The translations under genes were made by a program, and so were the position numbers. Shown in pieces: positions 1 through 64,000 of a stretch of DNA of 64,000 nt. This DNA is from an uncultured Clostridia bacterium. GTDB lineage: Bacteria > Bacillota > Clostridia > Lachnospirales > Lachnospiraceae. The stretch's first letter is position 1, and each line of letters starts with the position of its first letter. The notes beneath the pieces are model-generated. The model did no database searches. It had not been told where the DNA came from and saw nothing but the letters and a program-made list of their open reading frames with translations. The stretch lies in the NCBI GenBank assembly GCA_947643415.1, contig CANRWA010000001.1:1-64000 (forward strand), given 5' to 3'.

Positions 1-20
1 GGCATTAATGCCAGCTTATT

Positions 21-2108
21 TTATATCTTAATATACCCAAAGTTCAGAAAGAACCCCTCCGGCAGCCCCAGCCCGTTTTTCTTGCTCATGGATTTCTTCT
101 TATCGGCTGTATTCCACATTTCTTTTGTAAATTTTGCCAGTGTCCATGTATGGTTAATGACGAACAGGGCATAGACATTCACGGATGCCTCTGCCGTGAA
201 TGTACCTTTGCTGGGGGGATACGCCTGCACACCGACGGATGCCTTGCCTGTGGCGCTGATGGATGCCACCTTGTCGATACCGTATCCGCCAGTCAGGCTG
301 ATGGCAGGGGTAATGGAGAGTTTGCCATCCAGAGACATCTTTTTCTCTTTATTATTCCAAGAAGGGCCTCCTTCCAGAGATGCCGTTCCCTCTGCCCCCA
401 GTTTTAGATACATAGGACCGATTGGGGTGGCAAACTGCCAACTGATATCTCCTTTCCAGGACAGGTCTCCTGCAATCTTCCCCTCAGATGCCATAATGTT
501 TCCATATTTATCGGATTTTACTTCCACATAGCCCATAACGGACAGGGACGGTTTTTTCTTCCCCGACCAACCAGAAGGATGAATCGCTGTGGAACTTTTT
601 AAACCATATGTTTCCCGGCAGGATTCCATGATAGCATACTGATGCTGATTTTTACTTGCCGTCTCACAATTTTTTTTAAATTTGCTCCATTCAACATTTT
701 TATCAGGATCTAATAAGTCGCTCTTTCCGATACCAATGGATGCTTTCAATATAAATGACCCATCTTTATTTTCTTTCTGGGAGATCTGGACTGGATACTT
801 CGTACTGCTGAGGGACCAGTTAGCCGGGAAGAACTGTGCTACCCCCTTATCTCCATCATCTGCCTTACTTTCCTTGTTTTCCCCGATCTCCAGGCTTCCC
901 CCATTGCCTTCCCCGGAAGAAGAGTCTGCCTTTGCCAGATTTTCCACCGTGACATCGCAACGGACAGAAGTTCCATCGTTTAGTTTCCCTGTGATGACCG
1001 CTGTTCCTTCTTTCTTTCCTGTGACAGTCACCAGCCCAGGGGCATACCAGAGGGAATAATTGCCATCTGTACCGGAATAGCTGGCAGGTGAAGTGGCATG
1101 GATAAATCCCCCGCTCTTCACCTCTGCCACGGAAGGGTCACTGCTGCTCCAGGACACATCGCTGCTCAGAGACTTCATGTCCTCCTTTGTCTCTGCATAT
1201 ACCCTGGCATTGACTGTCCCCGTATTTCCCACCTCCACTGTCAGGTCAGGCTTGCAGCTTAGCCCGCTGCTGCCTGTAGAGGGGGATGGGGCAGGCGTCG
1301 CGCCTCCGGTACTGCCTCCCGACGAATTCACTGTGCCGGCTTTGCTCCATGTGGAAGATGATAGATTAATATGCAAAGCGGGCCGAACAGCGTAAGAAGC
1401 ACTGCTGACATTAGCACCATCGTAGTAGCCGTAGCCACCATTAAGCACGCCGGCGGCAAACTTAACATCATTACCCGGCGACCGCAGCCACCACCAATCA
1501 GCGCTTCCAGCGCTGCACATACTTGAATTTACTGCTTTTACATGTGCTGTATTCGTTGCTATTCTTGTCTCACTATCCTCATTAAACATAGAATTAAACC
1601 CATATGCCGCATTACTGGCTTCTACAATGGACAGCAGATAAACTTTATCCTGTGTATTATTTCCACCCTCTGTCCCATATTCAGGATTATCTTCATTGAC
1701 CACTGCCGTGGTGCGGACGGCTGCCTGCTCAGCCCCACTGAAAGCATTTTGGTAAAAAGTACTGTTCAGCCAGGTACGGAGCGTACAGGTTTCCCATGTG
1801 ACACTTGTATATTCTGTATTATAGCGCTGGCAGTCCAGATTCTGGTCTGCCAGCAGGAAGGCATCATCCCCATTTACCGACAGGACACGCCATTTAATTG
1901 GTTCTTTGGTGGTCTCACTGCTCTGCCAGTAATTGCCAAACCAGATGCAGTCCCAGGTGGTGACGCCGCTGCTGTCCGTCCTGGGATTACTGATGCCATA
2001 GCCGGATGCGGATGCCCTGATGCTGGCAGGGAGTTGTCCCAACACAGTAGAAACTACTAACATAAAACTAAGAATTACTGCTGTGGTCTGTTTCGTTTTC
2101 TTCATCAT
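21..2108 (-). CDS. Secreted DUF6273-like (C-type-lectin-type) variable protein with Ig-like domain
   Basis: A 695-residue exported protein. The start at 2108 (Met-Met-Lys-Lys) is chosen because GGAGGGAAAG lies just before it and a signal peptide (MMKKTKQTTAVILSFMLVVS) follows; a longer reading to 2267 would overlap the upstream RT frame. Residues about 35-260 resemble DUF6273: WRVL, LRTWLN, DKVYLLS, then WWWLRSPG and VRPALHINL. A Ser/Gly/Pro linker and a bacterial Ig-like (Big_2-type) domain follow (about 285-390). The last ~250 residues are beta-rich and unrecognised (WSLSSTKYPVQIS, then a glycine-rich run to the end). The stretch between WWWLRSPG and VRPAL has the codon pattern of a DGR variable region (separate entry). 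It sits downstream of a DGR-type RT fragment on the same strand. Probable role is surface ligand binding; this is inference. Confidence 0.7.
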   Translation of the reverse strand: MMKKTKQTTAVILSFMLVVSTVLGQLPASIRASASGYGISNPRTDSSGVTTWDCIWFGNYWQSSETTKEPIKWRVLSVNGDDAFLLADQNLDCQRYNTEYTSVTWETCTLRTWLNSTFYQNAFSGAEQAAVRTTAVVNEDNPEYGTEGGNNTQDKVYLLSIVEASNAAYGFNSMFNEDSETRIATNTAHVKAVNSSMCSAGSADWWWLRSPGNDVKFAAGVLNGGYGYYDGANVSSASYAVRPALHINLSSSTWSKAGTVNSSGGSTGGATPAPSPSTGSSGLSCKPDLTVEVGNTGTVNARVYAETKEDMKSLSSDVSWSSSDPSVAEVKSGGFIHATSPASYSGTDGNYSLWYAPGLVTVTGKKEGTAVITGKLNDGTSVRCDVTVENLAKADSSSGEGNGGSLEIGENKESKADDGDKGVAQFFPANWSLSSTKYPVQISQKENKDGSFILKASIGIGKSDLLDPDKNVEWSKFKKNCETASKNQHQYAIMESCRETYGLKSSTAIHPSGWSGKKKPSLSVMGYVEVKSDKYGNIMASEGKIAGDLSWKGDISWQFATPIGPMYLKLGAEGTASLEGGPSWNNKEKKMSLDGKLSITPAISLTGGYGIDKVASISATGKASVGVQAYPPSKGTFTAEASVNVYALFVINHTWTLAKFTKEMWNTADKKKSMSKKNGLGLPEGFFLNFGYIKI
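1386..1497 (-). other. Candidate DGR variable region (VR)
   Basis: Between the conserved WWWLRSPG and VRPAL blocks, about 26 of 30 consecutive codons end in T or C (GGT AAT GAT GTT ... TTT GCC GCC GGC ... TAC GCT GTT). That is what adenine-directed mutagenesis of AAY codons in a template repeat would leave. The position, inside a C-type-lectin-like fold and just before a conserved 3' block, is the usual place for a VR. I found no matching template repeat in the window, so this rests on codon pattern and gene context. Confidence 0.55.
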
Positions 2109-2138
2109 CTTTCCCTCCATTAGCATGTGCTTTTTCAC

Positions 2139-2193
2139 GAAGAACGCTATTTTTGCGTTCTTCCGGTGTGAAGAGAGTTCCGCATAGCGGAAC
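2139..2193 (-). other. Two adjacent perfect hairpins between RT and variable-protein gene
   Basis: Positions 2139-2163 form a 9-bp stem (GAAGAACGC / GCGTTCTTC) with a 7-nt loop. Positions 2177-2193 form a 7-bp stem (GTTCCGC / GCGGAAC) with a 3-nt loop. The first overlaps the RT stop codon. No T-tract follows, so they are not classical terminators. DGRs often carry a hairpin near the variable region, but these lie 5' of the target gene, so their role is open. Confidence 0.6.
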
Positions 2194-3082
2194 GAGAAAT
2201 TGATTGGTGAGGTTTTTCCGAACCATCCATTTCCTTCACGCTTCTCTGTAATACAAAGTTGTTCCATATATTTTTTTGCAGATGCCAGGTATGTCCATGG
2301 TACAAATGCCCTTTTGTGCTGACCACACTCCTTGTAATGGCATCCAAGTCAATTTCCCCCTTTTGATATAGATGTTTTAACGCTCGCAGGCGTTTCCTTA
2401 CCCGTTTCTTCCCACTCTGACGCAGTCTCCGGATCACCTTTCCTGTATCTGTTAGATAAAAATGAAAACCAAGATAATCCACTCCCTGGGAGACAGAGTG
2501 GATCTGTGTCTTTTCATTGAACTTCAACTGCAGTGTATTTGTTACATAAGTGTCCATTACAGCCAGGCAGTACTCCAGATATTCCCGGCAGGGATGTACC
2601 AGGATCATGTCATCCATGTATCGGGAATAGTACCGGATTCTCAGTTTCTCCTTTACCAGACGGTCCAGCCCATCCAGGTAATACAGGGCAAACCACTGGC
2701 TTGTCTGGTTTCCCATAGGGATACCTCTGTTTTCCGAACATTCATAGCTGTCTATAATCAGGCGGAGAAGCCATTTTACATCATCCGATAGTTTCATTTT
2801 ATGAATCTGCCCTTTTAAAACATCATGATGGATAGAATTAAAGTATTTACGTATATCACATTTTAATATGTACCCATCCGTGCCATATCTCCTGTAAAAT
2901 TCCCTCATAAAACCAGTCAGGCGGTTCATGGCAAAATGTGTTCCCTTCCCCACACGGCAGGCGGCATTATCATAAATGAGCCTCCGGTCCAGATATGGCC
3001 CCAAAACATTATCACACAGGCTGTGCTGTAATACCCTGTCGCCATTAGGAATTTCGTATAGAAATTCCAGATGTTTGATATA
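2147..3082 (-). pseudogene. DGR-type reverse transcriptase, N-terminally truncated
   Basis: The open frame runs from just after a TAA at 3083-3085 to 2147. There is no ATG before the first RT motif; a TTG at 3004 is the first formal start, but the homologous sequence YEIPNGDRVLQHSLCDNVLG lies upstream of it. Visible RT motifs are DNAACRVGKG, LKCDIRKYFNSIHHD, GIPMGNQTSQWFALYYLD, RYMDDMILVHP (catalytic YMDD) and QGVDYLGFHFY. The SQ in motif 4 (GNQTSQ) is the mark of DGR reverse transcriptases as opposed to group II intron RTs. About 60-90 residues usual at the N-terminus are missing, and the next gene upstream (an Rpn-type gene) ends only about 50 nt away, so truncation by rearrangement is likely. 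The polymerase core is intact. The C-terminal tail runs into a hairpin. Confidence 0.75.
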
Positions 3083-3135
3083 TTATAATTATTTCTCCAA
3101 TTTTATGCAAGAAAATTGCAAGATTACTTTAACTT

Positions 3136-4044
3136 TCATACCATTTGCAAGTTGGCAATCTCTCTTACTTTGTCAATTGTCAAATCAGTTCCAGCAGCAA
3201 TATCCTCCAATGACAATTTTCCAATTTCAATTAGACGTCTTGCCGTCTCAACTTTCTCATCATAGCGCTCACTTTCTCCATACATCTGTATTGCTTCTTC
3301 TTGATCATATAACACCATCATGATATCCACGACCTCCTTTTCTCTGCTTTCCAAATACTCTTTCAGCACATTTCTGTCCTTACAAATACGAATGGTTTCT
3401 AATATTGCTTTCTTTGTTCTTCCATTTAATTTCACTTGTTCATTACAAACCTTAGTAAAAATGACATATTGATTGATAATATCGCCTTCTCCGGTTTCTT
3501 CGGAAACAGTGCCATCATAAATCATTTTTATTTTTACATCAACAGCACACTCCTTCCCGTCAAAAAATTCCTTGGATAATGAAATTTCAGCCGGACGCTC
3601 CTGCCGCTCACCCGTATATATAACATACAATTCTGGTTCCGGAATCTGCACTTGTTTACTGGTATACAGTGGCTGCTTGGTTTGTGCTAAATAGTCATGG
3701 CAAGTCTGTGCCAAATACAACAATACTCTGATAATAATATTCACACTCCAAGTGGATTGTGCTTCTGTAAGAATTACCAACCGATTACCAACCATGAATC
3801 CTAAATCATTATAAAGCCCATTGATTAGAATATTTTCTATGGTCACATAGGTCAATTGTTCCTCTGTAGCATTAGTATCTTCTGGATGGAGTGCTTTATA
3901 CAACTGAAATAAATACTTTCTGTCCTTAAAAAGATTGGTAAATACACTATCCTTAATCTTGTGCTTTGCTACTTCGTCTGTCATATTAGACGGAATGTCC
4001 AAAAAATTGTTTGCTTTCTTTACATGATCTGCCAATCTGTTCAC
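3136..4044 (-). CDS. Rpn/PD-(D/E)XK nuclease family putative transposase
   Basis: A 302-residue protein of the type common in many copies in gut Clostridia and usually annotated as a PD-(D/E)XK transposase or Rpn recombination-promoting nuclease. Family signs are KDSVFTNLFKDRKYLFQLYKAL near the N-terminus in pieces (KDSVFTNLF, LFQLYKALHP), the nuclease strand RLVILTEAQSTW with the E-x-Q pair, YVIYTG, and the C-terminal helical tail ARRLIEIGKLSLEDIAAGT. The start is GTG at 4044 behind GAAGGGTGG. It is more AT-rich than the core genes. It lies directly upstream of the truncated RT and may mark the rearrangement that removed the RT 5' end. Members promote recombination; the role here is not shown. 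Confidence 0.75.
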   Translation of the reverse strand: MNRLADHVKKANNFLDIPSNMTDEVAKHKIKDSVFTNLFKDRKYLFQLYKALHPEDTNATEEQLTYVTIENILINGLYNDLGFMVGNRLVILTEAQSTWSVNIIIRVLLYLAQTCHDYLAQTKQPLYTSKQVQIPEPELYVIYTGERQERPAEISLSKEFFDGKECAVDVKIKMIYDGTVSEETGEGDIINQYVIFTKVCNEQVKLNGRTKKAILETIRICKDRNVLKEYLESREKEVVDIMMVLYDQEEAIQMYGESERYDEKVETARRLIEIGKLSLEDIAAGTDLTIDKVREIANLQMV

Positions 4045-4061
4045 CCACCCTTCAGTTGTAA

Positions 4062-4209
4062 CTATGATTTTATTTTATCATGCGGTAAAGATGTTTTCAA
4101 GCATAACAAATATTTGCGGACTTTTTTTATCGCTTTAATAACTGTCTGGTTACAACCTATGGCATCCATTGTTACAGTCATGCCGGACATTCTAAACAAT
4201 CCCAGGTAA
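4062..4209 (-). pseudogene. Relic of a DDE transposase (ISAs1-like)
   Basis: Reading the minus strand gives a short frame, GLFRMSGMTVTMDAIGCNQ, then TVIKAIKKVRKYLLCLK and an early stop. The block VTMDAIGCNQ...YLL.LK resembles the VTIDAMGCQ...YLLALK segment of ISAs1-family transposases. Only about 45 residues remain and there is no start site or terminal repeat, so this is a dead fragment. Identification is from motif memory. Confidence 0.45.
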
Positions 4210-4295
4210 TCCGGCAGGCAGGATATCTCATTATTCCTTGTGTAACCTTATATTTCCTCTACTTTTTTATCACCTGTTTCTTTCCTGTCACACCT

Positions 4296-4841
4296 TTACT
4301 CCCCTGCTTTTATGAAAAATCCCTCATAGATCCCCACCGGAACATCCTCCCCAAAATCATATTGTTCCAAATCATCTTTTTCAAAATTATATACTGATAT
4401 CATCTGCTTCATCGGATCGACAATCCAATATTCCCTGACACCGGCAGCATGGTATTTGAACAATTTTGTCATATAATCTCTCGATTTACTGCCTGGTGAT
4501 ACAATCTCAATGATCCAGTCAGGCGCTCCATGACACCCTTTGTCGTCTAATTTAGAAGTATCACATATAACAGAAAGATCCGGCTCTACATAATTTATAT
4601 CATCTTCATTTAGAAAAACAGCGAACGGTGCAGCAAGTACTTCACACTTCCCATTCTTTTCATCTATATAATTCGCTATGTTTTGATACATCTTCCCGCT
4701 TAATTTTTGATGTTCCCAACTTGGTGGTGCCATATAATAAATCTGTCCATCAATTAACTCAGCCCTCTGTCCATCCGGCAATGCATAGATATCTTCCAAC
4801 GTATAAATATCTTCCTTCCGTACGGCATTCATATAATACAA
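4296..4841 (-). CDS. Uma2 family (DUF820) putative endonuclease
   Basis: About 180 residues with the Uma2/DUF820 pattern: YTLEDIYALPDGQRAELIDG at the N-terminus, MAPPSWEHQKLSG, YVEPDLSVICD, GAPDWIIEIVSPGSK, and HAAGVREYWIVDP. The D, E and K residues of PDWIIEIVSP and the preceding VEPDLSV form the PD-(D/E)XK-like core. Two starts are possible: TTG at 4841 or ATG at 4832; the ATG (MNAVRKEDIY) has the better fit to family length. Function of the family is unproven. It is a single gene in an AT-rich accessory stretch between a transposase relic and an XRE/HipA-like pair. Confidence 0.8.
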   Translation of the reverse strand: MYYMNAVRKEDIYTLEDIYALPDGQRAELIDGQIYYMAPPSWEHQKLSGKMYQNIANYIDEKNGKCEVLAAPFAVFLNEDDINYVEPDLSVICDTSKLDDKGCHGAPDWIIEIVSPGSKSRDYMTKLFKYHAAGVREYWIVDPMKQMISVYNFEKDDLEQYDFGEDVPVGIYEGFFIKAGE

Positions 4842-4962
4842 TCACTCACTTTCTCTTTATTATCTCTTCTTTCAGTATACATCACACAAAGCCTTTTTAA
4901 AACTGGATTTTTTGCTCATTTTATATTTTCTGATATTATTTTTTTAACGTTATATATTCCCA

Positions 4963-4991
4963 TTGACAAGCGGTCGGCATACCGATATAAT
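4963..4991 (+). promoter_or_regulatory. Consensus sigma-A promoter with internal operator-like repeat
   Basis: TTGACA at 4963-4968 and TATAAT at 4986-4991 are both perfect consensus and are separated by exactly 17 nt. The spacer contains CGGTCGGCATACCG, with CGGT and ACCG inverted, a plausible site for the XRE protein encoded downstream to repress its own gene. Confidence 0.8.
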
Positions 4992-5014
4992 AAATAATGG
5001 AAAGGATGGTGCGA

Positions 5015-5476
5015 ATGAACCTGCAAGAATATATTGATAGCCGAAATATAACTAAGTATCATCTGTCACAAATCAGCGGTGTTCCCAAAACAACTGTCTT
5101 AGATATTTGTTCCGGTAAAAGCTCTTTGCAAAAATGCTCTGCCCGCACGGTGCAGCAACTGGCAAAAGCGCTTGATTGCACAATGGAATATATTATGTCT
5201 TTAGATACAATAGATACAAGGTATGACAAGGAAACAGGATTACCTAAAAGCAAAAAATATCTTGAATGTGCTCTGCCGCCCTATCTGCAATCTTCTTTGG
5301 AAAATATGATTGCTTCTTGGAAAATTGTAGACAGCGGCAAAAAAGATTATCATTGGGATATGTATTGGAGCGAACTAAATGCAGATATTAACTCTGCCGA
5401 GGTTGGGCAGGAAATATCTACTGAACAAGCCTGGTATTTGCGTGAAAATTATTTAAGAATGAAACGAGATGACTAA
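5015..5476 (+). CDS. XRE-type HTH regulator (antitoxin-like) of a HipA-like module
   Basis: A 153-residue protein with an N-terminal helix-turn-helix (LQEYIDSRNITKYHLSQISG, VPKTTVLDICSGKSS, ARTVQQLAKALDCTMEYIMS) and a C-terminal extension ending in EQAWYLRENYLRMKRDD. The start at 5015 is preferred over 4997 because AAAGGA lies 8 nt upstream. The stop is 3 nt before the next start, so the two genes are translated together. In gut Firmicutes this type of protein is found next to a small HipA-like kinase and would act as DNA-binding antitoxin and autoregulator. The consensus promoter just upstream fits that. Confidence 0.75.
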   Translation: MNLQEYIDSRNITKYHLSQISGVPKTTVLDICSGKSSLQKCSARTVQQLAKALDCTMEYIMSLDTIDTRYDKETGLPKSKKYLECALPPYLQSSLENMIASWKIVDSGKKDYHWDMYWSELNADINSAEVGQEISTEQAWYLRENYLRMKRDD

Positions 5477-5479
5477 CCG

Positions 5480-5947
5480 ATGATTGATTTTACCAATCTC
5501 CCCATTCGTAACAAAACCTATGCAGGCGCAAACGGCAGTAAAATTTCCTTATTATACAATGGTGAGTTGTATATGTTGAAGTTCCCCACCGTTCCTGCTA
5601 TCAACAAGGAAATGAAGTATGCGAACGGTTGTGTATCGGAGTATCTCGGATGCCACATTTTTGAAAGTATCGGTATTCCGGTTCAAAAGACAATGCTTGG
5701 AATCTATACCAAAAAGGGTAAGCAAATTAAGTTTATTTCTTCATTGGTGAACACGGACTGCAACAAAGCGTTAAAGCGGATTCTGCCAAAGATTGATATG
5801 GATAAAATTTATAAAATCGTAGAGGAAACACCCTTTATTTCTGATTTGCAGAAGGAATTTTATAAAACAATGCTCCGTGAACGTAAGGAACGGATTTTAG
5901 ATTTTTCTTACCAAAAGCTCCATAAGCATGAGCGTCCCAAATTATAA
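5480..5947 (+). pseudogene. HipA-like kinase with in-frame internal deletion
   Basis: A 155-residue reading frame. Its first ~75 residues (MIDFTNLPIRNKTYAGANG, then YANGCVSEYLGCHIFESIGI) match the N-terminus of HipA-like toxins of this kind, and its last ~80 (FISSLVNTDCNKALKRILPK, then YKIVEETPFISDLQKEFYKT) match their C-terminus. The middle, which in full-length relatives of about 330 residues carries the catalytic and metal-binding motifs, is absent. The join lies near residues 76-80 (TKKGKQIKF) and keeps the frame. The product cannot be an active kinase. The antitoxin-like partner and promoter remain intact. Identification is from remembered family layout. Confidence 0.6.
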
Positions 5948-6016
5948 AAGAAATTGGAAAAATAACAAGCATAAGAAACTGTTCATAAGTCTAAAACAGC
6001 AAAAGGAGGCAGATTT

Positions 6017-6736
6017 ATGGAACCAAAAGAACAATTATTCCAGTGGATTAATGAAAGTGACAATATCGTATTTTTCGGTGGGGCCGGTGTATCTACAGAA
6101 AGCAAGATCCCCGATTTCAGAAGTGTGGATGGACTGTACAACCAGGAATATGATTATCCCCCTGAAACCATCCTCTCCCACACCTTTTTCATGAAGAAAC
6201 CAGAAGAATTCTTCCGTTTTTACCACAATAAGATGCTCTTTCCGGATGCCGAACCCAATAACGCCCATAAGGCACTCGCCAATCTGGAGAAACAGGGCAA
6301 GCTCAAAGCCGTGATCACACAGAATATTGATGGGCTGCACCAGAAAGCGGGAAGCCGGGAAGTATTGGAACTCCACGGTTCTGTGCTGCGCAACTACTGT
6401 ATGCACTGTAACCAGGCATATTCCCTGGAAGACATCATGGTGCAGGATGGTGTACCGAAATGTAAATGCGGGGGAACCATCAAACCGGACGTTGTTTTAT
6501 ATGAAGAGGGACTGGATACCTATACACTGGAGAAAGCCATTTCCTATATCCGGAATGCTGATATGCTGATCATCGGAGGAACTTCCCTGGCTGTCTATCC
6601 TGCAGCAGGGCTTATTGATTATTACCGCGGCAGCAAATTAGTACTGATAAATAAAGATAAGACCAGCCGGGACAGCCAGGCTGATCTTGTACTGCACGCT
6701 CCCATCGGTGAAATTCTCTCACCATGGAGTAACTAA
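6017..6736 (+). CDS. cobB: NAD-dependent protein deacylase, sirtuin (Sir2/CobB)
   Basis: 239 residues, normal for bacterial sirtuins. NAD-binding motifs are FFGGAGVSTESKIPDFRS (GAGxS, PDFR), ITQNIDGLHQKAG and the catalytic His in LELHGS. The zinc site is C-x2-C (NYCMHCNQ) and C-x-C (PKCKCGG). GGTSLAVYPAAG completes the Rossmann fold. It removes acyl groups from lysines with NAD as co-substrate. AAAAGGAGG precedes the ATG. It stands alone, followed closely by a convergent tRNA gene. Confidence 0.93.
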   Translation: MEPKEQLFQWINESDNIVFFGGAGVSTESKIPDFRSVDGLYNQEYDYPPETILSHTFFMKKPEEFFRFYHNKMLFPDAEPNNAHKALANLEKQGKLKAVITQNIDGLHQKAGSREVLELHGSVLRNYCMHCNQAYSLEDIMVQDGVPKCKCGGTIKPDVVLYEEGLDTYTLEKAISYIRNADMLIIGGTSLAVYPAAGLIDYYRGSKLVLINKDKTSRDSQADLVLHAPIGEILSPWSN

Positions 6737-6738
6737 AA

Positions 6739-6824
6739 CGGAGACGGTGGGATTCGAACCCACGTGCCCGTGAAGGCAAAACGATTTCGAGTCGTTCTCG
6801 TTATGGCCACTTCGATACGTCTCC
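6739..6824 (-). tRNA. tRNA-Ser (anticodon CGA)
   Basis: GGAGACG at the 5' end pairs with CGTCTCC at the 3' end, with G as discriminator base. The T-arm is GTGGGTTCGAATCCCAC, the anticodon loop is CTCGAAA (anticodon CGA, reading UCG), and there is a long variable arm (TTTTGCCTTCACGGGCAC region), as expected for serine. CCA is not encoded. Confidence 0.95.
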
Positions 6825-6846
6825 CTGTAAGAAATTGTTTCTCAGG

Positions 6847-6874
6847 CTGCTGCGGTATCGTAATACCGCAACAG
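6847..6874 (-). terminator. Hairpin after holA
   Basis: TGCGGTAT (6851-6858) pairs with ATACCGCA (6863-6870), with flanking CTG/CAG extension. It lies just past the holA stop and before the tRNA gene. The T-rich tract is weak on both strands. Confidence 0.5.
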
Positions 6875-6880
6875 TCTTAT

Positions 6881-7873
6881 TTAATCATCTTTTTTCTTAT
6901 TTGTCAATGCCTGAATGAAAAACATTTCTACAGCGAGCTGGTCCGAAAGCCTGCCTCTCTTAAAATCTTCCTCATACTGAAGCCGTCTTTCCAACATATC
7001 CCGCAGATAGGAGGTTCGGAAAAGAGATGCCTGCTTACTGTATTTGGGGACCGTAAAGGGAGGTATCCCAATCTTCTTTGCCAGCTCATTCCGATTCAGC
7101 CCCATGGCTGAAAGGTCCCTGATCTGCAGCAATATATTGATATGGCGGGAAAAAAGATACAGGATTGACATAGGCTGTTCCCGGTTAGCAAGAAGATCAT
7201 CATACAATTGAAGTGCCCTGTCCTGTTCTCCTATTGCTACCGCATCGATCATTTCAAAAATCCGTGATATGGTAAGCCCGGAACAGATGGCATCAATATC
7301 GTCATCCTCAATGGAATCCTTTTGCCCCACATAGGCAGTCAGTTTATCCAGCTCATTATTCAGCGTCTCCATATCCGTTCCCACCCGTTCCATCAGATGT
7401 TCTGCTGAACGGTTCGATATTGTTTTTCCCTGACGTTTCAGATATCCGGCAATCCATTGTTTCAGCATCGGTTCCGTCTGTGCCTGGCACTCTGTGATAC
7501 AGCCCTTCTTTCCGACCCACTTATAGAGTTTACTGCGTTTATCGACTTCCCTCTCCACAAAGACCACATAAGTGGAATCCGGAAAATCCTCCAGATATTC
7601 TACCATGTCATTTGCTTTTTTGAAAAAGCCACTGTCCTGAACCACAATAAGGCGTTGTGCCGCCATAAAGGGAAGGATCTGCCCCACATCCGCTATGGCA
7701 GAGGGTTCTGCCTTATCGCCCTGAAACACCGTGCAGTTCATCTCATCTTCAGGCGCAGACAAACGCTCCATCAGGGATTTTTTGTAATATCTTACCATAT
7801 ACCGTTCCTCCCCATAGATCAGGTGGTACCGGGATAATGAATTCTTTTTCAGTTCTTCCTGCAGTTTCAGCAT
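6881..7873 (-). CDS. holA: DNA polymerase III delta subunit
   Basis: About 330 residues. HolA is the clamp-loader subunit that opens the sliding clamp. Recognisable parts are the N-terminal YHLIYGEERYMVRYYKKSL, IVVQDSGFFK, the lid region LMERVGTDMETLNNELDKL, ISRIFEMIDAVAIG, and LYLFSRHINILLQIRDLSAMG with the C-terminal collar. The start at 7873 is chosen for GGAAGG just upstream; a longer frame to 7975 would run into comEC. It lies directly downstream of comEC, a common order in Firmicutes. Confidence 0.92.
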   Translation of the reverse strand: MLKLQEELKKNSLSRYHLIYGEERYMVRYYKKSLMERLSAPEDEMNCTVFQGDKAEPSAIADVGQILPFMAAQRLIVVQDSGFFKKANDMVEYLEDFPDSTYVVFVEREVDKRSKLYKWVGKKGCITECQAQTEPMLKQWIAGYLKRQGKTISNRSAEHLMERVGTDMETLNNELDKLTAYVGQKDSIEDDDIDAICSGLTISRIFEMIDAVAIGEQDRALQLYDDLLANREQPMSILYLFSRHINILLQIRDLSAMGLNRNELAKKIGIPPFTVPKYSKQASLFRTSYLRDMLERRLQYEEDFKRGRLSDQLAVEMFFIQALTNKKKDD

Positions 7874-7940
7874 ATCCTTCCCTCTCTTCCAAGGAACTGT
7901 CGATACTCCTATTCTAACAATTCCCTCACATAATGACAAG

Positions 7941-10094
7941 TTATTTATATGTACTGACTGTGATCTTCTCCCCATCTGTCACAGTTGTCACTGCCCCTCT
8001 CTCTATCGTACTGTATATGTCCGCACCCATGTTACGCAGCCGTTCCAGTGCGGCAGGTGCCGGATGCCCATATCGGTTGCCTTCCCCGGCAGAGATCACA
8101 GCAATCTCTGGTTTCAGTGCTGCCAGAAAATCTTCTCCGCTGGAACCTGCTGAACCATGATGTCCCACCTTCAGATAATCCACATCAGCGATCTGCCCTA
8201 TAATCTCCTGTTCCCCTTCCTTCTCCAGGTCTCCCACAAAAAGTCCATCAAAATTTCCATACTGTAATTTAAGGACCAGGGAGTAATCATTCTCTGTGTG
8301 CCAGTCATACTCCTGAAAGGGGTGGAGACACCGGATATACAACTGCCCGATCTGAATCTGGTCTCCCTTTTTCATTTTATTTACTGTAACCCCGTTATCC
8401 TGGCAGAGCTGTTCCAGCTCCTGATAGTTCTCATCTGTCTTTCCTATGCCAGGCAGAACCACAGAGCCAATATCAAACCCCATATTGTTATGAGCCTGTA
8501 CCAATTCTATGATCCCACTAGTGTGGTCGTGGTCAGAATGAGTGATAAAAACATAATCCAATCTTTGTATCCCATAATACTTTAAGTATCTGCTGATACG
8601 GTATTTTCCAATTTTTTTCACATCAGAACTTCCCCCGTCAATAAGGATTGTTTTATCCGCCAGCCGGATACAGACGCAGTCTCCCTGCCCTACATCCAGG
8701 TTCGTGATCTGCAGTTGCCCTTTCACAGGTATCTGGAAAACAAGTAAAAACACCGCTGCTACCAGAATCCCGCCCCTGACAGGCGCATCTTCTGTCCGAT
8801 AATGGGAAAGCAGGATCCATATGCCAAGCAGCAGATAATATAAGAGCATCTGCCATATTGCCGGTCTGCCCACAATATAGGAAGCCACAGGAAGTTCCAG
8901 TATGATATTGCCAAGATAATGATAAAAAAGCAATATATAGTGTACGGTACCATATAAAAACCGGCCTGCTGCCAGGCTGAATGCCACCGCCAGGCTTCCT
9001 GCCACTGACATAAAAAGCAGCACGCTGACCAGAGGAAGTACCACCACATTTAACAGTACACTGTATGGATTTATCTCAAAATAGTAATAGAGAATGACTG
9101 GCATGGTCACGATCTGTATCCCCAGGCTGCCAAGAAACACCTGCCATATCCCTGGCTGATCCCTGTCCGTCTGCTGAAAATCCTGTACAAAGACAGCAAT
9201 TCCAAACACTGTTCCATAGGACAGGAGAAAACCTGCCTGAAAGAGCACTGTAGGATGGACTAACAACTGGATCAATGCACTGAGCGCCAATGCACAGTAG
9301 AGATCATAACGCCTGCCGAGGAAACGTGCAGCGAGAAAGCAAAGCATCATCCATACCGCTCTTTGTGCCGATATGGAAAATCCGGTAAGTTCTCCATATA
9401 ATAGAAGGAGAACCCCGGTTGTCAGTGCTGCAGGCCGCATAGGCATCACATAACGGCGGAGAAGAAAAAATAATCCTGAACCGATAAAAGAGAGATGAAG
9501 TCCTGATATGGCAAGAATATGTGCAATCCCATTTTCCTGATATAACGTCTGTATCTCCTCAGACAGTGCGCATTTTTCACCAAGCACCATGGCAGCCACT
9601 ACCCCCGCCTCATCCGATGGCAGACAGGTCATGATACTGTTATAAAGGGAAGTTCTTATGTCACAGAGCCATTGTTCCGTTTTCTCGCAGGCATCATTTT
9701 CAATGGTGACAGACTGCGCAAAAAAACGGTATGAGATTCCCTGATCATGATAATACCGGTATTCATCGAACTGTCCTGGGTTGCCGGGATGTGAAAAAGA
9801 ATAGATCTTCCCTGTTACTGACAGAATATTTCCTATCTTAATATCTTTTAATATCCCCTCGCCGGATTCTGCATAAAGCTTTATGCGGCTGCACAACGGA
9901 ACTCCCTCTTCCATTACGTCACAGACAACAAGGGAAATGAACTCTCCCTGCCCGCTTATCTCCTCTGCCTGGCACTGTATTGTCTTCTGCTCCCCCTGGT
10001 AGTTCTCTCCGTCATCTTTTTCAAGAGTTCCCCTGAATACCAGGATCAAAAAAATCACCGTCCCCAGCACCACACATAAAGGACGTTTGTTCAC
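7941..10094 (-). CDS. comEC: DNA internalisation-related competence protein ComEC/Rec2
   Basis: 717 residues. The start is GTG at 10094 behind GGAGGTGTAA. An N-terminal membrane segment and DUF4131-like domain come first, then the competence domain (NGIAHILAISGLHLSFIG, GVLLLLYGELTGFSISAQRA) with many membrane spans, then a metallo-beta-lactamase domain from about residue 480 (TNLDVGQGDCVCIRLADKT, ILIDGG, FITHSDHDHTSGI, VGHHGSAGSSGEDFL). It forms the channel that passes single-stranded DNA into the cell. Downstream is holA; comEA is upstream beyond a two-component system and a GerMN gene. Confidence 0.95.
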   Translation of the reverse strand: MNKRPLCVVLGTVIFLILVFRGTLEKDDGENYQGEQKTIQCQAEEISGQGEFISLVVCDVMEEGVPLCSRIKLYAESGEGILKDIKIGNILSVTGKIYSFSHPGNPGQFDEYRYYHDQGISYRFFAQSVTIENDACEKTEQWLCDIRTSLYNSIMTCLPSDEAGVVAAMVLGEKCALSEEIQTLYQENGIAHILAISGLHLSFIGSGLFFLLRRYVMPMRPAALTTGVLLLLYGELTGFSISAQRAVWMMLCFLAARFLGRRYDLYCALALSALIQLLVHPTVLFQAGFLLSYGTVFGIAVFVQDFQQTDRDQPGIWQVFLGSLGIQIVTMPVILYYYFEINPYSVLLNVVVLPLVSVLLFMSVAGSLAVAFSLAAGRFLYGTVHYILLFYHYLGNIILELPVASYIVGRPAIWQMLLYYLLLGIWILLSHYRTEDAPVRGGILVAAVFLLVFQIPVKGQLQITNLDVGQGDCVCIRLADKTILIDGGSSDVKKIGKYRISRYLKYYGIQRLDYVFITHSDHDHTSGIIELVQAHNNMGFDIGSVVLPGIGKTDENYQELEQLCQDNGVTVNKMKKGDQIQIGQLYIRCLHPFQEYDWHTENDYSLVLKLQYGNFDGLFVGDLEKEGEQEIIGQIADVDYLKVGHHGSAGSSGEDFLAALKPEIAVISAGEGNRYGHPAPAALERLRNMGADIYSTIERGAVTTVTDGEKITVSTYK

Positions 10095-10114
10095 TTACAC
10101 CTCCTTCTGGTCTT

Positions 10115-11104
10115 CTATGGATTGACCCATATTGAAGTGCCTCCGAATACAAGATCCAGCTTTCTTTCATAGGGCGTGTTGAAATTTTCCGTTTCTCCGT
10201 ATTTTTCCCACTGCTCACCATCAATGGTAAACTGGACCTTACTTACATTAGAGAGTTCGCAGAGGGTGTTTACAATAGAATATACTGTCACATCACTTTT
10301 TACTTCCGGAATCAGATCCATAAACTCACTGCTGAGATCTACATAACAGATATTATCGCGGATGGCCACACTATTTATCTTTGTACCGGATGGAATGGTC
10401 TTAATCAGATCCTCTTGTTCAAGACCAGCCAGAGATTCTATTTTTTGCGGTCCATCTATCAGTTTCTCCAGCAGCAACTGTGCTAAAGGTTCCGCAGCAC
10501 TATAAGTAACTTCAAGAGAAACTTCCATCAGCCCATCTCCCTCTTTTTGTGAAAAATAAAGTGTTACCTGTTTATTCTGTTCCTTAAATTCCGGACTCAG
10601 TTCGTCCATGAAGGTATCTTTTTCCATCAGTCCCACCACATTTCCCGACAAGGTCAGCGGCTGGTCCTCTACATAGAATTCTACAAGGTCAACAGCCGGG
10701 ATTTGACACAATGTCTTTACTATCGCTGCCCTTGCCAGGATCTCTTCAAACCCTGATTTGTTATTATAGGCTGCGGTGAAATAGATGGATAGCTGTGTTT
10801 CCTTGATCATAAAATCACTGATCTCCACGTCCGGCTGAATCGGATTCTGATAACGCCCTTTTTCACCGTTTGTCTGGAGCTTTGCCAGAAGCAGTTGGAT
10901 CGTATCTACTGTATTCTGCTGTTCTGCCTCTATCTCATATTCCTCTGACACAAGCCCTGTCCCATCTTTATCAATGTAATAAATCTGAAAAAGCTGCGTT
11001 CCATCATTCTCTGCATCACCACAGGCAGACAGGAGCATAAGAAGAGACAGCATGAGAAAAAAACAGGTTCTTACCCTGATCTTATCCAGCTTGTTTTTTT
11101 TCAT
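10115..11104 (-). CDS. GerMN-domain lipoprotein
   Basis: 329 residues with a lipoprotein signal peptide (FFLMLSLLMLLSAC, lipobox LSAC) and two GerMN repeats. The first holds VDTIQLLLAKL and ISDFMIKETQLSIYF; the second holds LTLYFSQKEGD-type start (VTLYFSQKEG), LAQLLLEKLIDGP, TIPSGTKINSVAI, CYVDLSSEF and VYSIVNTLCELSNVSKVQF. GerM is a spore/germination factor of B. subtilis; in Clostridia such proteins often follow a histidine kinase and are thought to act at the cell surface. AGGAGG precedes the ATG, 12 nt from the kinase stop, so it is in one operon with the two-component system. Confidence 0.88.
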   Translation of the reverse strand: MKKNKLDKIRVRTCFFLMLSLLMLLSACGDAENDGTQLFQIYYIDKDGTGLVSEEYEIEAEQQNTVDTIQLLLAKLQTNGEKGRYQNPIQPDVEISDFMIKETQLSIYFTAAYNNKSGFEEILARAAIVKTLCQIPAVDLVEFYVEDQPLTLSGNVVGLMEKDTFMDELSPEFKEQNKQVTLYFSQKEGDGLMEVSLEVTYSAAEPLAQLLLEKLIDGPQKIESLAGLEQEDLIKTIPSGTKINSVAIRDNICYVDLSSEFMDLIPEVKSDVTVYSIVNTLCELSNVSKVQFTIDGEQWEKYGETENFNTPYERKLDLVFGGTSIWVNP

Positions 11105-11116
11105 TCCATCAGCCTC

Positions 11117-12517
11117 CTATTCCAGATAGATAAGCGGGATGCGTACATTAAATGTGGTTCCCTGCTGCTCCTCACTGTGAACCCGGATGGATCCGCGGTG
11201 AAGCAGAATGGCACTGCGGGTAATGGCAAGTCCCAGGCCATTCCCTCCTGTCTCCCGCGATCTCGCCTTATCCACACGGTAGAACCGCTCAAAGATATTT
11301 TCCTGCAGGTCTTCCGGAATACCGACACCGGAATCCGATACTTTCAGATAGAAAAATTTATGGTCTGCATTCAATGAAACCCTTACCCATCCATCATCAT
11401 AGTTGTACTTTATCGCATTTTCAATCAGGTTGCGCACTGCCATCCCCATCTTGACCTCATCCATCTGTGCTTTTACAGGACGTACACTTTCAAATATAAT
11501 ATCAATATTCCTCTTTTCTGCAATAGGACGCAGTTGTTTCAAAATACTCTCCACGAACTCATTTACATTCACCTCAGTCACAGAGATAGCGGCTGCATTT
11601 TTATCCATGCGCACAAGTGACAGAAGATCGTTGATGATCTGGTTCATGCGCTCCAGTTCCTGATTGATATCCACCATGAACTCCTGATATAGTTCTACTG
11701 GAAGCCCCTCTTGGCCAACCAGGGACTCTGCCAGTACTTTCACGGAAGTAATGGGTGTTTTTAATTCATGTGATACATTGGATACAAATTCCTGCCGGGC
11801 GTCCTCCAGATTCTGGAGGTCACTGAGCATAAGGTTAAAGCTTTCCGTGAGCTGTTCTTCCTCCACATAACTGTGAAGGTCCATTGTCTCATTAAAATCT
11901 CCCTGTGTGATCTGGGTAATGGAACCGGCAACCTCTTTGATGGGTTTTACAATCTGTCCGGAATATAAGACAGAAGTGACAATGACAATAACCCCCAGTA
12001 AAAGCATCATCGTCAGGGAAATCGTCTGAATGCTCTGATACATCCTGTTCACACTGGTTAAAGAAAAATCCATGACAACTGCCCCATTGACGGATTGTTT
12101 ATCTGAACTAAAGATAGGCAGGATAATCTGGACATCATCTTTCGATTTATTGACAGCCCGGTTCGTCTTGCCCTGCATGCATTGAATAATATCTTTGATG
12201 AGGACCGTACGCCCCTCTTCCAGGTTATAAGTATCCCGCAGGACAGTCAGATTCGAATCTACAATGAGAATCCTCCCATCATAGATATCTGAAACCTGGG
12301 TAAGTTCTGAATCCAGTTCCGACGAACCGCTATTAGAAAAAAATGCGGATGACACAACAAGATTAGACAAGATTGTCCCTCTTGCCTGCAATTCTGTTAT
12401 TCTCTGTGAGACAGCACGGGAGCGGTATGTGTTCATGAAAATAAGTGTAAAGACCATGAGTGGAACAATTCCTGTCAGGATCAATACACATAAACTCTGT
12501 ACACGAAGGCTCTTCAC
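11117..12517 (-). CDS. Sensor histidine kinase (HAMP, HisKA, HATPase)
   Basis: About 467 residues. TM1 at the N-terminus (LCVLILTGIVPLMVFTLIFM), an extracytoplasmic sensor loop, TM2 (LTMMLLLGVIVIVTSVLY), HAMP, then HisKA with FVSNVSHELKTPITSVKVL (phospho-His), and HATPase with N box NLIENAIKYN, G1 DSGVGIPE, F box FERFYRVDK and G2 GGNGLGLAI. It pairs with the response regulator just upstream. The start is uncertain: the frame opens with GTG at 12559 inside the regulator gene, or with GTG at 12517 after the regulator stop; the second is given. The signal sensed is unknown. Confidence 0.9.
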   Translation of the reverse strand: MKSLRVQSLCVLILTGIVPLMVFTLIFMNTYRSRAVSQRITELQARGTILSNLVVSSAFFSNSGSSELDSELTQVSDIYDGRILIVDSNLTVLRDTYNLEEGRTVLIKDIIQCMQGKTNRAVNKSKDDVQIILPIFSSDKQSVNGAVVMDFSLTSVNRMYQSIQTISLTMMLLLGVIVIVTSVLYSGQIVKPIKEVAGSITQITQGDFNETMDLHSYVEEEQLTESFNLMLSDLQNLEDARQEFVSNVSHELKTPITSVKVLAESLVGQEGLPVELYQEFMVDINQELERMNQIINDLLSLVRMDKNAAAISVTEVNVNEFVESILKQLRPIAEKRNIDIIFESVRPVKAQMDEVKMGMAVRNLIENAIKYNYDDGWVRVSLNADHKFFYLKVSDSGVGIPEDLQENIFERFYRVDKARSRETGGNGLGLAITRSAILLHRGSIRVHSEEQQGTTFNVRIPLIYLE

Positions 12518-12527
12518 CTGTTTGATC

Positions 12528-13229
12528 TTATTCCTTATTTGCAAAGTAATAACCAACACCCCATTTTGTATGTATATATTTGGGTTCTCTCGGATTTGAT
12601 TCTATTTTTTCACGAAGCCTCCGGACATGGACATCCACGGTCCGGACATCTCCCGGATAATCTGCCCCCCACACCTGATGAAGAAGATCGATCCGTCCAT
12701 ATACTTTATTGGGATGGTTGGTCAAAAACTCCAACAGATCAAATTCTTTTGTCGTCAGATTGATCTCCTGATCATTTAGAAATACCCGCCTGCCCTCTTT
12801 GTCAATCCGCATCTGTCCATAGAAAACCGAACTCTGATCCAACACTTCTTCTTTGTGGGACTGCTTTGAGCTGCGGCGGATGATCGCCTTGATCCTTGCT
12901 TTCACTTCCAGTATGTTAAAAGGCTTTGTAATATAATCATCGGCGCCATACTCCAGACCAAGGATCTTATCCATGTCATCTCCCTTTGCCGTCAGCATAA
13001 TGATAGGAACATCTGAAAAATCCCGAATCTGCTGGCATACCTCAAATCCTGACATCTTCGGCAGCATGACATCCAGAAGAATGACATCATATTGATTGTT
13101 ATGTGCCGCCTCCAGGGCCGCTTCTCCGTCATACGCAACATCTACATGCATTCCATCCTGTTCCAGACTGAAGCGAATTCCTTTTACAATCAATTTTTCA
13201 TCATCCACTACTAATACTTTCTTTGCCAT
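12528..13229 (-). CDS. OmpR/PhoB-family response regulator
   Basis: 233 residues. An N-terminal receiver domain (VLVVDDEKLIVKGIRFSL, phospho-Asp in VILLDVMLPKMSGFEV, IMLTAKGDDMDKILGLEYGA, DDYITKPFN) and a C-terminal winged helix (LTTKEFDLLEFLTNHPNKVY, VRTVDVHVRRLREKIE, HTKWGVGYYF). It is the partner of the adjacent histidine kinase. It follows comEA by 15 nt, so comEA, this system, the GerMN gene and perhaps comEC and holA may be co-transcribed. Confidence 0.95.
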   Translation of the reverse strand: MAKKVLVVDDEKLIVKGIRFSLEQDGMHVDVAYDGEAALEAAHNNQYDVILLDVMLPKMSGFEVCQQIRDFSDVPIIMLTAKGDDMDKILGLEYGADDYITKPFNILEVKARIKAIIRRSSKQSHKEEVLDQSSVFYGQMRIDKEGRRVFLNDQEINLTTKEFDLLEFLTNHPNKVYGRIDLLHQVWGADYPGDVRTVDVHVRRLREKIESNPREPKYIHTKWGVGYYFANKE

Positions 13230-13244
13230 AATCTGCCTCCACCT

Positions 13245-13865
13245 TCATGAAACCATGATATAATCTTTAATTTTATTGAATACCCCTTCTTTGATCCCAG
13301 AGATATTCATAATATCATCAATCCTTTTGAATAATCCATTTGTCTCTCTGTAAGATATGATCTGAGACGCCTTAGATTCCCCTATTCCGTTCAGTTTCAT
13401 AAGTTCTTCGCGGGAAGCGGTATTGATATTTACCTTTCCCTCTGATATAGTACCCTGAACTTCTTTCTCTTTCGCCGATTTCTCCTTTTTCTTAGAAGGG
13501 ATCAAGATCTGGCTGCCATCCGCCACCCTTTCGGCCAGATTTACCGCAGAATGGTCTGCCTTCTTTGTAAATCCACCTGCATCCTCCACAACTTCTGTAA
13601 GGCGTGGCGGCGAAGAAAAAGTGTATACGCCTGGTTTCTTTACTTCTCCACATATATGGATATATACTGCGTTATCTTCCTGGCTGGCCGCAGATATTCC
13701 CTCTGTCGCCTCCGGGTCCGACGTGCCAATATCTTCCGTATCTGCAAACCGTTCCGTGGCTACTTCGCCAGAATCTGTCCTGTAATTGGCAGCAATATAA
13801 ATAATTCCACATATCAAAACGGCGATCACGCCAATCACCACTTTGAAATTATTCTTTTTGCCCAT
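13245..13865 (-). CDS. comEA: Competence protein ComEA (SLBB + helix-hairpin-helix)
   Basis: 206 residues. One N-terminal membrane anchor (VVIGVIAVLICGIIYIAANY), a SLBB domain (VYIHICGEVKKPGVYTF, VEDAGGFTKKAD, LAERVADGSQILIPSK) and a C-terminal double helix-hairpin-helix (KVNINTASREELMKLNGIGE, IDDIMNISGIKEGVFNKIKD). ComEA binds double-stranded DNA at the cell surface and hands it to ComEC. AAGGAGAG precedes the ATG. Confidence 0.93.
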   Translation of the reverse strand: MGKKNNFKVVIGVIAVLICGIIYIAANYRTDSGEVATERFADTEDIGTSDPEATEGISAASQEDNAVYIHICGEVKKPGVYTFSSPPRLTEVVEDAGGFTKKADHSAVNLAERVADGSQILIPSKKKEKSAKEKEVQGTISEGKVNINTASREELMKLNGIGESKASQIISYRETNGLFKRIDDIMNISGIKEGVFNKIKDYIMVS

Positions 13866-13972
13866 ATCGTACTCTCCTTATTTGGTCGGAAAAGGAAACA
13901 CGATGTACAAAATCATTTTACCAACAAAGTGAAAAATTTACAACAGTAAATTTAAAGAAGTTGCCGGCTGAA

Positions 13973-14407
13973 CTATTTCCACTTAAATGTGACGATCCCC
14001 GCAATGATAATGACAATACCGATGCATTTGCGCCATTCAAAAGGCTGTCTGTCAAGTCCGAACATCCCAAAAAGCTCCAGTATATATGAGACAAGAAGCT
14101 GTGTTGCCACGATGAACATGGCAGACCTTGCCGGTCCTACTGCATCCACACTGAAGATCACCGTATAGGTGATAAATGCACCAATGGCTCCGCCAAGTAA
14201 CATATATTTGGGCGAAACCTGGAACAGGCTTCCCACTGTGCCGTCTTTCCCTGTGACAAACCATGCTGCGATACAGACCACTAACGCCGTCAGTTGGACA
14301 AAGGAAGCCGACAGCCAGATACTGGTCTGTTTTGTCACTTCTGTGTTAAATACACCCTGTACGCTCATCAGTGCTCCAGATATCGCTGCTACTAAAATTC
14401 CCCACAT
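13973..14407 (-). CDS. YdcZ/DUF606 family DMT transporter
   Basis: About 144 residues with four to five membrane helices: MWGILVAAISGALMSVQGVF, TSIWLSASFVQLTALVVCIA, YMLLGGAIGAFITYTVIFSV, and IVIIIAGIVTF at the end. The conserved opening GALMSVQGVFNTEVTK and the end VGPARSAMFIVATQLL fit DUF606 half-size transporters. The start at 14407 is chosen for GAGGTG upstream. Substrate is unknown. A single gene between comEA and argD. Confidence 0.85.
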   Translation of the reverse strand: MWGILVAAISGALMSVQGVFNTEVTKQTSIWLSASFVQLTALVVCIAAWFVTGKDGTVGSLFQVSPKYMLLGGAIGAFITYTVIFSVDAVGPARSAMFIVATQLLVSYILELFGMFGLDRQPFEWRKCIGIVIIIAGIVTFKWK

Positions 14408-14486
14408 AAAAAACACCTCTTTCTACATGTTTACTGTTGTATTAGTATCATCCAGAAATCAGTGTTTTATACAAAATAAGATGTCT

Positions 14487-15665
14487 TTAAAGAATCTCAT
14501 CCAATATTTTTATCATCTCATCTATATGCTCTTTTCTGATCACAAGAGGAGGGACAAAACGGATCACATTAGCTCCGGCACTCATAAAGATCACTCCCTT
14601 GTCCAACGCTTTTAATACATATGGTCCGGCGGGCCCGGTCAGCTCCAGCCCCCGCATAAGGCCAAGCCCCCGTGTCTCCTTCGCGATCTCTTTTTTGTCC
14701 ACGATCTTTTGAAGCTGTTCTCCCAGATAAGCTCCCACTTCTTCCACATGTTTTACGAGATCCCTTTCCCGGAAAATATCGAGTGTCGCCGCCACCGCTG
14801 CTGCTGCCAGCGGGTTGCCCCCAAAAGTCGTTCCATGATCCCCTGGGACCAATGCCTCTGCAACACCTGATGTCGTCGCAAAAGCACCGACAGTCATGCC
14901 ATTTCCAATTCCCTTTGCCATAGTCACGATATCTGGCTGGATTCCATAATGCTGATAGGCAAACATCTTACCAGAACGCCCCATGCCACACTGGATTTCA
15001 TCACAGATCATCATGATATCATGCTCATCACACAATGCACGTATCCCCTGCAGGAACTCCTTCTCTGCCGGATAGATACCGCCTTCACCCTGAACTGCCT
15101 CAACAATGATGGCATAGGTCTTGTCTGTAATCTTTTCCCTCACACTGTCCAGGTCATTGTACTCTGCAAAGCTGACTCCTCCGATCATCGGCTCAAAGGG
15201 TTCACGGTACCGTTTCGTCCCTGTGACAGAAAGCGCTCCCATGCTCCTGCCATGAAATGCCTTATCCATGGAAATGATCTCGTGGTGTTCTTCATGTCCC
15301 CTCATAATGGCATACTTACGCGCCAACTTTAATGCTCCCTCATTCGCCTCGCCGCCGCTGTTTGCCATAAATACTTTGTCCATGCCGGACGCCTCTGCCA
15401 GTCCCTTTGCTGCCATTATCAGAGGCTCGGAATAAAAATAATTGGAAAAATGGATCCCTTTGTCGATCTGGTCTTTCAGCGCAGCCTTATAGGCCTCATC
15501 ACTGTAACCCAGCGCACAGACTGCAATCCCGCCTCCAAAATCAAGATATTTCTTTCCTTCCACATCATACAGATATACATCCTCTCCATGATCCAGCACA
15601 ACAGGATACCGGTTATAAGAATGGATCAGATACTTCTCTGCCTCGTCTATTTTTTTCTGCATCAT
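14487..15665 (-). CDS. argD: Acetylornithine aminotransferase
   Basis: 392 residues, full length. A class-III PLP aminotransferase: N-acetylglutamate semialdehyde plus glutamate gives N-acetylornithine. Motifs: LDFGGGIAVCALGYSDEAYK, FMANSGGEANEGALKLARKY, AFHGRSMGALSVTG, EAVQGEGGIYPA, MMICDEIQCGMGRSGKMFAY, and the PLP lysine in DIVTMAKGIGNG. GAGAGGTAAGT precedes the tandem ATG. Last gene of argC-argJ-argB-argD. Confidence 0.96.
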   Translation of the reverse strand: MMQKKIDEAEKYLIHSYNRYPVVLDHGEDVYLYDVEGKKYLDFGGGIAVCALGYSDEAYKAALKDQIDKGIHFSNYFYSEPLIMAAKGLAEASGMDKVFMANSGGEANEGALKLARKYAIMRGHEEHHEIISMDKAFHGRSMGALSVTGTKRYREPFEPMIGGVSFAEYNDLDSVREKITDKTYAIIVEAVQGEGGIYPAEKEFLQGIRALCDEHDIMMICDEIQCGMGRSGKMFAYQHYGIQPDIVTMAKGIGNGMTVGAFATTSGVAEALVPGDHGTTFGGNPLAAAAVAATLDIFRERDLVKHVEEVGAYLGEQLQKIVDKKEIAKETRGLGLMRGLELTGPAGPYVLKALDKGVIFMSAGANVIRFVPPLVIRKEHIDEMIKILDEIL

Positions 15666-15689
15666 ACTTACCTCTCTTCTTATCAGTAC

Positions 15690-16592
15690 TTACCTTTCAT
15701 GTGGATACAGGTTTACCTGATCTCCTATGATCGCTGTCCCGATACCCTTCTTCGTATAAAACTCCAGGAGAAGGCAATGTTCCTGCCGCCCATCCAGAAT
15801 ATGGACACGGCTCACGCCCTGTTCTACAGCCTCGATACAATTGCGGATCTTCGGGATCATTCCCCCACCGATGGTACCGTCTTTGATGAGATGTTTCGCT
15901 TCATGGACAGGAAGTACAGAGATCAGAGTATCCGGATCATCCGGGTTCATGCATACACCATCAATATCTGTCATAAAAGCCAGTTTTTCCGCATGAATGG
16001 ATTTTGCAATGGCACTGGCGGCATCATCCGCGTTGATATTGTATGCCTGAAATTCCTCATCCATGCCAATGGGTGCAATAATGGGAACGAAATCATTTTC
16101 AATCAGGGTATCAATCAACCCGGAGTCCACTGATTCCACCTCTCCGACAAACCCAATATCCTGTCCCTTCACCGTCTTTCTGCGGCAGATCATCGTAGCG
16201 CCGTCTTTTCCACTGATGCCAGCCGCCTTCACTCCCAGCTTTTCCATCATCTGGACCAGATGCTTATTAACCTTGCTCAATACCATCTCAGCCACTTCCA
16301 TTGTCTCGGTGTCCGTGACACGAAGCCCTTCTACAAACTTGCTTTCCTTGCCCATGTAACCAAGCCATTTACTGATCTCCTTACCACCGCCATGGACAAT
16401 GATAGGCTGCATGCCGACAAGTTTTAAGAGGGCAACATCTTTAATCACAGATTCCTGAAGCTTTTCATCCAGCATGGCGCTTCCGCCATATTTTACCACT
16501 ACTTTCTTTCCATTAAAATCCCTTATGTATGGCAGTGCCTCGATCAGCGTCTCTGCCTTTAACATGATATCATCTAATTGCTGCTGTTCCAT
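15690..16592 (-). CDS. argB: Acetylglutamate kinase
   Basis: 300 residues. Amino-acid kinase fold: VVKYGGSAM near the N-terminus, [59 protein letters not shown]-type loop ([13 protein letters not shown]), and [20 protein letters not shown]. It phosphorylates N-acetylglutamate, the second step of the route. AGGAGGG lies before the ATG. Long versions with this N-terminal extension are often the arginine-inhibited form; that is inference. Confidence 0.96.
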
Positions 16593-16638
16593 TTTTCCCT
16601 CCTGATCACTCTATAACTGTTATCTTAGCCTGACGGCG

Positions 16639-17859
16639 CTAACTTCTATAATCTCCATTAATCTTCACATAATCATAAGTCAGGTCACAGCCCCATGCAG
16701 TGGCAGCACAGTTCCCTTCCTTCATGTCACAGATCACCGTTACTTTCTCTTTACTGAGAAGTTCTGTTGCGGTCTCTTCCCTGTAATCTGTTGCCACACC
16801 ATCTTTCACCAGCACAAGCGAGCTGTCTCCCGCTTCCAGTGTCAGGTCAATGGCCTCCGGATCAAACTCTGCACCTGAATATCCCAGGGCACACAGAATC
16901 CGTCCCCAATTTGCATCACTGCCATAGACTGCCGTCTTCACAAGGTTTGAGGTAATAACCGATTTACTTAATATCTTAGCCTTTTCTTCTGTCTCACAGC
17001 CAGTTACTTTCACTTCCAGTAACTTTGTGGCACCCTCGCCATCGGCCGCCATCTTCTTTGCCAGTTCTGTGGAAACATAGAACAGCGCCGCCCTGAAGTC
17101 CTCATATGCCTTTGTGCCCTTCTTTACCATCACACCAGATTCTCCATTTGCCAGTACCAGGTAGGTGTCATTTGTGGAGGTATCCCGGTCTACTGAGATC
17201 ATATTAAAACTGTCGGACACAGCTTCGCTTACCAGTTCCTGCAGATCTTCTTTTGAAATGGCGGCATCTGTCGTTGTCACACTGAGCATCGTCGCCATAT
17301 TGGGGTGGATCATACCAGAACCCTTACTCATGCCACCTACTGTAACCATAACACCATCTACATCAAAACTCACTGCTGCCTCTTTCGGTACAGTATCTGT
17401 CGTCATGATCGCTTTTGCTGCCGCTGCCGCTGCCGCCCTGCTCCCGGAAAGCTCTTCTTTCAGAAGGGCGGCTCCTTTCTGCAATGGTTCCAGGGGAAGC
17501 TGCATACCGATCACCCCAGTTGAGGCAGTCAAAACTTCTTCCTTTTCTACCTGAAGCTGGTCTGCCACTGCTGCAGCCATTGCCACATTCAGCCTCTTTC
17601 CCTCTTCTCCTGTACAGGCATTGGCAATCCCACTGTTCAATACCACAGCATGGACCAGGTCTCCCTTTGCCACGATCTCCTTATCCCATAAAACAGGGGC
17701 TGCTTTCACTACATTTGTCGTGAAAGTACCCGCGCAGACAGCAGGGGTTTTTGTGTAGACCAGAGCCATATCTGCCCGTCCCTGATATTTGATCCCTGCT
17801 GTCGCTGCCGCTGCCTCAAATCCTTTCGCTGCGGTAACACCGCCTTCTATCTGTTTCAA
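16639..17859 (-). CDS. argJ: Bifunctional ornithine acetyltransferase / N-acetylglutamate synthase
   Basis: About 406 residues. The start is TTG at 17859 (KQIEGGVTAAKGF follows) because GGAAGGAGAGG lies 6 nt before it; a frame starting at 17940 would overlap argC. Motifs: DMALVYTKTPAVCAGTFTTN, LNSGIANACTG, and the self-cleavage site with catalytic Thr in IHPNMATMLSVTTTD (preceded by GGMSKGSGM). It transfers acetyl from acetylornithine to glutamate, closing the acetyl cycle. No argA is needed, which fits this gene set. Confidence 0.95.
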   Translation of the reverse strand: MKQIEGGVTAAKGFEAAAATAGIKYQGRADMALVYTKTPAVCAGTFTTNVVKAAPVLWDKEIVAKGDLVHAVVLNSGIANACTGEEGKRLNVAMAAAVADQLQVEKEEVLTASTGVIGMQLPLEPLQKGAALLKEELSGSRAAAAAAAKAIMTTDTVPKEAAVSFDVDGVMVTVGGMSKGSGMIHPNMATMLSVTTTDAAISKEDLQELVSEAVSDSFNMISVDRDTSTNDTYLVLANGESGVMVKKGTKAYEDFRAALFYVSTELAKKMAADGEGATKLLEVKVTGCETEEKAKILSKSVITSNLVKTAVYGSDANWGRILCALGYSGAEFDPEAIDLTLEAGDSSLVLVKDGVATDYREETATELLSKEKVTVICDMKEGNCAATAWGCDLTYDYVKINGDYRS

Positions 17860-17899
17860 CTTAAACCTCTCCTTCCTTTTAATATGTAAGTCCGCTTTG

Positions 17900-18940
17900 C
17901 TAGGGAACAAGGGGAACAAAGCGGAGTCCCTCTGCCTCATCCAGACCGAACATCAGATTCATGTTCTGAACTGCCTGTCCGGCAGCGCCCTTCGTAATAT
18001 TATCCATTGCTCCCATCATGATCACGCGCCCTGTCCGTTCATCCACCTTTACATTAACGTCAACAAAATTGCTCCCCTCAACCCATTTGGTCTCCGGACA
18101 GACACCTTCCTCCAGAACACGCACAAAATATTCCTCTCTATATGCATCCTCATATGCCTTCCGGATCTGTTCCGGTGTAGTGCCCTCTTTATATTTTGCA
18201 TAAGCCGTGATCAGGATACCGCGGTTCATTGGGATCAGGTGAGGGGTAAAGTTCAGTACCACATTCTGTCCGCTGGCATACGATAACTGCTCCTCAATCT
18301 CCGGTGTATGGCGGTGGGTTGATACTCCGTATGCCTTGATATTTTCATTGACCTCACAGTACAGATTCGGAACTTTCGTTCCTCTCCCGGCACCAGATGT
18401 CCCGGATTTTGCATCAATGATCAGGGTATCCATATCAATCAGTCCTTCTTTCGCCAGCGGATATATGGATAAGGTCGAACAGGTAGGATAACAGCCCGGA
18501 TTGGCGATAAGCCTTGCCTTCTTCACCTGCTCTCTGTTGATCTCACAGAGACCATATACAGCCTCTTTGATAAGCTGCGGGCTCTTATGTTGTATTCCAT
18601 ACCATTTTTCATAAGTGGCGACATTCTTAATCCGGTAATCTGCACTGAGGTCAATAACTTTTGCATTCTGTAAGATCTTTTCATTCAGTACTCCCGCAAG
18701 ATACCCCTGCGGTGTCGCTGTAAAGATCACATCTGCCTCTTCTGAGAGAGCCAGCAGATCATCTCCTTTGCATATATCTTCCACAATCTGAAAAACATTG
18801 CCAAATACGGAACTGAACTTCTGGTCCACATAACTCCGGGAACCATACCAAACGATCTCTGCTTCTCTATGCTGCAGGAGAAGACGCACCAGTTCCTGTC
18901 CGGCATATCCTGTCGCACCAATAATACCTGCCTTTATCAT
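17900..18940 (-). CDS. argC: N-acetyl-gamma-glutamyl-phosphate reductase
   Basis: 346 residues. NADP Rossmann start MIKAGIIGATGYAGQELVRL, FTATPQGYLAG, catalytic Cys in LIANPGCYPTCSTLSIYPL, and THRHTPEIEEQLSY with the catalytic His. First gene of the minus-strand arg operon; GGAGGAG precedes the ATG. A TTGCAT-17-TATAAT promoter and ArgR-like boxes lie upstream. Confidence 0.96.
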   Translation of the reverse strand: MIKAGIIGATGYAGQELVRLLLQHREAEIVWYGSRSYVDQKFSSVFGNVFQIVEDICKGDDLLALSEEADVIFTATPQGYLAGVLNEKILQNAKVIDLSADYRIKNVATYEKWYGIQHKSPQLIKEAVYGLCEINREQVKKARLIANPGCYPTCSTLSIYPLAKEGLIDMDTLIIDAKSGTSGAGRGTKVPNLYCEVNENIKAYGVSTHRHTPEIEEQLSYASGQNVVLNFTPHLIPMNRGILITAYAKYKEGTTPEQIRKAYEDAYREEYFVRVLEEGVCPETKWVEGSNFVDVNVKVDERTGRVIMMGAMDNITKGAAGQAVQNMNLMFGLDEAEGLRFVPLVP

Positions 18941-18971
18941 AAAACTCCTCCATTCAAATATGCATACTTTC

Positions 18972-18985
18972 TGAATATTTATGCA
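18972..18985. promoter_or_regulatory. ArgR box (ARG operator)
   Basis: TGAATATTTATGCA matches the ARG-box pattern TGAATWWWWATTCA at all but one position. It lies between the argC promoter and the argC start; a weaker related site (TGATATTCATAA, 18987-18998) is adjacent. Arginine repressor binding here would hold argCJBD off when arginine is plentiful. Confidence 0.6.
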
Positions 18986-19006
18986 TGATATTCATAAACT
19001 TTGTTC

Positions 19007-19035
19007 ATTATACTCCTTTTCCTTAAATTATGCAA
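19007..19035 (-). promoter_or_regulatory. Promoter of argCJBD
   Basis: On the minus strand, TTGCAT (19035-19030) and TATAAT (19012-19007) are separated by 17 nt. The position, about 70-95 nt before the argC start and just upstream of the ARG box, fits a sigma-A promoter. Confidence 0.7.
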
Positions 19036-19085
19036 CACTATAACATAATTTTTAGAAAAAACCCCATTTAAGTCTGAATTCCCTC

Positions 19086-19114
19086 TTGCATATTATGCAG
19101 TTCTGTTGTATATT
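19086..19114 (+). promoter_or_regulatory. Promoter of argG with overlapping ArgR-like palindrome
   Basis: TTGCAT (19086-19091) and TATATT (19109-19114) with a 17-nt spacer. A perfect palindrome TGCATATTATGCA (19087-19099) covers the -35 element and resembles a half-conserved ARG box, so ArgR could block RNA polymerase directly. Confidence 0.65.
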
Positions 19115-19159
19115 AAACAAGGACATTGTTTCGATATTATCTATTTGGAGGTCTTTATT

Positions 19160-20377
19160 ATGAAAGAAAAGGTTATCTTAGCTTACTCCGGCGGTCTGGA
19201 TACGACAGCGATCATTCCATGGCTGAAGGAAAATTTTGATTATGAAGTGATCTGTGTCTGCATCGATTGTGGGCAGGGCGAGGAGCTTGACGGTCTGGAA
19301 GAGAGAGCAAAATTCTGTGGTGCTTCTAAATTATACATCGAAGATGTAGTGGACGAGTTCTGTGATGAATATGTACTTCCTTGTGTACAGGCACATGCAG
19401 TATATGAAAATAAATATCTGCTCGGTACATCCATGGCACGTCCAGTCATTGCAAAACGTCTTGTGGAGATTGCACGCAAAGAAGGCGCCTCTGCGATCTG
19501 CCACGGTGCCACCGGAAAGGGAAATGACCAGATCCGTTTTGAACTCGGCATCAAGGCACTTGCTCCAGACCTGAAGATCATTGCAGCATGGAGAAGTGAT
19601 AAATGGACACTGGATTCCCGTGAGTCTGAAATTGAATACTGTAAAGCACATGGTATCGATCTTCCGTTTTCTGCTGACAGCAGCTACAGCCGTGACCGCA
19701 ACCTGTGGCATATCAGCCACGAGGGACTGGAACTGGAAGAGCCGGCAAATGAGCCAAACTTTGACCACCTCCTTGTACTTGGCACCACACCGGAGAAAGC
19801 GCCAGAAGAAGGTGAATATGTCACCATGACATTTGAAGCCGGCGTACCAAAGAGTGTCAATGGCAAAGAAATGAAACTGTCTGATATCATCCGTACATTA
19901 AATGAACTGGGCGGCAAACATGGAATCGGTATCGTCGATATCGTAGAAAACCGTGTGGTAGGCATGAAATCCCGTGGTGTCTATGAAACTCCCGGCGGTA
20001 CGATCCTGTATGAGGCCCACCAGCAGTTAGAGGAACTGATCCTTGACCGTGATACCACCACTGTAAAACTGGATATGGGAAATAAACTGGCTCAGATCTG
20101 TTATGAGGGCAAATGGTTCTCACCTCTCCGTGAGGCGGTACAGGCATTTATTGAGTCCACACAGAAATATGTGACTGGTGAAGTAAAGTTCAAACTCTAT
20201 AAAGGAAACATCATTAAGGCAGGGACAACTTCTCCATATAGCCTGTATAATGAAAGTATTGCTTCCTTTACAACAGGTGATCTCTATGATCATCATGATG
20301 CAGAAGGGTTCATCAATCTCTTTGGACTGTCCACGAAGGTCCGTGCTATGAAGATGGCTGAGGCAGAGAAGAACTGA
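19160..20377 (+). CDS. argG: Argininosuccinate synthase
   Basis: 405 residues from the ATG at 19160, which has GGAGG 9 nt upstream; a frame opening at 19106 adds nothing conserved. N-type ATP pyrophosphatase motif ILAYSGGLDTTAIIPWL, then ICHGATGKGNDQIRFELG, WSLDSRE-like region (KWTLDSRESEIEYCKAHGI), SYSRDRNLWHISHEGLELE. Joins citrulline and aspartate using ATP. It is transcribed away from argCJBD across a shared regulatory region. argH and argF are not in the window. Confidence 0.97.
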   Translation: MKEKVILAYSGGLDTTAIIPWLKENFDYEVICVCIDCGQGEELDGLEERAKFCGASKLYIEDVVDEFCDEYVLPCVQAHAVYENKYLLGTSMARPVIAKRLVEIARKEGASAICHGATGKGNDQIRFELGIKALAPDLKIIAAWRSDKWTLDSRESEIEYCKAHGIDLPFSADSSYSRDRNLWHISHEGLELEEPANEPNFDHLLVLGTTPEKAPEEGEYVTMTFEAGVPKSVNGKEMKLSDIIRTLNELGGKHGIGIVDIVENRVVGMKSRGVYETPGGTILYEAHQQLEELILDRDTTTVKLDMGNKLAQICYEGKWFSPLREAVQAFIESTQKYVTGEVKFKLYKGNIIKAGTTSPYSLYNESIASFTTGDLYDHHDAEGFINLFGLSTKVRAMKMAEAEKN

Positions 20378-20410
20378 ACCGCCATCTAACCTCACAAGCG
20401 GAACAATTAA

Positions 20411-20451
20411 AAAATCTGCGCATCGGCTCTTTCCGATACGCAGATTTTTTT
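20411..20451. terminator. Bidirectional rho-independent terminator
   Basis: AAATCTGCG...ATCGG pairs with CCGAT...CGCAGATTT around a short loop, with a T-run after it on the plus strand and an A-run before it. It serves argG and the convergent anti-sigma-like gene. Confidence 0.85.
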
Positions 20452-20486
20452 GCTCACAATATCTGGTTCAGGCTGTTCTTTATCTC

Positions 20487-22010
20487 TCAGTCTTTCATAG
20501 CTGATTTAAGTTCTACATACTGTGTCTCCTGCATATAATCAAAGTCAATACGAAGAAACATCTTATCGGTCATATCCTCATCCACCAGATAAGCAAAATG
20601 ATAGGTCCGCTCTTCTCCTTTCCTCATTTCTTTAATACGGAACCCTTTTCCGCCTTCTGTTTCCCTAAAATAACAAGGAGCAAAATCCATCAAAGTAGTC
20701 GCTATCTTTTCCGGGCGGTTGTACTGGTCATACAGATCTGTATCATAATATTTTCCCCCTTCTTTCTCAAGGAATTTAATATCAGGCAGATCAAAAAGCT
20801 CTTTATCCTTATTCGCCTTCACCTTCATTGTGACATATACCATCTTGAGCTGTACTTTTTCTGACCCTGATACAGTCTGCCCTGGTTTGGACACACCGTC
20901 CCCCTCTGTGATGGCCTCACGGATATATGACTGCAGGTTACCTTTTTTATCCCATAATACAACTCCAGCAGGAATCAGGCTGTTATCTATTTTTGTTCTG
21001 TCCATATCCTTTATTTTGGATGAAACTGCCACATCTGTCACCTGATAGGTAAATCCCGAATCTTTATCTTCCAGCTTCTCTCCCACCATCTTTACCTGGC
21101 CTGTGATTTCTTGCTTTGTATTATCCGCATCTAAGTGGTCGGAATGTCCTCTATAATAAAGACTAAGATATTGATAGCGGCATGCCCTTGATTTGCTGCA
21201 CTCTGTCACCTTTGTTTTCTCTGCCAGGGCAATAAGGCTTTCCTCTCCCAATCCCTGCATGCCACAAAAATTGATGATATATCCGTATTCTTCATAAAAT
21301 ACATATACATTGATCATATAATCCGTATCCTTTTCTGGATTATACTGTGATCCCTGCACACCAGCAGACTGACAGAGAAAGGCTTTGTGGCCATTTACCA
21401 TAATCTCTTTCATATGTGCCTGATCATATAGCTTCAGGACAGAATCCCCTTCCTGATCCATGTAGATCACATCATAATAAAAGTTCTTTCCAGCATCATA
21501 ACCATCTTTATGGGAGAAAGAATAATTTCCATCTTTCCCCTCCTCAATTTTCTCCTGGTGTTCCGTGACCTTTCCCTCTTCATCCTGAACATAATAAACA
21601 TTTTTATCTTCTGTATAATCCTTTCCAAAATCGGTTTCTACCCGGATATATTTCATATTCTCTTTTGAGAGAACTTCCTCCTGTGCTGCAGCGGTCTCTA
21701 CTGCCTCTGGTTTCTCCAGATTTATTTCTGCCAGATAGTTTTCTTTATTAATATTTACACTAAAATACCGGGAAAGTTTCTGGGCGGCGTAAACCCCAGT
21801 CGGAATAACCAAGGCAAGGCCAAGACATGCAGCAAGTCCTGCTTTCCATCCAAATGTAAATTTCTTTCTATCTGAACCTTCTTCTCCTCTCCTGCCTGTC
21901 CTTATGCTCTTTTCAGGCACTGCCGAATCCAAAATATCTCTTCGGATCTGTTCCTTTGAATTCTCCGGCATCCTGATCTGTGAATATGAATCCTTTATTT
22001 TATTTTCCAT
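20487..22010 (-). CDS. Membrane-anchored anti-sigma-like protein
   Basis: 507 residues. A short cytoplasmic N-terminus (SYSQIRMPENSKEQIRRDIL), one membrane helix at about 53-73 (GWKAGLAACLGLALVIPTGV) and a large outside domain resembling the DUF4179/DUF4367/DUF5643 proteins found with ECF sigma factors. No zinc-binding HxxxCxxC anti-sigma motif is visible. It starts 42 nt after the ECF sigma stop, so the two are co-transcribed; by context it holds the sigma factor at the membrane and releases it on an envelope signal. This last part is inference. Confidence 0.7.
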   Translation of the reverse strand: MENKIKDSYSQIRMPENSKEQIRRDILDSAVPEKSIRTGRRGEEGSDRKKFTFGWKAGLAACLGLALVIPTGVYAAQKLSRYFSVNINKENYLAEINLEKPEAVETAAAQEEVLSKENMKYIRVETDFGKDYTEDKNVYYVQDEEGKVTEHQEKIEEGKDGNYSFSHKDGYDAGKNFYYDVIYMDQEGDSVLKLYDQAHMKEIMVNGHKAFLCQSAGVQGSQYNPEKDTDYMINVYVFYEEYGYIINFCGMQGLGEESLIALAEKTKVTECSKSRACRYQYLSLYYRGHSDHLDADNTKQEITGQVKMVGEKLEDKDSGFTYQVTDVAVSSKIKDMDRTKIDNSLIPAGVVLWDKKGNLQSYIREAITEGDGVSKPGQTVSGSEKVQLKMVYVTMKVKANKDKELFDLPDIKFLEKEGGKYYDTDLYDQYNRPEKIATTLMDFAPCYFRETEGGKGFRIKEMRKGEERTYHFAYLVDEDMTDKMFLRIDFDYMQETQYVELKSAMKD

Positions 22011-22051
22011 ACTTACCTCCGTTCATATGCTCTTTTCACGCACAATTTCAT

Positions 22052-22537
22052 CTATGACAACTCCTGTCTTAATAATTTCCTTGCCTTCTGCAGATAAGTC
22101 CGTATCGTGGAATCCGGTTTGTGAAGCAGATGGGCTATTTCCCTGCTGTCATATCCCTCATAGTAATATAGATAGACTGATGTTTTATATTTCTCAGGGA
22201 GCCTCATCACCAGCTCCATCATCTCATCCACCATAACCTTTTCTTCACCGACTATATCTTTATAATCCTTCAGATCCTTTCTCTTTCTCCATTGCTGTTT
22301 TAAAAGATCCTTACATTGATTTGAAGCTGTTACAATGAGCCATGCCTTTCTGTGCTCCATGCTTTCAAATTTCCTGTCCGTATAGAAATATTTCAAAAAT
22401 GTTTCCTGCACAGCATCTTCTGCATCCATCTGGTTTTTCATAAAGGAATAGCAGAGACGGAAAATGTCATCAACAAACTTTTCATACACTTTTGTAAATT
22501 CCTGTTCCTTGCCGGTACCTGACAATTCTTGTTCCAT
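22052..22537 (-). CDS. ECF (sigma-70 family) RNA polymerase sigma factor
   Basis: 161 residues from the ATG at 22537, behind GGAGGGAAAAC. Region 2 is VDDIFRLCYSFMKNQMDAED, AVQETFLKYF and RKAWLIVTASNQCKDLL; region 4 is LPEKYKTSVYLYYYEGYDSR, EIAHLLHKPDSTIRTYLQKA with its HTH. Directly followed by its likely anti-sigma gene. No copy of an ECF promoter motif could be assigned with confidence. Confidence 0.92.
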   Translation of the reverse strand: MEQELSGTGKEQEFTKVYEKFVDDIFRLCYSFMKNQMDAEDAVQETFLKYFYTDRKFESMEHRKAWLIVTASNQCKDLLKQQWRKRKDLKDYKDIVGEEKVMVDEMMELVMRLPEKYKTSVYLYYYEGYDSREIAHLLHKPDSTIRTYLQKARKLLRQELS

Positions 22538-22593
22538 GTTTTCCCTCCTTTCACTATAGATACGATCCAGACTGGGCATGTGTCGAATTATTC

Positions 22594-22644
22594 AAAAAAA
22601 ATCCATCCAGAACTCATAAAAATATGATATCCGGATGGATGTTT
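22594..22644 (-). terminator. Rho-independent terminator of metA
   Basis: On the minus strand CATCCATCC-GGA pairs with TC-GGATGGAT around a long loop and is followed by eight T residues. It lies just after the metA stop. Confidence 0.8.
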
Positions 22645-22665
22645 CTATTAAAATACTTTGTCTTT

Positions 22666-23589
22666 TTATCGTTCCGTAATCTCCCCCACATCATACGGCG
22701 TACTCTGGTAGACGTAATAATTGAGCCAATTGCTGTAGAATAATTGTCCTGCAGACCGCCATCTCACCACTGGCTCCTTCTCAGGATCATCTTCCGGGAA
22801 ATAATTGACCGGCAAGTGGGGATTTATCCCCTTATCCAAATCGCGGAAATATTCTTTGCTTAGAGTATCTGCATCATATTCTGGATGACAGGTCATGAAA
22901 AACTGGCTGCTGTCCTTTGTCTTCAGCATGGTAACTCCTGCAGCATCCGACACAGCGAGCAGTTCCAGTTCTGGTACTTTCTCCACATCTTCCCGCTTAA
23001 CCGTCATGGCACGGGATTGCGGCGCATAAAAAATATCATCAAATCCACGGAACAGCGGCGAATTTTTCTTCAATATATAATGCTCATATACACCAGACAG
23101 CTTCTCCGAAAGATCAACTTTGTTGATGCCATAGTGATAATACAATCCCGCATATACCCCCCAGCACATATGAAGGGTACAATGGACATGGGTCTTACTC
23201 CATTTCATAATCTCACACAGCTCCGGCCAGTAATCCACATCTTCAAAGGCTGTGTAATCAAGAGGCGCACCGGTAATGATCATACCGTCGAATTTTCTGT
23301 CCTTTATATCATCAAATACATGATAAAACGTATCCAGGTGGCTGGGTTCCACATGTCTTGGCTGATAGCTTGCCGTCTGGAGAAATTCCACATCCACCTG
23401 GAGAGGGGTATTGGACAGCTTACGCAGAAGCTGTGTCTCTGTCTCAATCTTAGTAGGCATCAGATTCAGCACCAATACATGCAGGGGACGGATGTCCTGA
23501 TGCATTGCCCGGTACTCTGTCATAACAAATATGTTCTCATTCTCCAGTGTCTTCTGTGCAGGAAGGGAATCCTTTATCTTAATCGGCAT
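22666..23589 (-). CDS. metA: Homoserine O-acyltransferase (MetA type)
   Basis: 307 residues from the ATG at 23589 (AAGGAG 8 nt upstream). The family motifs are MPIKIKDSLPAQKTLENENI, HVLVLNLMPTKIETETQLLR, FDGMIITGAPLDYTAFEDVD, HVHCTLHMCWGVYAGLYYHY (catalytic Cys), FRGFDDIFYAPQSR, and MTCHPEYD. It activates homoserine for methionine synthesis. The residue that in characterised MetA proteins separates acetyl-CoA users (Glu) from succinyl-CoA users (Gly) is Asp here (GAPLD), so the acyl donor is not settled. Single gene with its own terminator. Confidence 0.93.
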   Translation of the reverse strand: MPIKIKDSLPAQKTLENENIFVMTEYRAMHQDIRPLHVLVLNLMPTKIETETQLLRKLSNTPLQVDVEFLQTASYQPRHVEPSHLDTFYHVFDDIKDRKFDGMIITGAPLDYTAFEDVDYWPELCEIMKWSKTHVHCTLHMCWGVYAGLYYHYGINKVDLSEKLSGVYEHYILKKNSPLFRGFDDIFYAPQSRAMTVKREDVEKVPELELLAVSDAAGVTMLKTKDSSQFFMTCHPEYDADTLSKEYFRDLDKGINPHLPVNYFPEDDPEKEPVVRWRSAGQLFYSNWLNYYVYQSTPYDVGEITER

Positions 23590-23664
23590 ATCTACCACTC
23601 CTTATATTTTCATTTTACAGATATCATCCTAACATAAAAGCCATTGTTATGCAAGCTGTCACCT

Positions 23665-25911
23665 TTATATGATCCCACGGCCATGTACCACTTCCGCCAT
23701 TGTCTCCAGAAGAAGCGGTACATCAAGGGGTTTGGTGAGATGGGCATCCATACCACACCGGATAGACATCTGTTCGTCACTCTCAAAAGCATCTGCTGAT
23801 AAAGCCAGAATCGGGATCTGTGCTAATTCCGGATCTTCCAGCCTGCGGATCTCCTTTGTCGCCTCCCAGCCATCCATGACAGGCATTTGAATATCCATTA
23901 AAACCAAAATATAATCGCCAGGATCCGATTGACGGATCCGTTCCACTGCTTTTTCCCCATCCCCGACAGATTCCAGATGGAACCCAAGCCCCTGAAGGAT
24001 TTCCGTTTCAATCTCTACATTTATTTCATTATCTTCAACAAGAAAAATAGTTTTGCTCATAATATAGTCCAAAACCGAATCCATATCAGCAGTTGCAGCT
24101 AATGGCTGGTTTTGTACCCTGAGACGAAGTGTCACGATAAAGGAAGTTCCTTTTCCAGGCGTACTGTCCACCTCTATATTTCCATCCATCATCTCCACAT
24201 TATGTTTCACAATAGTAAGTCCCAGCCCTGTGCCGTGGACACCACTATAGGTCGTATTATTCTCCCTTGCGAATGGCTCAAAAATATGCCGGAGAAATTC
24301 TTCACTGATACCGATTCCTGTATCTTTTACTATAAACCGATAAACTGCATATTGGCTGACCTGTTTCTCAACTTCCCTGACAGTAATGTCAACATGCCCT
24401 CCTGGATTTGTGTATGTAACAGCATTGCCTGCCAGATGATAAAAGATCTGCCGGATCTTTTCCTTATCCCCATATACATCATCATGTTCTAATGCATCCA
24501 TATTCAGGGTAAACAAAATATCTTTTTTAGAAGCCTGTATCTGCAGATGCCTGAACACATCCATAACGATATCATTCAGGTTACACTCTGTCTCTGTGAT
24601 ATGGGTATCATTTGCCTCTGTCCAGGAAATCTCCAATACCTTATCAATTAGCTCCAGAAACTGCTTTCCGGATTCCTCAATTTTATCCAGATAGTTTTGA
24701 ACAGCAGTCCTATTATTGACATTCTTTTTTGCCAGTGTTGTATAACCAAAAATAGCATTCAGGGGCGTCCGCATATCATGTGACATATTGGAAAGAAATG
24801 TATTTTTGGCAACCATGGCCAGATTGGCATTGTTGAGTGCCTCCTCCAGCATCTGCTTCTGTTCCATCTCCCGCTGGATCTCTTCATCCACCCTCCGGTA
24901 TCCCATTACAATCTGGGAAACCTCATCCCCATTGCCGACGTTTACGATACGGAGCTGCAGATACTGAACCTCTCCCTGATACAGTATCCGGTAATTCATA
25001 TAATAAGTTTTATCTTCTGTTAATTTATCTTTGATATACCTGGGTGAAGTCCCCTTTAATACCAGCTCATGATCCTCTGGATGGACCCATGCTTTCACAT
25101 AATCTTCTGCATACCAAATATAAGAACGTTTCTGATATTTCTTTTCAAACTGAACTTCCGTTCGAGAGCTCAGACGGTACGGAAGGATCTGGTCTGCCTT
25201 TAGATCCGCATATAAAATGGAATCATAGTTCACACTGAGCCCCTTGATCACTTCAAGCCGGCGCAGATGCTCCTGGTTGATAAGTTTTCTCTCCTGGTCA
25301 TACTCTTCGATCAGTTTCTGCATTTTCTGTTCTTTTTTCTTCTTCTCCCGCATCCAGTTAGCTTTCTCTTCCAGCAGGCGTTTTCTTTTTTCCGTCGCAT
25401 CACCGATAAATACATAAAAGATATTGCCAACCGAATCACTATGGATATAATGTCCATAATCATCTACCCAGCGTATCGAACCGTCCTTTCTTAAAATGCG
25501 GTATTCCACATAATCCAGATCGTATTGACTGTCTGCGATCTGTTCACAGATGCTCTTTTCGATGGCATCAAGATCTTCCGGGTGAACCACTCCCTGAAAA
25601 GAATTGCCTGTGATCTCGCGGAATTCCGCCATCGTATCACACTGAAATATTCGCAGGAGTGCTTTATTGGCATAGATTATCTCTTCCCTATCATCGGCAT
25701 GGTAAATTAAAAATCCACCTGGCATTTCATCCATAAAACAGATTACTTCATATGCCATCTGTATCTCCTGTGAACTCTCCAATATATCTACCTTGTCGTC
25801 TTTTTCTGCCTTCTTCATCAGTTGGTCAAGATCAATATGATTCTGATCCAGTGTTTGTAATAATGTCAGCATGTATTCTATCAGGCCATACTCTGTTGTG
25901 TGTTTTTTCAT
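23665..25911 (-). CDS. Hybrid sensor histidine kinase with PAS domains and receiver
   Basis: 748 residues from the ATG at 25911, behind GGAGGTTAAA. No membrane helix is visible, so it is a cytoplasmic sensor. Order: PAS at about 55-175 (GFLIYHADDREEIIYANKAL, FQGVVHPEDLDAIEKSI), a coiled-coil (LLEEKANWMREKKKKEQKMQ), a second PAS-like region (about 220-345), HisKA (FLSNMSHDMRTPLNAIFGYT), HATPase (DTGIGISEEFLRHIFEPFAR, GTGLGLTIVKHNV) and a C-terminal receiver (IFLVEDNEINVEIETEILQG, phospho-Asp in LVLMDIQMPVMDGWEATKEI). No DNA-binding output domain and no partner regulator next to it. Confidence 0.9.
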   Translation of the reverse strand: MKKHTTEYGLIEYMLTLLQTLDQNHIDLDQLMKKAEKDDKVDILESSQEIQMAYEVICFMDEMPGGFLIYHADDREEIIYANKALLRIFQCDTMAEFREITGNSFQGVVHPEDLDAIEKSICEQIADSQYDLDYVEYRILRKDGSIRWVDDYGHYIHSDSVGNIFYVFIGDATEKRKRLLEEKANWMREKKKKEQKMQKLIEEYDQERKLINQEHLRRLEVIKGLSVNYDSILYADLKADQILPYRLSSRTEVQFEKKYQKRSYIWYAEDYVKAWVHPEDHELVLKGTSPRYIKDKLTEDKTYYMNYRILYQGEVQYLQLRIVNVGNGDEVSQIVMGYRRVDEEIQREMEQKQMLEEALNNANLAMVAKNTFLSNMSHDMRTPLNAIFGYTTLAKKNVNNRTAVQNYLDKIEESGKQFLELIDKVLEISWTEANDTHITETECNLNDIVMDVFRHLQIQASKKDILFTLNMDALEHDDVYGDKEKIRQIFYHLAGNAVTYTNPGGHVDITVREVEKQVSQYAVYRFIVKDTGIGISEEFLRHIFEPFARENNTTYSGVHGTGLGLTIVKHNVEMMDGNIEVDSTPGKGTSFIVTLRLRVQNQPLAATADMDSVLDYIMSKTIFLVEDNEINVEIETEILQGLGFHLESVGDGEKAVERIRQSDPGDYILVLMDIQMPVMDGWEATKEIRRLEDPELAQIPILALSADAFESDEQMSIRCGMDAHLTKPLDVPLLLETMAEVVHGRGII

Positions 25912-25938
25912 TTTAACCTCCATCTGTGCCTGTCTGAT

Positions 25939-25976
25939 TAGCTCAACGGCGCCAATTTGAACCCGCCGTTGAGCTA
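25939..25976. repeat. Palindromic intergenic repeat, copy 1
   Basis: A 13-bp perfect inverted repeat (TAGCTCAACGGCG / CGCCGTTGAGCTA) around a 12-nt loop CCAATTTGAACC. It lies between thiE and the hybrid kinase. A second copy, in the opposite orientation and with two changes in one arm, is at 28632-28668. Confidence 0.8.
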
Positions 25977-26053
25977 GAACATTTTCCCTTGGAAAGCCTG
26001 ATAAAATAGTACCATAAAACACTTAATCTGTCACCATCTATGTGAAATCTTTT

Positions 26054-26608
26054 TCATCCCATGGCGCCTGACATAATGCAGACCCCTTTTGCCCCGTGGT
26101 CTGTCACCAATCTTTCATTTGCCTGACAGATCCCTCCAATTCCATAGACAGGAATCGGCACACTATCGCATATTTCCTTTAGAAACGGAAGGCCGCGGGA
26201 TGGGAGGCCTGGCTTACACGAAGTGGGAAAGATATGGCCTGCCGTGATATAGGATGCCCCCAAACGCAGTGCCTCTTCTGCCTGCTCCATCGAATGGGCG
26301 GAAGTGCCCAGTTCTGTGAAGAAAGATTTCTCCTCCTCTGTCAGGGTGCGAAACAGCGGCAGCGGCAGATGGATCATTGTATGCCCACACTCCCTTGCTG
26401 CCTGATAAAAACTATGAAAAATGCATTTCTTACCATTGTTCTGGCAGATTGCCAGTACCTCCTTTGCAAGAATATAATAGTCCCCCTCTGTCATATCCTT
26501 CTCCCGAAGAAGGATGGCATCATAATATGTATCCTCTGCCAGCCTGCGGATACGCGTGAGAAAATCCTCCTGGCACAGATGGCGGTTCGTTACCGCAATC
26601 CTATACAT
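26054..26608 (-). CDS. thiE: Thiamine phosphate synthase / TenI-like
   Basis: 184 residues, slightly short for ThiE. TIM-barrel signs are IAVTNRHLC, DAILLREKDMTEGDYYILAK, CIFHSF, IHLPLPLF, GTSAHSMEQAEEALRLGASY, ITAGHIFPTSCKPGLPSRGL, and PVYGIGGI. ThiE joins the pyrimidine and thiazole phosphates; TenI relatives aromatise the thiazole. The position right after thiH fits either. The ATG at 26608 overlaps the thiH stop by 8 nt. Confidence 0.82.
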   Translation of the reverse strand: MYRIAVTNRHLCQEDFLTRIRRLAEDTYYDAILLREKDMTEGDYYILAKEVLAICQNNGKKCIFHSFYQAARECGHTMIHLPLPLFRTLTEEEKSFFTELGTSAHSMEQAEEALRLGASYITAGHIFPTSCKPGLPSRGLPFLKEICDSVPIPVYGIGGICQANERLVTDHGAKGVCIMSGAMG

Positions 26609-27806
26609 AGATATAATCACTCATAACAGGCTGCATACCATGGGAGAGAATATCATCATATACTTCCTGCACATTCCTTGTATCATCAATTTCAAACTGC
26701 TCATCCCCCAGTTCTTCTCCACTGTGCCCACCTATCCCAACATCTACACCTGCTGAGATTTTCGTTGCCGCAATCTGGATCAGATTATCACGCACACGCT
26801 GGCATTCCCTTGTCGAAATAGTGATGGAGGCGAAGGGAAGGAGGAGACGGTAGGCACAGACTACCTGCAGAAGCTGTGCTTCCTGCACATCCATAGGATT
26901 GATCTGGTCATTATTGATAATGGGGCGCAGACGGGGGCAGGAGAAGGCAATCTCCGCATGAGGATATTTCTTCTGCAGCAGATAAGCATGTGTTCCTGTG
27001 GCAAAGGCATCCCTGCGGAAATCATCCAGTCCCAGCAGGGCACCAAACCCTACTCCTCTCATGCCTCCTCTCAGGGCACGCTCCTGCGCATTGATGCGAT
27101 AAGGGAAAATACGTTTCCTGCCAGCCAGATGAAGTGTCTCATATTTATCTGAGTTATATGTCTCCTGAAATACTGTGACATAATCTGCCCCACACTTATG
27201 CCAGTAATGATAATCTTCCGAATTTGCCGGATATACCTCAAGACCGATAACCCTGAAATACTTCCTGGCGATCTTACATGCCTCTCCAATATATTTAACA
27301 TCGGACATCTTCGGGCTCTCCCCTGTCAGAATCAAGATCTCCTGCAGGCCACTTTTGCTGATCTCTTTCATCTCCCGTTCAATTCCTTCCAGATCGAGTT
27401 TGGCACGGCGGATCTTATTGTGGCAGTTAAACCCACAATAAATACAATAATTGTCACAATAATTGGCTATGTACAAGGGGGTAAACATCATTACCGAATT
27501 GCCAAAATGTTTTCTTGTCTCCTTCTGCGCCATCTGTGCCATCTCTTCCAGAAAAGGCAGTGCTGCCGGAGACAAAAGAGCTCCCAAATCATCTGGTGTC
27601 CGGTTGTCATGATAGATGGCACGCTGCACATCTGCCGTCGTATAGCAGTTATAATCATAACCTTCCATTGCCGCTATGACTTGTCCTGCAATATCAGATT
27701 CCAATACTTCCATCCCTGCCAGATACGTCATATGATCAATGCGGTTCTCCTTCATGTCCTCACGGACGGATTCACTAATGATACTTTCGTTTATTTTCGT
27801 TTCCAC
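26601..27806 (-). CDS. thiH: 2-iminoacetate synthase (radical SAM tyrosine lyase)
   Basis: 401 residues. Radical SAM cluster motif is C-x3-C-x2-C in IANYCDNYCIYCGFNCHNK, preceded by MMFTPLY. Other signs are LILTGESPKMSDVKYIGEAC, CGADYVTVFQETYN and the C-terminal ISTRECQRVRDN. It cleaves tyrosine to dehydroglycine for thiazole ring building with ThiG and ThiS, the anaerobic alternative to ThiO. The GTG start at 27806 follows the thiG stop directly (TAAGTG), so the two are translationally coupled. Confidence 0.94.
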   Translation of the reverse strand: METKINESIISESVREDMKENRIDHMTYLAGMEVLESDIAGQVIAAMEGYDYNCYTTADVQRAIYHDNRTPDDLGALLSPAALPFLEEMAQMAQKETRKHFGNSVMMFTPLYIANYCDNYCIYCGFNCHNKIRRAKLDLEGIEREMKEISKSGLQEILILTGESPKMSDVKYIGEACKIARKYFRVIGLEVYPANSEDYHYWHKCGADYVTVFQETYNSDKYETLHLAGRKRIFPYRINAQERALRGGMRGVGFGALLGLDDFRRDAFATGTHAYLLQKKYPHAEIAFSCPRLRPIINNDQINPMDVQEAQLLQVVCAYRLLLPFASITISTRECQRVRDNLIQIAATKISAGVDVGIGGHSGEELGDEQFEIDDTRNVQEVYDDILSHGMQPVMSDYIYV

Positions 27807-28607
27807 TTACCTGACCTCCCCGTTTTGTGAGGACTGTATAAAGCCAGTCAGCGGAGACGAAGCACTGCCACCACGCTCCAGAACTCTGCCAGTCCCGGCA
27901 AGATATGCCTTTCTTCCTGCTTCGATGGCAAACTTAAATGCCTCTGCCATAGCTGGGATATCCCCTGCTGTGGCAATCCCCGTATTTGCCATAATGGCAG
28001 CCGCCCCCATCTCCATGGCAGCACAGGCTTCCGATGGTTTCCCGATGCCAGCATCTACAATGATGGGAAGATCGATTTCATCAATGAGGATCTGGATAAA
28101 CTCTTTCGTGCAGAGACCTTTATTAGACCCAATGGGAGCGGCCAGCGGCATAATGGAAGCTGCTCCCGCCTCTCTCAGGTCCCTTGCCACATTCAGGTCC
28201 GGATACATATATGGCATAACGATAAATCCTTCCTTTGCCAATATATCAGTAGCTTTGACCGTCTCATAATTGTCTGGCAGAAGATATTTGGTGTCCCGCA
28301 TAATCTCGATTTTCACAAAATCACCACAGCCCACCTCTCTTGACAATCTGGCGATCCGTACCGCCTCTTCCGCGTTTCTCGCCCCAGATGTATTCGGCAG
28401 CAGTGTAACCCCCTCTGGAATATAATCCAATATGTTCGCACGCCCATCCTGATTGGCACGGCGCAGTGCCAGTGTAATAATCTGAGCTCCGGCATTTTCT
28501 ACAGATGCCTTGATCAGATCCAGCGAGTATTTGCCAGAACCTAATATAAACCGGGAGGTAAACTCATAGCCTCCCAATATGAACTTGTCTTCCTTATTTT
28601 TTTCCAT
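27807..28607 (-). CDS. thiG: Thiazole synthase
   Basis: About 266 residues. [84 protein letters not shown] and [20 protein letters not shown] are typical ThiG; the imine-forming lysine is in KIEIM. The ATG at 28607 has AAGGA at the right distance. It forms the thiazole ring from ThiS-thiocarboxylate, dehydroglycine and deoxyxylulose phosphate. Confidence 0.95.
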
Positions 28608-28631
28608 TTTCACCATTCCTTTTTATTGTTT

Positions 28632-28668
28632 TAGCTCAACGGCGGGTTCAAATTGGCGCTGTTAAGCT
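28632..28668. repeat. Palindromic intergenic repeat, copy 2
   Basis: TAGCTCAACGGCG, loop GGTTCAAATTGG, then CGCTGTTAAGCT. It is the reverse complement of copy 1 (25939-25976) apart from changes in the second arm, which now pairs imperfectly. It lies between thiS and thiG. Confidence 0.75.
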
Positions 28669-28690
28669 TGTCTAAGAGCTAAATTTCTGC

Positions 28691-28888
28691 TCAGCCCCCA
28701 CCGACAAAACTGACTACCTCAATGCAGTCTCCCTCATGCAGCAGCGTCTCATTATAATCCCTCTTACTGACTATGGCACCATTGATCTCAATGGCAATGC
28801 GGCTCTTGTCAAAGCCCTCTTTCCCAAGCATCTCTGTCACAGAGATTTCATCATAATCCATCTTTTCCTTCCCGTTGATAGTAACCAT
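28691..28888 (-). CDS. thiS: Sulfur carrier protein ThiS
   Basis: 65 residues, ubiquitin-like fold: MVTINGKEKMDYDEISVTEM, IAIEINGAIVSKRDYNETLL, HEGDCIEVVSFVGGG. The C-terminal Gly-Gly carries the thiocarboxylate sulfur. AAAGGAGGG precedes the ATG. It heads thiS-thiG-thiH-thiE. ThiF, the usual adenylating enzyme, is not in the cluster. Confidence 0.93.
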   Translation of the reverse strand: MVTINGKEKMDYDEISVTEMLGKEGFDKSRIAIEINGAIVSKRDYNETLLHEGDCIEVVSFVGGG

Positions 28889-28992
28889 GGGGTCCCTCCT
28901 TTCTAGTAAAGGGCTGGCTGAAAACCGCAGCCCTCTAAGAACGGCCGTTGGCCGTTCTCGCTCTGCGCAAAGCGAATTTACCTAATTAAAAA

Positions 28993-29046
28993 GGACACCT
29001 CAAGAAGATTCACACCCGTGGTGGTGTGCCCCTTCTTGAGGTGTCC
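28993..29046 (-). terminator. Long-stem rho-independent terminator
   Basis: A 15-bp stem (GGACACCTCAAGAAG / CTTCTTGAGGTGTCC) with an inner CACACC/GGTGTG hairpin is followed on the minus strand by TTTTT. It ends the transcript of the 29.1-29.9 kb gene ahead of thiS. Between it and thiS are two more small hairpins (for example GAACGGCC/GGCCGTTC at about 28939-28957), which look like a structured leader but do not show TPP riboswitch motifs. Confidence 0.8.
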
Positions 29047-29118
29047 CTCAATCTGCTGATAATAGTATCACGCTGTCCTATCACTGTCAAGTACATAATT
29101 CATAATTTAATGAATTTT

Positions 29119-29856
29119 TTAATGCCAACAATTTTTTTTAATTGTATCAAAGAAATCCAACAGTCTCTTACAGGCGTCATATTGCTTGTCAATACCACCC
29201 TCCAAATAATCTCTCATTATTTTTTCAATTATATTCGACCAGTTAAATTTCCTATCAATAAAAACATCTCCACCCATCAAACCGTCACAGTACCCATTAT
29301 GGCTTGCATTCATCGCATACACTTCTAGTTGTTGATAAGAGCCAAACGAACCGCCATCTAATAGTTCCATTTTATCCGCATAACTGAGTAAAGCAAACAT
29401 CTCTAACTGAGTTGCTTTCTGTGGGTTTACTTTACTGATATCAACATGGTAAATTTCCTCTGTTCCACTAAGATTAGATATGACCTGCACAATGGGAGCA
29501 TCAGAACCAGGGTGATGTAAAAGCACTGCACGCATACCATAAATCACATGCTTTCCCTCTTCTGGAATCATTGCGATTCCTAAGAATTCCCCGTCCTCTT
29601 CATATTCTGACCGGGATACAGCTCCTGTGCCATCTTCTGATTCATTGGTCTTTGAGAGACTAATACATCTTATTCTCTGTTCCATCCAGGCAGAATAAGG
29701 TTTTTTATCATTTAACCCTTCTCCTATATCTAATGATTGAGATAGCTTGTCTGATTCTGAACCCTCCCGTAATCTGTATTCTCCCCTGTTTTTTCCCATC
29801 CGTTTTCCCTGACTCGGTCTCATACAAACAAAACTTACACTACTGCTTATCTGCAT
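29119..29856 (-). CDS. Hypothetical protein
   Basis: About 245 residues from the ATG at 29856 (GGAGGAAAT directly upstream); a frame from 29901 has no ribosome site. No family recognised with confidence, though the layout (an N-terminus of low complexity, then MEQRIRCISLSKTNE, LEMFALLSYADKMELLDGG, NWSNIIEKIMRDYLEGG) recalls uncharacterised Lachnospiraceae-specific DUF proteins. No signal peptide or membrane helix. Predicted soluble. It has its own terminator, so it appears to be a single-gene unit. Confidence 0.6.
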   Translation of the reverse strand: MQISSSVSFVCMRPSQGKRMGKNRGEYRLREGSESDKLSQSLDIGEGLNDKKPYSAWMEQRIRCISLSKTNESEDGTGAVSRSEYEEDGEFLGIAMIPEEGKHVIYGMRAVLLHHPGSDAPIVQVISNLSGTEEIYHVDISKVNPQKATQLEMFALLSYADKMELLDGGSFGSYQQLEVYAMNASHNGYCDGLMGGDVFIDRKFNWSNIIEKIMRDYLEGGIDKQYDACKRLLDFFDTIKKNCWH

Positions 29857-30020
29857 ATTTCCTCCTATCTGCAGTCCTTCTGGCAATCGGGACTGCACCA
29901 CACTCCCAGTTCAATGGCACCTGCATGAATCCGCCATTGAATGAAAAAGATCCAAGTGGTATAGTTTCTTAAATATTGTATCGGATAACTATGACCATAT
30001 ATTTATAGCTAATGGGGATT

Positions 30021-31130
30021 TCACCCCGCCTGTCCGGTGCCCATCATCTTTCCAAGCTGCTCTACGATTCCTGCATTTCCATTCACAGAGATCTCACCTA
30101 CCTTTTCGCAGATCCTCTCCAGGTACTCCAGCTCCTTTAGTTTATAAAGTGTCTTATTTTCATCCATCAGCTTCGCTGTATTCAGCAGGGATCTTGTGGA
30201 AGCCACCTCTTCCCTCCGGGATATCACATTGGCCTGGGCAGTCTTCTCTGCCACAAGGACAGAGTTCATAATGGCACGGATCTCACCTGGCAGAATGATA
30301 TCTTTGATCCCGGCAGTCAGGAAGTCCACGCAGAACATCTTCTCCCGCACCTTCAGCACCTTATACAGTTCACCTGATATCCGTTCCTTTGCCTCCAGTA
30401 TCTCATCCAGCTTATAGTTTCCCACGATCTCCCGGATGGCAAGCTGCACTGCCACATATAGCTGTCCCTGCAGGTCTGCGATGGTGGAAGCATACTCCAC
30501 GGCATCGTGAATCTTATAGATACAGGCTACATTCATCCGGATCCCGATCTTATCCTTTGTAAGGATCTCCTGTCCCACAATATCCAGTTCTTTCTGCTTC
30601 ATATCAAATACCCGGCAGGATATGTTGTGATGGTAGGTCCAGAAACGGTATACCCCTTTGGAAAGCGGTTTCTGCATTACATTATCAAAATATACCAGCC
30701 CGGTCTCCCCTTCTCCCACCAGCATTTCCTTATAATATTTCCCCGGTATCAGAGAAAGCATCTGCTTTGACACACCGGCTCCCATCACGGTCTCTTCCAT
30801 AGATACCAGCCGAATCTCATATTTGTCAAATACATTCCAGAACGTGTACTCCTTTCGGTTTGCAAAAGAAGTCAGTTTTCCGTTGACATAGATAAAACCG
30901 ATAGAACCATCCGGAATTTCCATATGTACAGTGGAGTCAAGAAATGCGGCATCTTTGGCAAGTACCTGGTATGGTGTCTCCAGATAATCCATCTCCCCTG
31001 TCATCTCTTCTACCACCACATCATATCCCTGTATCTTTGAAAAATGATAGGTTCCAGATGTAATCATTTTTTCAAAGATACCATTTTTTACTACAAATCC
31101 TGCTTCACTGTCAGATATTATATATTTCAC
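30021..31130 (-). CDS. SPFH/Band-7 (slipin-like) protein of an RtcB system
   Basis: 369 residues from a GTG at 31130, chosen because AAGGAGG lies 8 nt before it; the ATG at 31154 is inside the leader. Residues 1-110 and about 115-170 look like two related beta modules (SDSEAGFVVKNGIFEKMITS and VGEGETGLVYFDNVMQKPLS). The Band-7 core follows (ILTKDKIGIRMNVACIYKIH, LQGQLYVAVQLAIREIVGNY, LDEILEAKERISGELYKVL, GIKDIILPGEIRAIMNSVLV), then a coiled-coil region (AEKTAQANVISRREEVASTR). No membrane anchor is seen. Such proteins oligomerise; in RNA-repair systems they are proposed scaffolds for a tRNA-like RNA. rtcB and that RNA lie immediately upstream on the same strand. Confidence 0.85.
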   Translation of the reverse strand: MKYIISDSEAGFVVKNGIFEKMITSGTYHFSKIQGYDVVVEEMTGEMDYLETPYQVLAKDAAFLDSTVHMEIPDGSIGFIYVNGKLTSFANRKEYTFWNVFDKYEIRLVSMEETVMGAGVSKQMLSLIPGKYYKEMLVGEGETGLVYFDNVMQKPLSKGVYRFWTYHHNISCRVFDMKQKELDIVGQEILTKDKIGIRMNVACIYKIHDAVEYASTIADLQGQLYVAVQLAIREIVGNYKLDEILEAKERISGELYKVLKVREKMFCVDFLTAGIKDIILPGEIRAIMNSVLVAEKTAQANVISRREEVASTRSLLNTAKLMDENKTLYKLKELEYLERICEKVGEISVNGNAGIVEQLGKMMGTGQAG

Positions 31131-31169
31131 ACTCAATTCCTCCTTATAAATCATTTTTTAGAACCATGC

Positions 31170-31348
31170 TTCTATCCCTTTCTCATTCACGGGATGCGGA
31201 AAACTGGTTTAGCGGGATAGAACGCCCAATCCCCGCAGGCAAAGTGCGAATGGGCAAGCTTACCTGCGCCATCCAGGCGTGCCTGCGAAGACCAAAGCGG
31301 AAAGGAAGGACAGTCTGACAGGGGGTACAGTGGTGTCGGTCTGACCCC
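31170..31348 (-). other. Structured leader between the tRNA-like RNA and the SPFH gene
   Basis: No reading frame is supported between 31131 and 31476. Three stem-loops are visible: a 9-bp perfect stem TTCTATCCC/GGGATAGAA (31170-31178 with 31214-31222), GCCCA/TGGGC with inner CGCA/TGCG (31224-31255), and GGGGT/ACCCC (31321-31348). The interval may be a 5' leader of the SPFH mRNA or a 3' part of the adjoining RNA. Confidence 0.5.
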
Positions 31349-31476
31349 GCCATAATACCAGATAACTTCTTTCTCTGCTGACTGCTGTTCCTCTTTTCCT
31401 CCTGCGGTATCCCCAGCTCTCAGGCATCCAGTGAAGCTGCACTCTCACCCTGGTCTTTCTTTTGGATAAAAGCATG

Positions 31477-31725
31477 GTCTGGATGTGTGGATTCGAACCA
31501 CAGACTTTACATGTCTTGCCGTTTCTCGATAATAAGTCGAGTTTGCCCGGAAAACCGGGCAGTCATTATTGTGTACTCTACCCACTGAGTTACCATAATA
31601 TTCCATGATATCACGGAATCCATGGGAGGGAGTCGAACCCTCGACAACACAAGCCATTCTTAACCCCATGTCAGCTCAACGCTGCGCCAAGGTTAGTTGG
31701 TTGAAATATTTATGATATACCAGAC
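31477..31725 (-). ncRNA. tRNA-like RNA with two T-arms, associated with rtcB and SPFH gene
   Basis: Read on the minus strand, in order: GTCTGG (31725-31720); a D-arm-like GCGCAGC region; a T-arm GAGGG-TTCGACT-CCCTC (31642-31626); CCATGG; a 20-nt near-perfect hairpin (31619-31600); TTATGG (31598-31593); a D-arm with CTCAGTGGGTAGAG; a hairpin GCCCGG-TTTT-CCGGGC (31560-31545); an anticodon-type arm CTCGA-CTTATTA-TCGAG (31541-31525, anticodon position UAU); a T-arm TGTGG-TTCGAAT-CCACA (31502-31486); CCAGAC (31482-31477). Neither half has a normal acceptor stem of its own: CCATGG pairs with TTATGG across the central hairpin, and GTCTGG pairs with CCAGAC at the outside. It lies between rtcB and the SPFH gene in the same direction. 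Folding was done by hand. Confidence 0.75.
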
Positions 31726-31795
31726 AGCACGCTGCCGGCACCGCCGGGCAGGAAGTAACTTCCCATACCCTTGCGCAATAAATTATTTCCATATG

Positions 31796-33028
31796 TTAGC
31801 CTTTTACGACACCAACCGTTTTCAATTTACGTATAGGTGTCACCATATCCATCTGCTGTGCCATAACCTCATCAATATCCTTATAAGCAAAGCGGCACTC
31901 TTCTGCTACATCATTTTTCTTTCGTTTTCCAAGGATAACCCCTTGTTCCTTCAGGTCCACCATAACTTTCTCAATCGTAAATGCCTGCATGGCACCAGAA
32001 CGGGAATAATTTCTTCCTGCTCCATGGGATGAGGTACAAAAAGACTCTTTGTTCCCCTTTCCCTCTACGACATAACTGTAAGAGCCCATGGCACCTGGTA
32101 TCACGGCAAGTTCTCCCTTCCGCACTCTGGTAGCTCCCTTGCGGTGTACCCATACATTGGCATCATAATGATTTTCCAGTGCCGCATAATTGTGATGACA
32201 GTTGATCTCTTCCCCAAACTCCACTGTCTTCCCTGTATGTTTCCTGATCAGTTCTTCTACAATAGAACAGGTTTTATCCAGCATACGGGCACGGTTTTCA
32301 AATGCATAATCCATGGCAAGATTCATCCAGTGTATATACTGCTGGCCCTCTTCGGAATGGACAGGAAGAAATGACAAACGGTATTCATCTTTTACCTCAC
32401 TGTACCACATCAGATTCAGTTCCCTTGCTTTTGTATGAAAATAATCACAGATCGCTTTCCCCAGATGACGGCTGCCCGAATGTATCATAATACAGAGATA
32501 CCCTTCCTGGTCCTCCTGAAGTTCAATAAAATGGTTGCCGCCTCCCAGGCTTCCCACCTGAAAATATCCATCATCAATCAAGGGCAGCAGCTCTGCATTC
32601 TTTTCATATTTCTCCATTTCCTGCTTCGCCTGGTCAAGCACCAAAGACTCCTGCGGCTCTTTATATCTCTCTGCATTTAATGGAACCGCTCTCATAATAC
32701 TGCCGATCATCGCCTGAATCATGTTGCCATTTCCTGTCTGGATCTCCCGTATATCATCCATGCGGATATTGGTTGGGATAAAATCCATGCCACAGCCGAT
32801 ATCAACCCCTACAGCATTTGGAATAACCACATCCTTTGCTGCAATCACCCCGCCGATGGGCATCCCCTTTCCTGCATGGGTATCTGGCATAAGACAAACC
32901 CATTTATGTATAAAGGGAAGCTGTGCCAGATGATATGCCTGATCCAGACAATTTTCCTCCAGCTTCGTTTTATCCTCTAACCATACTTTAACTGGAAATC
33001 TTGTGTTTTCATCATATAATACAAACAT
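31796..33028 (-). CDS. rtcB: RtcB-type RNA ligase
   Basis: 410 residues. RtcB joins 2',3'-cyclic phosphate or 3'-phosphate RNA ends to 5'-OH ends using GTP and manganese. Motifs: LMPDTHAGKGMPIGGVIA, NAVGVDIGCGM (metal Cys), SLGGGNHFIELQ, MIHSGSRHLGK, NCHHNYA, VHRKGATRVRKGELAVIPGA, MGSYSYVVEGKGN and SHGAGRNYSR with the guanylylated His. GAGGAGG precedes the ATG. No archease or RtcA gene is nearby; the partners here are the tRNA-like RNA and the SPFH gene downstream. A TATAAT sits about 100 nt upstream of the start (near 33110) as a possible -10. Confidence 0.95.
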   Translation of the reverse strand: MFVLYDENTRFPVKVWLEDKTKLEENCLDQAYHLAQLPFIHKWVCLMPDTHAGKGMPIGGVIAAKDVVIPNAVGVDIGCGMDFIPTNIRMDDIREIQTGNGNMIQAMIGSIMRAVPLNAERYKEPQESLVLDQAKQEMEKYEKNAELLPLIDDGYFQVGSLGGGNHFIELQEDQEGYLCIMIHSGSRHLGKAICDYFHTKARELNLMWYSEVKDEYRLSFLPVHSEEGQQYIHWMNLAMDYAFENRARMLDKTCSIVEELIRKHTGKTVEFGEEINCHHNYAALENHYDANVWVHRKGATRVRKGELAVIPGAMGSYSYVVEGKGNKESFCTSSHGAGRNYSRSGAMQAFTIEKVMVDLKEQGVILGKRKKNDVAEECRFAYKDIDEVMAQQMDMVTPIRKLKTVGVVKG

Positions 33029-33183
33029 ATGTCCGCCTCCTCTTTTCCTTATCTTTAAACCAGCGTTTCAAACTGCTATCTGCCGTTCCACTTGATGTTA
33101 CGCTTATTATATACAACATTTACCAGTTTATCATTTCAAAAAAGTTGCGAGGGAATTAATCTTACTTTCTATTCTCTCCCATT

Positions 33184-33204
33184 TGTGTTACAATGTGTTA
33201 TATT
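33184..33204 (+). promoter_or_regulatory. Direct repeat overlapping a -10-like element upstream of the WYL genes
   Basis: TGTGTTA occurs at 33184-33190 and again at 33194-33200, ten bases apart, one helical turn. The second copy runs into TATATT (33199-33204), a possible -10 for the WYL gene starting at 33251. The -35 is poor, as is common where an activator works. A binding site for one of the WYL proteins is plausible but unproven. Confidence 0.35.
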
Positions 33205-33250
33205 TTATTTTGAATGAAAGAATATGGTTGGCAGAAAAAAGGAGATTACT

Positions 33251-34522
33251 ATGTCTGATTTTCAGGAGTTGATAAAGAGTTTCCCCAAGACACGGGAATA
33301 TGTCCGGGATTTTTTCGTCTATGGATTCAAGACCCGGAATGATTTTAACGAGAAAAGCCCACGGACCTATGACAATGAACGCCGGAGGCTGGAATGCTGG
33401 CTGAGTCCTTTTGTGAGAAAGGATTATGCCTCAAACGGTTCCAATATTTCCCTCGCCATAGACAGCAATCTACTTGATACCAACCCGTTGTTTCAGGTAT
33501 GGAAGACGAAGAGCTTTACCGATAACGATATCGTCCTGCATTTTCTGATACTGGATCTTCTTCAGGGCGGGGAAGCCATGACGGCAGATGAGATCACAGA
33601 TGCCCTGATCACCGAATATGATGTGCTGTTTGATATCCAGGCAGTGCGGCGCAAATGCAATGCCTATGTGAAGGAAGGGCTGCTGAAAAAGGCGAAGTCC
33701 GGAAAGACTGTTACCTTTTCTCTGGACAGCAGCATTGCCCTCTGGATCAATGCAAATAACAATATATTAGATGCCCTGGACTTCTATCAGATGGCGGGTA
33801 ATTTTGGAATTATCGGAAACGTTCTGTCAGAGCAGTTTGATCATCACAACCAGAGCTTTCGCGTAAAACACAGTTTTTTCGTTCACTCATTGGAAGATGA
33901 GGTACTTTTGGATCTTGTGGACGCAATGAATAAAAAAGAATCCATACAGTTGGAGATCCAGAGCCCAAAACAGAAAGGATCTTCTGGTAAAATAAAAAAT
34001 ACAGCGGTCTGTGTCCCATTACAGATCTTTATCAGTACCAGAACTGGACGGCGTTTTCTGTGTGGATACGTGGCACGGAACAAGCGCTTTACTTGTTTCC
34101 GGCTGGATGCAATAAAGAAAGCCACGGCGATAGGACAGGCAGACCGATATGATGAATTATCCGATAAACTCAATCGGAACCGGCAGCATCTATGGGGTGT
34201 ATCCTTTCAAGGAGAGACAAAGCGTCATCTGGACCGGCTGACGATGACCATACAGATTCTGGAACCCAGCGAAACCTACATACTGAACCGTCTGAAAAAT
34301 GAAGGAAGAGGTGGTACTGTCACGAAAATAGCAAGAAACACCTATCAGTACGAGGTTGAAGTATTTGACTGCAATGAAATGCTCCCCTGGATCCGTACCT
34401 TTATTGGCAGGATCTTATCTTTGGAATGCACTGCCAAATCGGTGGAAAGACGGTTTTACCAGGACCTGAATACAATGTACCATTTATATCGGGAAGGAGA
34501 GACAGATGGAACTATTTTCTGA
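33251..34522 (+). CDS. WYL-domain transcriptional regulator 1
   Basis: 423 residues from the ATG at 33251 (AAGGAG 8 nt upstream). N-terminal part with FQELIKSFPKTREYVRDFFV and RRRLECWLSPFVRKD, a winged-helix segment (FLILDLLQGGEAMTADEITD, AVRRKCNAYVKEGLLKKAKS), and a C-terminal WYL-like domain (VCVPLQIFISTRTGRRFLCG, YVARNKRFTCFRLDAIKKAT). WYL domains often sense nucleic-acid or nucleotide ligands. It is divergent from rtcB and overlaps the next WYL gene by 17 nt. Confidence 0.82.
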   Translation: MSDFQELIKSFPKTREYVRDFFVYGFKTRNDFNEKSPRTYDNERRRLECWLSPFVRKDYASNGSNISLAIDSNLLDTNPLFQVWKTKSFTDNDIVLHFLILDLLQGGEAMTADEITDALITEYDVLFDIQAVRRKCNAYVKEGLLKKAKSGKTVTFSLDSSIALWINANNNILDALDFYQMAGNFGIIGNVLSEQFDHHNQSFRVKHSFFVHSLEDEVLLDLVDAMNKKESIQLEIQSPKQKGSSGKIKNTAVCVPLQIFISTRTGRRFLCGYVARNKRFTCFRLDAIKKATAIGQADRYDELSDKLNRNRQHLWGVSFQGETKRHLDRLTMTIQILEPSETYILNRLKNEGRGGTVTKIARNTYQYEVEVFDCNEMLPWIRTFIGRILSLECTAKSVERRFYQDLNTMYHLYREGETDGTIF

Positions 34523-35546
34523 AATATATAGCTGCTATTATCAGGTAATGCGGCATTTATTATGCAGCCAGAACCCAGTTACGATACAAAATATCCGTCA
34601 GCAGATCCATGGGGAAGGATTTGAAGAAAGCCTGCTCGCCATCATACCCAAACTGGAAAACGGTGCCTGGAATTTGTTTGAGAAAGAGGGGACCCTCTTC
34701 CTCTCGAAGCTTAATTCCTCTTTTGTTATGCCTCTTTCCACCCTGGAAAAATCTTATCTGAAAGCGCTTCTGTCAGACCCCCGTATCGGATTATTTCTGG
34801 ATGATTCACAGTGGGATGCACTAAATGTCATGCTGGATTCTGTCGCTCCACTTTTCAGTCCAGAACAGTTCTACTACTATGACCGGTTTTCCGACGGAGA
34901 TCCGTATGACGACAGCAGATACCGAAGCAACTTCCGCACTCTGCTCGCCGCACAGAAAAAGAGGCAATATGTGGATCTTGATTACAACTCACCTTCCGGA
35001 AAACGGGTGCATCACTACTATGTGCCCGCGCGGCTGGAATACTCCGTAAAAAATGATAAATTTCGGCTTCTTGCCCTGAAACACATGTATAGGAACAAAA
35101 GAACGACAACGAAAAACTTCGACGAGGAAAGTCTGGTATCAGACAAAGTAAAACTGGAAATCCTGAATCTATCACGGATTCAAAGTATCCGGCCTACAGA
35201 TAAAACCCTTCCAACACAGGTCGACCTGAATGCAATTATTCGGAAAACCTATTATAAGGAGCCACTCCGGCTGCATATTATCAACCGGCGGAATGCCCTG
35301 GAACGCGCCATGCTGCACTTTGCCAACTATGAAAAAAATACAAGAAAAATAGACCAGGACACCTATGAGTGCCTGATCTATTATAACCAGTCTATGGAGA
35401 CAGAACTTCTGATCGAAGTCATGTCCTTTGGTCCCATGCTGAAGGTACTGGGAAATAAACGTTTTCTAAAGAGCCTGAGGACAAGGCTTCAGAAACAGAG
35501 GGACCTGATGGAGCAGATGGATTCCTTCAGACAGTATAATCTTTAA
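34506..35546 (+). CDS. WYL-domain transcriptional regulator 2
   Basis: 346 residues. N-terminal winged-helix-like part ([40 protein letters not shown]), then WYL domain ([51 protein letters not shown]) and the WCX-type C-terminus ([20 protein letters not shown] in part, [20 protein letters not shown]). Its start lies inside the first WYL gene, so the two are translationally coupled and likely act together, perhaps as a heteromer. The 3' end overlaps the convergent chemoreceptor-like gene by 20 nt, which leaves no room for a terminator. Confidence 0.85.
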
Positions 35547-36453
35547 TAATAGGTGGTATCTGTCCCATCATATTATCAATATCCTCAAACATAGCACTCT
35601 TCGTTGTTCCCATATTGGCTGCACGGTTGATATGACGGGACACTTCCTGATATCCCTGCTTCATATTATCAAAGAAATCACATAGTTTCTGTAATTCAGC
35701 CTTTGACGAATCAATGACCTGGGAGATTTCAGCCTGTACCATAGTTGCCCCTTCTGCCGCTCCTGTGATACTATCAAATGTTTCATATGTTTCTTCCACT
35801 TTTGTCAGGCTTTGTTCCAGTGCCTCATGGGACGTAACGATGCTGGCGCTGAGCTGGCCTGCACCCTCCTCTACATCACCGACACTCACATCTACCGCGG
35901 CGACAAGGTCTTTAATCTCATCTGACAGATTTTTTACCTCCTCGGCGACTACCGCAAAACCTTTTCCCTGTTCTCCTGCTCTTGCCGCCTCAATAGTGGC
36001 GTTTAGTGAAAGGATATTCGTCTGATCGGCAATCGTGACAATTTTCTCCATGCATTTTCTGATCTTATTCAGAGAAAGCTGGAATGTATCAAATGTACTC
36101 TTCATTTCATGAAAATGTGCCTCTACCTGCAGGGAACTCTTTTTCAATTCTTCTACTTCGCCCTGCGCCTCAACCACAGACTGTGAAATGTTCTCCTTTA
36201 CAGAATCAAATTGGCTGGAGGCTGTATTGATATTGGAAAAATTCTGTTCAAAATCATCTAATGTTCCCTTAAAATTTTCAGATTCTGCCAGAACCCTTCC
36301 AAAGGACCTGTTTACCATGCTCAGTTCATACAGAGACTCCACTTCACTCTGCACCAGCATATGATGATATTCTTTCAGGCTATCCATAACATATAACACC
36401 GGATAAAGGCTTGTGCCCTTACTCTGAGATTTCTTTGATATTTTCATTTCCAT
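35527..36453 (-). CDS. Soluble methyl-accepting-chemotaxis-type protein
   Basis: 308 residues from the ATG at 36453 (GAGGAGGAAC upstream). No membrane segment. An N-terminal ~60-residue helical part ([20 protein letters not shown]) is followed by a long coiled coil carrying the conserved MCP signalling tip ([40 protein letters not shown]). MCP tips contact CheA and CheW. It directly follows a FIST-domain gene (stop to start 10 nt), and the pair follows hydA, so a soluble sensor complex is suggested. Confidence 0.88.
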
Positions 36454-36463
36454 GTTCCTCCTC

Positions 36464-37633
36464 TTACTCAAAGACAACACAGGTCATAGACTGGTTGACA
36501 AACTGGTTATTGTAATGTTCCCCGTATCCCACCAAACCGGCATGGCTGCCGAGAGCACTCATTTCCTGCAGATACTCTTCCATGTAATGATGATCATTAA
36601 AGAGCAGGTACCGGAACAGGCAGTTTACTGAAAATACTGCTGATATCTTTGGAAAATCTCTCTGGATCATACGGATTGTATCTTTTACAATCGCTTTAAA
36701 ATCTCCCAGTTCCAGCATAATAAGCACATCCGAATCATTTACCTGGCGGAAACATGTCAGGGCATCCCCACTTACTTCCTTGATGGATATGATACAGGTT
36801 TCATTTCCATTGATTTTTCCAAAAGGATTTTTAAAGGTCTGTGTCTCAATCTCACCTTCTGTTATGTGAAGAAGCTCTTGATAAACTTTCCTGGCAGGCA
36901 TTCCATTTAATTTCCCCATAATGTAATTCGCTTTATCCGTCTGCGAGGCGATAAAACGGCCATTGCCCATAGGATGGTAAATATTTTCCTTATATGCTTT
37001 TACCCTTCCCTGGTTATTTTTCACCAACGCATATGCTACCGCATCCTCATATATCCTGCCATTGGCAGATACTTTTCCAGCATCTCCCGTTCCGCCTACC
37101 AATGATATGCCCTTGTGTTTCAGCGCACTATAGATCGTAGTCAGCACACAGGCATCATTACCGGAACAAAAATCAATGCAGATCGTATTTTCGCCAGAAC
37201 TATTTATTTTTTTTATATCCTGCTCCAGCCTTTCAATGTACTTTACTGGCATAACAGATACCTCTTCCAGTACATTCGCAGTAGCACTGATTCCATCATA
37301 AAATGCTACAACGCTGACTCCCTTTTCAACTACTTTCGTGTCATAGCTCATCCCGATGCATCCAATACTGGGGATTTTCGGGAAAAGTTGTTCTAGTTTT
37401 TTTACATGTTCTTCAAACTGGTCACTGTTAGATAATAACATGATTAACTGGGGTGATTCCAGTCCCCGTACTGCTTCCTGCAGATTTCCACTCTGGCTCT
37501 TTCCAAAAAACTGTCTCAAAACATTACCCTCATTTCTATATATTTTCTTGTGGGAGAAAATCCCGTTATTTGCGGAGCAAGAATCACAATGCGATTCTTG
37601 GGGCATCGCGGTTTTCGGCCGATGTTTTTTCAC
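36464..37633 (-). CDS. FIST-domain sensory protein
   Basis: Up to 389 residues. The FIST_N domain ([76 protein letters not shown]) and FIST_C domain ([80 protein letters not shown]) are clear. FIST domains are thought to bind small ligands such as amino acids. The frame opens with GTG at 37633, overlapping the hydA stop; a TTG at 37519 preceded by GAGGG would begin right at the conserved domain and may be the true start. Between them lies a hairpin CAAGAATC/GATTCTTG. Confidence 0.85.
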
Positions 37634-39363
37634 ATCTTCCGGTAATCCACATGGAGAAGCTCATGGCTCCTGCCCTTGAGAACACCTGTCGCATAAAGCT
37701 GGCTCACCACAGGATTCTCCCCCGGACGTTTGATGATCGCTGATTTATCAGCACGGTACATACCACCTGCGCGCTCACCCTTTACATCCTGATAACCGAA
37801 AGGCTGTCCTGCACCGCCGATACAGCCATATGGACATGCCATCACTTCCACAAAATCAAAATGTTCTTCCCCTGAACGGATCTTCGTAATCAATTCATCT
37901 GCATTTCCCAGGCCATTGACAACAGCGATCCGAAGTGTGGACTCTCCTATTTCCACCTCAGCTACTTTCACGCCCTCCAGTCCTCTGACACCAGAGTATT
38001 CCAGATCCTTCAGTGTCTGGTTATCCTTTGCTGCCACATGACGGAGTGCTGCCTCTGCCACACCGCCTGTGACACCGAAGATCACACCAGCACCAGAGGA
38101 AATGCTAAATGGCATATCCGGTGAACTTGGTTCAATCTCAGCAAACTGGATTCCCAATTCCTTGATCATGCGAATAAGTTCTTTCGTTGTAATAACATAA
38201 TCCACATCTGGTACATTGTTCCGCTTAAACTCTTCTCTGGATGCCTCATATTTCTTTGCCACACAAGGCATCACTGCCACAGAAACTGTCTCCAGACCCG
38301 ATTCCTTGTCTGCCGGTTTATAATATTCCTTGATGACGGCACCAAACATCTCCATCGGAGACTTACAGGTGGATACATAAGGGAGAAGATCCGGATGTTT
38401 TGTCTCCACAAACCGCACCCAGCCGGGACAGCAGGAAGTAAACAAAGGAAATGTATTTCCCTCTGGATACCTGTCCTTATCCTTATCTCCATTTTCCAGC
38501 TTGCGGAGAAGTTCTTCTGCTTCCTCAACAATAGTGAGATCAGCACTGACACTGGTGTCAAAAACCGTATCAAATCCCAGCATGCGCAATGCGGTAAAAA
38601 TCTTTCCAATGGAGTTTTTTCCTGGCTTTAGGCCAAATTCTTCTCCGATCGCCACACGCACTGCAGGAGCCACCTGTACCACTACTCTCTTGTCCGGCTC
38701 ATATAATGCCTTCCATACTGCTTTCAGGTCCTTCTTAATGGTGATGGCCGCAGTTGGACAGACAGCAGCACATTGTCCACAATTTACACAATCTGTATCT
38801 GCAATCTTCTTATTAAATGCCGGAGTGACAATCATATCTGCTCCTCGGTGCGCAAAGTCAATGGCACCTACGTGCTGGACTTCATTGCACATGCGCACAC
38901 AGTCACCACAGAGGATGCATTTACTTGGATCTCTCACAATGGCGCAGGAAGAATCATCCACCATCCTCTCAGGATGGGTATTAGGAAACCTCACTTCTGT
39001 GAGACGGAAGCGGGATGCCAGCATCTGAAGCCGGCAATTTCCGTTCTTCTCACATATAGTACAATCCCTGCAATGGGAAGCCAGCAGAAGTTCTAGGATC
39101 ATCTTGCGGTAATCATGCAGGCGTCCGGAATTGGTACGGATCACCATTTTATCTCTGGGCGGGGTAGAACAGGATGCTATGATACCTCCCCTGTCATCCT
39201 CCACAACGCACATCCGGCACGCACCATATATGGACATATCTGAATAATAGCAGAAAGTGGGCACATGAATCCCTACTTTTTGGATTACCTGCAAAATATT
39301 TTTTTCATCTGTATATTCGGCACGAATGCCGTCTATTATCATATATTTACTATCTTTAGGCAT
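37630..39363 (-). CDS. hydA: [FeFe]-hydrogenase catalytic subunit, electron-bifurcating type
   Basis: 577 residues from the ATG at 39363 (GGAGGAAAAA). N-terminal [2Fe-2S] domain (VPTFCYYSDMSIYGACRMCV, CSTPP), His/Cys [4Fe-4S] site (HCRDCTICEKNGNC), two [4Fe-4S] ferredoxin motifs (CILCGDCVRMCNEV, CVNCGQCAAVCPTA), then the H-cluster domain with all three signatures: FTSCCPGWVRF, MPCVAKKYEASREEF and EVMACPYGCIGGAGQP. With HydB and HydC it oxidises NADH and reduced ferredoxin together to make H2, or the reverse. Genes are hydC-hydB-hydA in order, then FIST and MCP-like genes. Confidence 0.95.
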   Translation of the reverse strand: MPKDSKYMIIDGIRAEYTDEKNILQVIQKVGIHVPTFCYYSDMSIYGACRMCVVEDDRGGIIASCSTPPRDKMVIRTNSGRLHDYRKMILELLLASHCRDCTICEKNGNCRLQMLASRFRLTEVRFPNTHPERMVDDSSCAIVRDPSKCILCGDCVRMCNEVQHVGAIDFAHRGADMIVTPAFNKKIADTDCVNCGQCAAVCPTAAITIKKDLKAVWKALYEPDKRVVVQVAPAVRVAIGEEFGLKPGKNSIGKIFTALRMLGFDTVFDTSVSADLTIVEEAEELLRKLENGDKDKDRYPEGNTFPLFTSCCPGWVRFVETKHPDLLPYVSTCKSPMEMFGAVIKEYYKPADKESGLETVSVAVMPCVAKKYEASREEFKRNNVPDVDYVITTKELIRMIKELGIQFAEIEPSSPDMPFSISSGAGVIFGVTGGVAEAALRHVAAKDNQTLKDLEYSGVRGLEGVKVAEVEIGESTLRIAVVNGLGNADELITKIRSGEEHFDFVEVMACPYGCIGGAGQPFGYQDVKGERAGGMYRADKSAIIKRPGENPVVSQLYATGVLKGRSHELLHVDYRKM

Positions 39364-39408
39364 TTTTTCCTCCATTCTGAAGCATTTCACCAAAGTGTTA
39401 CACTTACC

Positions 39409-41301
39409 CTATTCTGCATTCTTCACAGCGCCAAAATTACAGCCTTCCATACAGGCACCACATTTGATACATTTTGCCGTGTCTATCACATGCGGCTTCT
39501 TCACCTCTCCAGATATTGCACCCACAGGACACATTCTGGCACATTTGGTACAGCCCTTACAAAGCTCTGGATCGATCTGCAGGCTTACCAGCGCCTTACA
39601 TTGTCCTGCCGGACATTTCTTATCCACAACATGGGCGATATATTCATCCCGGAAATATTTTAGTGTGGACACTACTGGAGATGCCGCCGTCTTGCCAAGG
39701 CCGCAGAGTGCTGTCGCCGAGACAGTCTCTGACAAAGTCTCCAGCAATTCTATATGCTCCATCGTCCCCCGCCCCTCTGTAATATCAGTCAGGAGTTCCA
39801 ACATGCGTTTCGTCCCCTCCCTGCAGGGCACACATTTTCCACAAGATTCATTTTGTGTAAAATTCATGAAAAATCTTGCCACTTCCACCATACAGCTCTT
39901 GTCATTCATAACGACAAGCCCGCCGGAACCAATCATGGCACCTACCTTTTTCAGGGAGTCAAAGTCCAGTTTCAAATCCAGATGATCCTGTGTGGCACTG
40001 ATGCACAGACACCCTCCGGAAGGTCCTCCAATCTGTACTGCCTTAAATTCACCATCCTTGACACCGCCGCCAATATCAAAGATCACTTCCCGTAGTGTAG
40101 TACCCATAGGCACCTCAATAAGTCCTGTATTCTGAACATTTCCCGTCAGTGCAAATGCCTTTGTTCCATGATTGTTTTTGGGACCATAGCCCTGATACCA
40201 TCTGGCGCCATTCAGAATGATCGGAGGTACATTACAGAATGTCTCTACATTATTCAGTACTGTCGGTTTGTCAAACAGTCCATGCTCAACCGTTCTCGGA
40301 GGCTTGACTCTCGGCATGCCACGGTTCCCCTCAATAGAAGTCGTCAGCGCACTTCCCTCACCACAGACAAAGGCTCCTGCCCCCTGGCTGATACGCAGTT
40401 CAAAGTCAAAGCCAGAACCAAGAATATCTTTCCCTAACAGACCTCTGTCGTTCGCTTTATCAATGGCCCTCTGTAATCTTTGTACAGCCAGCGGATATTC
40501 AGCGCGGACATAGATATAACCATAATGTGCTCCTGTGGCAATGGCAGCGATAAGCATGCCCTCAATAACACGGTGTGGCTCACCTTCCATCATAGACCGA
40601 TCCATAAATGCTCCTGGATCACCTTCATCACCGTTACAGACAATATATTTTGTCTCTTCCTTCTGGTCCTTTACCTGCTGCCATTTACGCCCGGCTGGAA
40701 AACCACCGCCGCCACGGCCTCTCAGGCAGGATTCTGTAATCTCATCTACAATATCCTGTGGTTTCATATCGAAAAGAGCTTTTGCCACAGCAGAATAACC
40801 GCCCAGTGCAAGGTACTCTGCAATACTCTCCGCATTGATCCTTCCACAGTATTCCAGTGCAATACGGGTCTGCTGTCGGTAAAATGGGATCTCTTCCTGC
40901 TTCACATAGGGATTGCCATCCTTATCTTTATATACAAGATGATCGATCACCTCATCCTCAATAATGGATTTTTCAATGATCTCCTCACAATCATCCAGTC
41001 CCACTTTTATGTACAGCCAGCCCATTGGCTCAATCCTCAGCAACGGTCCCATCTCACAGAATCCATGGCATCCGCTTTTTTTCAGTCCGATACTGTCACC
41101 ATGGGGTTCTTTTTCCAGAACAAGGGCACATTTTAACCCTTTCTCTTCTATGATCTCTTTCATCCTGTCATAGATTTTCAGAGATCCCCCTGCTACACAG
41201 CCCGTTCCGGCACAGATCAGTATCTGCTTTCTCTGGCTGTTTAGAGAGGCACGGTATTTTTCCTGTTTTGCAATGAGCTGTTCTCTGTCTTTAATTTTCA
41301 T
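39409..41301 (-). CDS. hydB: NuoF-like subunit of bifurcating hydrogenase
   Basis: 630 residues. An N-terminal thioredoxin-like [2Fe-2S] domain (ILICAGTGCVAGGSLKIYDR, KSGCHGFCEMGPLLRI), then the NADH/FMN domain (LRGRGGGGFPAGRKWQQVKD, IVCNGDEGDPGAFMDRSMME, GAGAFVCGEGSALTTSIEGN), a [4Fe-4S] NuoF site (ESCGKCVPCREGTKRMLELL) and two C-terminal ferredoxin clusters (LCKGCTKCARMCPVGAI, CIKCGACMEGCNFGAV). It is the NADH-binding, FMN-containing bifurcation subunit. The ATG overlaps the hydC stop by 11 nt. Confidence 0.95.
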   Translation of the reverse strand: MKIKDREQLIAKQEKYRASLNSQRKQILICAGTGCVAGGSLKIYDRMKEIIEEKGLKCALVLEKEPHGDSIGLKKSGCHGFCEMGPLLRIEPMGWLYIKVGLDDCEEIIEKSIIEDEVIDHLVYKDKDGNPYVKQEEIPFYRQQTRIALEYCGRINAESIAEYLALGGYSAVAKALFDMKPQDIVDEITESCLRGRGGGGFPAGRKWQQVKDQKEETKYIVCNGDEGDPGAFMDRSMMEGEPHRVIEGMLIAAIATGAHYGYIYVRAEYPLAVQRLQRAIDKANDRGLLGKDILGSGFDFELRISQGAGAFVCGEGSALTTSIEGNRGMPRVKPPRTVEHGLFDKPTVLNNVETFCNVPPIILNGARWYQGYGPKNNHGTKAFALTGNVQNTGLIEVPMGTTLREVIFDIGGGVKDGEFKAVQIGGPSGGCLCISATQDHLDLKLDFDSLKKVGAMIGSGGLVVMNDKSCMVEVARFFMNFTQNESCGKCVPCREGTKRMLELLTDITEGRGTMEHIELLETLSETVSATALCGLGKTAASPVVSTLKYFRDEYIAHVVDKKCPAGQCKALVSLQIDPELCKGCTKCARMCPVGAISGEVKKPHVIDTAKCIKCGACMEGCNFGAVKNAE

Positions 41302-41776
41302 TGGCAGCCTCCTCTTTCAATTGTTTGATCAGGTCTCTTGCCTTCTCAGGCGTCATAGATGGGTATACATGGTCATTTACTGTACATACCGGGGCCAGCC
41401 CGCATGCTCCCAGGCAGGATACGGTCTCTACTGTAAACAGCATATCTTCTGTCGTCGGCTTTTCCTCTGTAACCCCCAGCACATTTCGAAATTCCTCCAG
41501 GATCGGCACAGATTTTCTCACGTGGCATGCCGTCCCATCACATATTTTCAACACATACTTTCCTTTCGGTTCCAGTGAAAAATTTTCATAAAAAGTGGCA
41601 ACACCATAAACCTTTGCCTCACTCAGCCCCAGCTCTTTTGCAATATAGCAAAGCATCTCTTCCGGGAGATAGTGGTATTCTTTCTGTACCTCCTGCATAA
41701 TGGCAATAACAAGGGTTTTATCATATTGGTGCTTATGTAAGATCTCATCCAGTTTTTCCTGCTCTTGTTCTTTCAC
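41291..41776 (-). CDS. hydC: NuoE-like subunit of bifurcating hydrogenase
   Basis: 161 residues from the GTG at 41776, behind AAAGGAGAA; an upstream ATG at 41794 overlaps that ribosome site. YHYLPEEMLCYIAKELGLSE, AKVYGVATFYENFSLEPKGK, then [2Fe-2S] ligands in CDGTACHVRKS and VSCLGACGLAPVC. It carries electrons with HydB. First gene of the hyd operon. Confidence 0.94.
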   Translation of the reverse strand: MKEQEQEKLDEILHKHQYDKTLVIAIMQEVQKEYHYLPEEMLCYIAKELGLSEAKVYGVATFYENFSLEPKGKYVLKICDGTACHVRKSVPILEEFRNVLGVTEEKPTTEDMLFTVETVSCLGACGLAPVCTVNDHVYPSMTPEKARDLIKQLKEEAANEN

Positions 41777-41847
41777 AATATATTCTCCTTTCATTTATGG
41801 CAGCGCCCATGAAACAATATAATGAATATGAATAATTCGTTATATTA

Positions 41848-41888
41848 GAAAAATCCGGCACAATGCCAAAAATCGTGTCGGGTTTTTC
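41848..41888 (-). terminator. Rho-independent terminator of the BspA-like gene
   Basis: GAAAAA-CCCGACA pairs with TGTGCCGG-TTTTTC on the minus strand, followed by T-rich sequence. It separates the secreted protein gene from hydC and could act in both directions. Confidence 0.75.
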
Positions 41889-41974
41889 TTTACATTCTAA
41901 CATATATGTAGATAACAGTAAATAGTTTTTCAATGATTGCACCTGATATTTTTCATGGAAAAACCTTCTGACTC

Positions 41975-44290
41975 CTATTTACATTTCACTTTTGATATCT
42001 TGCTCCATGTTCCATAACGTTTTTTACCATCAATGACTTTATACGACCGAATGCGGGCATAATATTTTTTACCTTTCGCAAGCTTTGAAATCTTTCTGCT
42101 GCCCCTAGATTTCTTTGCAATAACCAAACTTTTCTTTTTTTTCGTAAACTTTGCATTTCTGGCATACTGAATTTGGTATCCGTCTGCCTGGGAATCTTTT
42201 TTCCATGTTATTTTAACCGTCCCCGGTTTCTGTGATTTCAAATGTACTTTGGCAGCTCTTTTCGGAACAATATAAAATGATTTAGCAAGGATTCCAGTGT
42301 AATTCTTCCTGCCCCGTATTTTTATGGATGCCCTGCCTGTATTTTTATTGTTTGCATAGGAAATGGTATAGTCTATATTCTTTTTCAGCACTTTTCCCCC
42401 GAGTTTCACAGTCACCTGTGGCGTTTGTGCCTTACCGTTGTAAACATAGCTTTTCTTTATCCCAACGATTGTTGCATTTGAAATACTTGGCATATCGACC
42501 TCGTCACTGTCCGATTTGCTGCTGTTATAAAAAATCCCATTACGCTTCGCATATTCCGCCGCATAGGATCCTTCCGGTGCATAAACCTTTGCGCGCACCA
42601 CATGACTATGGTCAGAACTCCAGAAATATCCTGTCCACAAAAAATCATCTCCAATGCTTTCTACACTGGAGGGTATTGTAATTTTTATTAAGGACATACA
42701 ACTGTAAAAAGCCTTTTCCCCGATTCTTTTTACCCCAGGTTTGATCTCTACTTCTTCAAGATTGTTAAAATAGGCAAATGCACTTTCTGGAATATCTGTG
42801 ATCCCCTCTCCAATAACAAGTTTTTTCACTTTTTTCCGAATGGGTTTCCATGCATTATCACTGGAAGAAGAAACAAAACCACTGCTGACAGAAGATACCG
42901 GATATCTGCTGCGGGCTTTCGTATCCACTGCAATCGGACCTGTTCCAGATACCGTCAGCACACCATCCGCAAAATCCCATACTGCATCCTGTCCTGCCAC
43001 ACGATACACTTTTTTTTGGAACTCCCCGGTTTGGGCATCAATGGAATAAAAATCCACCATATTAGCATTGGATGCATAATATACAATTTTTGACCCCTTC
43101 ACAATCGGCTGACAATCGGAAATTGGCGCCGAAGCCGTAAATTCCCTGCTCACAGCATTTCCTTCTCCATCCAAAAAAATATAGTGAAGAATGCTTCCTG
43201 ATAATCCGTCATCAGTTTCGGCCTCTTTGCCTGTTCCATATTCTTCCCATGAAACCATAAAACGGTTTTCATCGATCTTGGTGATCTTTGTCCCCAGAAA
43301 ACTTTTTCCCTCTCCTGTATAATCCGTAAGCCATTTTACTGTTGTAGCATCTTCGGTAAAATCTGAAATCGGTGTCACGGTGAGATAAATATTGTGTGCC
43401 ATATCGGATGAAAGACTGTCGTATTTTGACTGGTCTATGGATGTGCCAAGACAGAGTACATGGTCAGAAGATACCGCCATACCGTCTACACTGGCATAAC
43501 AGGCGATCGCCCATGCTGAAGTATGGCTGCCCCCATATTTGAGTACAGGCAAAGAGATTCCTTTTAATGTGTCTGTATCATACTTGGAAAGCTTTGTATA
43601 TCTGGAACCCTCGCTCTGTTCCAACACATACAAATCCGAACCAGCACATTCTATATATTGAGCAAAGGAATGCCACAAATCACAGTCTACTATGCCGCCT
43701 GTCATGGTTGTCTCATTTACCGCTATCATCAGAAATCCCTGATGTCCCTGGTTATACGCCGGATCAACGTATCCTTCATGCCCGGTGACAACATAAAGCG
43801 TGCCATCGTGTTCTGCCATCTCCACACAGCCATAATCAAAGGGATCACGCACTTCGCCGCCAAAAAGATCAGGATTTCCTGTAATGTTTGCAGCTCCCTT
43901 CTTTTTCCAATTGGTATCATACTGAATGATGCGGATCACCTCAGCCGTATCGCTTTCTTTTTCATTCACCTGCCCCTCAACCAGATAGTATGCATCTGAA
44001 CCAGCGTAAAAGCCTCCCCATTTGTCCAGTTCCATATCTACAAAACGTTTCCTCTGCATCTCAAAATTATCGTCATAATATTCTATGCCAACTTTTTCCC
44101 CATTGTAATATACTCTCATATACCCATTGTCTGTTGCCACCAAACCAGATAATTTTCTCAACCCAATGCTGAGATTATCTGAAGCCACTGGCAGATTTCC
44201 TGCCGCTCTTGCCATGGCTGCCGGAAACAATAATAAAACAATCAGACAGCATATAGCAAACCCTGTCGCAAATCCTTTCTTTTTTTCCAT
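41975..44290 (-). CDS. Secreted BspA-like protein with LRR_5 and fibronectin-like domains
   Basis: 771 residues. Signal peptide (GFATGFAICCLIVLLLFPAA). Residues ~35-430 form an unassigned beta-rich region that looks like a beta-propeller (repeated short blades such as GGFYAGSDAYYLVEGQV, DGTLYVVTGHEGYVDP). A BspA-type LRR_5 stretch follows (VIGEGITDIPESAFAYFNNL, VKRIGEKAFYSCMSLIKITI), then an Ig-like segment (KSYVYNGKAQTPQVTVKLGG) and a lysine-rich fibronectin-III-like tail (QKPGTVKITWKKDSQADGYQ). No sortase motif. Role is likely cell-surface or extracellular binding. Own terminator downstream. Confidence 0.75.
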   Translation of the reverse strand: MEKKKGFATGFAICCLIVLLLFPAAMARAAGNLPVASDNLSIGLRKLSGLVATDNGYMRVYYNGEKVGIEYYDDNFEMQRKRFVDMELDKWGGFYAGSDAYYLVEGQVNEKESDTAEVIRIIQYDTNWKKKGAANITGNPDLFGGEVRDPFDYGCVEMAEHDGTLYVVTGHEGYVDPAYNQGHQGFLMIAVNETTMTGGIVDCDLWHSFAQYIECAGSDLYVLEQSEGSRYTKLSKYDTDTLKGISLPVLKYGGSHTSAWAIACYASVDGMAVSSDHVLCLGTSIDQSKYDSLSSDMAHNIYLTVTPISDFTEDATTVKWLTDYTGEGKSFLGTKITKIDENRFMVSWEEYGTGKEAETDDGLSGSILHYIFLDGEGNAVSREFTASAPISDCQPIVKGSKIVYYASNANMVDFYSIDAQTGEFQKKVYRVAGQDAVWDFADGVLTVSGTGPIAVDTKARSRYPVSSVSSGFVSSSSDNAWKPIRKKVKKLVIGEGITDIPESAFAYFNNLEEVEIKPGVKRIGEKAFYSCMSLIKITIPSSVESIGDDFLWTGYFWSSDHSHVVRAKVYAPEGSYAAEYAKRNGIFYNSSKSDSDEVDMPSISNATIVGIKKSYVYNGKAQTPQVTVKLGGKVLKKNIDYTISYANNKNTGRASIKIRGRKNYTGILAKSFYIVPKRAAKVHLKSQKPGTVKITWKKDSQADGYQIQYARNAKFTKKKKSLVIAKKSRGSRKISKLAKGKKYYARIRSYKVIDGKKRYGTWSKISKVKCK

Positions 44291-44304
44291 AACAAACCTC
44301 CATA

Positions 44305-46392
44305 TTATTTATTACTGTTCGCTCTCTTCTTTGTCTTTTTTTCTGGCACTTTATAATGAGCCGATGCCATCTGGAAATATGAATTCAGTCTTCCCCTGTT
44401 ATCCTCTGCCTGCACTTGTGTAACCAGTTTCCTTACGAAACTTTCCAGCTTCTTCTGATACTCTGCTTCTGTAATCGTCCCTTCTGCCACTCCACTGAGT
44501 CCCTTTTCCCAGCTCGCTGTCAGTTTAGGAGAAAGCATCGCCGGCATGGAGTAACGGACGATACTACAGACCAGTTCCCCCTTCATGGTCGGGGTGATGA
44601 TCTGTGACTTTTTATTCAGATCCAGATAGGAGATATTGAACAGCTTTTTCAGAATCTCCGCACGGGTAGCACTGGTCCCGATACCACTTCCTTTGATCTG
44701 GGCCCGCAGTTCCTCATCTTCAATCAGTTGTCCTGCATTTTCCATTGCCAGTATGATCGAACCTGAATTATACCGTTTAGGCGGTGATGTCTCTCCTTCT
44801 TTGATATTGCATTCCTTTAAAACAACTTCCATCCCCTTTTTCAGCTTACCAAGAATTTCTCTTAATTCTTCTGTATTTATGCCAGAGTCCTCGTCTTCGT
44901 TATTCTCTTCTTCTTGATTCGCCCTATTTCGGCTGGATATGTCTTCTGCCGGGGACTTTTTCTTAGTAAATGAATACTGGTTCACAGGAAGAAACCCATC
45001 CTCCACCAGAACCTTTGCCGAAGTGAAGAAACGCTCATCTCCAGCCTTTATCACAACGCCAAGTTTCTGGTAGACCGCAGGAGGATAAAATATACTCAGG
45101 AAACGCCGGACGATCACCTCATACATCTTTGCCTGAACCGGTGCCAAAGAACGCAGTGCCCCAAGTCCCTGTCCGGTTGGAATAATGGCATAATGGTCTG
45201 TAATCTGTTTATCGTTGACATATCTTGTTCTTTCCAGTCCCTTGTAGGTCTGGTTCTCTGATATAAAAGATAAATGAGGACTGGCATGTTCATATCCCTG
45301 CAGTCCACTCAAATTCTTCCCAATCTCTTTTGCCACAGCGCTGGAGAGTACCCGGGCATCGGTGCGGGGATAGGTAACCAGCTTCTTCTCATATAATTCC
45401 TGTACCACTGCCAATGTCTCATCCGGGCTGATCTTAAATAATTTGGATGACAGATTCTGCAGTTCAGCAAGGTTAAACAGAAGTGGCGGATTCTTCTTCT
45501 CTTTCTTTTTTTCCACCGATTCAATCACACAAGATACCGGCTGCGGCTTCATCAGAGAATCAATCAGGGCAAGGGCTGTATCCTTCTCTCTAAATCCATT
45601 TTCCTTATAAAGTGCAGAAGAAGCAAAATACTTTGATCCTTCTACCGCCTTCCACTCACCGAAAAAGCACCTGCCTTCCAATTCAAAGTTTCCTAAGACC
45701 CGGTAAAAAGGTGTCTTTACAAAATTGCGGATCTCCCACTCTCTTGTTACTACCATGCCAAGGACACAGGTCATGACACGTCCTACCGATACAGAGGTCC
45801 ATTTCTCATCCTGGACATTCTGGTTGAGCCAGTAGCCATATTTCAGAGAGAGAGCTCGGGAAAAATTGATCCCCATTAAATAATCCTCTTTGGCACGAAG
45901 ATAGGCGGAACGGCTGAGATTGTCATATTCCGTCATTGGCTTCGCATCACGGATCCCGCGCAGGATCTCTTCCTCGGTCTGGGAATCGATCCACACCCGC
46001 AGCTTTTTCTTCGTGTCGGGTACTTTCGCCATCTGATCTACCAGACGGTATATGTACTCTCCCTCCCGCCCCGAGTCCGTACAGACATAGATCGTATCTA
46101 CATCTTCCCGGTTCAGAAGGCTGCTGACTGTCTGAAACTGTTTTCTCACATTTGGAATCACTTCATACAGAAAATGCTCCGGGAGAAATGGCAGAGTTGC
46201 AAAATCCCACTTTTTCAGTGCCTCATCATATACTTCGGGATAACTCATCGTCACCAGATGTCCCACACACCATGTCACCACTGTATCTTCCGACTCCAGA
46301 TATCCGTCCCCCCGGCGCGCATTCACTCCGAGGATACGGGCAAACTCCTGCGCTACACTTGGTTTCTCCGCGATAAATAACCGTTTTGCCAT
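44305..46392 (-). CDS. topB: DNA topoisomerase III (type IA)
   Basis: 695 residues. Toprim domain at the N-terminus (MAKRLFIAEKPSVAQEFARI, DTIYVCTDSGREGEYIYRLV), then the cleavage domain with the active-site Tyr in KLVTYPRTDARVLSS, and TSATRAEILKKLF and CSIVRYSMPAMLSPKLTASW-type end (PTMKGELVCSIVRYS). A typical Firmicutes TopB-like enzyme without C-terminal zinc fingers. It relaxes or decatenates DNA through single-strand passage. A Glu/Asp-rich insertion (NQEEENNEDEDSGINTEEL) is present near residue 490. Begins 2 nt after the LUD gene stop. Confidence 0.92.
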   Translation of the reverse strand: MAKRLFIAEKPSVAQEFARILGVNARRGDGYLESEDTVVTWCVGHLVTMSYPEVYDEALKKWDFATLPFLPEHFLYEVIPNVRKQFQTVSSLLNREDVDTIYVCTDSGREGEYIYRLVDQMAKVPDTKKKLRVWIDSQTEEEILRGIRDAKPMTEYDNLSRSAYLRAKEDYLMGINFSRALSLKYGYWLNQNVQDEKWTSVSVGRVMTCVLGMVVTREWEIRNFVKTPFYRVLGNFELEGRCFFGEWKAVEGSKYFASSALYKENGFREKDTALALIDSLMKPQPVSCVIESVEKKKEKKNPPLLFNLAELQNLSSKLFKISPDETLAVVQELYEKKLVTYPRTDARVLSSAVAKEIGKNLSGLQGYEHASPHLSFISENQTYKGLERTRYVNDKQITDHYAIIPTGQGLGALRSLAPVQAKMYEVIVRRFLSIFYPPAVYQKLGVVIKAGDERFFTSAKVLVEDGFLPVNQYSFTKKKSPAEDISSRNRANQEEENNEDEDSGINTEELREILGKLKKGMEVVLKECNIKEGETSPPKRYNSGSIILAMENAGQLIEDEELRAQIKGSGIGTSATRAEILKKLFNISYLDLNKKSQIITPTMKGELVCSIVRYSMPAMLSPKLTASWEKGLSGVAEGTITEAEYQKKLESFVRKLVTQVQAEDNRGRLNSYFQMASAHYKVPEKKTKKRANSNK

Positions 46393-46394
46393 GT

Positions 46395-47042
46395 TTAAAA
46401 TCCTAATTCCTCTCCTACCAGTATCACTTTAATACGCCCTTTTACACTGCTCCGCCTCGTGACCAAAATCTGGCTGCATATACAGTCCTCTGTAAAACAG
46501 TCCGCACAGCGTCCGTTCTTTGCACACGGTGTGTCCCTGTTCAGACGCATGGCATTTGGCGGGGATGCGATATTTCTTACGCGTTTCAATCCATCCTCCA
46601 CATCTGTGGCTACTTTATTCATGCCAGCGATGACAAGAACCTGTTCCGGTCCATAGCAGAAAAAGCTCACACGGTTTGCTGTCCCATCAATATTCACCAG
46701 TTCCCCATCCAGGGTAATGGCATTGGTGCTCATGATAAAATAATCTGCATTTACAATATTTGCTTTCATTGCTTTCTGTTCTTCCGATGTCTTTGCCATC
46801 TTTCTGTCATAGACGATACAGCCGCTCTCACCACTCTGAAGATAATCCATCAGTCCGATTTCCTCCATTGTCATAGAACCGCCCCAGGCAACTGATACTC
46901 CTTCTGTCAGGAATTTTTCCTTTATCAGTCCAAGGGCTTCCTCCTTTGTGGCAGTGTAATAACCCTCCATATTGCGGAGAGTTAATTTGTCAATAATCTT
47001 ACCGGCAAGAATCTCGTAATGTTTTGCTTTGCTTTCCAGCAT
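46395..47042 (-). CDS. LUD-domain (LutC/YkgG-like) protein
   Basis: 215 residues from the ATG at 47042 (GGAGTGAG upstream). LUD fold: GYYTATKEEALGLIKEKFLT, VSVAWGGSMTMEEIGLMDYL, ADYFIMSTNAITLDGELVNI, DGTANRVSFFCYGPEQVLVI, VIAGMNKVATDVEDGLKRVR. It ends with a Cys-rich patch (CAKNGRCADCFTEDCICSQI) typical of the DUF162 subgroup. Related proteins take part in lactate oxidation; this stand-alone kind has no known substrate. Confidence 0.85.
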   Translation of the reverse strand: MLESKAKHYEILAGKIIDKLTLRNMEGYYTATKEEALGLIKEKFLTEGVSVAWGGSMTMEEIGLMDYLQSGESGCIVYDRKMAKTSEEQKAMKANIVNADYFIMSTNAITLDGELVNIDGTANRVSFFCYGPEQVLVIAGMNKVATDVEDGLKRVRNIASPPNAMRLNRDTPCAKNGRCADCFTEDCICSQILVTRRSSVKGRIKVILVGEELGF

Positions 47043-47058
47043 ATTATACTCACTCCTT

Positions 47059-47736
47059 TTATTTTTTATATTTTTCATTACATGCATAATCATATAATAA
47101 TCTTATTATTCCAGATAAAACATCCAGCGTGCTTACTTCCCATCTATGAAACTCTTCTTTTGAAATACCAGAACGGAAATTACCATGAGCAATAGAATTT
47201 CTTCGATTAACCAATGCATCAATATCCGATTCATAATCTTGAAATAAATCAATTGGTAAACCTAATTTATACAAATTCTTTTTAAGTACAATATACCATA
47301 AATTTGACTCTGTATCCACTATACTATCATCAATTTCTAAATCCTGCCCAATAAATTCATCATACTGTGATACAAAATCGACCCGTCGGAAAAATCTATG
47401 TAATCCTGAATCCTCTGGTAATTCTCTCCTAAAAACATCACTTTTTCGGTCCAGATTATCATAAGCATTAAATTCCTTATTCATTGACGCAGTCTTTAAT
47501 CCAACCGTTACCATGTTTCTTGTTAATCCCAAAGAATTTATATATTGAACGTATGTTTGCAGACTCAGCTTAATAAATCCTTCTAAATGAGAATATAAGA
47601 TCAAAACTAAAGATTTACGATATCTATTTTTATTTTCTTCTGTAACATAGTTTAGTTGATTTTTAAAAAATGCTATTTCCTCCTGTCTCCACGCCAGATC
47701 ATTTTCTAAATTCGCCCTAAATTCATCCGCAGTCAA
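47059..47736 (-). CDS. MAE_28990-type HEPN protein (putative RNase)
   Basis: 225 residues, AT-rich. All-helical HEPN fold with conserved LILYSHLEGFIKLSLQTYVQ near the N-terminus and the R-x4-H motif in LVNRRNSIAHGNFRSG, the active site of HEPN ribonucleases. The start is TTG at 47736, overlapping the DUF262 stop by 14 nt. MAE_28990/MAE_18760 proteins are regularly found next to DUF262 genes. Likely the toxic RNase component of a defence or toxin module; not demonstrated. Confidence 0.8.
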   Translation of the reverse strand: MTADEFRANLENDLAWRQEEIAFFKNQLNYVTEENKNRYRKSLVLILYSHLEGFIKLSLQTYVQYINSLGLTRNMVTVGLKTASMNKEFNAYDNLDRKSDVFRRELPEDSGLHRFFRRVDFVSQYDEFIGQDLEIDDSIVDTESNLWYIVLKKNLYKLGLPIDLFQDYESDIDALVNRRNSIAHGNFRSGISKEEFHRWEVSTLDVLSGIIRLLYDYACNEKYKK

Positions 47737-48814
47737 GTATTTCCTGCACTCCTTCCTTAAATAACCTTATTCTGGTTTTAACCCCATTAACACTCCCTGT
47801 ATTATGAGACTTTAAATCTTTCCCAAACTTTATTTCATTAATTTTATCTATAATTTTTTGCGAATCCTTATATTTCAATATAGGCTCAATCAATGTTGCA
47901 ATAGGAATAAACAGCCCATCAAAATAATAAAGAACAAATTCATTTCTATAAGCCCCATTTTTTGTCTTCCCTGAAAATGCATCTTCCCCGAATTTTTCAG
48001 CAATAAAGGCAGATGTTTTACAGAATATATCCCATTCTTTATCATAATCAAAATGAACTACTCTTGTAGTGATATCTTCCAGATAATTTGTCAAATATTC
48101 TGTTACCGGATACTTATAGTTTTCTATATTGTTTTTTATTGCCAGATAACGCAATACTAATTCCTGCCTATATTGTAATTTCTCCTTTTCTTTCCCTACT
48201 CGTGAAACAATCCTCTTAAAGTCTTTATTGTCACTGCATTTTTCCAAAAAATCAATTCCGTCAGATCCTAATAACCGCACTGTACAATTTCTGATTTCCT
48301 GTGCTGATAATAACTCCCCTCCTGTATTCAATCTCTTAAACATATGATATTTAAGAGAATCTTCACTTTCCTTTTTGATTACTTCCATTCTTACAAAACT
48401 TCTTTTTATTTTAATCTGCAATGCTTTTGGTAAATTTTCAAATGAAAGACCATTTAATTCTGGTACTATATCACACCCCTGTAAAATTAATGGTTCTAAA
48501 TTTTCATCATCCAGTTTTACTCCTCTAAAATGTAAATAGCTTGATATTCTCTGTAACCCATCTATCAAATCATAAACTCCTTCTTCTGTTTCAATAACAA
48601 AAATTGGTGGAACAGGCATTTCCAAAATAAGTGATTCAATAAAACGAGACTGTTTTTCTGGTTCCCATCGGAATAAACGCTGATAGTCAGGCGATATTGT
48701 CAACTCACTGTTCTGATACATATCATATAACTCATTAAAAGATACGTCCAGACTTTTTGTCCTGATCTTTACAATCTGACTATCCACATTTTCTATTAAA
48801 TTCTCTATTGCCAT
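47723..48814 (-). CDS. DUF262 (GmrSD-like N-terminal) protein
   Basis: 363 residues, AT-rich. The DUF262/ParB-like fold is shown by VSFNELYDMYQNSELTISPD, YQRLFRWEPEKQSRFIESLI, MPVPPIFVIETEEGVYDLID and DGLQRISSYLHF (the DGQQR-type motif), then RMEVIKKESEDSLKYHMFKR and LNTGGELLSAQEIRNC. DUF262 is the nucleotide-hydrolysing half of type IV restriction enzymes such as GmrSD, but the DUF1524 HNH half is missing here. It is the first gene of a two-gene unit with the HEPN gene; GGGAGG precedes the ATG. Confidence 0.85.
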   Translation of the reverse strand: MAIENLIENVDSQIVKIRTKSLDVSFNELYDMYQNSELTISPDYQRLFRWEPEKQSRFIESLILEMPVPPIFVIETEEGVYDLIDGLQRISSYLHFRGVKLDDENLEPLILQGCDIVPELNGLSFENLPKALQIKIKRSFVRMEVIKKESEDSLKYHMFKRLNTGGELLSAQEIRNCTVRLLGSDGIDFLEKCSDNKDFKRIVSRVGKEKEKLQYRQELVLRYLAIKNNIENYKYPVTEYLTNYLEDITTRVVHFDYDKEWDIFCKTSAFIAEKFGEDAFSGKTKNGAYRNEFVLYYFDGLFIPIATLIEPILKYKDSQKIIDKINEIKFGKDLKSHNTGSVNGVKTRIRLFKEGVQEILDCG

Positions 48815-48935
48815 CCAAAAACCTCCCTTTCATTTTGATACTTCACCCCACAATATAAGAAACCAGGGAGATAAAATATATCCCCCTGTAAACAACGGAA
48901 CTGCCGTGAAGTCAAATACCCCGCGGGCACGCTTA

Positions 48936-48961
48936 GATGGTGCAAATTTATTTGCACCATC
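48936..48961. repeat. 26-nt perfect palindrome
   Basis: GATGGTGCAAAT-TT-ATTTGCACCATC, a perfect 12-bp inverted repeat between the DUF262 module and glyA. No T-tract on either strand. It could be a terminator-like hairpin of the pur-glyA operon, an operator or a junction mark of the inserted module. Confidence 0.65.
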
Positions 48962-49023
48962 CTAACTTTGCCTTTACGCGGATAAATTGGTCATTTTATT
49001 TCTATGCAGTTCCCTTACTAAAA

Positions 49024-50262
49024 TCAATATAACGGATATTTATCTGTCAAAGCCTTCACAATACCTTTGGCTTTTTCCAGATTACCCTCATGATCGTCGA
49101 TCAGCATGGCAATGGCATCGGCGATCTGATCCATATCCTCCGTATTCATGCCTCGGGTTGTCACTGCCGCTGTTCCCAGGCGAATGCCGCTTGTCACGAA
49201 AGGCGACTGTGGATCGTTCGGAATCGTATTCTTATTTGCCGTGATATTGGCATCATCCAGCCAGTTCTCAACCTCTTTCCCTGTGAGTCCTTTGTTTACC
49301 AGATCCACTAACATAAGATGGTTGTCTGTACCACCGGATACAATATTGATACCGCGGTCCATCAGCCCCTTGCACAACGCCTGTGCATTGGCAATGATAT
49401 TTTTACCATATTCTTTGAAACTCGGATCTAACGCCTCTTTAAAGCAGACCGCTTTCGCAGCAATAACATGCATCAAAGGACCTCCCTGGGTTCCTGGGAA
49501 GATGGATTTATTCAGTTTATGCTCTGTGGCAAATTCTTCTGAAGAGAGGATCAGCCCACCACGGGGACCACGCAGTGTCTTGTGTGTGGTCGTAGTAGTC
49601 ACATGGGCATATGGGATTGGGCTCTCATGACAACCGGAAGCCACCAGTCCGGCAATATGTGCCATATCCACCATAAGAAAAGCCCCTGCTTCATCTGCAA
49701 TCTCACGGAATCTCTTGAAATCAATCTTCCGGCAGTAGGCACTGGCACCCGCAATGATCATCTTCGGCTTACATTCCTTCGCAATGCGCTCTACTTCATC
49801 GTAGTCAATAAATCCGGTATCATCTACGCCATAAGGTACAATGTTATAATAAGTACCAGAGATATTTGCCGGGCTTCCATGAGAAAGATGTCCACCGTGG
49901 TCCAGATTCATTCCCATCACAGTTTCACCCGGTTTTACAAGGGCAAAGAACACTGCCATATTTGCCTGTGCGCCGGAATGTGGCTGGACATTGGCATAGG
50001 TACAGCCAAAGAGTTTCTTTGCCCGCTCATGGGCAAGCTCTTCTACCATGTCCACATACTGGCAGCCGCCATAGTAACGCTTGCCGGGATATCCCTCTGC
50101 GTACTTATTGGTCAGTGTGCTTCCCATGGCTGCCATCACTGCCTTGGACACAAAATTCTCGGATGCGATCAGCTCAATATGATCGTTCTGACGTCCTGTC
50201 TCCAGCTCCATCGCCTTTGCCAATTCTGGATCGGCATTCTTTACTTCATCAAATGAATACAT
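49024..50262 (-). CDS. glyA: Serine hydroxymethyltransferase
   Basis: 412 residues from the ATG at 50262 (AAAAGGAG upstream). [71 protein letters not shown] and the PLP lysine in [15 protein letters not shown]. Converts serine and THF to glycine and 5,10-methylene-THF. It lies 16 nt after purD and supplies glycine to PurD and one-carbon units to PurN. Confidence 0.97.
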
Positions 50263-50278
50263 GTATTTATCTCCTTTT

Positions 50279-51553
50279 CTATAAAATCTCATCCAACGCT
50301 TTTCCTATATCATTCCTCATATATTTATTCTCGAACTGAATAAGTTTTGTTGCCTCATAAGCATTCGCCCTTGCCTCCTTCAGGTCTTTTCCCTTTGCTG
50401 TCACTCCAAGGACACGGCCGCCATTGGTTACAATTCCCTCTTCTGTCTGCTTCGTTCCGGCATGAAATACATAATACCCGTCCTTCTTGTCGAAATTCTC
50501 GAAGCCTGTAATGAGCTTGCCTTTTTCATAATGCTCTGGATAACCATCTGAGGCAAGTACTACGCAGACTGCTGCATTGTCCTCAAACTGCAGGTCAATG
50601 GTATCGAGTTTCCCATCTATGCAGGCATTCATTACATCTATGATATCATTCTTCATGCGGGGGAGGACTACCTGCGCCTCCGGATCACCAAATCTTGCAT
50701 TATACTCCAGCACCTTCGGGCCATCTTCCGTTAGCATCAGGCCGACAAAGAGAATTCCTACGAAATCTCTTCCCTCTGCTTTCATGGCATCCATAGTAGG
50801 CTGATATATCTTCTCCTCACAAAACTTCTGTACCGCATCTGTATAGAACGGACTCGGAGAAAAAGTTCCCATACCACCAGTATTCAACCCCTGGTCGCCA
50901 TCTTTTGCCCGCTTATGGTCCTGAGCACTTGTCATTGGTTTGATATGAGTACCATCACAATAACAGAGAACGGACACTTCCCGTCCGGTCAAAAACTCTT
51001 CAATAACGATCTCATTGCCGGCATCTCCAAACTGCTTGTCTAACATCAGTGTCTTTACCCCCGCCTTTGCCTCCTCCAGGGTATTGCAGATCAGTACACC
51101 CTTGCCGAGAGCCAGCCCGTCTGCTTTCAGTACGACCGGCATCTTTGATGCCTCCAAATAGGTGATGGCAGCATTTGGATCTATAAAATTTTCATAGGCA
51201 GCCGTGGGAATCTTATATTTCTTCATAAGATCTTTGGAAAATGCTTTCGACCCCTCAATGATAGCAGCATTTTTCCTTGGGCCGAATACCCGCAGCCCAC
51301 GTTTTTCAAACACATCTACCACACCGCCTACCAGTGGGTCATCCATGCCAATGATAGTCAGGTCAATGCAGTTTTTCTCTGCAAAATCCGCCAGTCTTTC
51401 AAACTCCATCGCCGTGATATCAACACACTCTGCCACCTGGGCAATACCGGCATTGCCAGGTGCGCAATAAATCTTCTCCACCTGACTGCTCTTCGCCACA
51501 CTTACTGCAATGGCATGTTCACGTCCGCCGCTTCCTACAATAAGAACTTTCAT
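50279..51553 (-). CDS. purD: Phosphoribosylamine-glycine ligase
   Basis: 424 residues from the ATG at 51553 (GGAGGTAATC). [34 protein letters not shown]-grasp core ([56 protein letters not shown]) and [20 protein letters not shown]. Adds glycine to phosphoribosylamine. Third gene of purM-purN-purD-glyA. Confidence 0.97.
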
Positions 51554-51565
51554 GATTACCTCCAT

Positions 51566-52195
51566 TTATCTATCTACTCTTCGAACCAGATTATCCACGA
51601 TTTCAATCCTGCCATTGGCAATGAGGTTGATGGCCTCCGGGAGAATCTTCCACTCTGCCTGTTCCATCACCCGTTTCTGCAAAATCTCCGGCGTATCCCC
51701 ATCTTCCACTTCCACTGCTTTCTGCAGGATGATAGGTCCGCTGTCAGTGCCCTCATCTACAAAGTGAACGGTTGCCCCCGTCACTTTATTTCCCCTTGCC
51801 AGCACACTCTCATGTACTTTCAGCCCATAATAACCGGCACCGCAATGGGATGGGATCAGCGAGGGATGTATATTGATCATGCGCCCCTCATATGCCTGGA
51901 CAAAATTGGCTGGAAGGATCACAAGATAGCCTGCAAGAACCACAAGATCAATCTTTGCATTCTGTAATGCCTTAATAAGCTCCTCGCCAAACAACTCTCT
52001 TGTCCTATAATCTTTTGGCACAAGTACAGCAGAAGGGATGTTTTTCTTTGCCGCCCTTTCCAATGCATAAGCCTCTGGCTTATTACTGATAACAAGTGAA
52101 ATTTCAGCATTTGTGATCACTCCGTCATCAACACTGTCAAGGATCGCCTGAAGGTTTGTACCACCTCCGGATACCAGCACAGCAACTTTTAGCAT
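51566..52195 (-). CDS. purN: Phosphoribosylglycinamide formyltransferase
   Basis: 209 residues. [60 protein letters not shown] with the catalytic His, and [20 protein letters not shown] with the catalytic Asp. Uses 10-formyl-THF to formylate GAR. Its ATG overlaps the purM stop by 7 nt (ATGCTAA). Confidence 0.96.
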
Positions 52196-53220
52196 AATGT
52201 GATTCCTTTCTCACCTTTTTTGATCTCGCCCATAATATACGGTATCTCCCCTGCAGCCTGGACTGCCTGGACTGTCTTTTCCACGTCCTCTTCCGCCACT
52301 GCCATAATCATGCCGACACCCATATTATATGTATTAAACATGGCATGTTCTTCTATCTTACCCTCTCTTGCCAGCATCTGGAAGATCGGCGGCACGGCAA
52401 AACTATTCTTCGCAATAAAAGCATGAGTCTTTTCATTTAGCATTCTTGGGATATTTTCATAAAATCCGCCACCGGTAATATGGCTGCACGCCTTGATCTT
52501 TACTCCTGCCTCTTTCACACTGCGGAGTGCTTTTACATAGATCTTAGTCGGTGTCAAAAGGATCTCACCCAAAGTCAGGTCACTTTCCAGGCACTCATAA
52601 CTGTGGTTCAGTGTCTCAGCACTCATGGAAAATACACTGCGCACCAGAGAATAACCATTACTGTGAATACCGGAAGAAGCCATACCAATCAGCACATCAC
52701 CTGGCTTCAGTTCCCTGCCTGTGATCATATCCTTCTTATCTACGACCCCCACCGAAAAACCGGCCAGATCATATTCATCGACAGGATAAAATCCTGGCAT
52801 CTCCGCTGTCTCCCCGCCGATAAGGGCAGAATCAGCCTGACGGCATCCTTCGGCAACACCGCTCACGATAGTCGCGATCTTCTGTGGCTCATTCTTACCG
52901 CAGGCAATATAATCTAAGAAAAACAACGGCTCACCGCCTGCACAGGCAATATCGTTGACACACATGGCAACACAGTCAATGCCAATAGTATCATGTTTGT
53001 CCAACAGAAAGGCAAGTTTCAGTTTCGTTCCCACACCATCTGTCCCGGAAACCAGTGTCGGCTCTTCCATATCTTTGAAACCCTTCATGGAAAATGCGCC
53101 AGAAAATCCTCCAATATCCGTCAGAACCTCCGGCCTCATCGTAGATGCAATATGTTCTTTCATCAGGGATACTGCCTCATATCCGGCTTCAATGTCAACT
53201 CCTGCTTTTTTGTAGTCCAT
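52189..53220 (-). CDS. purM: Phosphoribosylformylglycinamidine cyclo-ligase
   Basis: 343 residues. [109 protein letters not shown] and [13 protein letters not shown]-driven ring closure to aminoimidazole ribotide. First gene of the operon, behind AGGAGG. Confidence 0.97.
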
Positions 53221-53257
53221 CTGTATTACCTCCTATATGTAGTGCAATCCACATACC

Positions 53258-53286
53258 ATTGTAGCATCTTTTGTATCCATGGTCAA
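53258..53286 (-). promoter_or_regulatory. Sigma-A promoter of purMND-glyA
   Basis: On the minus strand TTGACC (53286-53281) and TACAAT (53263-53258) are separated by 17 nt, about 38 nt from the purM start. No purine riboswitch or PurR box was recognised. Confidence 0.7.
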
Positions 53287-53614
53287 CATGAACATAATTT
53301 GAAATACACAAAAGAAACAGGACATGTGAAACTGGTTTTTCAAAATCATGTGGTAACATTTTGTGTAGATGAGATGCCCAAAATACTATATTCAGCATGA
53401 GATTTTCTCCCACAAAAAGCGGAATTTGGCATCAGTATGCGACAGCACCTCATTATACCGAAGAGATTGGAAAACGGATGTACTTAATGAGTACATGCTA
53501 TCAGAAGGGTGTGAAATTTTGGTAGAATCAGCCACAGTTCTGATAAAACGCTTTTCTTTCTTCGAAAATTCTGGTAGAATGTTACTGTTCACATATTGAA
53601 ATACAAGGAGGTAC
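53287..53614 (+). other. Intergenic region upstream of the aldolase-like gene
   Basis: No gene is seen here. TGGTAGAAT, an extended -10-like sequence, occurs twice (53520-53528 and 53572-53580), so the downstream gene may have two promoters; -35 elements are poor. A small stem GTACT/AGTAC lies at about 53480-53494. No riboswitch was recognised. Confidence 0.4.
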
Positions 53615-54595
53615 ATGAAGATGGCAAAGAAAGGGTCTCTTCTCTCATTCCGGCCGGATATTAAAGTGGTCGATGCAACAATCCGCGACGGAGGTCTTGT
53701 CAATGATTTCCGCTTTACTGATGATTTTGTCAGAGCACTATATCACGCCAATGCTCAAGCGGGAGTTGATTATATGGAGTTTGGATACAAAGCATCTAAA
53801 GATATATTTGACGAAAAGGATTTTGGGGTATGGAAATTCTGCGATGAAGATTCCATCCGCCACATCGTCGGCGACAATGATACAGATATGAAAATCGCTG
53901 TTATGGCAGATGTCGGAAGATGTAACTACAAACGTGACATCATCAATAAGGCAGACAGTGTCATTGACCTTGTCCGGATCGCAACCTATATCAATACCAT
54001 TCCCGCTGCCCTGAAAATGGTGGAACATTGTCATAACCTCGGTTATGAGACCACTGTAAATATCATGGCGATCTCCAATGCCAGGGAAGCAGAGATCAGT
54101 GAAGCCCTGGAGATGATCGGCAATAGCCCGGCAGATGGAATCTATATTGTAGATAGTTATGGAGCGCTATATATGGAAGAGATTGAGGATCTGACAGAAA
54201 AATATCTGGAAATGGCAGAAAAATACGACAAGTATGTAGGAATCCATGCACATAATAACCAGCAGCTCTCTTTCGCCAATACCATTACTGCCCTGACACA
54301 TGGCGTCAGCTATCTGGATGCCACCGTAAGTGGCATGGGGCGCGGTGCCGGAAACTGCGCCAGTGAACAATTGCTCGGTTTTCTCAAAAACCCTAAATAC
54401 GATATCATCCCCATCCTGAAATTTATGGAAAAATATATCGAGCCATTGAAAGAGCAGGAGGTTGAGTGGGGATATAATGTACCATATCTTCTGACCGGGC
54501 AGACAAACAGGCATCCCCGTTCTGCCATCGCTGCCACAAAGGAAAAACGCACGGATTACCTGAACTTCTATCTGGAATTAAATGATAAGGATTGA
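53615..54595 (+). CDS. DRE-TIM metallolyase (HMGL-like aldolase) family protein
   Basis: 326 residues (or 324 from the second ATG at 53621; AAGGAGG suits either). The HMGL-like barrel start KVVDATIRDGGLVNDFRFTD has the metal/catalytic D and R (DxTxRDGG), then VDYMEFGYKASK, IAVMADVGR, GIYIVDSYGALYMEEIEDLT and GIHAHNNQQLSFANTITALT with the metal HxH. Similar to 4-hydroxy-2-oxovalerate aldolases but without the acylating dehydrogenase partner, and shorter at the end. Substrate unknown. Stands alone with its own terminator. Confidence 0.82.
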   Translation: MKMAKKGSLLSFRPDIKVVDATIRDGGLVNDFRFTDDFVRALYHANAQAGVDYMEFGYKASKDIFDEKDFGVWKFCDEDSIRHIVGDNDTDMKIAVMADVGRCNYKRDIINKADSVIDLVRIATYINTIPAALKMVEHCHNLGYETTVNIMAISNAREAEISEALEMIGNSPADGIYIVDSYGALYMEEIEDLTEKYLEMAEKYDKYVGIHAHNNQQLSFANTITALTHGVSYLDATVSGMGRGAGNCASEQLLGFLKNPKYDIIPILKFMEKYIEPLKEQEVEWGYNVPYLLTGQTNRHPRSAIAATKEKRTDYLNFYLELNDKD

Positions 54596-54652
54596 GAAAA
54601 GCCTGCAAATTGTGAAACTTCAAGATTTGATTGCGTTTTAATAAATCTTTCT

Positions 54653-54694
54653 CCGCCACAGGGGATAAACCTTATTCCCCTGTATGCGGTTTTA
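54653..54694 (+). terminator. Rho-independent terminator of the aldolase-like gene
   Basis: CCGC-ACAGGGG pairs with CCCCTGT-GCGG and is followed by TTTT. Confidence 0.75.
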
Positions 54695-54720
54695 ATAACA
54701 TCAGCGTATCAAGAAGAAAA

Positions 54721-54750
54721 CGGTGTAACCCCTTTTACAGGGTTACACCG
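54721..54750 (-). terminator. Rho-independent terminator of the GH43/ricin gene
   Basis: CGGTGTAACCC/GGGTTACACCG, 11-bp perfect stem with an 8-nt loop, followed on the minus strand by TTTTCTTCTT, 10 nt after the stop codon. Confidence 0.85.
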
Positions 54751-54759
54751 CATCTTCAA

Positions 54760-57351
54760 CTATTTCGTCGGCTCCAGTATCCATTTCTGGCACTCTCCGC
54801 CCCAGAAATTCCACTGGTTCACATTACCGCCTGCTTCTTTACTCCAGTCATACACATCCAGACCTGAAGCGCAATTACTTGCCCTAGTCAGGATCGCATA
54901 GGTACCATCTGACTGCTGCTCAATCCTGAACTGCTGGTTGCTGGCTCCCTTGTAGGTGTACTGCAGGATATTCGTGCCATCAGCAGTCTTTGCCCCTGCC
55001 ACATCCACGCATTTTGAATAACCTGTCGCACCTGTCAGGATATGGTAATATCCATTTCCATCTGATACAATCTTAAACTTCTGTGCATCACATCCATTGT
55101 AGGACCACTGACGGACATTAGCATTGTTCGCTGTACTTCCGTTCTCAATATCCAGATACAGTCCGGAATACAGATTCTTAATGTAATAAGTTCCCGCCAC
55201 ATTTGATGTAGTGGCTGAAGCACTTGTCTTTGTCGCCCACACGGCTTTATTATCTGTACCAATCAATGAGAATGTCATCACATTTTTGTGGTTGGAGGAC
55301 TCGTCTTTCTGCTTAAAGAACACCCCTTTGTAAGTGACACCGCCGATCACCATCTTACAGTAATAAGTTCCCGGTGTATAACTCCATGTGCCGCTGTAAG
55401 CCCCTGACACTGTACCATTTGAATTCAGGGTCACAGAACTGGTCTTGAGCATTCCTACATTTGTTGTTGAGGCATCCAGTCCATGATTTACGATTTCATA
55501 GGTTCCGGACATATCACTCATACTGTATCCGGTATTGGAGATGGAACTTCCCAGATATTCATAAACTGCCGTCACCGGCCAGTTATCCTCATTCAGAAAC
55601 TGCTGGTGAACTCTCATCTCATGGAATTCATAGCCATCATCAAATCTGGTATGGTAAACAAGATATCTCTGTCCATCGTTATCAATAAATGCCGAATTAT
55701 GCCCTCCTGATTTGTAACCCTTTGTACTGAGGGTAGAGTAATTATAATTGCCGAACAGTTTGATACCTCTTGTCCCCTGATTTGTTGATGATGAAAAGAT
55801 CGCTGAATTTCCTGCTGCATCTGTATAGTTTCCATCAATTGTCTTAGAACGGTACATGCGGATATGGTATCCACCATCGGATCCAAGCCATCCATAGGTT
55901 ACATACAGATAGTAATATCCAGATGTTTTATCGTAGATAATATAAGGTGCCTCACCGGATTTCCCATATCCTCCGGCAATCCTCTTGCCAAAATACCCAT
56001 CTGTCTGTCCACTGTTATTCTTTGGATAGACAGGCTGTCCGGTATTCTTATCAATTTGCAGGATATAGATGCCGCCTGACCAGGAACCATATGTCATCCA
56101 CATTTTTCCACTTGCATCCATCAAAACAGTAGGATCAATGGCATTCGGGAATAATGTATTGTTGTAAGCCCCTTTGCTGTTAAACCATCCGCTCCGGACA
56201 GAACTAAGTTTTCCTTCTGCAATCAGAGAGGGAATATTGGTATTCCCATAATAGGTATCCACTGTCTTTGTTCCCAGAGAAGATTTTGTTGTTACTGAAT
56301 TATTTCCTTTCGTAAATCCGGAATAGACCACAGTATCCACATAAGAAAATGGACCATTGGCAGACTTTGAAACTGCATAGCCAATACAGGAACGGATATA
56401 GGTGGAAGAGGTACTATAGTATATCATATAAGCGCCCTTGCTTCCGTCATTCCAGACATATTCAGAATTGTAAACAATATCCGGTGCCCATACGGCATAA
56501 CCGCCAGAACAATCCTGATCGTTATAGCCTGCCCACTGGAAAGAAGATGCCAGTGCTGTCTCCAGCGGTTCTCCTTTTGATGCTGACTTGCTTCCGCTGT
56601 TTTTCTCCGCTTCCACAAGATTCCACTTCTGACAGTCACCACCCCAGAAATTCCACTGGTTCACATTGCCGCCTGCGTCTTTCGACCACTCATATACATC
56701 CAGGCCTGACTTGCAGCCACTGACTTTTGTAAGAATCGCATAGGTACCATCTGCCTGCTGCACAATGCGGTACTTCTGCATCTCACCGCCCCAGTATTCC
56801 CACTGCATAATATTGGCCCCATCCTTTGATGAACCACTGTCTACATCAAGACCTGCCCGATAATTGGATGCTCCTGTCAAAATATAATAATAACCATTTC
56901 CCAGTGACACGAACTTAAATTTCTGTGCCTGCGATCCGTTATATGACCACTGGCGGATGTTTGCGCCATTGGCGGAAGAACCGTCTGCCACATCCAGATA
57001 CAAACCACTGAATTTATTCTGGATATAGTATACGCCTTCCACATTTTCGCTTACATACAGAGACTGGTTGCCATATCCCTGTGTCCCCAGCCCTGACCAG
57101 TTTCTCAGGTCACTTGATTTTGCCTGAGCCAGGTGGGAACCATAGGCATAATATGTGTTGGATGCCGAATCATAATAGATCGACGGATCATGTACAGAAA
57201 TCCTTGTTGTGTTTGATGTGGCGGAAGAACTCGCTGCCCCCTCTGCCCTGTTACTATTTCCCGGATACAGCACTGTCACTACCAAAACCAATGCTGTCAA
57301 TAACGCAATTCCTCTTCGAAAGGCTCCACGCCTTCTCTGTGTGAAATTCAT
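54760..57351 (-). CDS. Secreted GH43 arabinanase with ricin-type domains, one inserted in the catalytic domain
   Basis: 863 residues. Signal peptide (RRGIALLTALVLVVTVLYPG). The GH43 propeller begins at about residue 50 (ISVHDPSIYYDSASNTYYAY, general-base Asp) and is broken near residue 100 after NWSGLGTQGYGNQ by a ~150-residue ricin-B (CBM13) trefoil (YYIQNKFSGLYLDVADGSSA, QWSYNGSQAQKFKFV). It resumes at about 260 (SFQWAGYNDQDCSGGYAVWA) with NAIDPTVLMD and the acid Glu in GKSGEAPYIIY. A small beta domain (SDMSGTYEIVNHGLDAS) and a second ricin trefoil (YYIKNLYSGLYLDIENGSTA) end it. Expected activity is endo-1,5-alpha-arabinanase on plant arabinan. Probable promoter region AT-rich upstream. Confidence 0.88.
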   Translation of the reverse strand: MNFTQRRRGAFRRGIALLTALVLVVTVLYPGNSNRAEGAASSSATSNTTRISVHDPSIYYDSASNTYYAYGSHLAQAKSSDLRNWSGLGTQGYGNQSLYVSENVEGVYYIQNKFSGLYLDVADGSSANGANIRQWSYNGSQAQKFKFVSLGNGYYYILTGASNYRAGLDVDSGSSKDGANIMQWEYWGGEMQKYRIVQQADGTYAILTKVSGCKSGLDVYEWSKDAGGNVNQWNFWGGDCQKWNLVEAEKNSGSKSASKGEPLETALASSFQWAGYNDQDCSGGYAVWAPDIVYNSEYVWNDGSKGAYMIYYSTSSTYIRSCIGYAVSKSANGPFSYVDTVVYSGFTKGNNSVTTKSSLGTKTVDTYYGNTNIPSLIAEGKLSSVRSGWFNSKGAYNNTLFPNAIDPTVLMDASGKMWMTYGSWSGGIYILQIDKNTGQPVYPKNNSGQTDGYFGKRIAGGYGKSGEAPYIIYDKTSGYYYLYVTYGWLGSDGGYHIRMYRSKTIDGNYTDAAGNSAIFSSSTNQGTRGIKLFGNYNYSTLSTKGYKSGGHNSAFIDNDGQRYLVYHTRFDDGYEFHEMRVHQQFLNEDNWPVTAVYEYLGSSISNTGYSMSDMSGTYEIVNHGLDASTTNVGMLKTSSVTLNSNGTVSGAYSGTWSYTPGTYYCKMVIGGVTYKGVFFKQKDESSNHKNVMTFSLIGTDNKAVWATKTSASATTSNVAGTYYIKNLYSGLYLDIENGSTANNANVRQWSYNGCDAQKFKIVSDGNGYYHILTGATGYSKCVDVAGAKTADGTNILQYTYKGASNQQFRIEQQSDGTYAILTRASNCASGLDVYDWSKEAGGNVNQWNFWGGECQKWILEPTK

Positions 57352-57511
57352 TTTTCCCTTCCTTTCTTAAATTATTTTGAAATATTTTCCCATCCCTATC
57401 CATACCAGGTAATGTTATTCTTCCATACACCTCCTTTTTGTGTAAAATAACCCAGTCCCTTACTTTCGATCATACATTATTATATAATTTGTTGCAATAC
57501 TAAATGGCAAC

Positions 57512-57553
57512 AAAAAGACATTTGATTACAATTGCACAATCAAATGTCTTTTT
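57512..57553 (-). terminator. Rho-independent terminator of the small lipoprotein gene
   Basis: AAAAAGACATTTGATT/AATCAAATGTCTTTTT, a 16-bp perfect stem with a 10-nt loop; T-runs on both strands. Confidence 0.85.
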
Positions 57554-57581
57554 ATTTTATTTTCTTGTTATTTTTGCACAA

Positions 57582-57959
57582 TCACTGTGCTGTGCCATCT
57601 ATTTTTTTCTGTACCTGGCCTTTTACTTCTGTCAGATTCTGTATCATTGCATCTAGTTCTTTCAGAGTCATCTGGCCATCTTCTTCTGTCGTATCTGCGA
57701 TCTGTTCTTTTATTTTGACAGACATCTCCGTAAGTTTCGATTTCATGGCAGTAAAATTCTCATCCGCCATCAGTGAATTATCCTGTACCATTTTTTCAAT
57801 ATCTGCATACAATTGTAACGCTGTGTCTGTCTTTGTTATAACCGTATCCGATGTCTCCTTTTTGATCCCATCTCCGCATCCTGTCAACAGTCCCAGGCAG
57901 AGCCCTGCTGCTGCCATGGTAAACAGGGCTTTTTTTGCCTTTGTCATCATCCTGTTCAT
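57582..57959 (-). CDS. Small predicted lipoprotein
   Basis: 125 residues. Lipoprotein signal peptide (KALFTMAAAGLCLGLLTGC, lipobox LTGC), then a highly charged helical domain (LQLYADIEKMVQDNSLMADE, LTEMSVKIKEQIADTTEEDG) likely to form a coiled coil. No family recognised. It lies 18 nt after cysS on the same strand and may be co-transcribed with it. Confidence 0.7.
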   Translation of the reverse strand: MNRMMTKAKKALFTMAAAGLCLGLLTGCGDGIKKETSDTVITKTDTALQLYADIEKMVQDNSLMADENFTAMKSKLTEMSVKIKEQIADTTEEDGQMTLKELDAMIQNLTEVKGQVQKKIDGTAQ

Positions 57960-57977
57960 AATATAGTTCCTCCCATC

Positions 57978-59402
57978 TCAGTTTGCTTTTTCCCATACGG
58001 TACCTTCACGGGTATCCTTCAGTATAATGCCTTTTGCCGACAGTTCATCACGGATCTCATCTGCCCTGGCAAAATCTTTTTCTTTCTTTGCTGCCTTTCT
58101 CTCTTCTAGCATCCTCTCCACATATGCCGAGAGTTCAGAATCCACCTTTTCTTCCGGTACGGCTTCCAATGCTCTTGTCAGGCCCAATGAAAGTACTTCT
58201 TCATACCGTACAACCAGTTTTCTCTTTGTGGCGTCAGTGAAATTCTCTTTCAGCATATCATACAGTACTGTGATGGCGGAAGATGTATTGATATCATTTG
58301 CCAACGCCTCTGCAAATCTCTTCTCATATACTGCATAGGCAGTTTCGTCCACAGGCCCCTCTTCACTGAGATTCTTTACCCTCTTAAATAGTTTATCATA
58401 AGTAAGTGCCACATTGTCAAGCCCTTCCCATGAAAACTCCAGCGGTTTCCGGTAATGTGACAACAGGCAGAACAGCCGGTAAGTCATGGGATCATATCCT
58501 TTTTCTTCCAAAAGGGATATGGTGAGAAATTCTCCCTTGGACTTACTCATCTTCCCGTTCTTTGTATTCAGGTGGTTGACGTGAAACCAGTAATTACACC
58601 ACTTATGACCGGTATAAGATTCACTCTGGGCAATCTCATTTGTATGGTGCGGAAAAATATTATCCACACCACCGCAGTGGATATCCATATATTCTCCCAG
58701 ATGTTTCATGCTGATACAAGAACACTCAATATGCCATCCCGGGTATCCAATACCCCATGGACTGTCCCATTTCATCTCCTGGTTTTCAAACTTTGATTTT
58801 GTAAACCAGAGCACAAAATCCGTTTTATTCTTTTTGTTTGTATCCTCATCCACATCACTGCGAACTCCCACTTTCAGATCCTCTTCATTCTGGGTGGACA
58901 GCACATAATACTGAGCCAATTTTGAAGTGTCAAAATATACATTTTCCCCAGATAAATAGGCATAACCTTTCTCCAACAGGACTTCGATCATATGGATAAA
59001 TTCTGGAATGCAGTTCGTTGCTGGTTCCACCACATCTGGCTTTTTGATTCCCAGTTTCCGGCAGTCCTCCATAAAAGCATCCGTATAGAACCTTGCGATA
59101 TCCATTACGCTCTTATGTTCTCTCTTTGCCCCGGCAAGCATTTTATCCTCTCCGGTATCCCCATCACTGGTAAGATGTCCCACATCCGTAATATTCATAA
59201 CCCGCTTTACATCATACCCCACATAGCGCAAATATTTCTCTAACACATCTTCCATAATATAGCTCCGCAGATTGCCGATATGTGCATAATGATATACGGT
59301 AGGTCCACAGGTATACATCCCAACCCTTCCCTCTTCATTGGGAACAAATTCTTCTATCTTCTTCGACAAGGTATTATATAAACTGGTTTTCACATCTAAC
59401 AT
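57978..59402 (-). CDS. cysS: Cysteinyl-tRNA synthetase
   Basis: 474 residues from the ATG at 59402 (MLDVKTSLYNTLSKKIEEF), with AGAGG upstream; the frame to 59504 has no site. Class I motifs: MYTCGPTVYHYAHIGNLRSY (zinc Cys and HIGH), GWHIECSCISMKHLG (zinc), HCGGVDNIFPHHTNEIAQSE and KMSKSKGEFLTIS (KMSKS). C-terminal DALR-type helical domain and LEERKAAKKEKDFARADEIR. Charges tRNA-Cys. No cysE or mrnC neighbour; it lies between two GH43 genes. Confidence 0.96.
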   Translation of the reverse strand: MLDVKTSLYNTLSKKIEEFVPNEEGRVGMYTCGPTVYHYAHIGNLRSYIMEDVLEKYLRYVGYDVKRVMNITDVGHLTSDGDTGEDKMLAGAKREHKSVMDIARFYTDAFMEDCRKLGIKKPDVVEPATNCIPEFIHMIEVLLEKGYAYLSGENVYFDTSKLAQYYVLSTQNEEDLKVGVRSDVDEDTNKKNKTDFVLWFTKSKFENQEMKWDSPWGIGYPGWHIECSCISMKHLGEYMDIHCGGVDNIFPHHTNEIAQSESYTGHKWCNYWFHVNHLNTKNGKMSKSKGEFLTISLLEEKGYDPMTYRLFCLLSHYRKPLEFSWEGLDNVALTYDKLFKRVKNLSEEGPVDETAYAVYEKRFAEALANDINTSSAITVLYDMLKENFTDATKRKLVVRYEEVLSLGLTRALEAVPEEKVDSELSAYVERMLEERKAAKKEKDFARADEIRDELSAKGIILKDTREGTVWEKAN

Positions 59403-59506
59403 CTTGTATGACCTCTTTCCTCCATGTTTTTTACCCATACTACCATATAATGGCCGGATTTTCAAGATAGGCCTGCTTAAATAGAAACCCCTGTCTACAT
59501 TCAAAG

Positions 59507-62500
59507 TTACTTTTTTACTTTCACTTTAATCTTCACATATAAACCGTTTTGTGTATAAACATATATACTGCATGTCCCTTTTTTCTTTGCCGTAATCTTT
59601 CCTTTCTTATTTACAGACGCAACTTTCGTATTGGTTGATTCATAACGGAATTTGGCAATATGCACTTTGACTTTCTTTACTGGTTTGAGTTTTGCACTTA
59701 TTTTCTTTGTCTTTCCCTTTTTTAAAGTCAAATTCTTCTTTGCCAATATCTTTACCGGATTTGCTGCTTTTCCGCCTGTCGTACAGGCATGGACAGATTT
59801 GGACTGTGCAAAAACCCTCATTTCACCGCCAATTTTCTTATAAGCAGCTACAATATATTTGTAATATTTCCCACGCTTTAGTTTCTTTATGGTAACACTT
59901 TTTTTCGATGATGATACCTTACCGATCTCTTTCAGTTTTTTGCCGCAGGCAGAACCATATATAATGTACCCTTCTGCCCCTTTTACTTTCGACCAGGAAA
60001 GCTTGACTGAATTTTTCCCGCCCTTCGCATTAAGACGCAGGCCTGCAAAAACAGATCCTTTGGGATCTCCTTTGTCCGTGTTGGTATTGGTAAGAATCTT
60101 TCCTGCCTCTGCCAGACTGATCGTCCCCTTTTTTTCTCCTGATGGAATTGTGTCTGTATCTTCTGGCGGCGCCGCTGAATGATCTGGTTTCTGTGTCGGG
60201 ACAGACGGATCGTCTGGCTTCTGGGTCGGGATAGACGGGTCGTCCGGTTTCTGCGTTGGGGTAGACGGGTCGTCTGGCTTCTGGGTCGGGATAGACGGAT
60301 CGTCTGGCTTCTGCGTTGGGGTAGACGGATCGTCTGGCTTCTGCGTTGGGGTGGTTGGATCATCCGGATCTTCTCCACCTGTCTCATCCTGATACATTTT
60401 TTCCACCTGGGCGTCTGACAATGCCATATTAAAGATCATTACATTGTCAAACATAGCCTCACGGACATCTTCATCATCCCAGATCCTTCCAGAACCAATC
60501 GTTGTATATTCCGCTTTCTGAATGCTGTCTGTCAGGCTGGCATTAAAGCAGTTTGTCAGATTTGCTGAAGTGGCCTCTACCAACTTGCCATCCAGATACA
60601 GCCGGATTCCTTTGGTATCGACAGAATATGTGATGTGATGCCATTCATTTACAGAAAAAGGTTTCGTGGCATCTTCCCCTATTCCTTTTGTATCGCTAAA
60701 TGCATCTTGTGTTGCATTGATTCTGGCAATAAGATTGGCACTGATCCGGGTCATGGGCCAGGCATTCTTTGCACCACTGCGGTTCGCCTCAAACAGTGCG
60801 CTGTGCCCAAATGTACCAGCACCGATATTTGCCCACATACTGACAGTATAGCCATTATTTGTCACAGTTGTTAATACATCAGCAGGAAGACGGAGATAAC
60901 TGTTTGACTTTGCTCCCTCTGGATTTTTAATAGAAAGGATATTGCCACGGTCTGGGTCTGTTTTAATAACTGCAGATCCTCTTAGTTCCGCTCTTCCTGT
61001 TTTGGCAGAACCTGTCATTGGCGTTATTTTGCCACCAAGGGTTCCTGACTCAAAATCAAAACCATAGATCAGGGAATCATTCAGGAATGCATTTGAGGCA
61101 TCATTATTGTGAAGAGTTTCAACCTCCTCCTCAGATAATGTTTTATTATATATGGCAATATTATCAAACCTGGCATCCCTGACATCCTCATTATCCCAGA
61201 TTACCCCTGCTCCTACTGTCACATGTGCTGCCTTGTGAATACTGAAATCATTGGTACGATCAAATGGCCCGCTGAGATTTTCTTTGGCTGTCTGGATCAT
61301 CTTTCCATCCAGATAGGTACAGATTCCACTGCTATTGACGGAATAAACAACGTGATGCCACTGATTTCGGGTGAGCAGTGTTTCTGGGCCAGGAAGACAA
61401 TCAACATATCCATTCGCATTAATGTGGGATTTTAGATTTGCGCTGACCCTTGTCATGGGATATGCATTATTACCCGAAGAACTCACAGATTTCCCATCTC
61501 TATTAGCCTCAAATAATGCACTGGGTGCAGCTACATCTGTTCCAGCATTTACCCACATGCTGACAGTATAACCATCCCCTGTAACAGTAGAAAGTGTATC
61601 ATTGGGAAGCCGGAGATAATTCACCATTTTCGCCCCTTGTGCATTCTGGATATGCAGGACATTTCCCCGTTCTGTGTCTTTCTCGATCACTGCTGTCCCA
61701 ACAAGAGAAGCCTGTCCTGACTTGGCAGACTGGGTCACTGGTGCAATTTGGTTTGCTTCAACTGGCGCTGTCTCAAAATCATATCCATATATCATAGATT
61801 CCTTATATGGTTGAACCGTTGGGGCGGAAGTTACCATTGCTGTAGGTGTAGGTGCAGATGGGTTTTGTGTAGGTTTCTCAATCGGTTCCTCACCAGTCCA
61901 GTCATAATATGCTGTCTTCTTGCCCCATCTCTGAAGACCGTTCTGGATATTGATCCCCATGATCGTATAGGTTGCCCGGTTGTTCTCCCAGTCCCAGGAT
62001 GGTACGATCTTATATTTCTCCTCTGCATTTCCCAATACTATGGTCACTGTATTCTTCCCAGAATAATGCCATGTTCCGCTGGTACTGCCCACTGAAGCGG
62101 TATAATCCGGATACATTTGAAGGGTTTTGGAGGTTACCGCCCTTCCTTCCTTTGTGTACGAAAACTCTATCCTCTCATATTTACCAGGGACAAATTCTAC
62201 CGGCACCTTCTGCTCCTGCTCCCCTGCATATAAAGACGGATTGGAAATAGGCCAGCCCTCCTCTGTCCAGAACAACTGACGGATATTAACATACACAGAA
62301 CCATCTGCTTTTGATCCATCACCTTCTCTTGCATGGGCCACACACCAGTATTTTCCATCCTCTTTATAGACAGAGTTGCCGCCGATACACATCCAGCCAT
62401 TGCTTTTGTTAAATTTATGGTTGGTAGCAAGCTTATATCCAACTTCAAAAGTATTGGAAGCCAGATCTGTCATATCCTTTCCATTATAATCTTTATATGG

Positions 62501-64000
62501 ACCTGTGACAGATTTACTCCTGCCGATACGCATACTGTAACTTCCAGCGCCCCTGTCCTCATTCGTGAGATTTCCACAAGAAACTACCAAATAATAATAC
62601 TCCGTCTCTTCACTATAAAAGATGAATGGTCCTTCACAGGCTCCGTTATCATTTGCTACAGGCCGTTTCGCAATGATCGTACCTGGAGTGCTGTCCGAGT
62701 TTTTGTCACTGCTCTTCAGGTATCCTGTTGCAGCATCTATTTCAGCAATCTTAATTCCACCAAAGAAAGAACCCCAGACCATATACATCTCCCCATTGGT
62801 GTCACATATAATATTGGCATCTATGGCGTTTACTCCGCCAGCAGCCCATCCGGCATTGGTTGATTTCACAACAATTCCTTTATGTGTAAATGGTCCCTCT
62901 GGCTTAGCAGAGGTTGCCAATGCAATACAGGAAGTTCCACCAGATACACCGGAACAGGAATAGTACATCCGATACTCATTTCCATATCGATACACTTCTG
63001 GTGCCCATAAGTTACCCTGAATATAAGAAGCCACTTCTGAATTTGCCGGTATAAGACCAGATAGTCCTACATATTCCCAATTAACCATATCCCTGGAACG
63101 CCGGATCTCCACATCCTTTTTAGCCTCAGTACCGATAAGGCCAGTAGAATACATATAATAATATCCGTTATCTGCTTTAATCAGACTGGGATCATGAACC
63201 CACTGTCTCCTGTTATTATCTTCTGAATATGGAGTCGGCGCAGGGGGAAATTTAATGGAACTGTCACTGTTCTTTGATGCATCCATCTCATGTGGTTGAT
63301 AAGGAGAAGGTGTCTGGATGGGGCCAGAACCGCCTTCCTCTTTGTAGAGGTCTGCCACATCTTCCGCCGTCAGGGCCGTTTTGTAAATTGATACATCCCT
63401 CATATAGCCGACATAATCCGGATCTGCCGAATACTTAGACCGCCCCAGGTCAAAACAATTATATTGCTTTAATGTATTTAAGATCCGACGGTTATCATTT
63501 TCTGCCCCTCCAACCCGATTTCCATTTAGGTAAAGGGAAATCTCTGTGGCAGACAATGACACAACAGCATGATTCCATGCCCCATAATTGACATCCACAG
63601 CTTCATATACATCACAGTTTAACTCTGCTCCCTCACCCTGCATCCAGGCACTATTATTGGAATTATAGGAAAACTGCATTCCGGGCGTCAGAAATATAAA
63701 CGGCGGATTATTTGCAAACGCACTATTTCCAAAATCAAATAACCGTGACCACTCGCCTGTTGACTCATCGGCGTTAAACCAAAGAGAGACCGTAAGTCCG
63801 GTAGATGCGCTAATCGAACTAAACGATGTATTTGGAAGTGTAATATAGCTGGTATTATTTTTTGTCCCATTAAACTTCGCTACATTCTTATCCACTCCTT
63901 CTGTCTTTACAAAAGATACATTCTGGCACTGCCCCAGACCACTGCCAGAAGACAGATCCCAGTTCGCCACCCGCTCACTCTGGTATCCAGCCGCCTTCAC
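59507..64000 (-). CDS. Giant secreted GH43 protein with LamG domains and Ig-like tail (5' end outside window)
   Basis: At least 1497 residues; no signal peptide or start is visible, so it runs off the right edge. From the N-side: a LamG domain (LTVSLWFNADESTGEWSRLF, YMRDVSIYKTALTAEDVADL), GH43 propeller (WVHDPSLIKADNGYYYMYST, GGVNAIDANIICD, NGACEGPFIFYSEE with the acid Glu), its C-terminal beta domain, two more LamG domains (residues ~790-960 and ~970-1170; GYTVSMWVNAGTD and GYTVSMWANIGAG), a Pro/Thr/Asp repeat linker, a fibronectin-like domain (NSVKLSWSKVKGAEGYIIYG) and a Lys-rich Big_2-like tail (STNTKVASVNKKGKITAKKK). Expected to bind and cut arabinan. Confidence 0.85.
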   Translation of the reverse strand: MKAAGYQSERVANWDLSSGSGLGQCQNVSFVKTEGVDKNVAKFNGTKNNTSYITLPNTSFSSISASTGLTVSLWFNADESTGEWSRLFDFGNSAFANNPPFIFLTPGMQFSYNSNNSAWMQGEGAELNCDVYEAVDVNYGAWNHAVVSLSATEISLYLNGNRVGGAENDNRRILNTLKQYNCFDLGRSKYSADPDYVGYMRDVSIYKTALTAEDVADLYKEEGGSGPIQTPSPYQPHEMDASKNSDSSIKFPPAPTPYSEDNNRRQWVHDPSLIKADNGYYYMYSTGLIGTEAKKDVEIRRSRDMVNWEYVGLSGLIPANSEVASYIQGNLWAPEVYRYGNEYRMYYSCSGVSGGTSCIALATSAKPEGPFTHKGIVVKSTNAGWAAGGVNAIDANIICDTNGEMYMVWGSFFGGIKIAEIDAATGYLKSSDKNSDSTPGTIIAKRPVANDNGACEGPFIFYSEETEYYYLVVSCGNLTNEDRGAGSYSMRIGRSKSVTGPYKDYNGKDMTDLASNTFEVGYKLATNHKFNKSNGWMCIGGNSVYKEDGKYWCVAHAREGDGSKADGSVYVNIRQLFWTEEGWPISNPSLYAGEQEQKVPVEFVPGKYERIEFSYTKEGRAVTSKTLQMYPDYTASVGSTSGTWHYSGKNTVTIVLGNAEEKYKIVPSWDWENNRATYTIMGINIQNGLQRWGKKTAYYDWTGEEPIEKPTQNPSAPTPTAMVTSAPTVQPYKESMIYGYDFETAPVEANQIAPVTQSAKSGQASLVGTAVIEKDTERGNVLHIQNAQGAKMVNYLRLPNDTLSTVTGDGYTVSMWVNAGTDVAAPSALFEANRDGKSVSSSGNNAYPMTRVSANLKSHINANGYVDCLPGPETLLTRNQWHHVVYSVNSSGICTYLDGKMIQTAKENLSGPFDRTNDFSIHKAAHVTVGAGVIWDNEDVRDARFDNIAIYNKTLSEEEVETLHNNDASNAFLNDSLIYGFDFESGTLGGKITPMTGSAKTGRAELRGSAVIKTDPDRGNILSIKNPEGAKSNSYLRLPADVLTTVTNNGYTVSMWANIGAGTFGHSALFEANRSGAKNAWPMTRISANLIARINATQDAFSDTKGIGEDATKPFSVNEWHHITYSVDTKGIRLYLDGKLVEATSANLTNCFNASLTDSIQKAEYTTIGSGRIWDDEDVREAMFDNVMIFNMALSDAQVEKMYQDETGGEDPDDPTTPTQKPDDPSTPTQKPDDPSIPTQKPDDPSTPTQKPDDPSIPTQKPDDPSVPTQKPDHSAAPPEDTDTIPSGEKKGTISLAEAGKILTNTNTDKGDPKGSVFAGLRLNAKGGKNSVKLSWSKVKGAEGYIIYGSACGKKLKEIGKVSSSKKSVTIKKLKRGKYYKYIVAAYKKIGGEMRVFAQSKSVHACTTGGKAANPVKILAKKNLTLKKGKTKKISAKLKPVKKVKVHIAKFRYESTNTKVASVNKKGKITAKKKGTCSIYVYTQNGLYVKIKVKVKK
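60188..60367 (-). repeat. Six tandem 30-nt coding repeats (PDDPSxPTQK)
   Basis: Six in-frame 10-residue units of the form PDDP(S/T)(T/I/V)PTQK make a stiff acidic linker between the LamG and Ig-like parts of the GH43 protein. The unit alternates PST and PSI, which suggests pairs of units were duplicated. Confidence 0.9.

Follow-up and report, generated by a model that had tools for sequence, protein, structure and literature searches.

The window analysed here is a 64,000-nucleotide stretch of DNA from an uncultured Clostridia bacterium of the Lachnospiraceae, and its minus strand carries rtcB, a structured RNA and an SPFH/Band-7 gene in succession, with a pair of WYL-family genes transcribed divergently from them (Table 1). 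This gene order, first put forward in a preliminary description of the sequence, was confirmed by open reading frames and Pfam matches. The SPFH frame is more likely to start at a GTG codon (31128-31130), located behind AAGGAGG, than at 31154.

Table 1. Features of the rtcB-RNA-SPFH locus and the divergent WYL genes, in positions of the window.
Feature	Position	Strand	Basis or remark
SPFH/Band-7 gene	ORF 30021-31154, likelier extent 30021-31130	(-)	PF01145, 76.9 bits
Noncoding RNA, conserved sequence	approx. 31400-31790	(-)	5' block and GGATACC 3' block, both conserved; ends inferred
Second T-arm	31487-31501	(-)	
Anticodon-like hairpin, loop AUGUAAA	31502-31516	(-)	Position matches the CUGUNAA hairpin of relatives
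Permuted tRNA module	31569-31652	(-)	Model R1, 72.1 bits; covariation; letters checked
Module closing stem	31648-31652 paired with 31569-31573	(-)	
D-arm	31575-31590	(-)	
Capped acceptor stem	31593-31625	(-)	
Module T-arm	31626-31642	(-)	
rtcB, RNA ligase (type A)	31796-33028	(-)	PF01139, 361.9 bits
-10 box TATAAT	33106-33111	(-)	15 nt after the promoter element
Conserved promoter element TCGCAACTTTTTTGAAATGATAA, candidate WYL site	33128-33150	(-)	Recurrence across loci
wyl1, WYL-domain regulator	33224-34522	(+)	PF13280 matches of family members
wyl2, WYL/WCX regulator	34506-35546	(+)	WCX/WYL matches of the family; start overlaps wyl1

These genes had been proposed to form one conserved system, to be checked by synteny in relatives, and this was borne out in 86 loci sampled by the SPFH protein alone: the tRNA-like RNA lies upstream of SPFH in 82, WYL genes recur in 58 and rtcB adjoins in 56. 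The membership of rtcB is thus upheld only in part, as the remaining 30 loci, some of them on short contigs, show none. RtcB is rejected as the core of the system because rtcB is lacking in 23 of the 64 loci with ample flanking sequence. The core consists of the RNA and the SPFH protein, while RtcB is optional; it exists in two types that occupy two positions, preceding SPFH in 35 loci and following it in 21. The scores of these two positional groups against the window protein do not overlap, in agreement with the alignment, and the conserved RtcB blocks were present in all 27 aligned sequences. No archease or RtcA is encoded anywhere in the window's genome (assembly 94.6% complete), which extends to the whole genome what had been noted for the neighbourhood. 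Another RtcB, RtcB2-PrfH, has been reported to give no protection from tRNA-cutting colicins in the part of that work considered here (PMC9223846), an observation that counts against reading the present locus as an RNA-damage operon. No regular additional partner emerged from the neighbourhoods (L031-L116), where the most frequent cluster other than SPFH, WYL and RtcB occurs in 8 loci, and ten neighbour proteins from 9 of 22 RtcB-less loci belong to unrelated families or to none. A search of viral contigs for SPFH relatives gave 51 pattern matches and not a single confirmed one.

The products of wyl1 and wyl2 in the window have no Pfam match of their own, and the WYL identity originally assigned to both divergent frames holds through their relatives: PF13280 matches 28 of 35 members of the WYL1 family, and in the WYL2 family WCX is matched in 18 and WYL in 6 of 36 members (E 0.01 throughout). 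The adjacency of the two genes and their natural fusion in loci L062 and L064 are only suggestive of a WYL1-WYL2 heterodimer. Upstream of the minus-strand genes the conserved promoter element is present in 54 of 57 WYL-positive loci versus 8 of 20 WYL-negative ones (Fisher p 1.1e-6, loci treated as unrelated), its 15 nt spacing to the -10 box recurs in 27 of 33 loci, and it occurs as a single copy in the window's genome. Since full, RtcB-less and WYL-RtcB-only loci all carry this same element, the joint control by WYL proteins that had been suggested is likely. A comparable arrangement is found in mycobacterial PafBC, a heterodimeric WYL activator, in that two WYL proteins are encoded by adjacent genes and the promoter, as far as the source describes it, combines a motif of its own with a -10 box (PMC11804915). 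The present locus differs in having one dedicated promoter, and both the WYL heterodimer and its ligand are putative.

The tRNA-like RNA of about 250 nt in the preliminary description proved to be real and structured, but it is longer than the proposed 31477-31725, its tRNA module is permuted and it has two T-arms. The fold z-score was -3.4 for 31471-31740, the module pairs are formed in 94.6% of cases versus 67.3% in shuffles over 45 diverse sequences, double changes are seen in 15 of 18 module pairs by a covariation count, and a T-loop 5' of SPFH is found in the sense direction in 78 of 85 loci and in none in antisense. The RNA is therefore more than a chance fold. An ordinary tRNA or tmRNA was considered and rejected, as neither ARAGORN nor Rfam calls the window RNA a tRNA, and in 20 scanned loci ARAGORN likewise placed no tRNA at the RNA. 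The RNA is a permuted tRNA module consisting of T-arm, capped acceptor stem and D-arm, and not a tRNA; with its acceptor stem capped it would presumably not be open to charging. A GGUAU/AUACC helix may possibly close the RNA. About a quarter of the loci bear an anticodon-like hairpin with a GUN loop, and GUN is the target set of colicin E5. The AUGUAAA loop of the window falls outside the strict GUN counts because its first base differs from CUGUNAA, and CUGUNAA is not among the 12 top loops listed when stems are at least 5 pairs long.

The SPFH protein belongs to the SPFH/Band-7 family (PF01145, cut-off 23.6 bits) and is built from beta repeats, an SPFH domain and a long helix. The membrane anchor typical of such proteins was not seen in 81 sequences, none of which had a 19-residue hydropathy mean above 1.6 in this simple test. 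The major vault protein likewise has beta repeats, an SPFH domain and a helix, and among the 50 matches listed it is the only protein whose chains are aligned from residue 1-2 all the way across the SPFH domain. A vault homologue is not established, nor is homology of the repeats, as the N-terminal model alone gave no significant match (best Foldseek E 0.036).

Further evidence on the company kept by such RNAs comes from loci with Ro60. In L170 and L171 a matching WYL pair lies opposite an RNA with the permuted tRNA, and the gene behind that RNA encodes Ro60 in place of SPFH, and in a third genome (L181) a WYL2-RtcB fusion adjoins a Y-RNA-like RNA. The window RNA fits YrlA in shape, having T-arm, capped acceptor stem and D-arm in permuted order. 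Its score against RF02553 is 32.4 bits, below the Rfam gathering score of 69 bits, and five of eight other loci scanned reached 29-37 bits while three gave no match. Such sub-threshold matches were rejected as proof of Y RNA identity: among 249 genomes of the phylum they turn up in 160, always below the cut-off, and of 12 loci checked 10 are tRNA genes. Ro60/TROVE was absent from all 61 relatives, the window's genome included. Bacterial Ro60 (Rsr) with the Y RNA YrlA, accompanied by rtcBA in Salmonella, offers an RNA module of the same build that also adjoins an RNA ligase, as far as it is portrayed in these sources (PMC7790460, PMC8394870), whereas here SPFH replaces Ro60, WYL replaces RtcR and RtcA is missing, and some SPFH-locus RNAs bear extra anticodon-like hairpins in comparison with YrlA.

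An association of SPFH/Band-7 proteins with a tRNA-like RNA in RNA-repair systems was reportedly predicted by Burroughs and Aravind in 2016. SPFH, tRNA-like RNA and RtcB, which reportedly define that class, do stand side by side in the window; the present system would depart from it in the optional RtcB, the permuted tRNA, the WYL pair and the promoter element. Nor is it an rtcBA operon with RtcR, RtcA being absent from the genome. In the openly licensed literature we found no account of the rtcB-RNA-SPFH-WYL layout beyond PaFlo8 of P. aeruginosa, where the rtc locus includes an SPFH gene, likewise next to RtcB; there RtcA and RtcR are present, unlike here, and the passage concerned mentions no RNA (PMC13086221).

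We propose, with a probability of roughly 0.55, that the locus is an inducible RNA-damage operon under WYL control that produces a Y-RNA-like particle with SPFH in the place of Ro60. The WYL pair, probably a PafBC-like activator, would act at the dedicated promoter and switch on RtcB, the permuted-tRNA RNA and the soluble SPFH protein. RNA and SPFH would assemble into a particle that works much like Ro60 with its Y RNA, in which the unchargeable RNA displays parts of tRNA (T-loop, D-loop and, in a quarter of the loci, the anticodon-like loop) and may thereby bait tRNA-cutting and tRNA-handling enzymes or offer them a docking platform, and RtcB, where present, would reseal the cut RNA. This proposal draws on the constant position of the RNA before SPFH, its covariation, the WYL-linked promoter element, the joining of two RtcB types, the Ro60 loci and the L181 fusion, and on the suggestion that Salmonella YrlA competitively inhibits an anticodon nuclease, in so far as that source sets it out (PMC7790460). 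Several observations count against it: the promoter element was not found at L170 and L171, the complete module is not reproduced in the minimum-energy folds of the window RNA, the T-arm module is absent in L071 and L108 despite promoter element and SPFH, no RNA was found in L087, the strict GUN hairpin is missing from 64 of the 86 loci, and model R1 also picks up junctions between tandem tRNA genes, in one case with 60.4 bits.

The last of these matches could mean that the RNA is a functionless remnant of tandem tRNA genes, a reading that we consider highly improbable given the compensatory changes over 45 diverse sequences, the conserved flanking blocks and the lack of ARAGORN tRNAs at the loci scanned. 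The RNA might instead be mainly a cis leader whose tRNA-like folds set SPFH expression according to tRNA-handling enzymes, with no particle involved. Its position before SPFH irrespective of where rtcB lies, with its end a few hundred bases upstream, would suit such a role; however, L046 has about 3 kb with a 688-codon frame between RNA and SPFH, similar RNAs lie upstream of Ro60 genes, and Y RNAs, on the account given in PMC8394870, work in trans, so that we regard this role as unlikely. Similarly unlikely in our judgement is a function in decay rather than repair, whereby a YrlA-like RNA would couple a ring protein to a nuclease, be it PNPase or a different one, that degrades structured or damaged RNA, with RtcB a mere neighbour. 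The RNA does have the shape of YrlA, which is described as docking PNPase (PMC8394870), and 30 loci manage without RtcB, but two RtcB types have joined the core at two positions and RtcB is fused to WYL2 in L181.

The earlier interpretation thus stands as regards a conserved system under likely joint WYL control, while the obligatory RtcB and the short RNA have been revised; a sensing of RNA damage by the WYL proteins and a binding of the RNA by SPFH are hypothetical. A more far-reaching form of the RNA-damage operon is tentative and rather doubtful as a whole: SPFH and Ro60 would be interchangeable on a permuted, unchargeable tRNA, the anticodon-like loop, mostly GUN where present, would bait or sense anticodon nucleases, the WYL pair would be a second heterodimeric WYL activator with one dedicated promoter, and RtcB would reseal. 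The system bears on what bacterial Y RNAs and RtcB do, as it parts the permuted-tRNA RNA from Ro60 and joins it to another protein family. Its promoter element is defined and one of its loops is a candidate bait, so that the sensing or absorbing of tRNA attacks by such RNAs becomes testable. In some gut bacteria this operon, which seems akin to the Ro60-Y RNA particle, may aid survival of attacks on tRNA.

The rtcB-RNA-SPFH system of the window is real and conserved, and its class had reportedly been predicted already by an earlier study. As the preliminary description stated, rtcB, a noncoding RNA and the SPFH gene diverge from wyl1 and wyl2, WYL-family regulator genes on the plus strand. A scan of genome contigs by SPFH alignment found at least 551 relatives, of which 80 were retained; together with five further loci (L031 and L033–L036) and the window they form a working set of 86 loci, selected by SPFH only. 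In this set the RNA was found in 82 loci, WYL genes in 58 and rtcB in 56 (the latter two by sequence match). Two separate WYL matches were present in 52 loci, and WYL1 and WYL2 were fused in two (L062 and L064). Flanks of at least 3 kb upstream and 1.5 kb downstream were available for 64 loci; of these, 36 held both WYL and RtcB, 11 WYL only, five RtcB only and 12 neither; rtcB lies about 5 kb away in one locus (L074). The SPFH family is sparse. At E 1e-50, relatives turn up in 7 of 398 genomes from the phylum, 11 of 392 from the order and 10 of 391 from the class; the window's own genome is counted in all three figures.

Archease and RtcA, already described as missing nearby, were not found anywhere in the window's genome (4.6 Mb, 94.6% complete), nor was TROVE, the Ro60 domain; a second rtcB lies elsewhere in it.

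Features of the window and of other loci
Feature	Location	Strand	Remark
wyl1	window 33224..34522	+	
wyl2	window 34506..35546	+	
260-codon frame	window 29119-29901	-	downstream of SPFH; no Pfam match at 1e-3
Flanks of the locus	within window 26054-28888 and 35527-37633		one flank: thiamine genes ThiG, ThiS and radical SAM BATS protein; other flank: chemotaxis-signalling-domain protein and FIST protein
WYL2-RtcB single frame, 756 residues	L181:6614-8881	-	adjoins WYL1, Y-RNA-like RNAs and Ro60 gene
drum RNA (RF02958, 82.9 bits)	L066:8194-8308	+	no relation to the finding

Two types of RtcB accompany the SPFH gene. The window's type, preceding SPFH in 35 loci, scores at least 241 bits against the window protein, and the type following SPFH in 21 loci at most 148 bits; among 27 aligned sequences the identities to the window protein are 63–88% and 28–31%, respectively. 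The blocks DIGCGM, GGGNHF, HSGSR and HGAGR, which we take to be the catalytic blocks of RtcB, are largely invariant in this alignment. We read these differences as RtcB having joined one core on separate occasions. In two relatives' genomes (G012 and G060) WYL1 diverges from a window-type rtcB and no close SPFH relative is present; the respective loci, L127 and L128, lack RNA-SPFH within the 4.1 kb examined.

Upstream of SPFH, 78 of 85 loci have a T-loop on the sense strand and none of the 85 has one on the antisense strand; the figure is 2 of 79 for downstream sequence and 0 of 86 inside SPFH. It lies farther upstream in L046, L047, L082 and L089, bringing the total to 82 of 86, and none was found upstream of SPFH in L071, L072, L087 and L108. 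In L046 a same-strand 688-codon frame separates the RNA (at about 4.1 kb of the locus) from SPFH (at 7016). The T-loop belongs to a permuted tRNA module of T-arm, capped acceptor stem and D-arm, and an alignment of 45 modules bore this out: 94.6% of pairing cells were paired versus 67.3% in shuffled alignments, 15 of 18 pairs had changes on both sides, and slid registers were far worse. Minimum-energy folding of one locus (L112) yields an anticodon arm with UUU in addition to T-arm, capped acceptor and D-arm. L071 and L108 keep the promoter element and GGTATACC/GGATACC-type blocks upstream of SPFH, where the T-arm module was not seen; their RNA may be shrunken.

R1, a model built from the module, scored at least 55 bits in 49 of 86 sources, including four (L046, L047, L061 and L081) outside the model-building set, and the remainder gave at most 38 bits or no match. 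Among 61 relatives four matches reached at least 65 bits, in precisely the four genomes whose SPFH shares 75% identity or more with the window protein, and the other matches listed were at most 53.2 bits. The module resembles the junction of two tandem tRNA genes, with the T-arm of one tRNA and the D-arm of the next on either side of a capped acceptor. R1 matches such junctions (all six such loci checked hold tRNA arrays), in one case at 60.4 bits, and the score alone therefore cannot identify the RNA.

Upstream of SPFH, every hairpin loop on a stem of at least four pairs was counted and compared with expectations from the rest of the loci, relatedness among loci being ignored throughout. T-loop variants rank first among seven-base loops, followed by CUGUNAA (19 of 86 loci versus 0.83 expected); the D-loop AGTGGNTA leads the eight-base loops (13 loci, none in the background) and GNGGTT the six-base loops (18 versus 0.83). 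The top triplets of 64 are GUC (10 loci, 0.58 expected), GUU (7, 0.50), UAA (6, 0.74) and GUA (5, 0.41), with GUG in two (0.17); GUN loops occur in 22 of 86 loci on 21 distinct stems. CUGUNAN hairpins numbered 24 in 76 kb of upstream sense sequence, 3 antisense and 17 in 1009 kb elsewhere; 25 further loci, including two used before and two from one genome, gave five sense and one antisense. GUA, GUG, GUU and GUC are named as colicin E5 targets in one paper (PMC6277466) and as the queuosine tRNAs in another (PMC12313893).

The sense strand of 65 of 86 loci carries, with up to five mismatches, TTCGCAACTTTTTTGAAATGATAA or the variant TTCGCAGCTTTTTTTCCGTGATAA, an element that was never found antisense; a looser 22-base scan gave a few stray matches. 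It stands before rtcB, or before the RNA where rtcB is missing, and in 27 of 33 loci a -10-like box follows at a distance of 15 nt. L127, which has WYL and RtcB only, carries an exact copy of the 22-base element. Where at least 2.2 kb upstream was available (77 loci), the element was present in 54 of the 57 loci with WYL genes and in 8 of the 20 without. Since this candidate promoter element tracks the WYL genes, adjoins a -10-like box and occurs once in the window's genome at up to three mismatches, the joint WYL control proposed in the preliminary description is likely. According to PMC11804915, no heterodimeric WYL proteins other than PafBC and its orthologues have been reported.

The predicted SPFH structure (mean pLDDT 82; 94.8 for the N-terminal part alone) has beta repeats at the N-terminus as well as an SPFH domain and a long helix, and hydropathy revealed no membrane segment in 81 sequences. 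Stomatin-type proteins are the closest solved structures; MVP chains align over the whole model, and the N-terminal part alone gave no significant match to MVP.

In two other genomes a comparable RNA and WYL pair accompany Ro60. A search for YrlA, the bacterial Y RNA partner of Ro60, yielded 12 loci, ten with tRNA genes; the other two (L162 and L164) sit in loci (L170 and L171) where WYL2 and WYL1 diverge from an RNA followed by TROVE. The L170 regulators match the WYL1 and WYL2 profiles of the SPFH loci (E 8.9e-17 and 1.8e-10), and the cross-comparison of WYL1 with WYL2 fails (probability 1.9%). Both RNAs contain T-arm, capped acceptor and D-arm together with a possible CUGUUAA hairpin; their minimum-energy folds pair the anticodon-like stretch differently. 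Six TROVE loci, L170 and L171 among them, were found in 299 genomes. An R1 match of at least 38 bits is present in five, one of these matches being a true tRNA pair, and three have WYL genes in the stretch examined. The Ro60 gene beside the WYL2-RtcB frame of L181 is spread over several frames. Four features may be new: the permuted-tRNA RNA without Ro60, its GUN loops, the promoter element, and the exchange of SPFH for Ro60 next to a WYL pair that matches.
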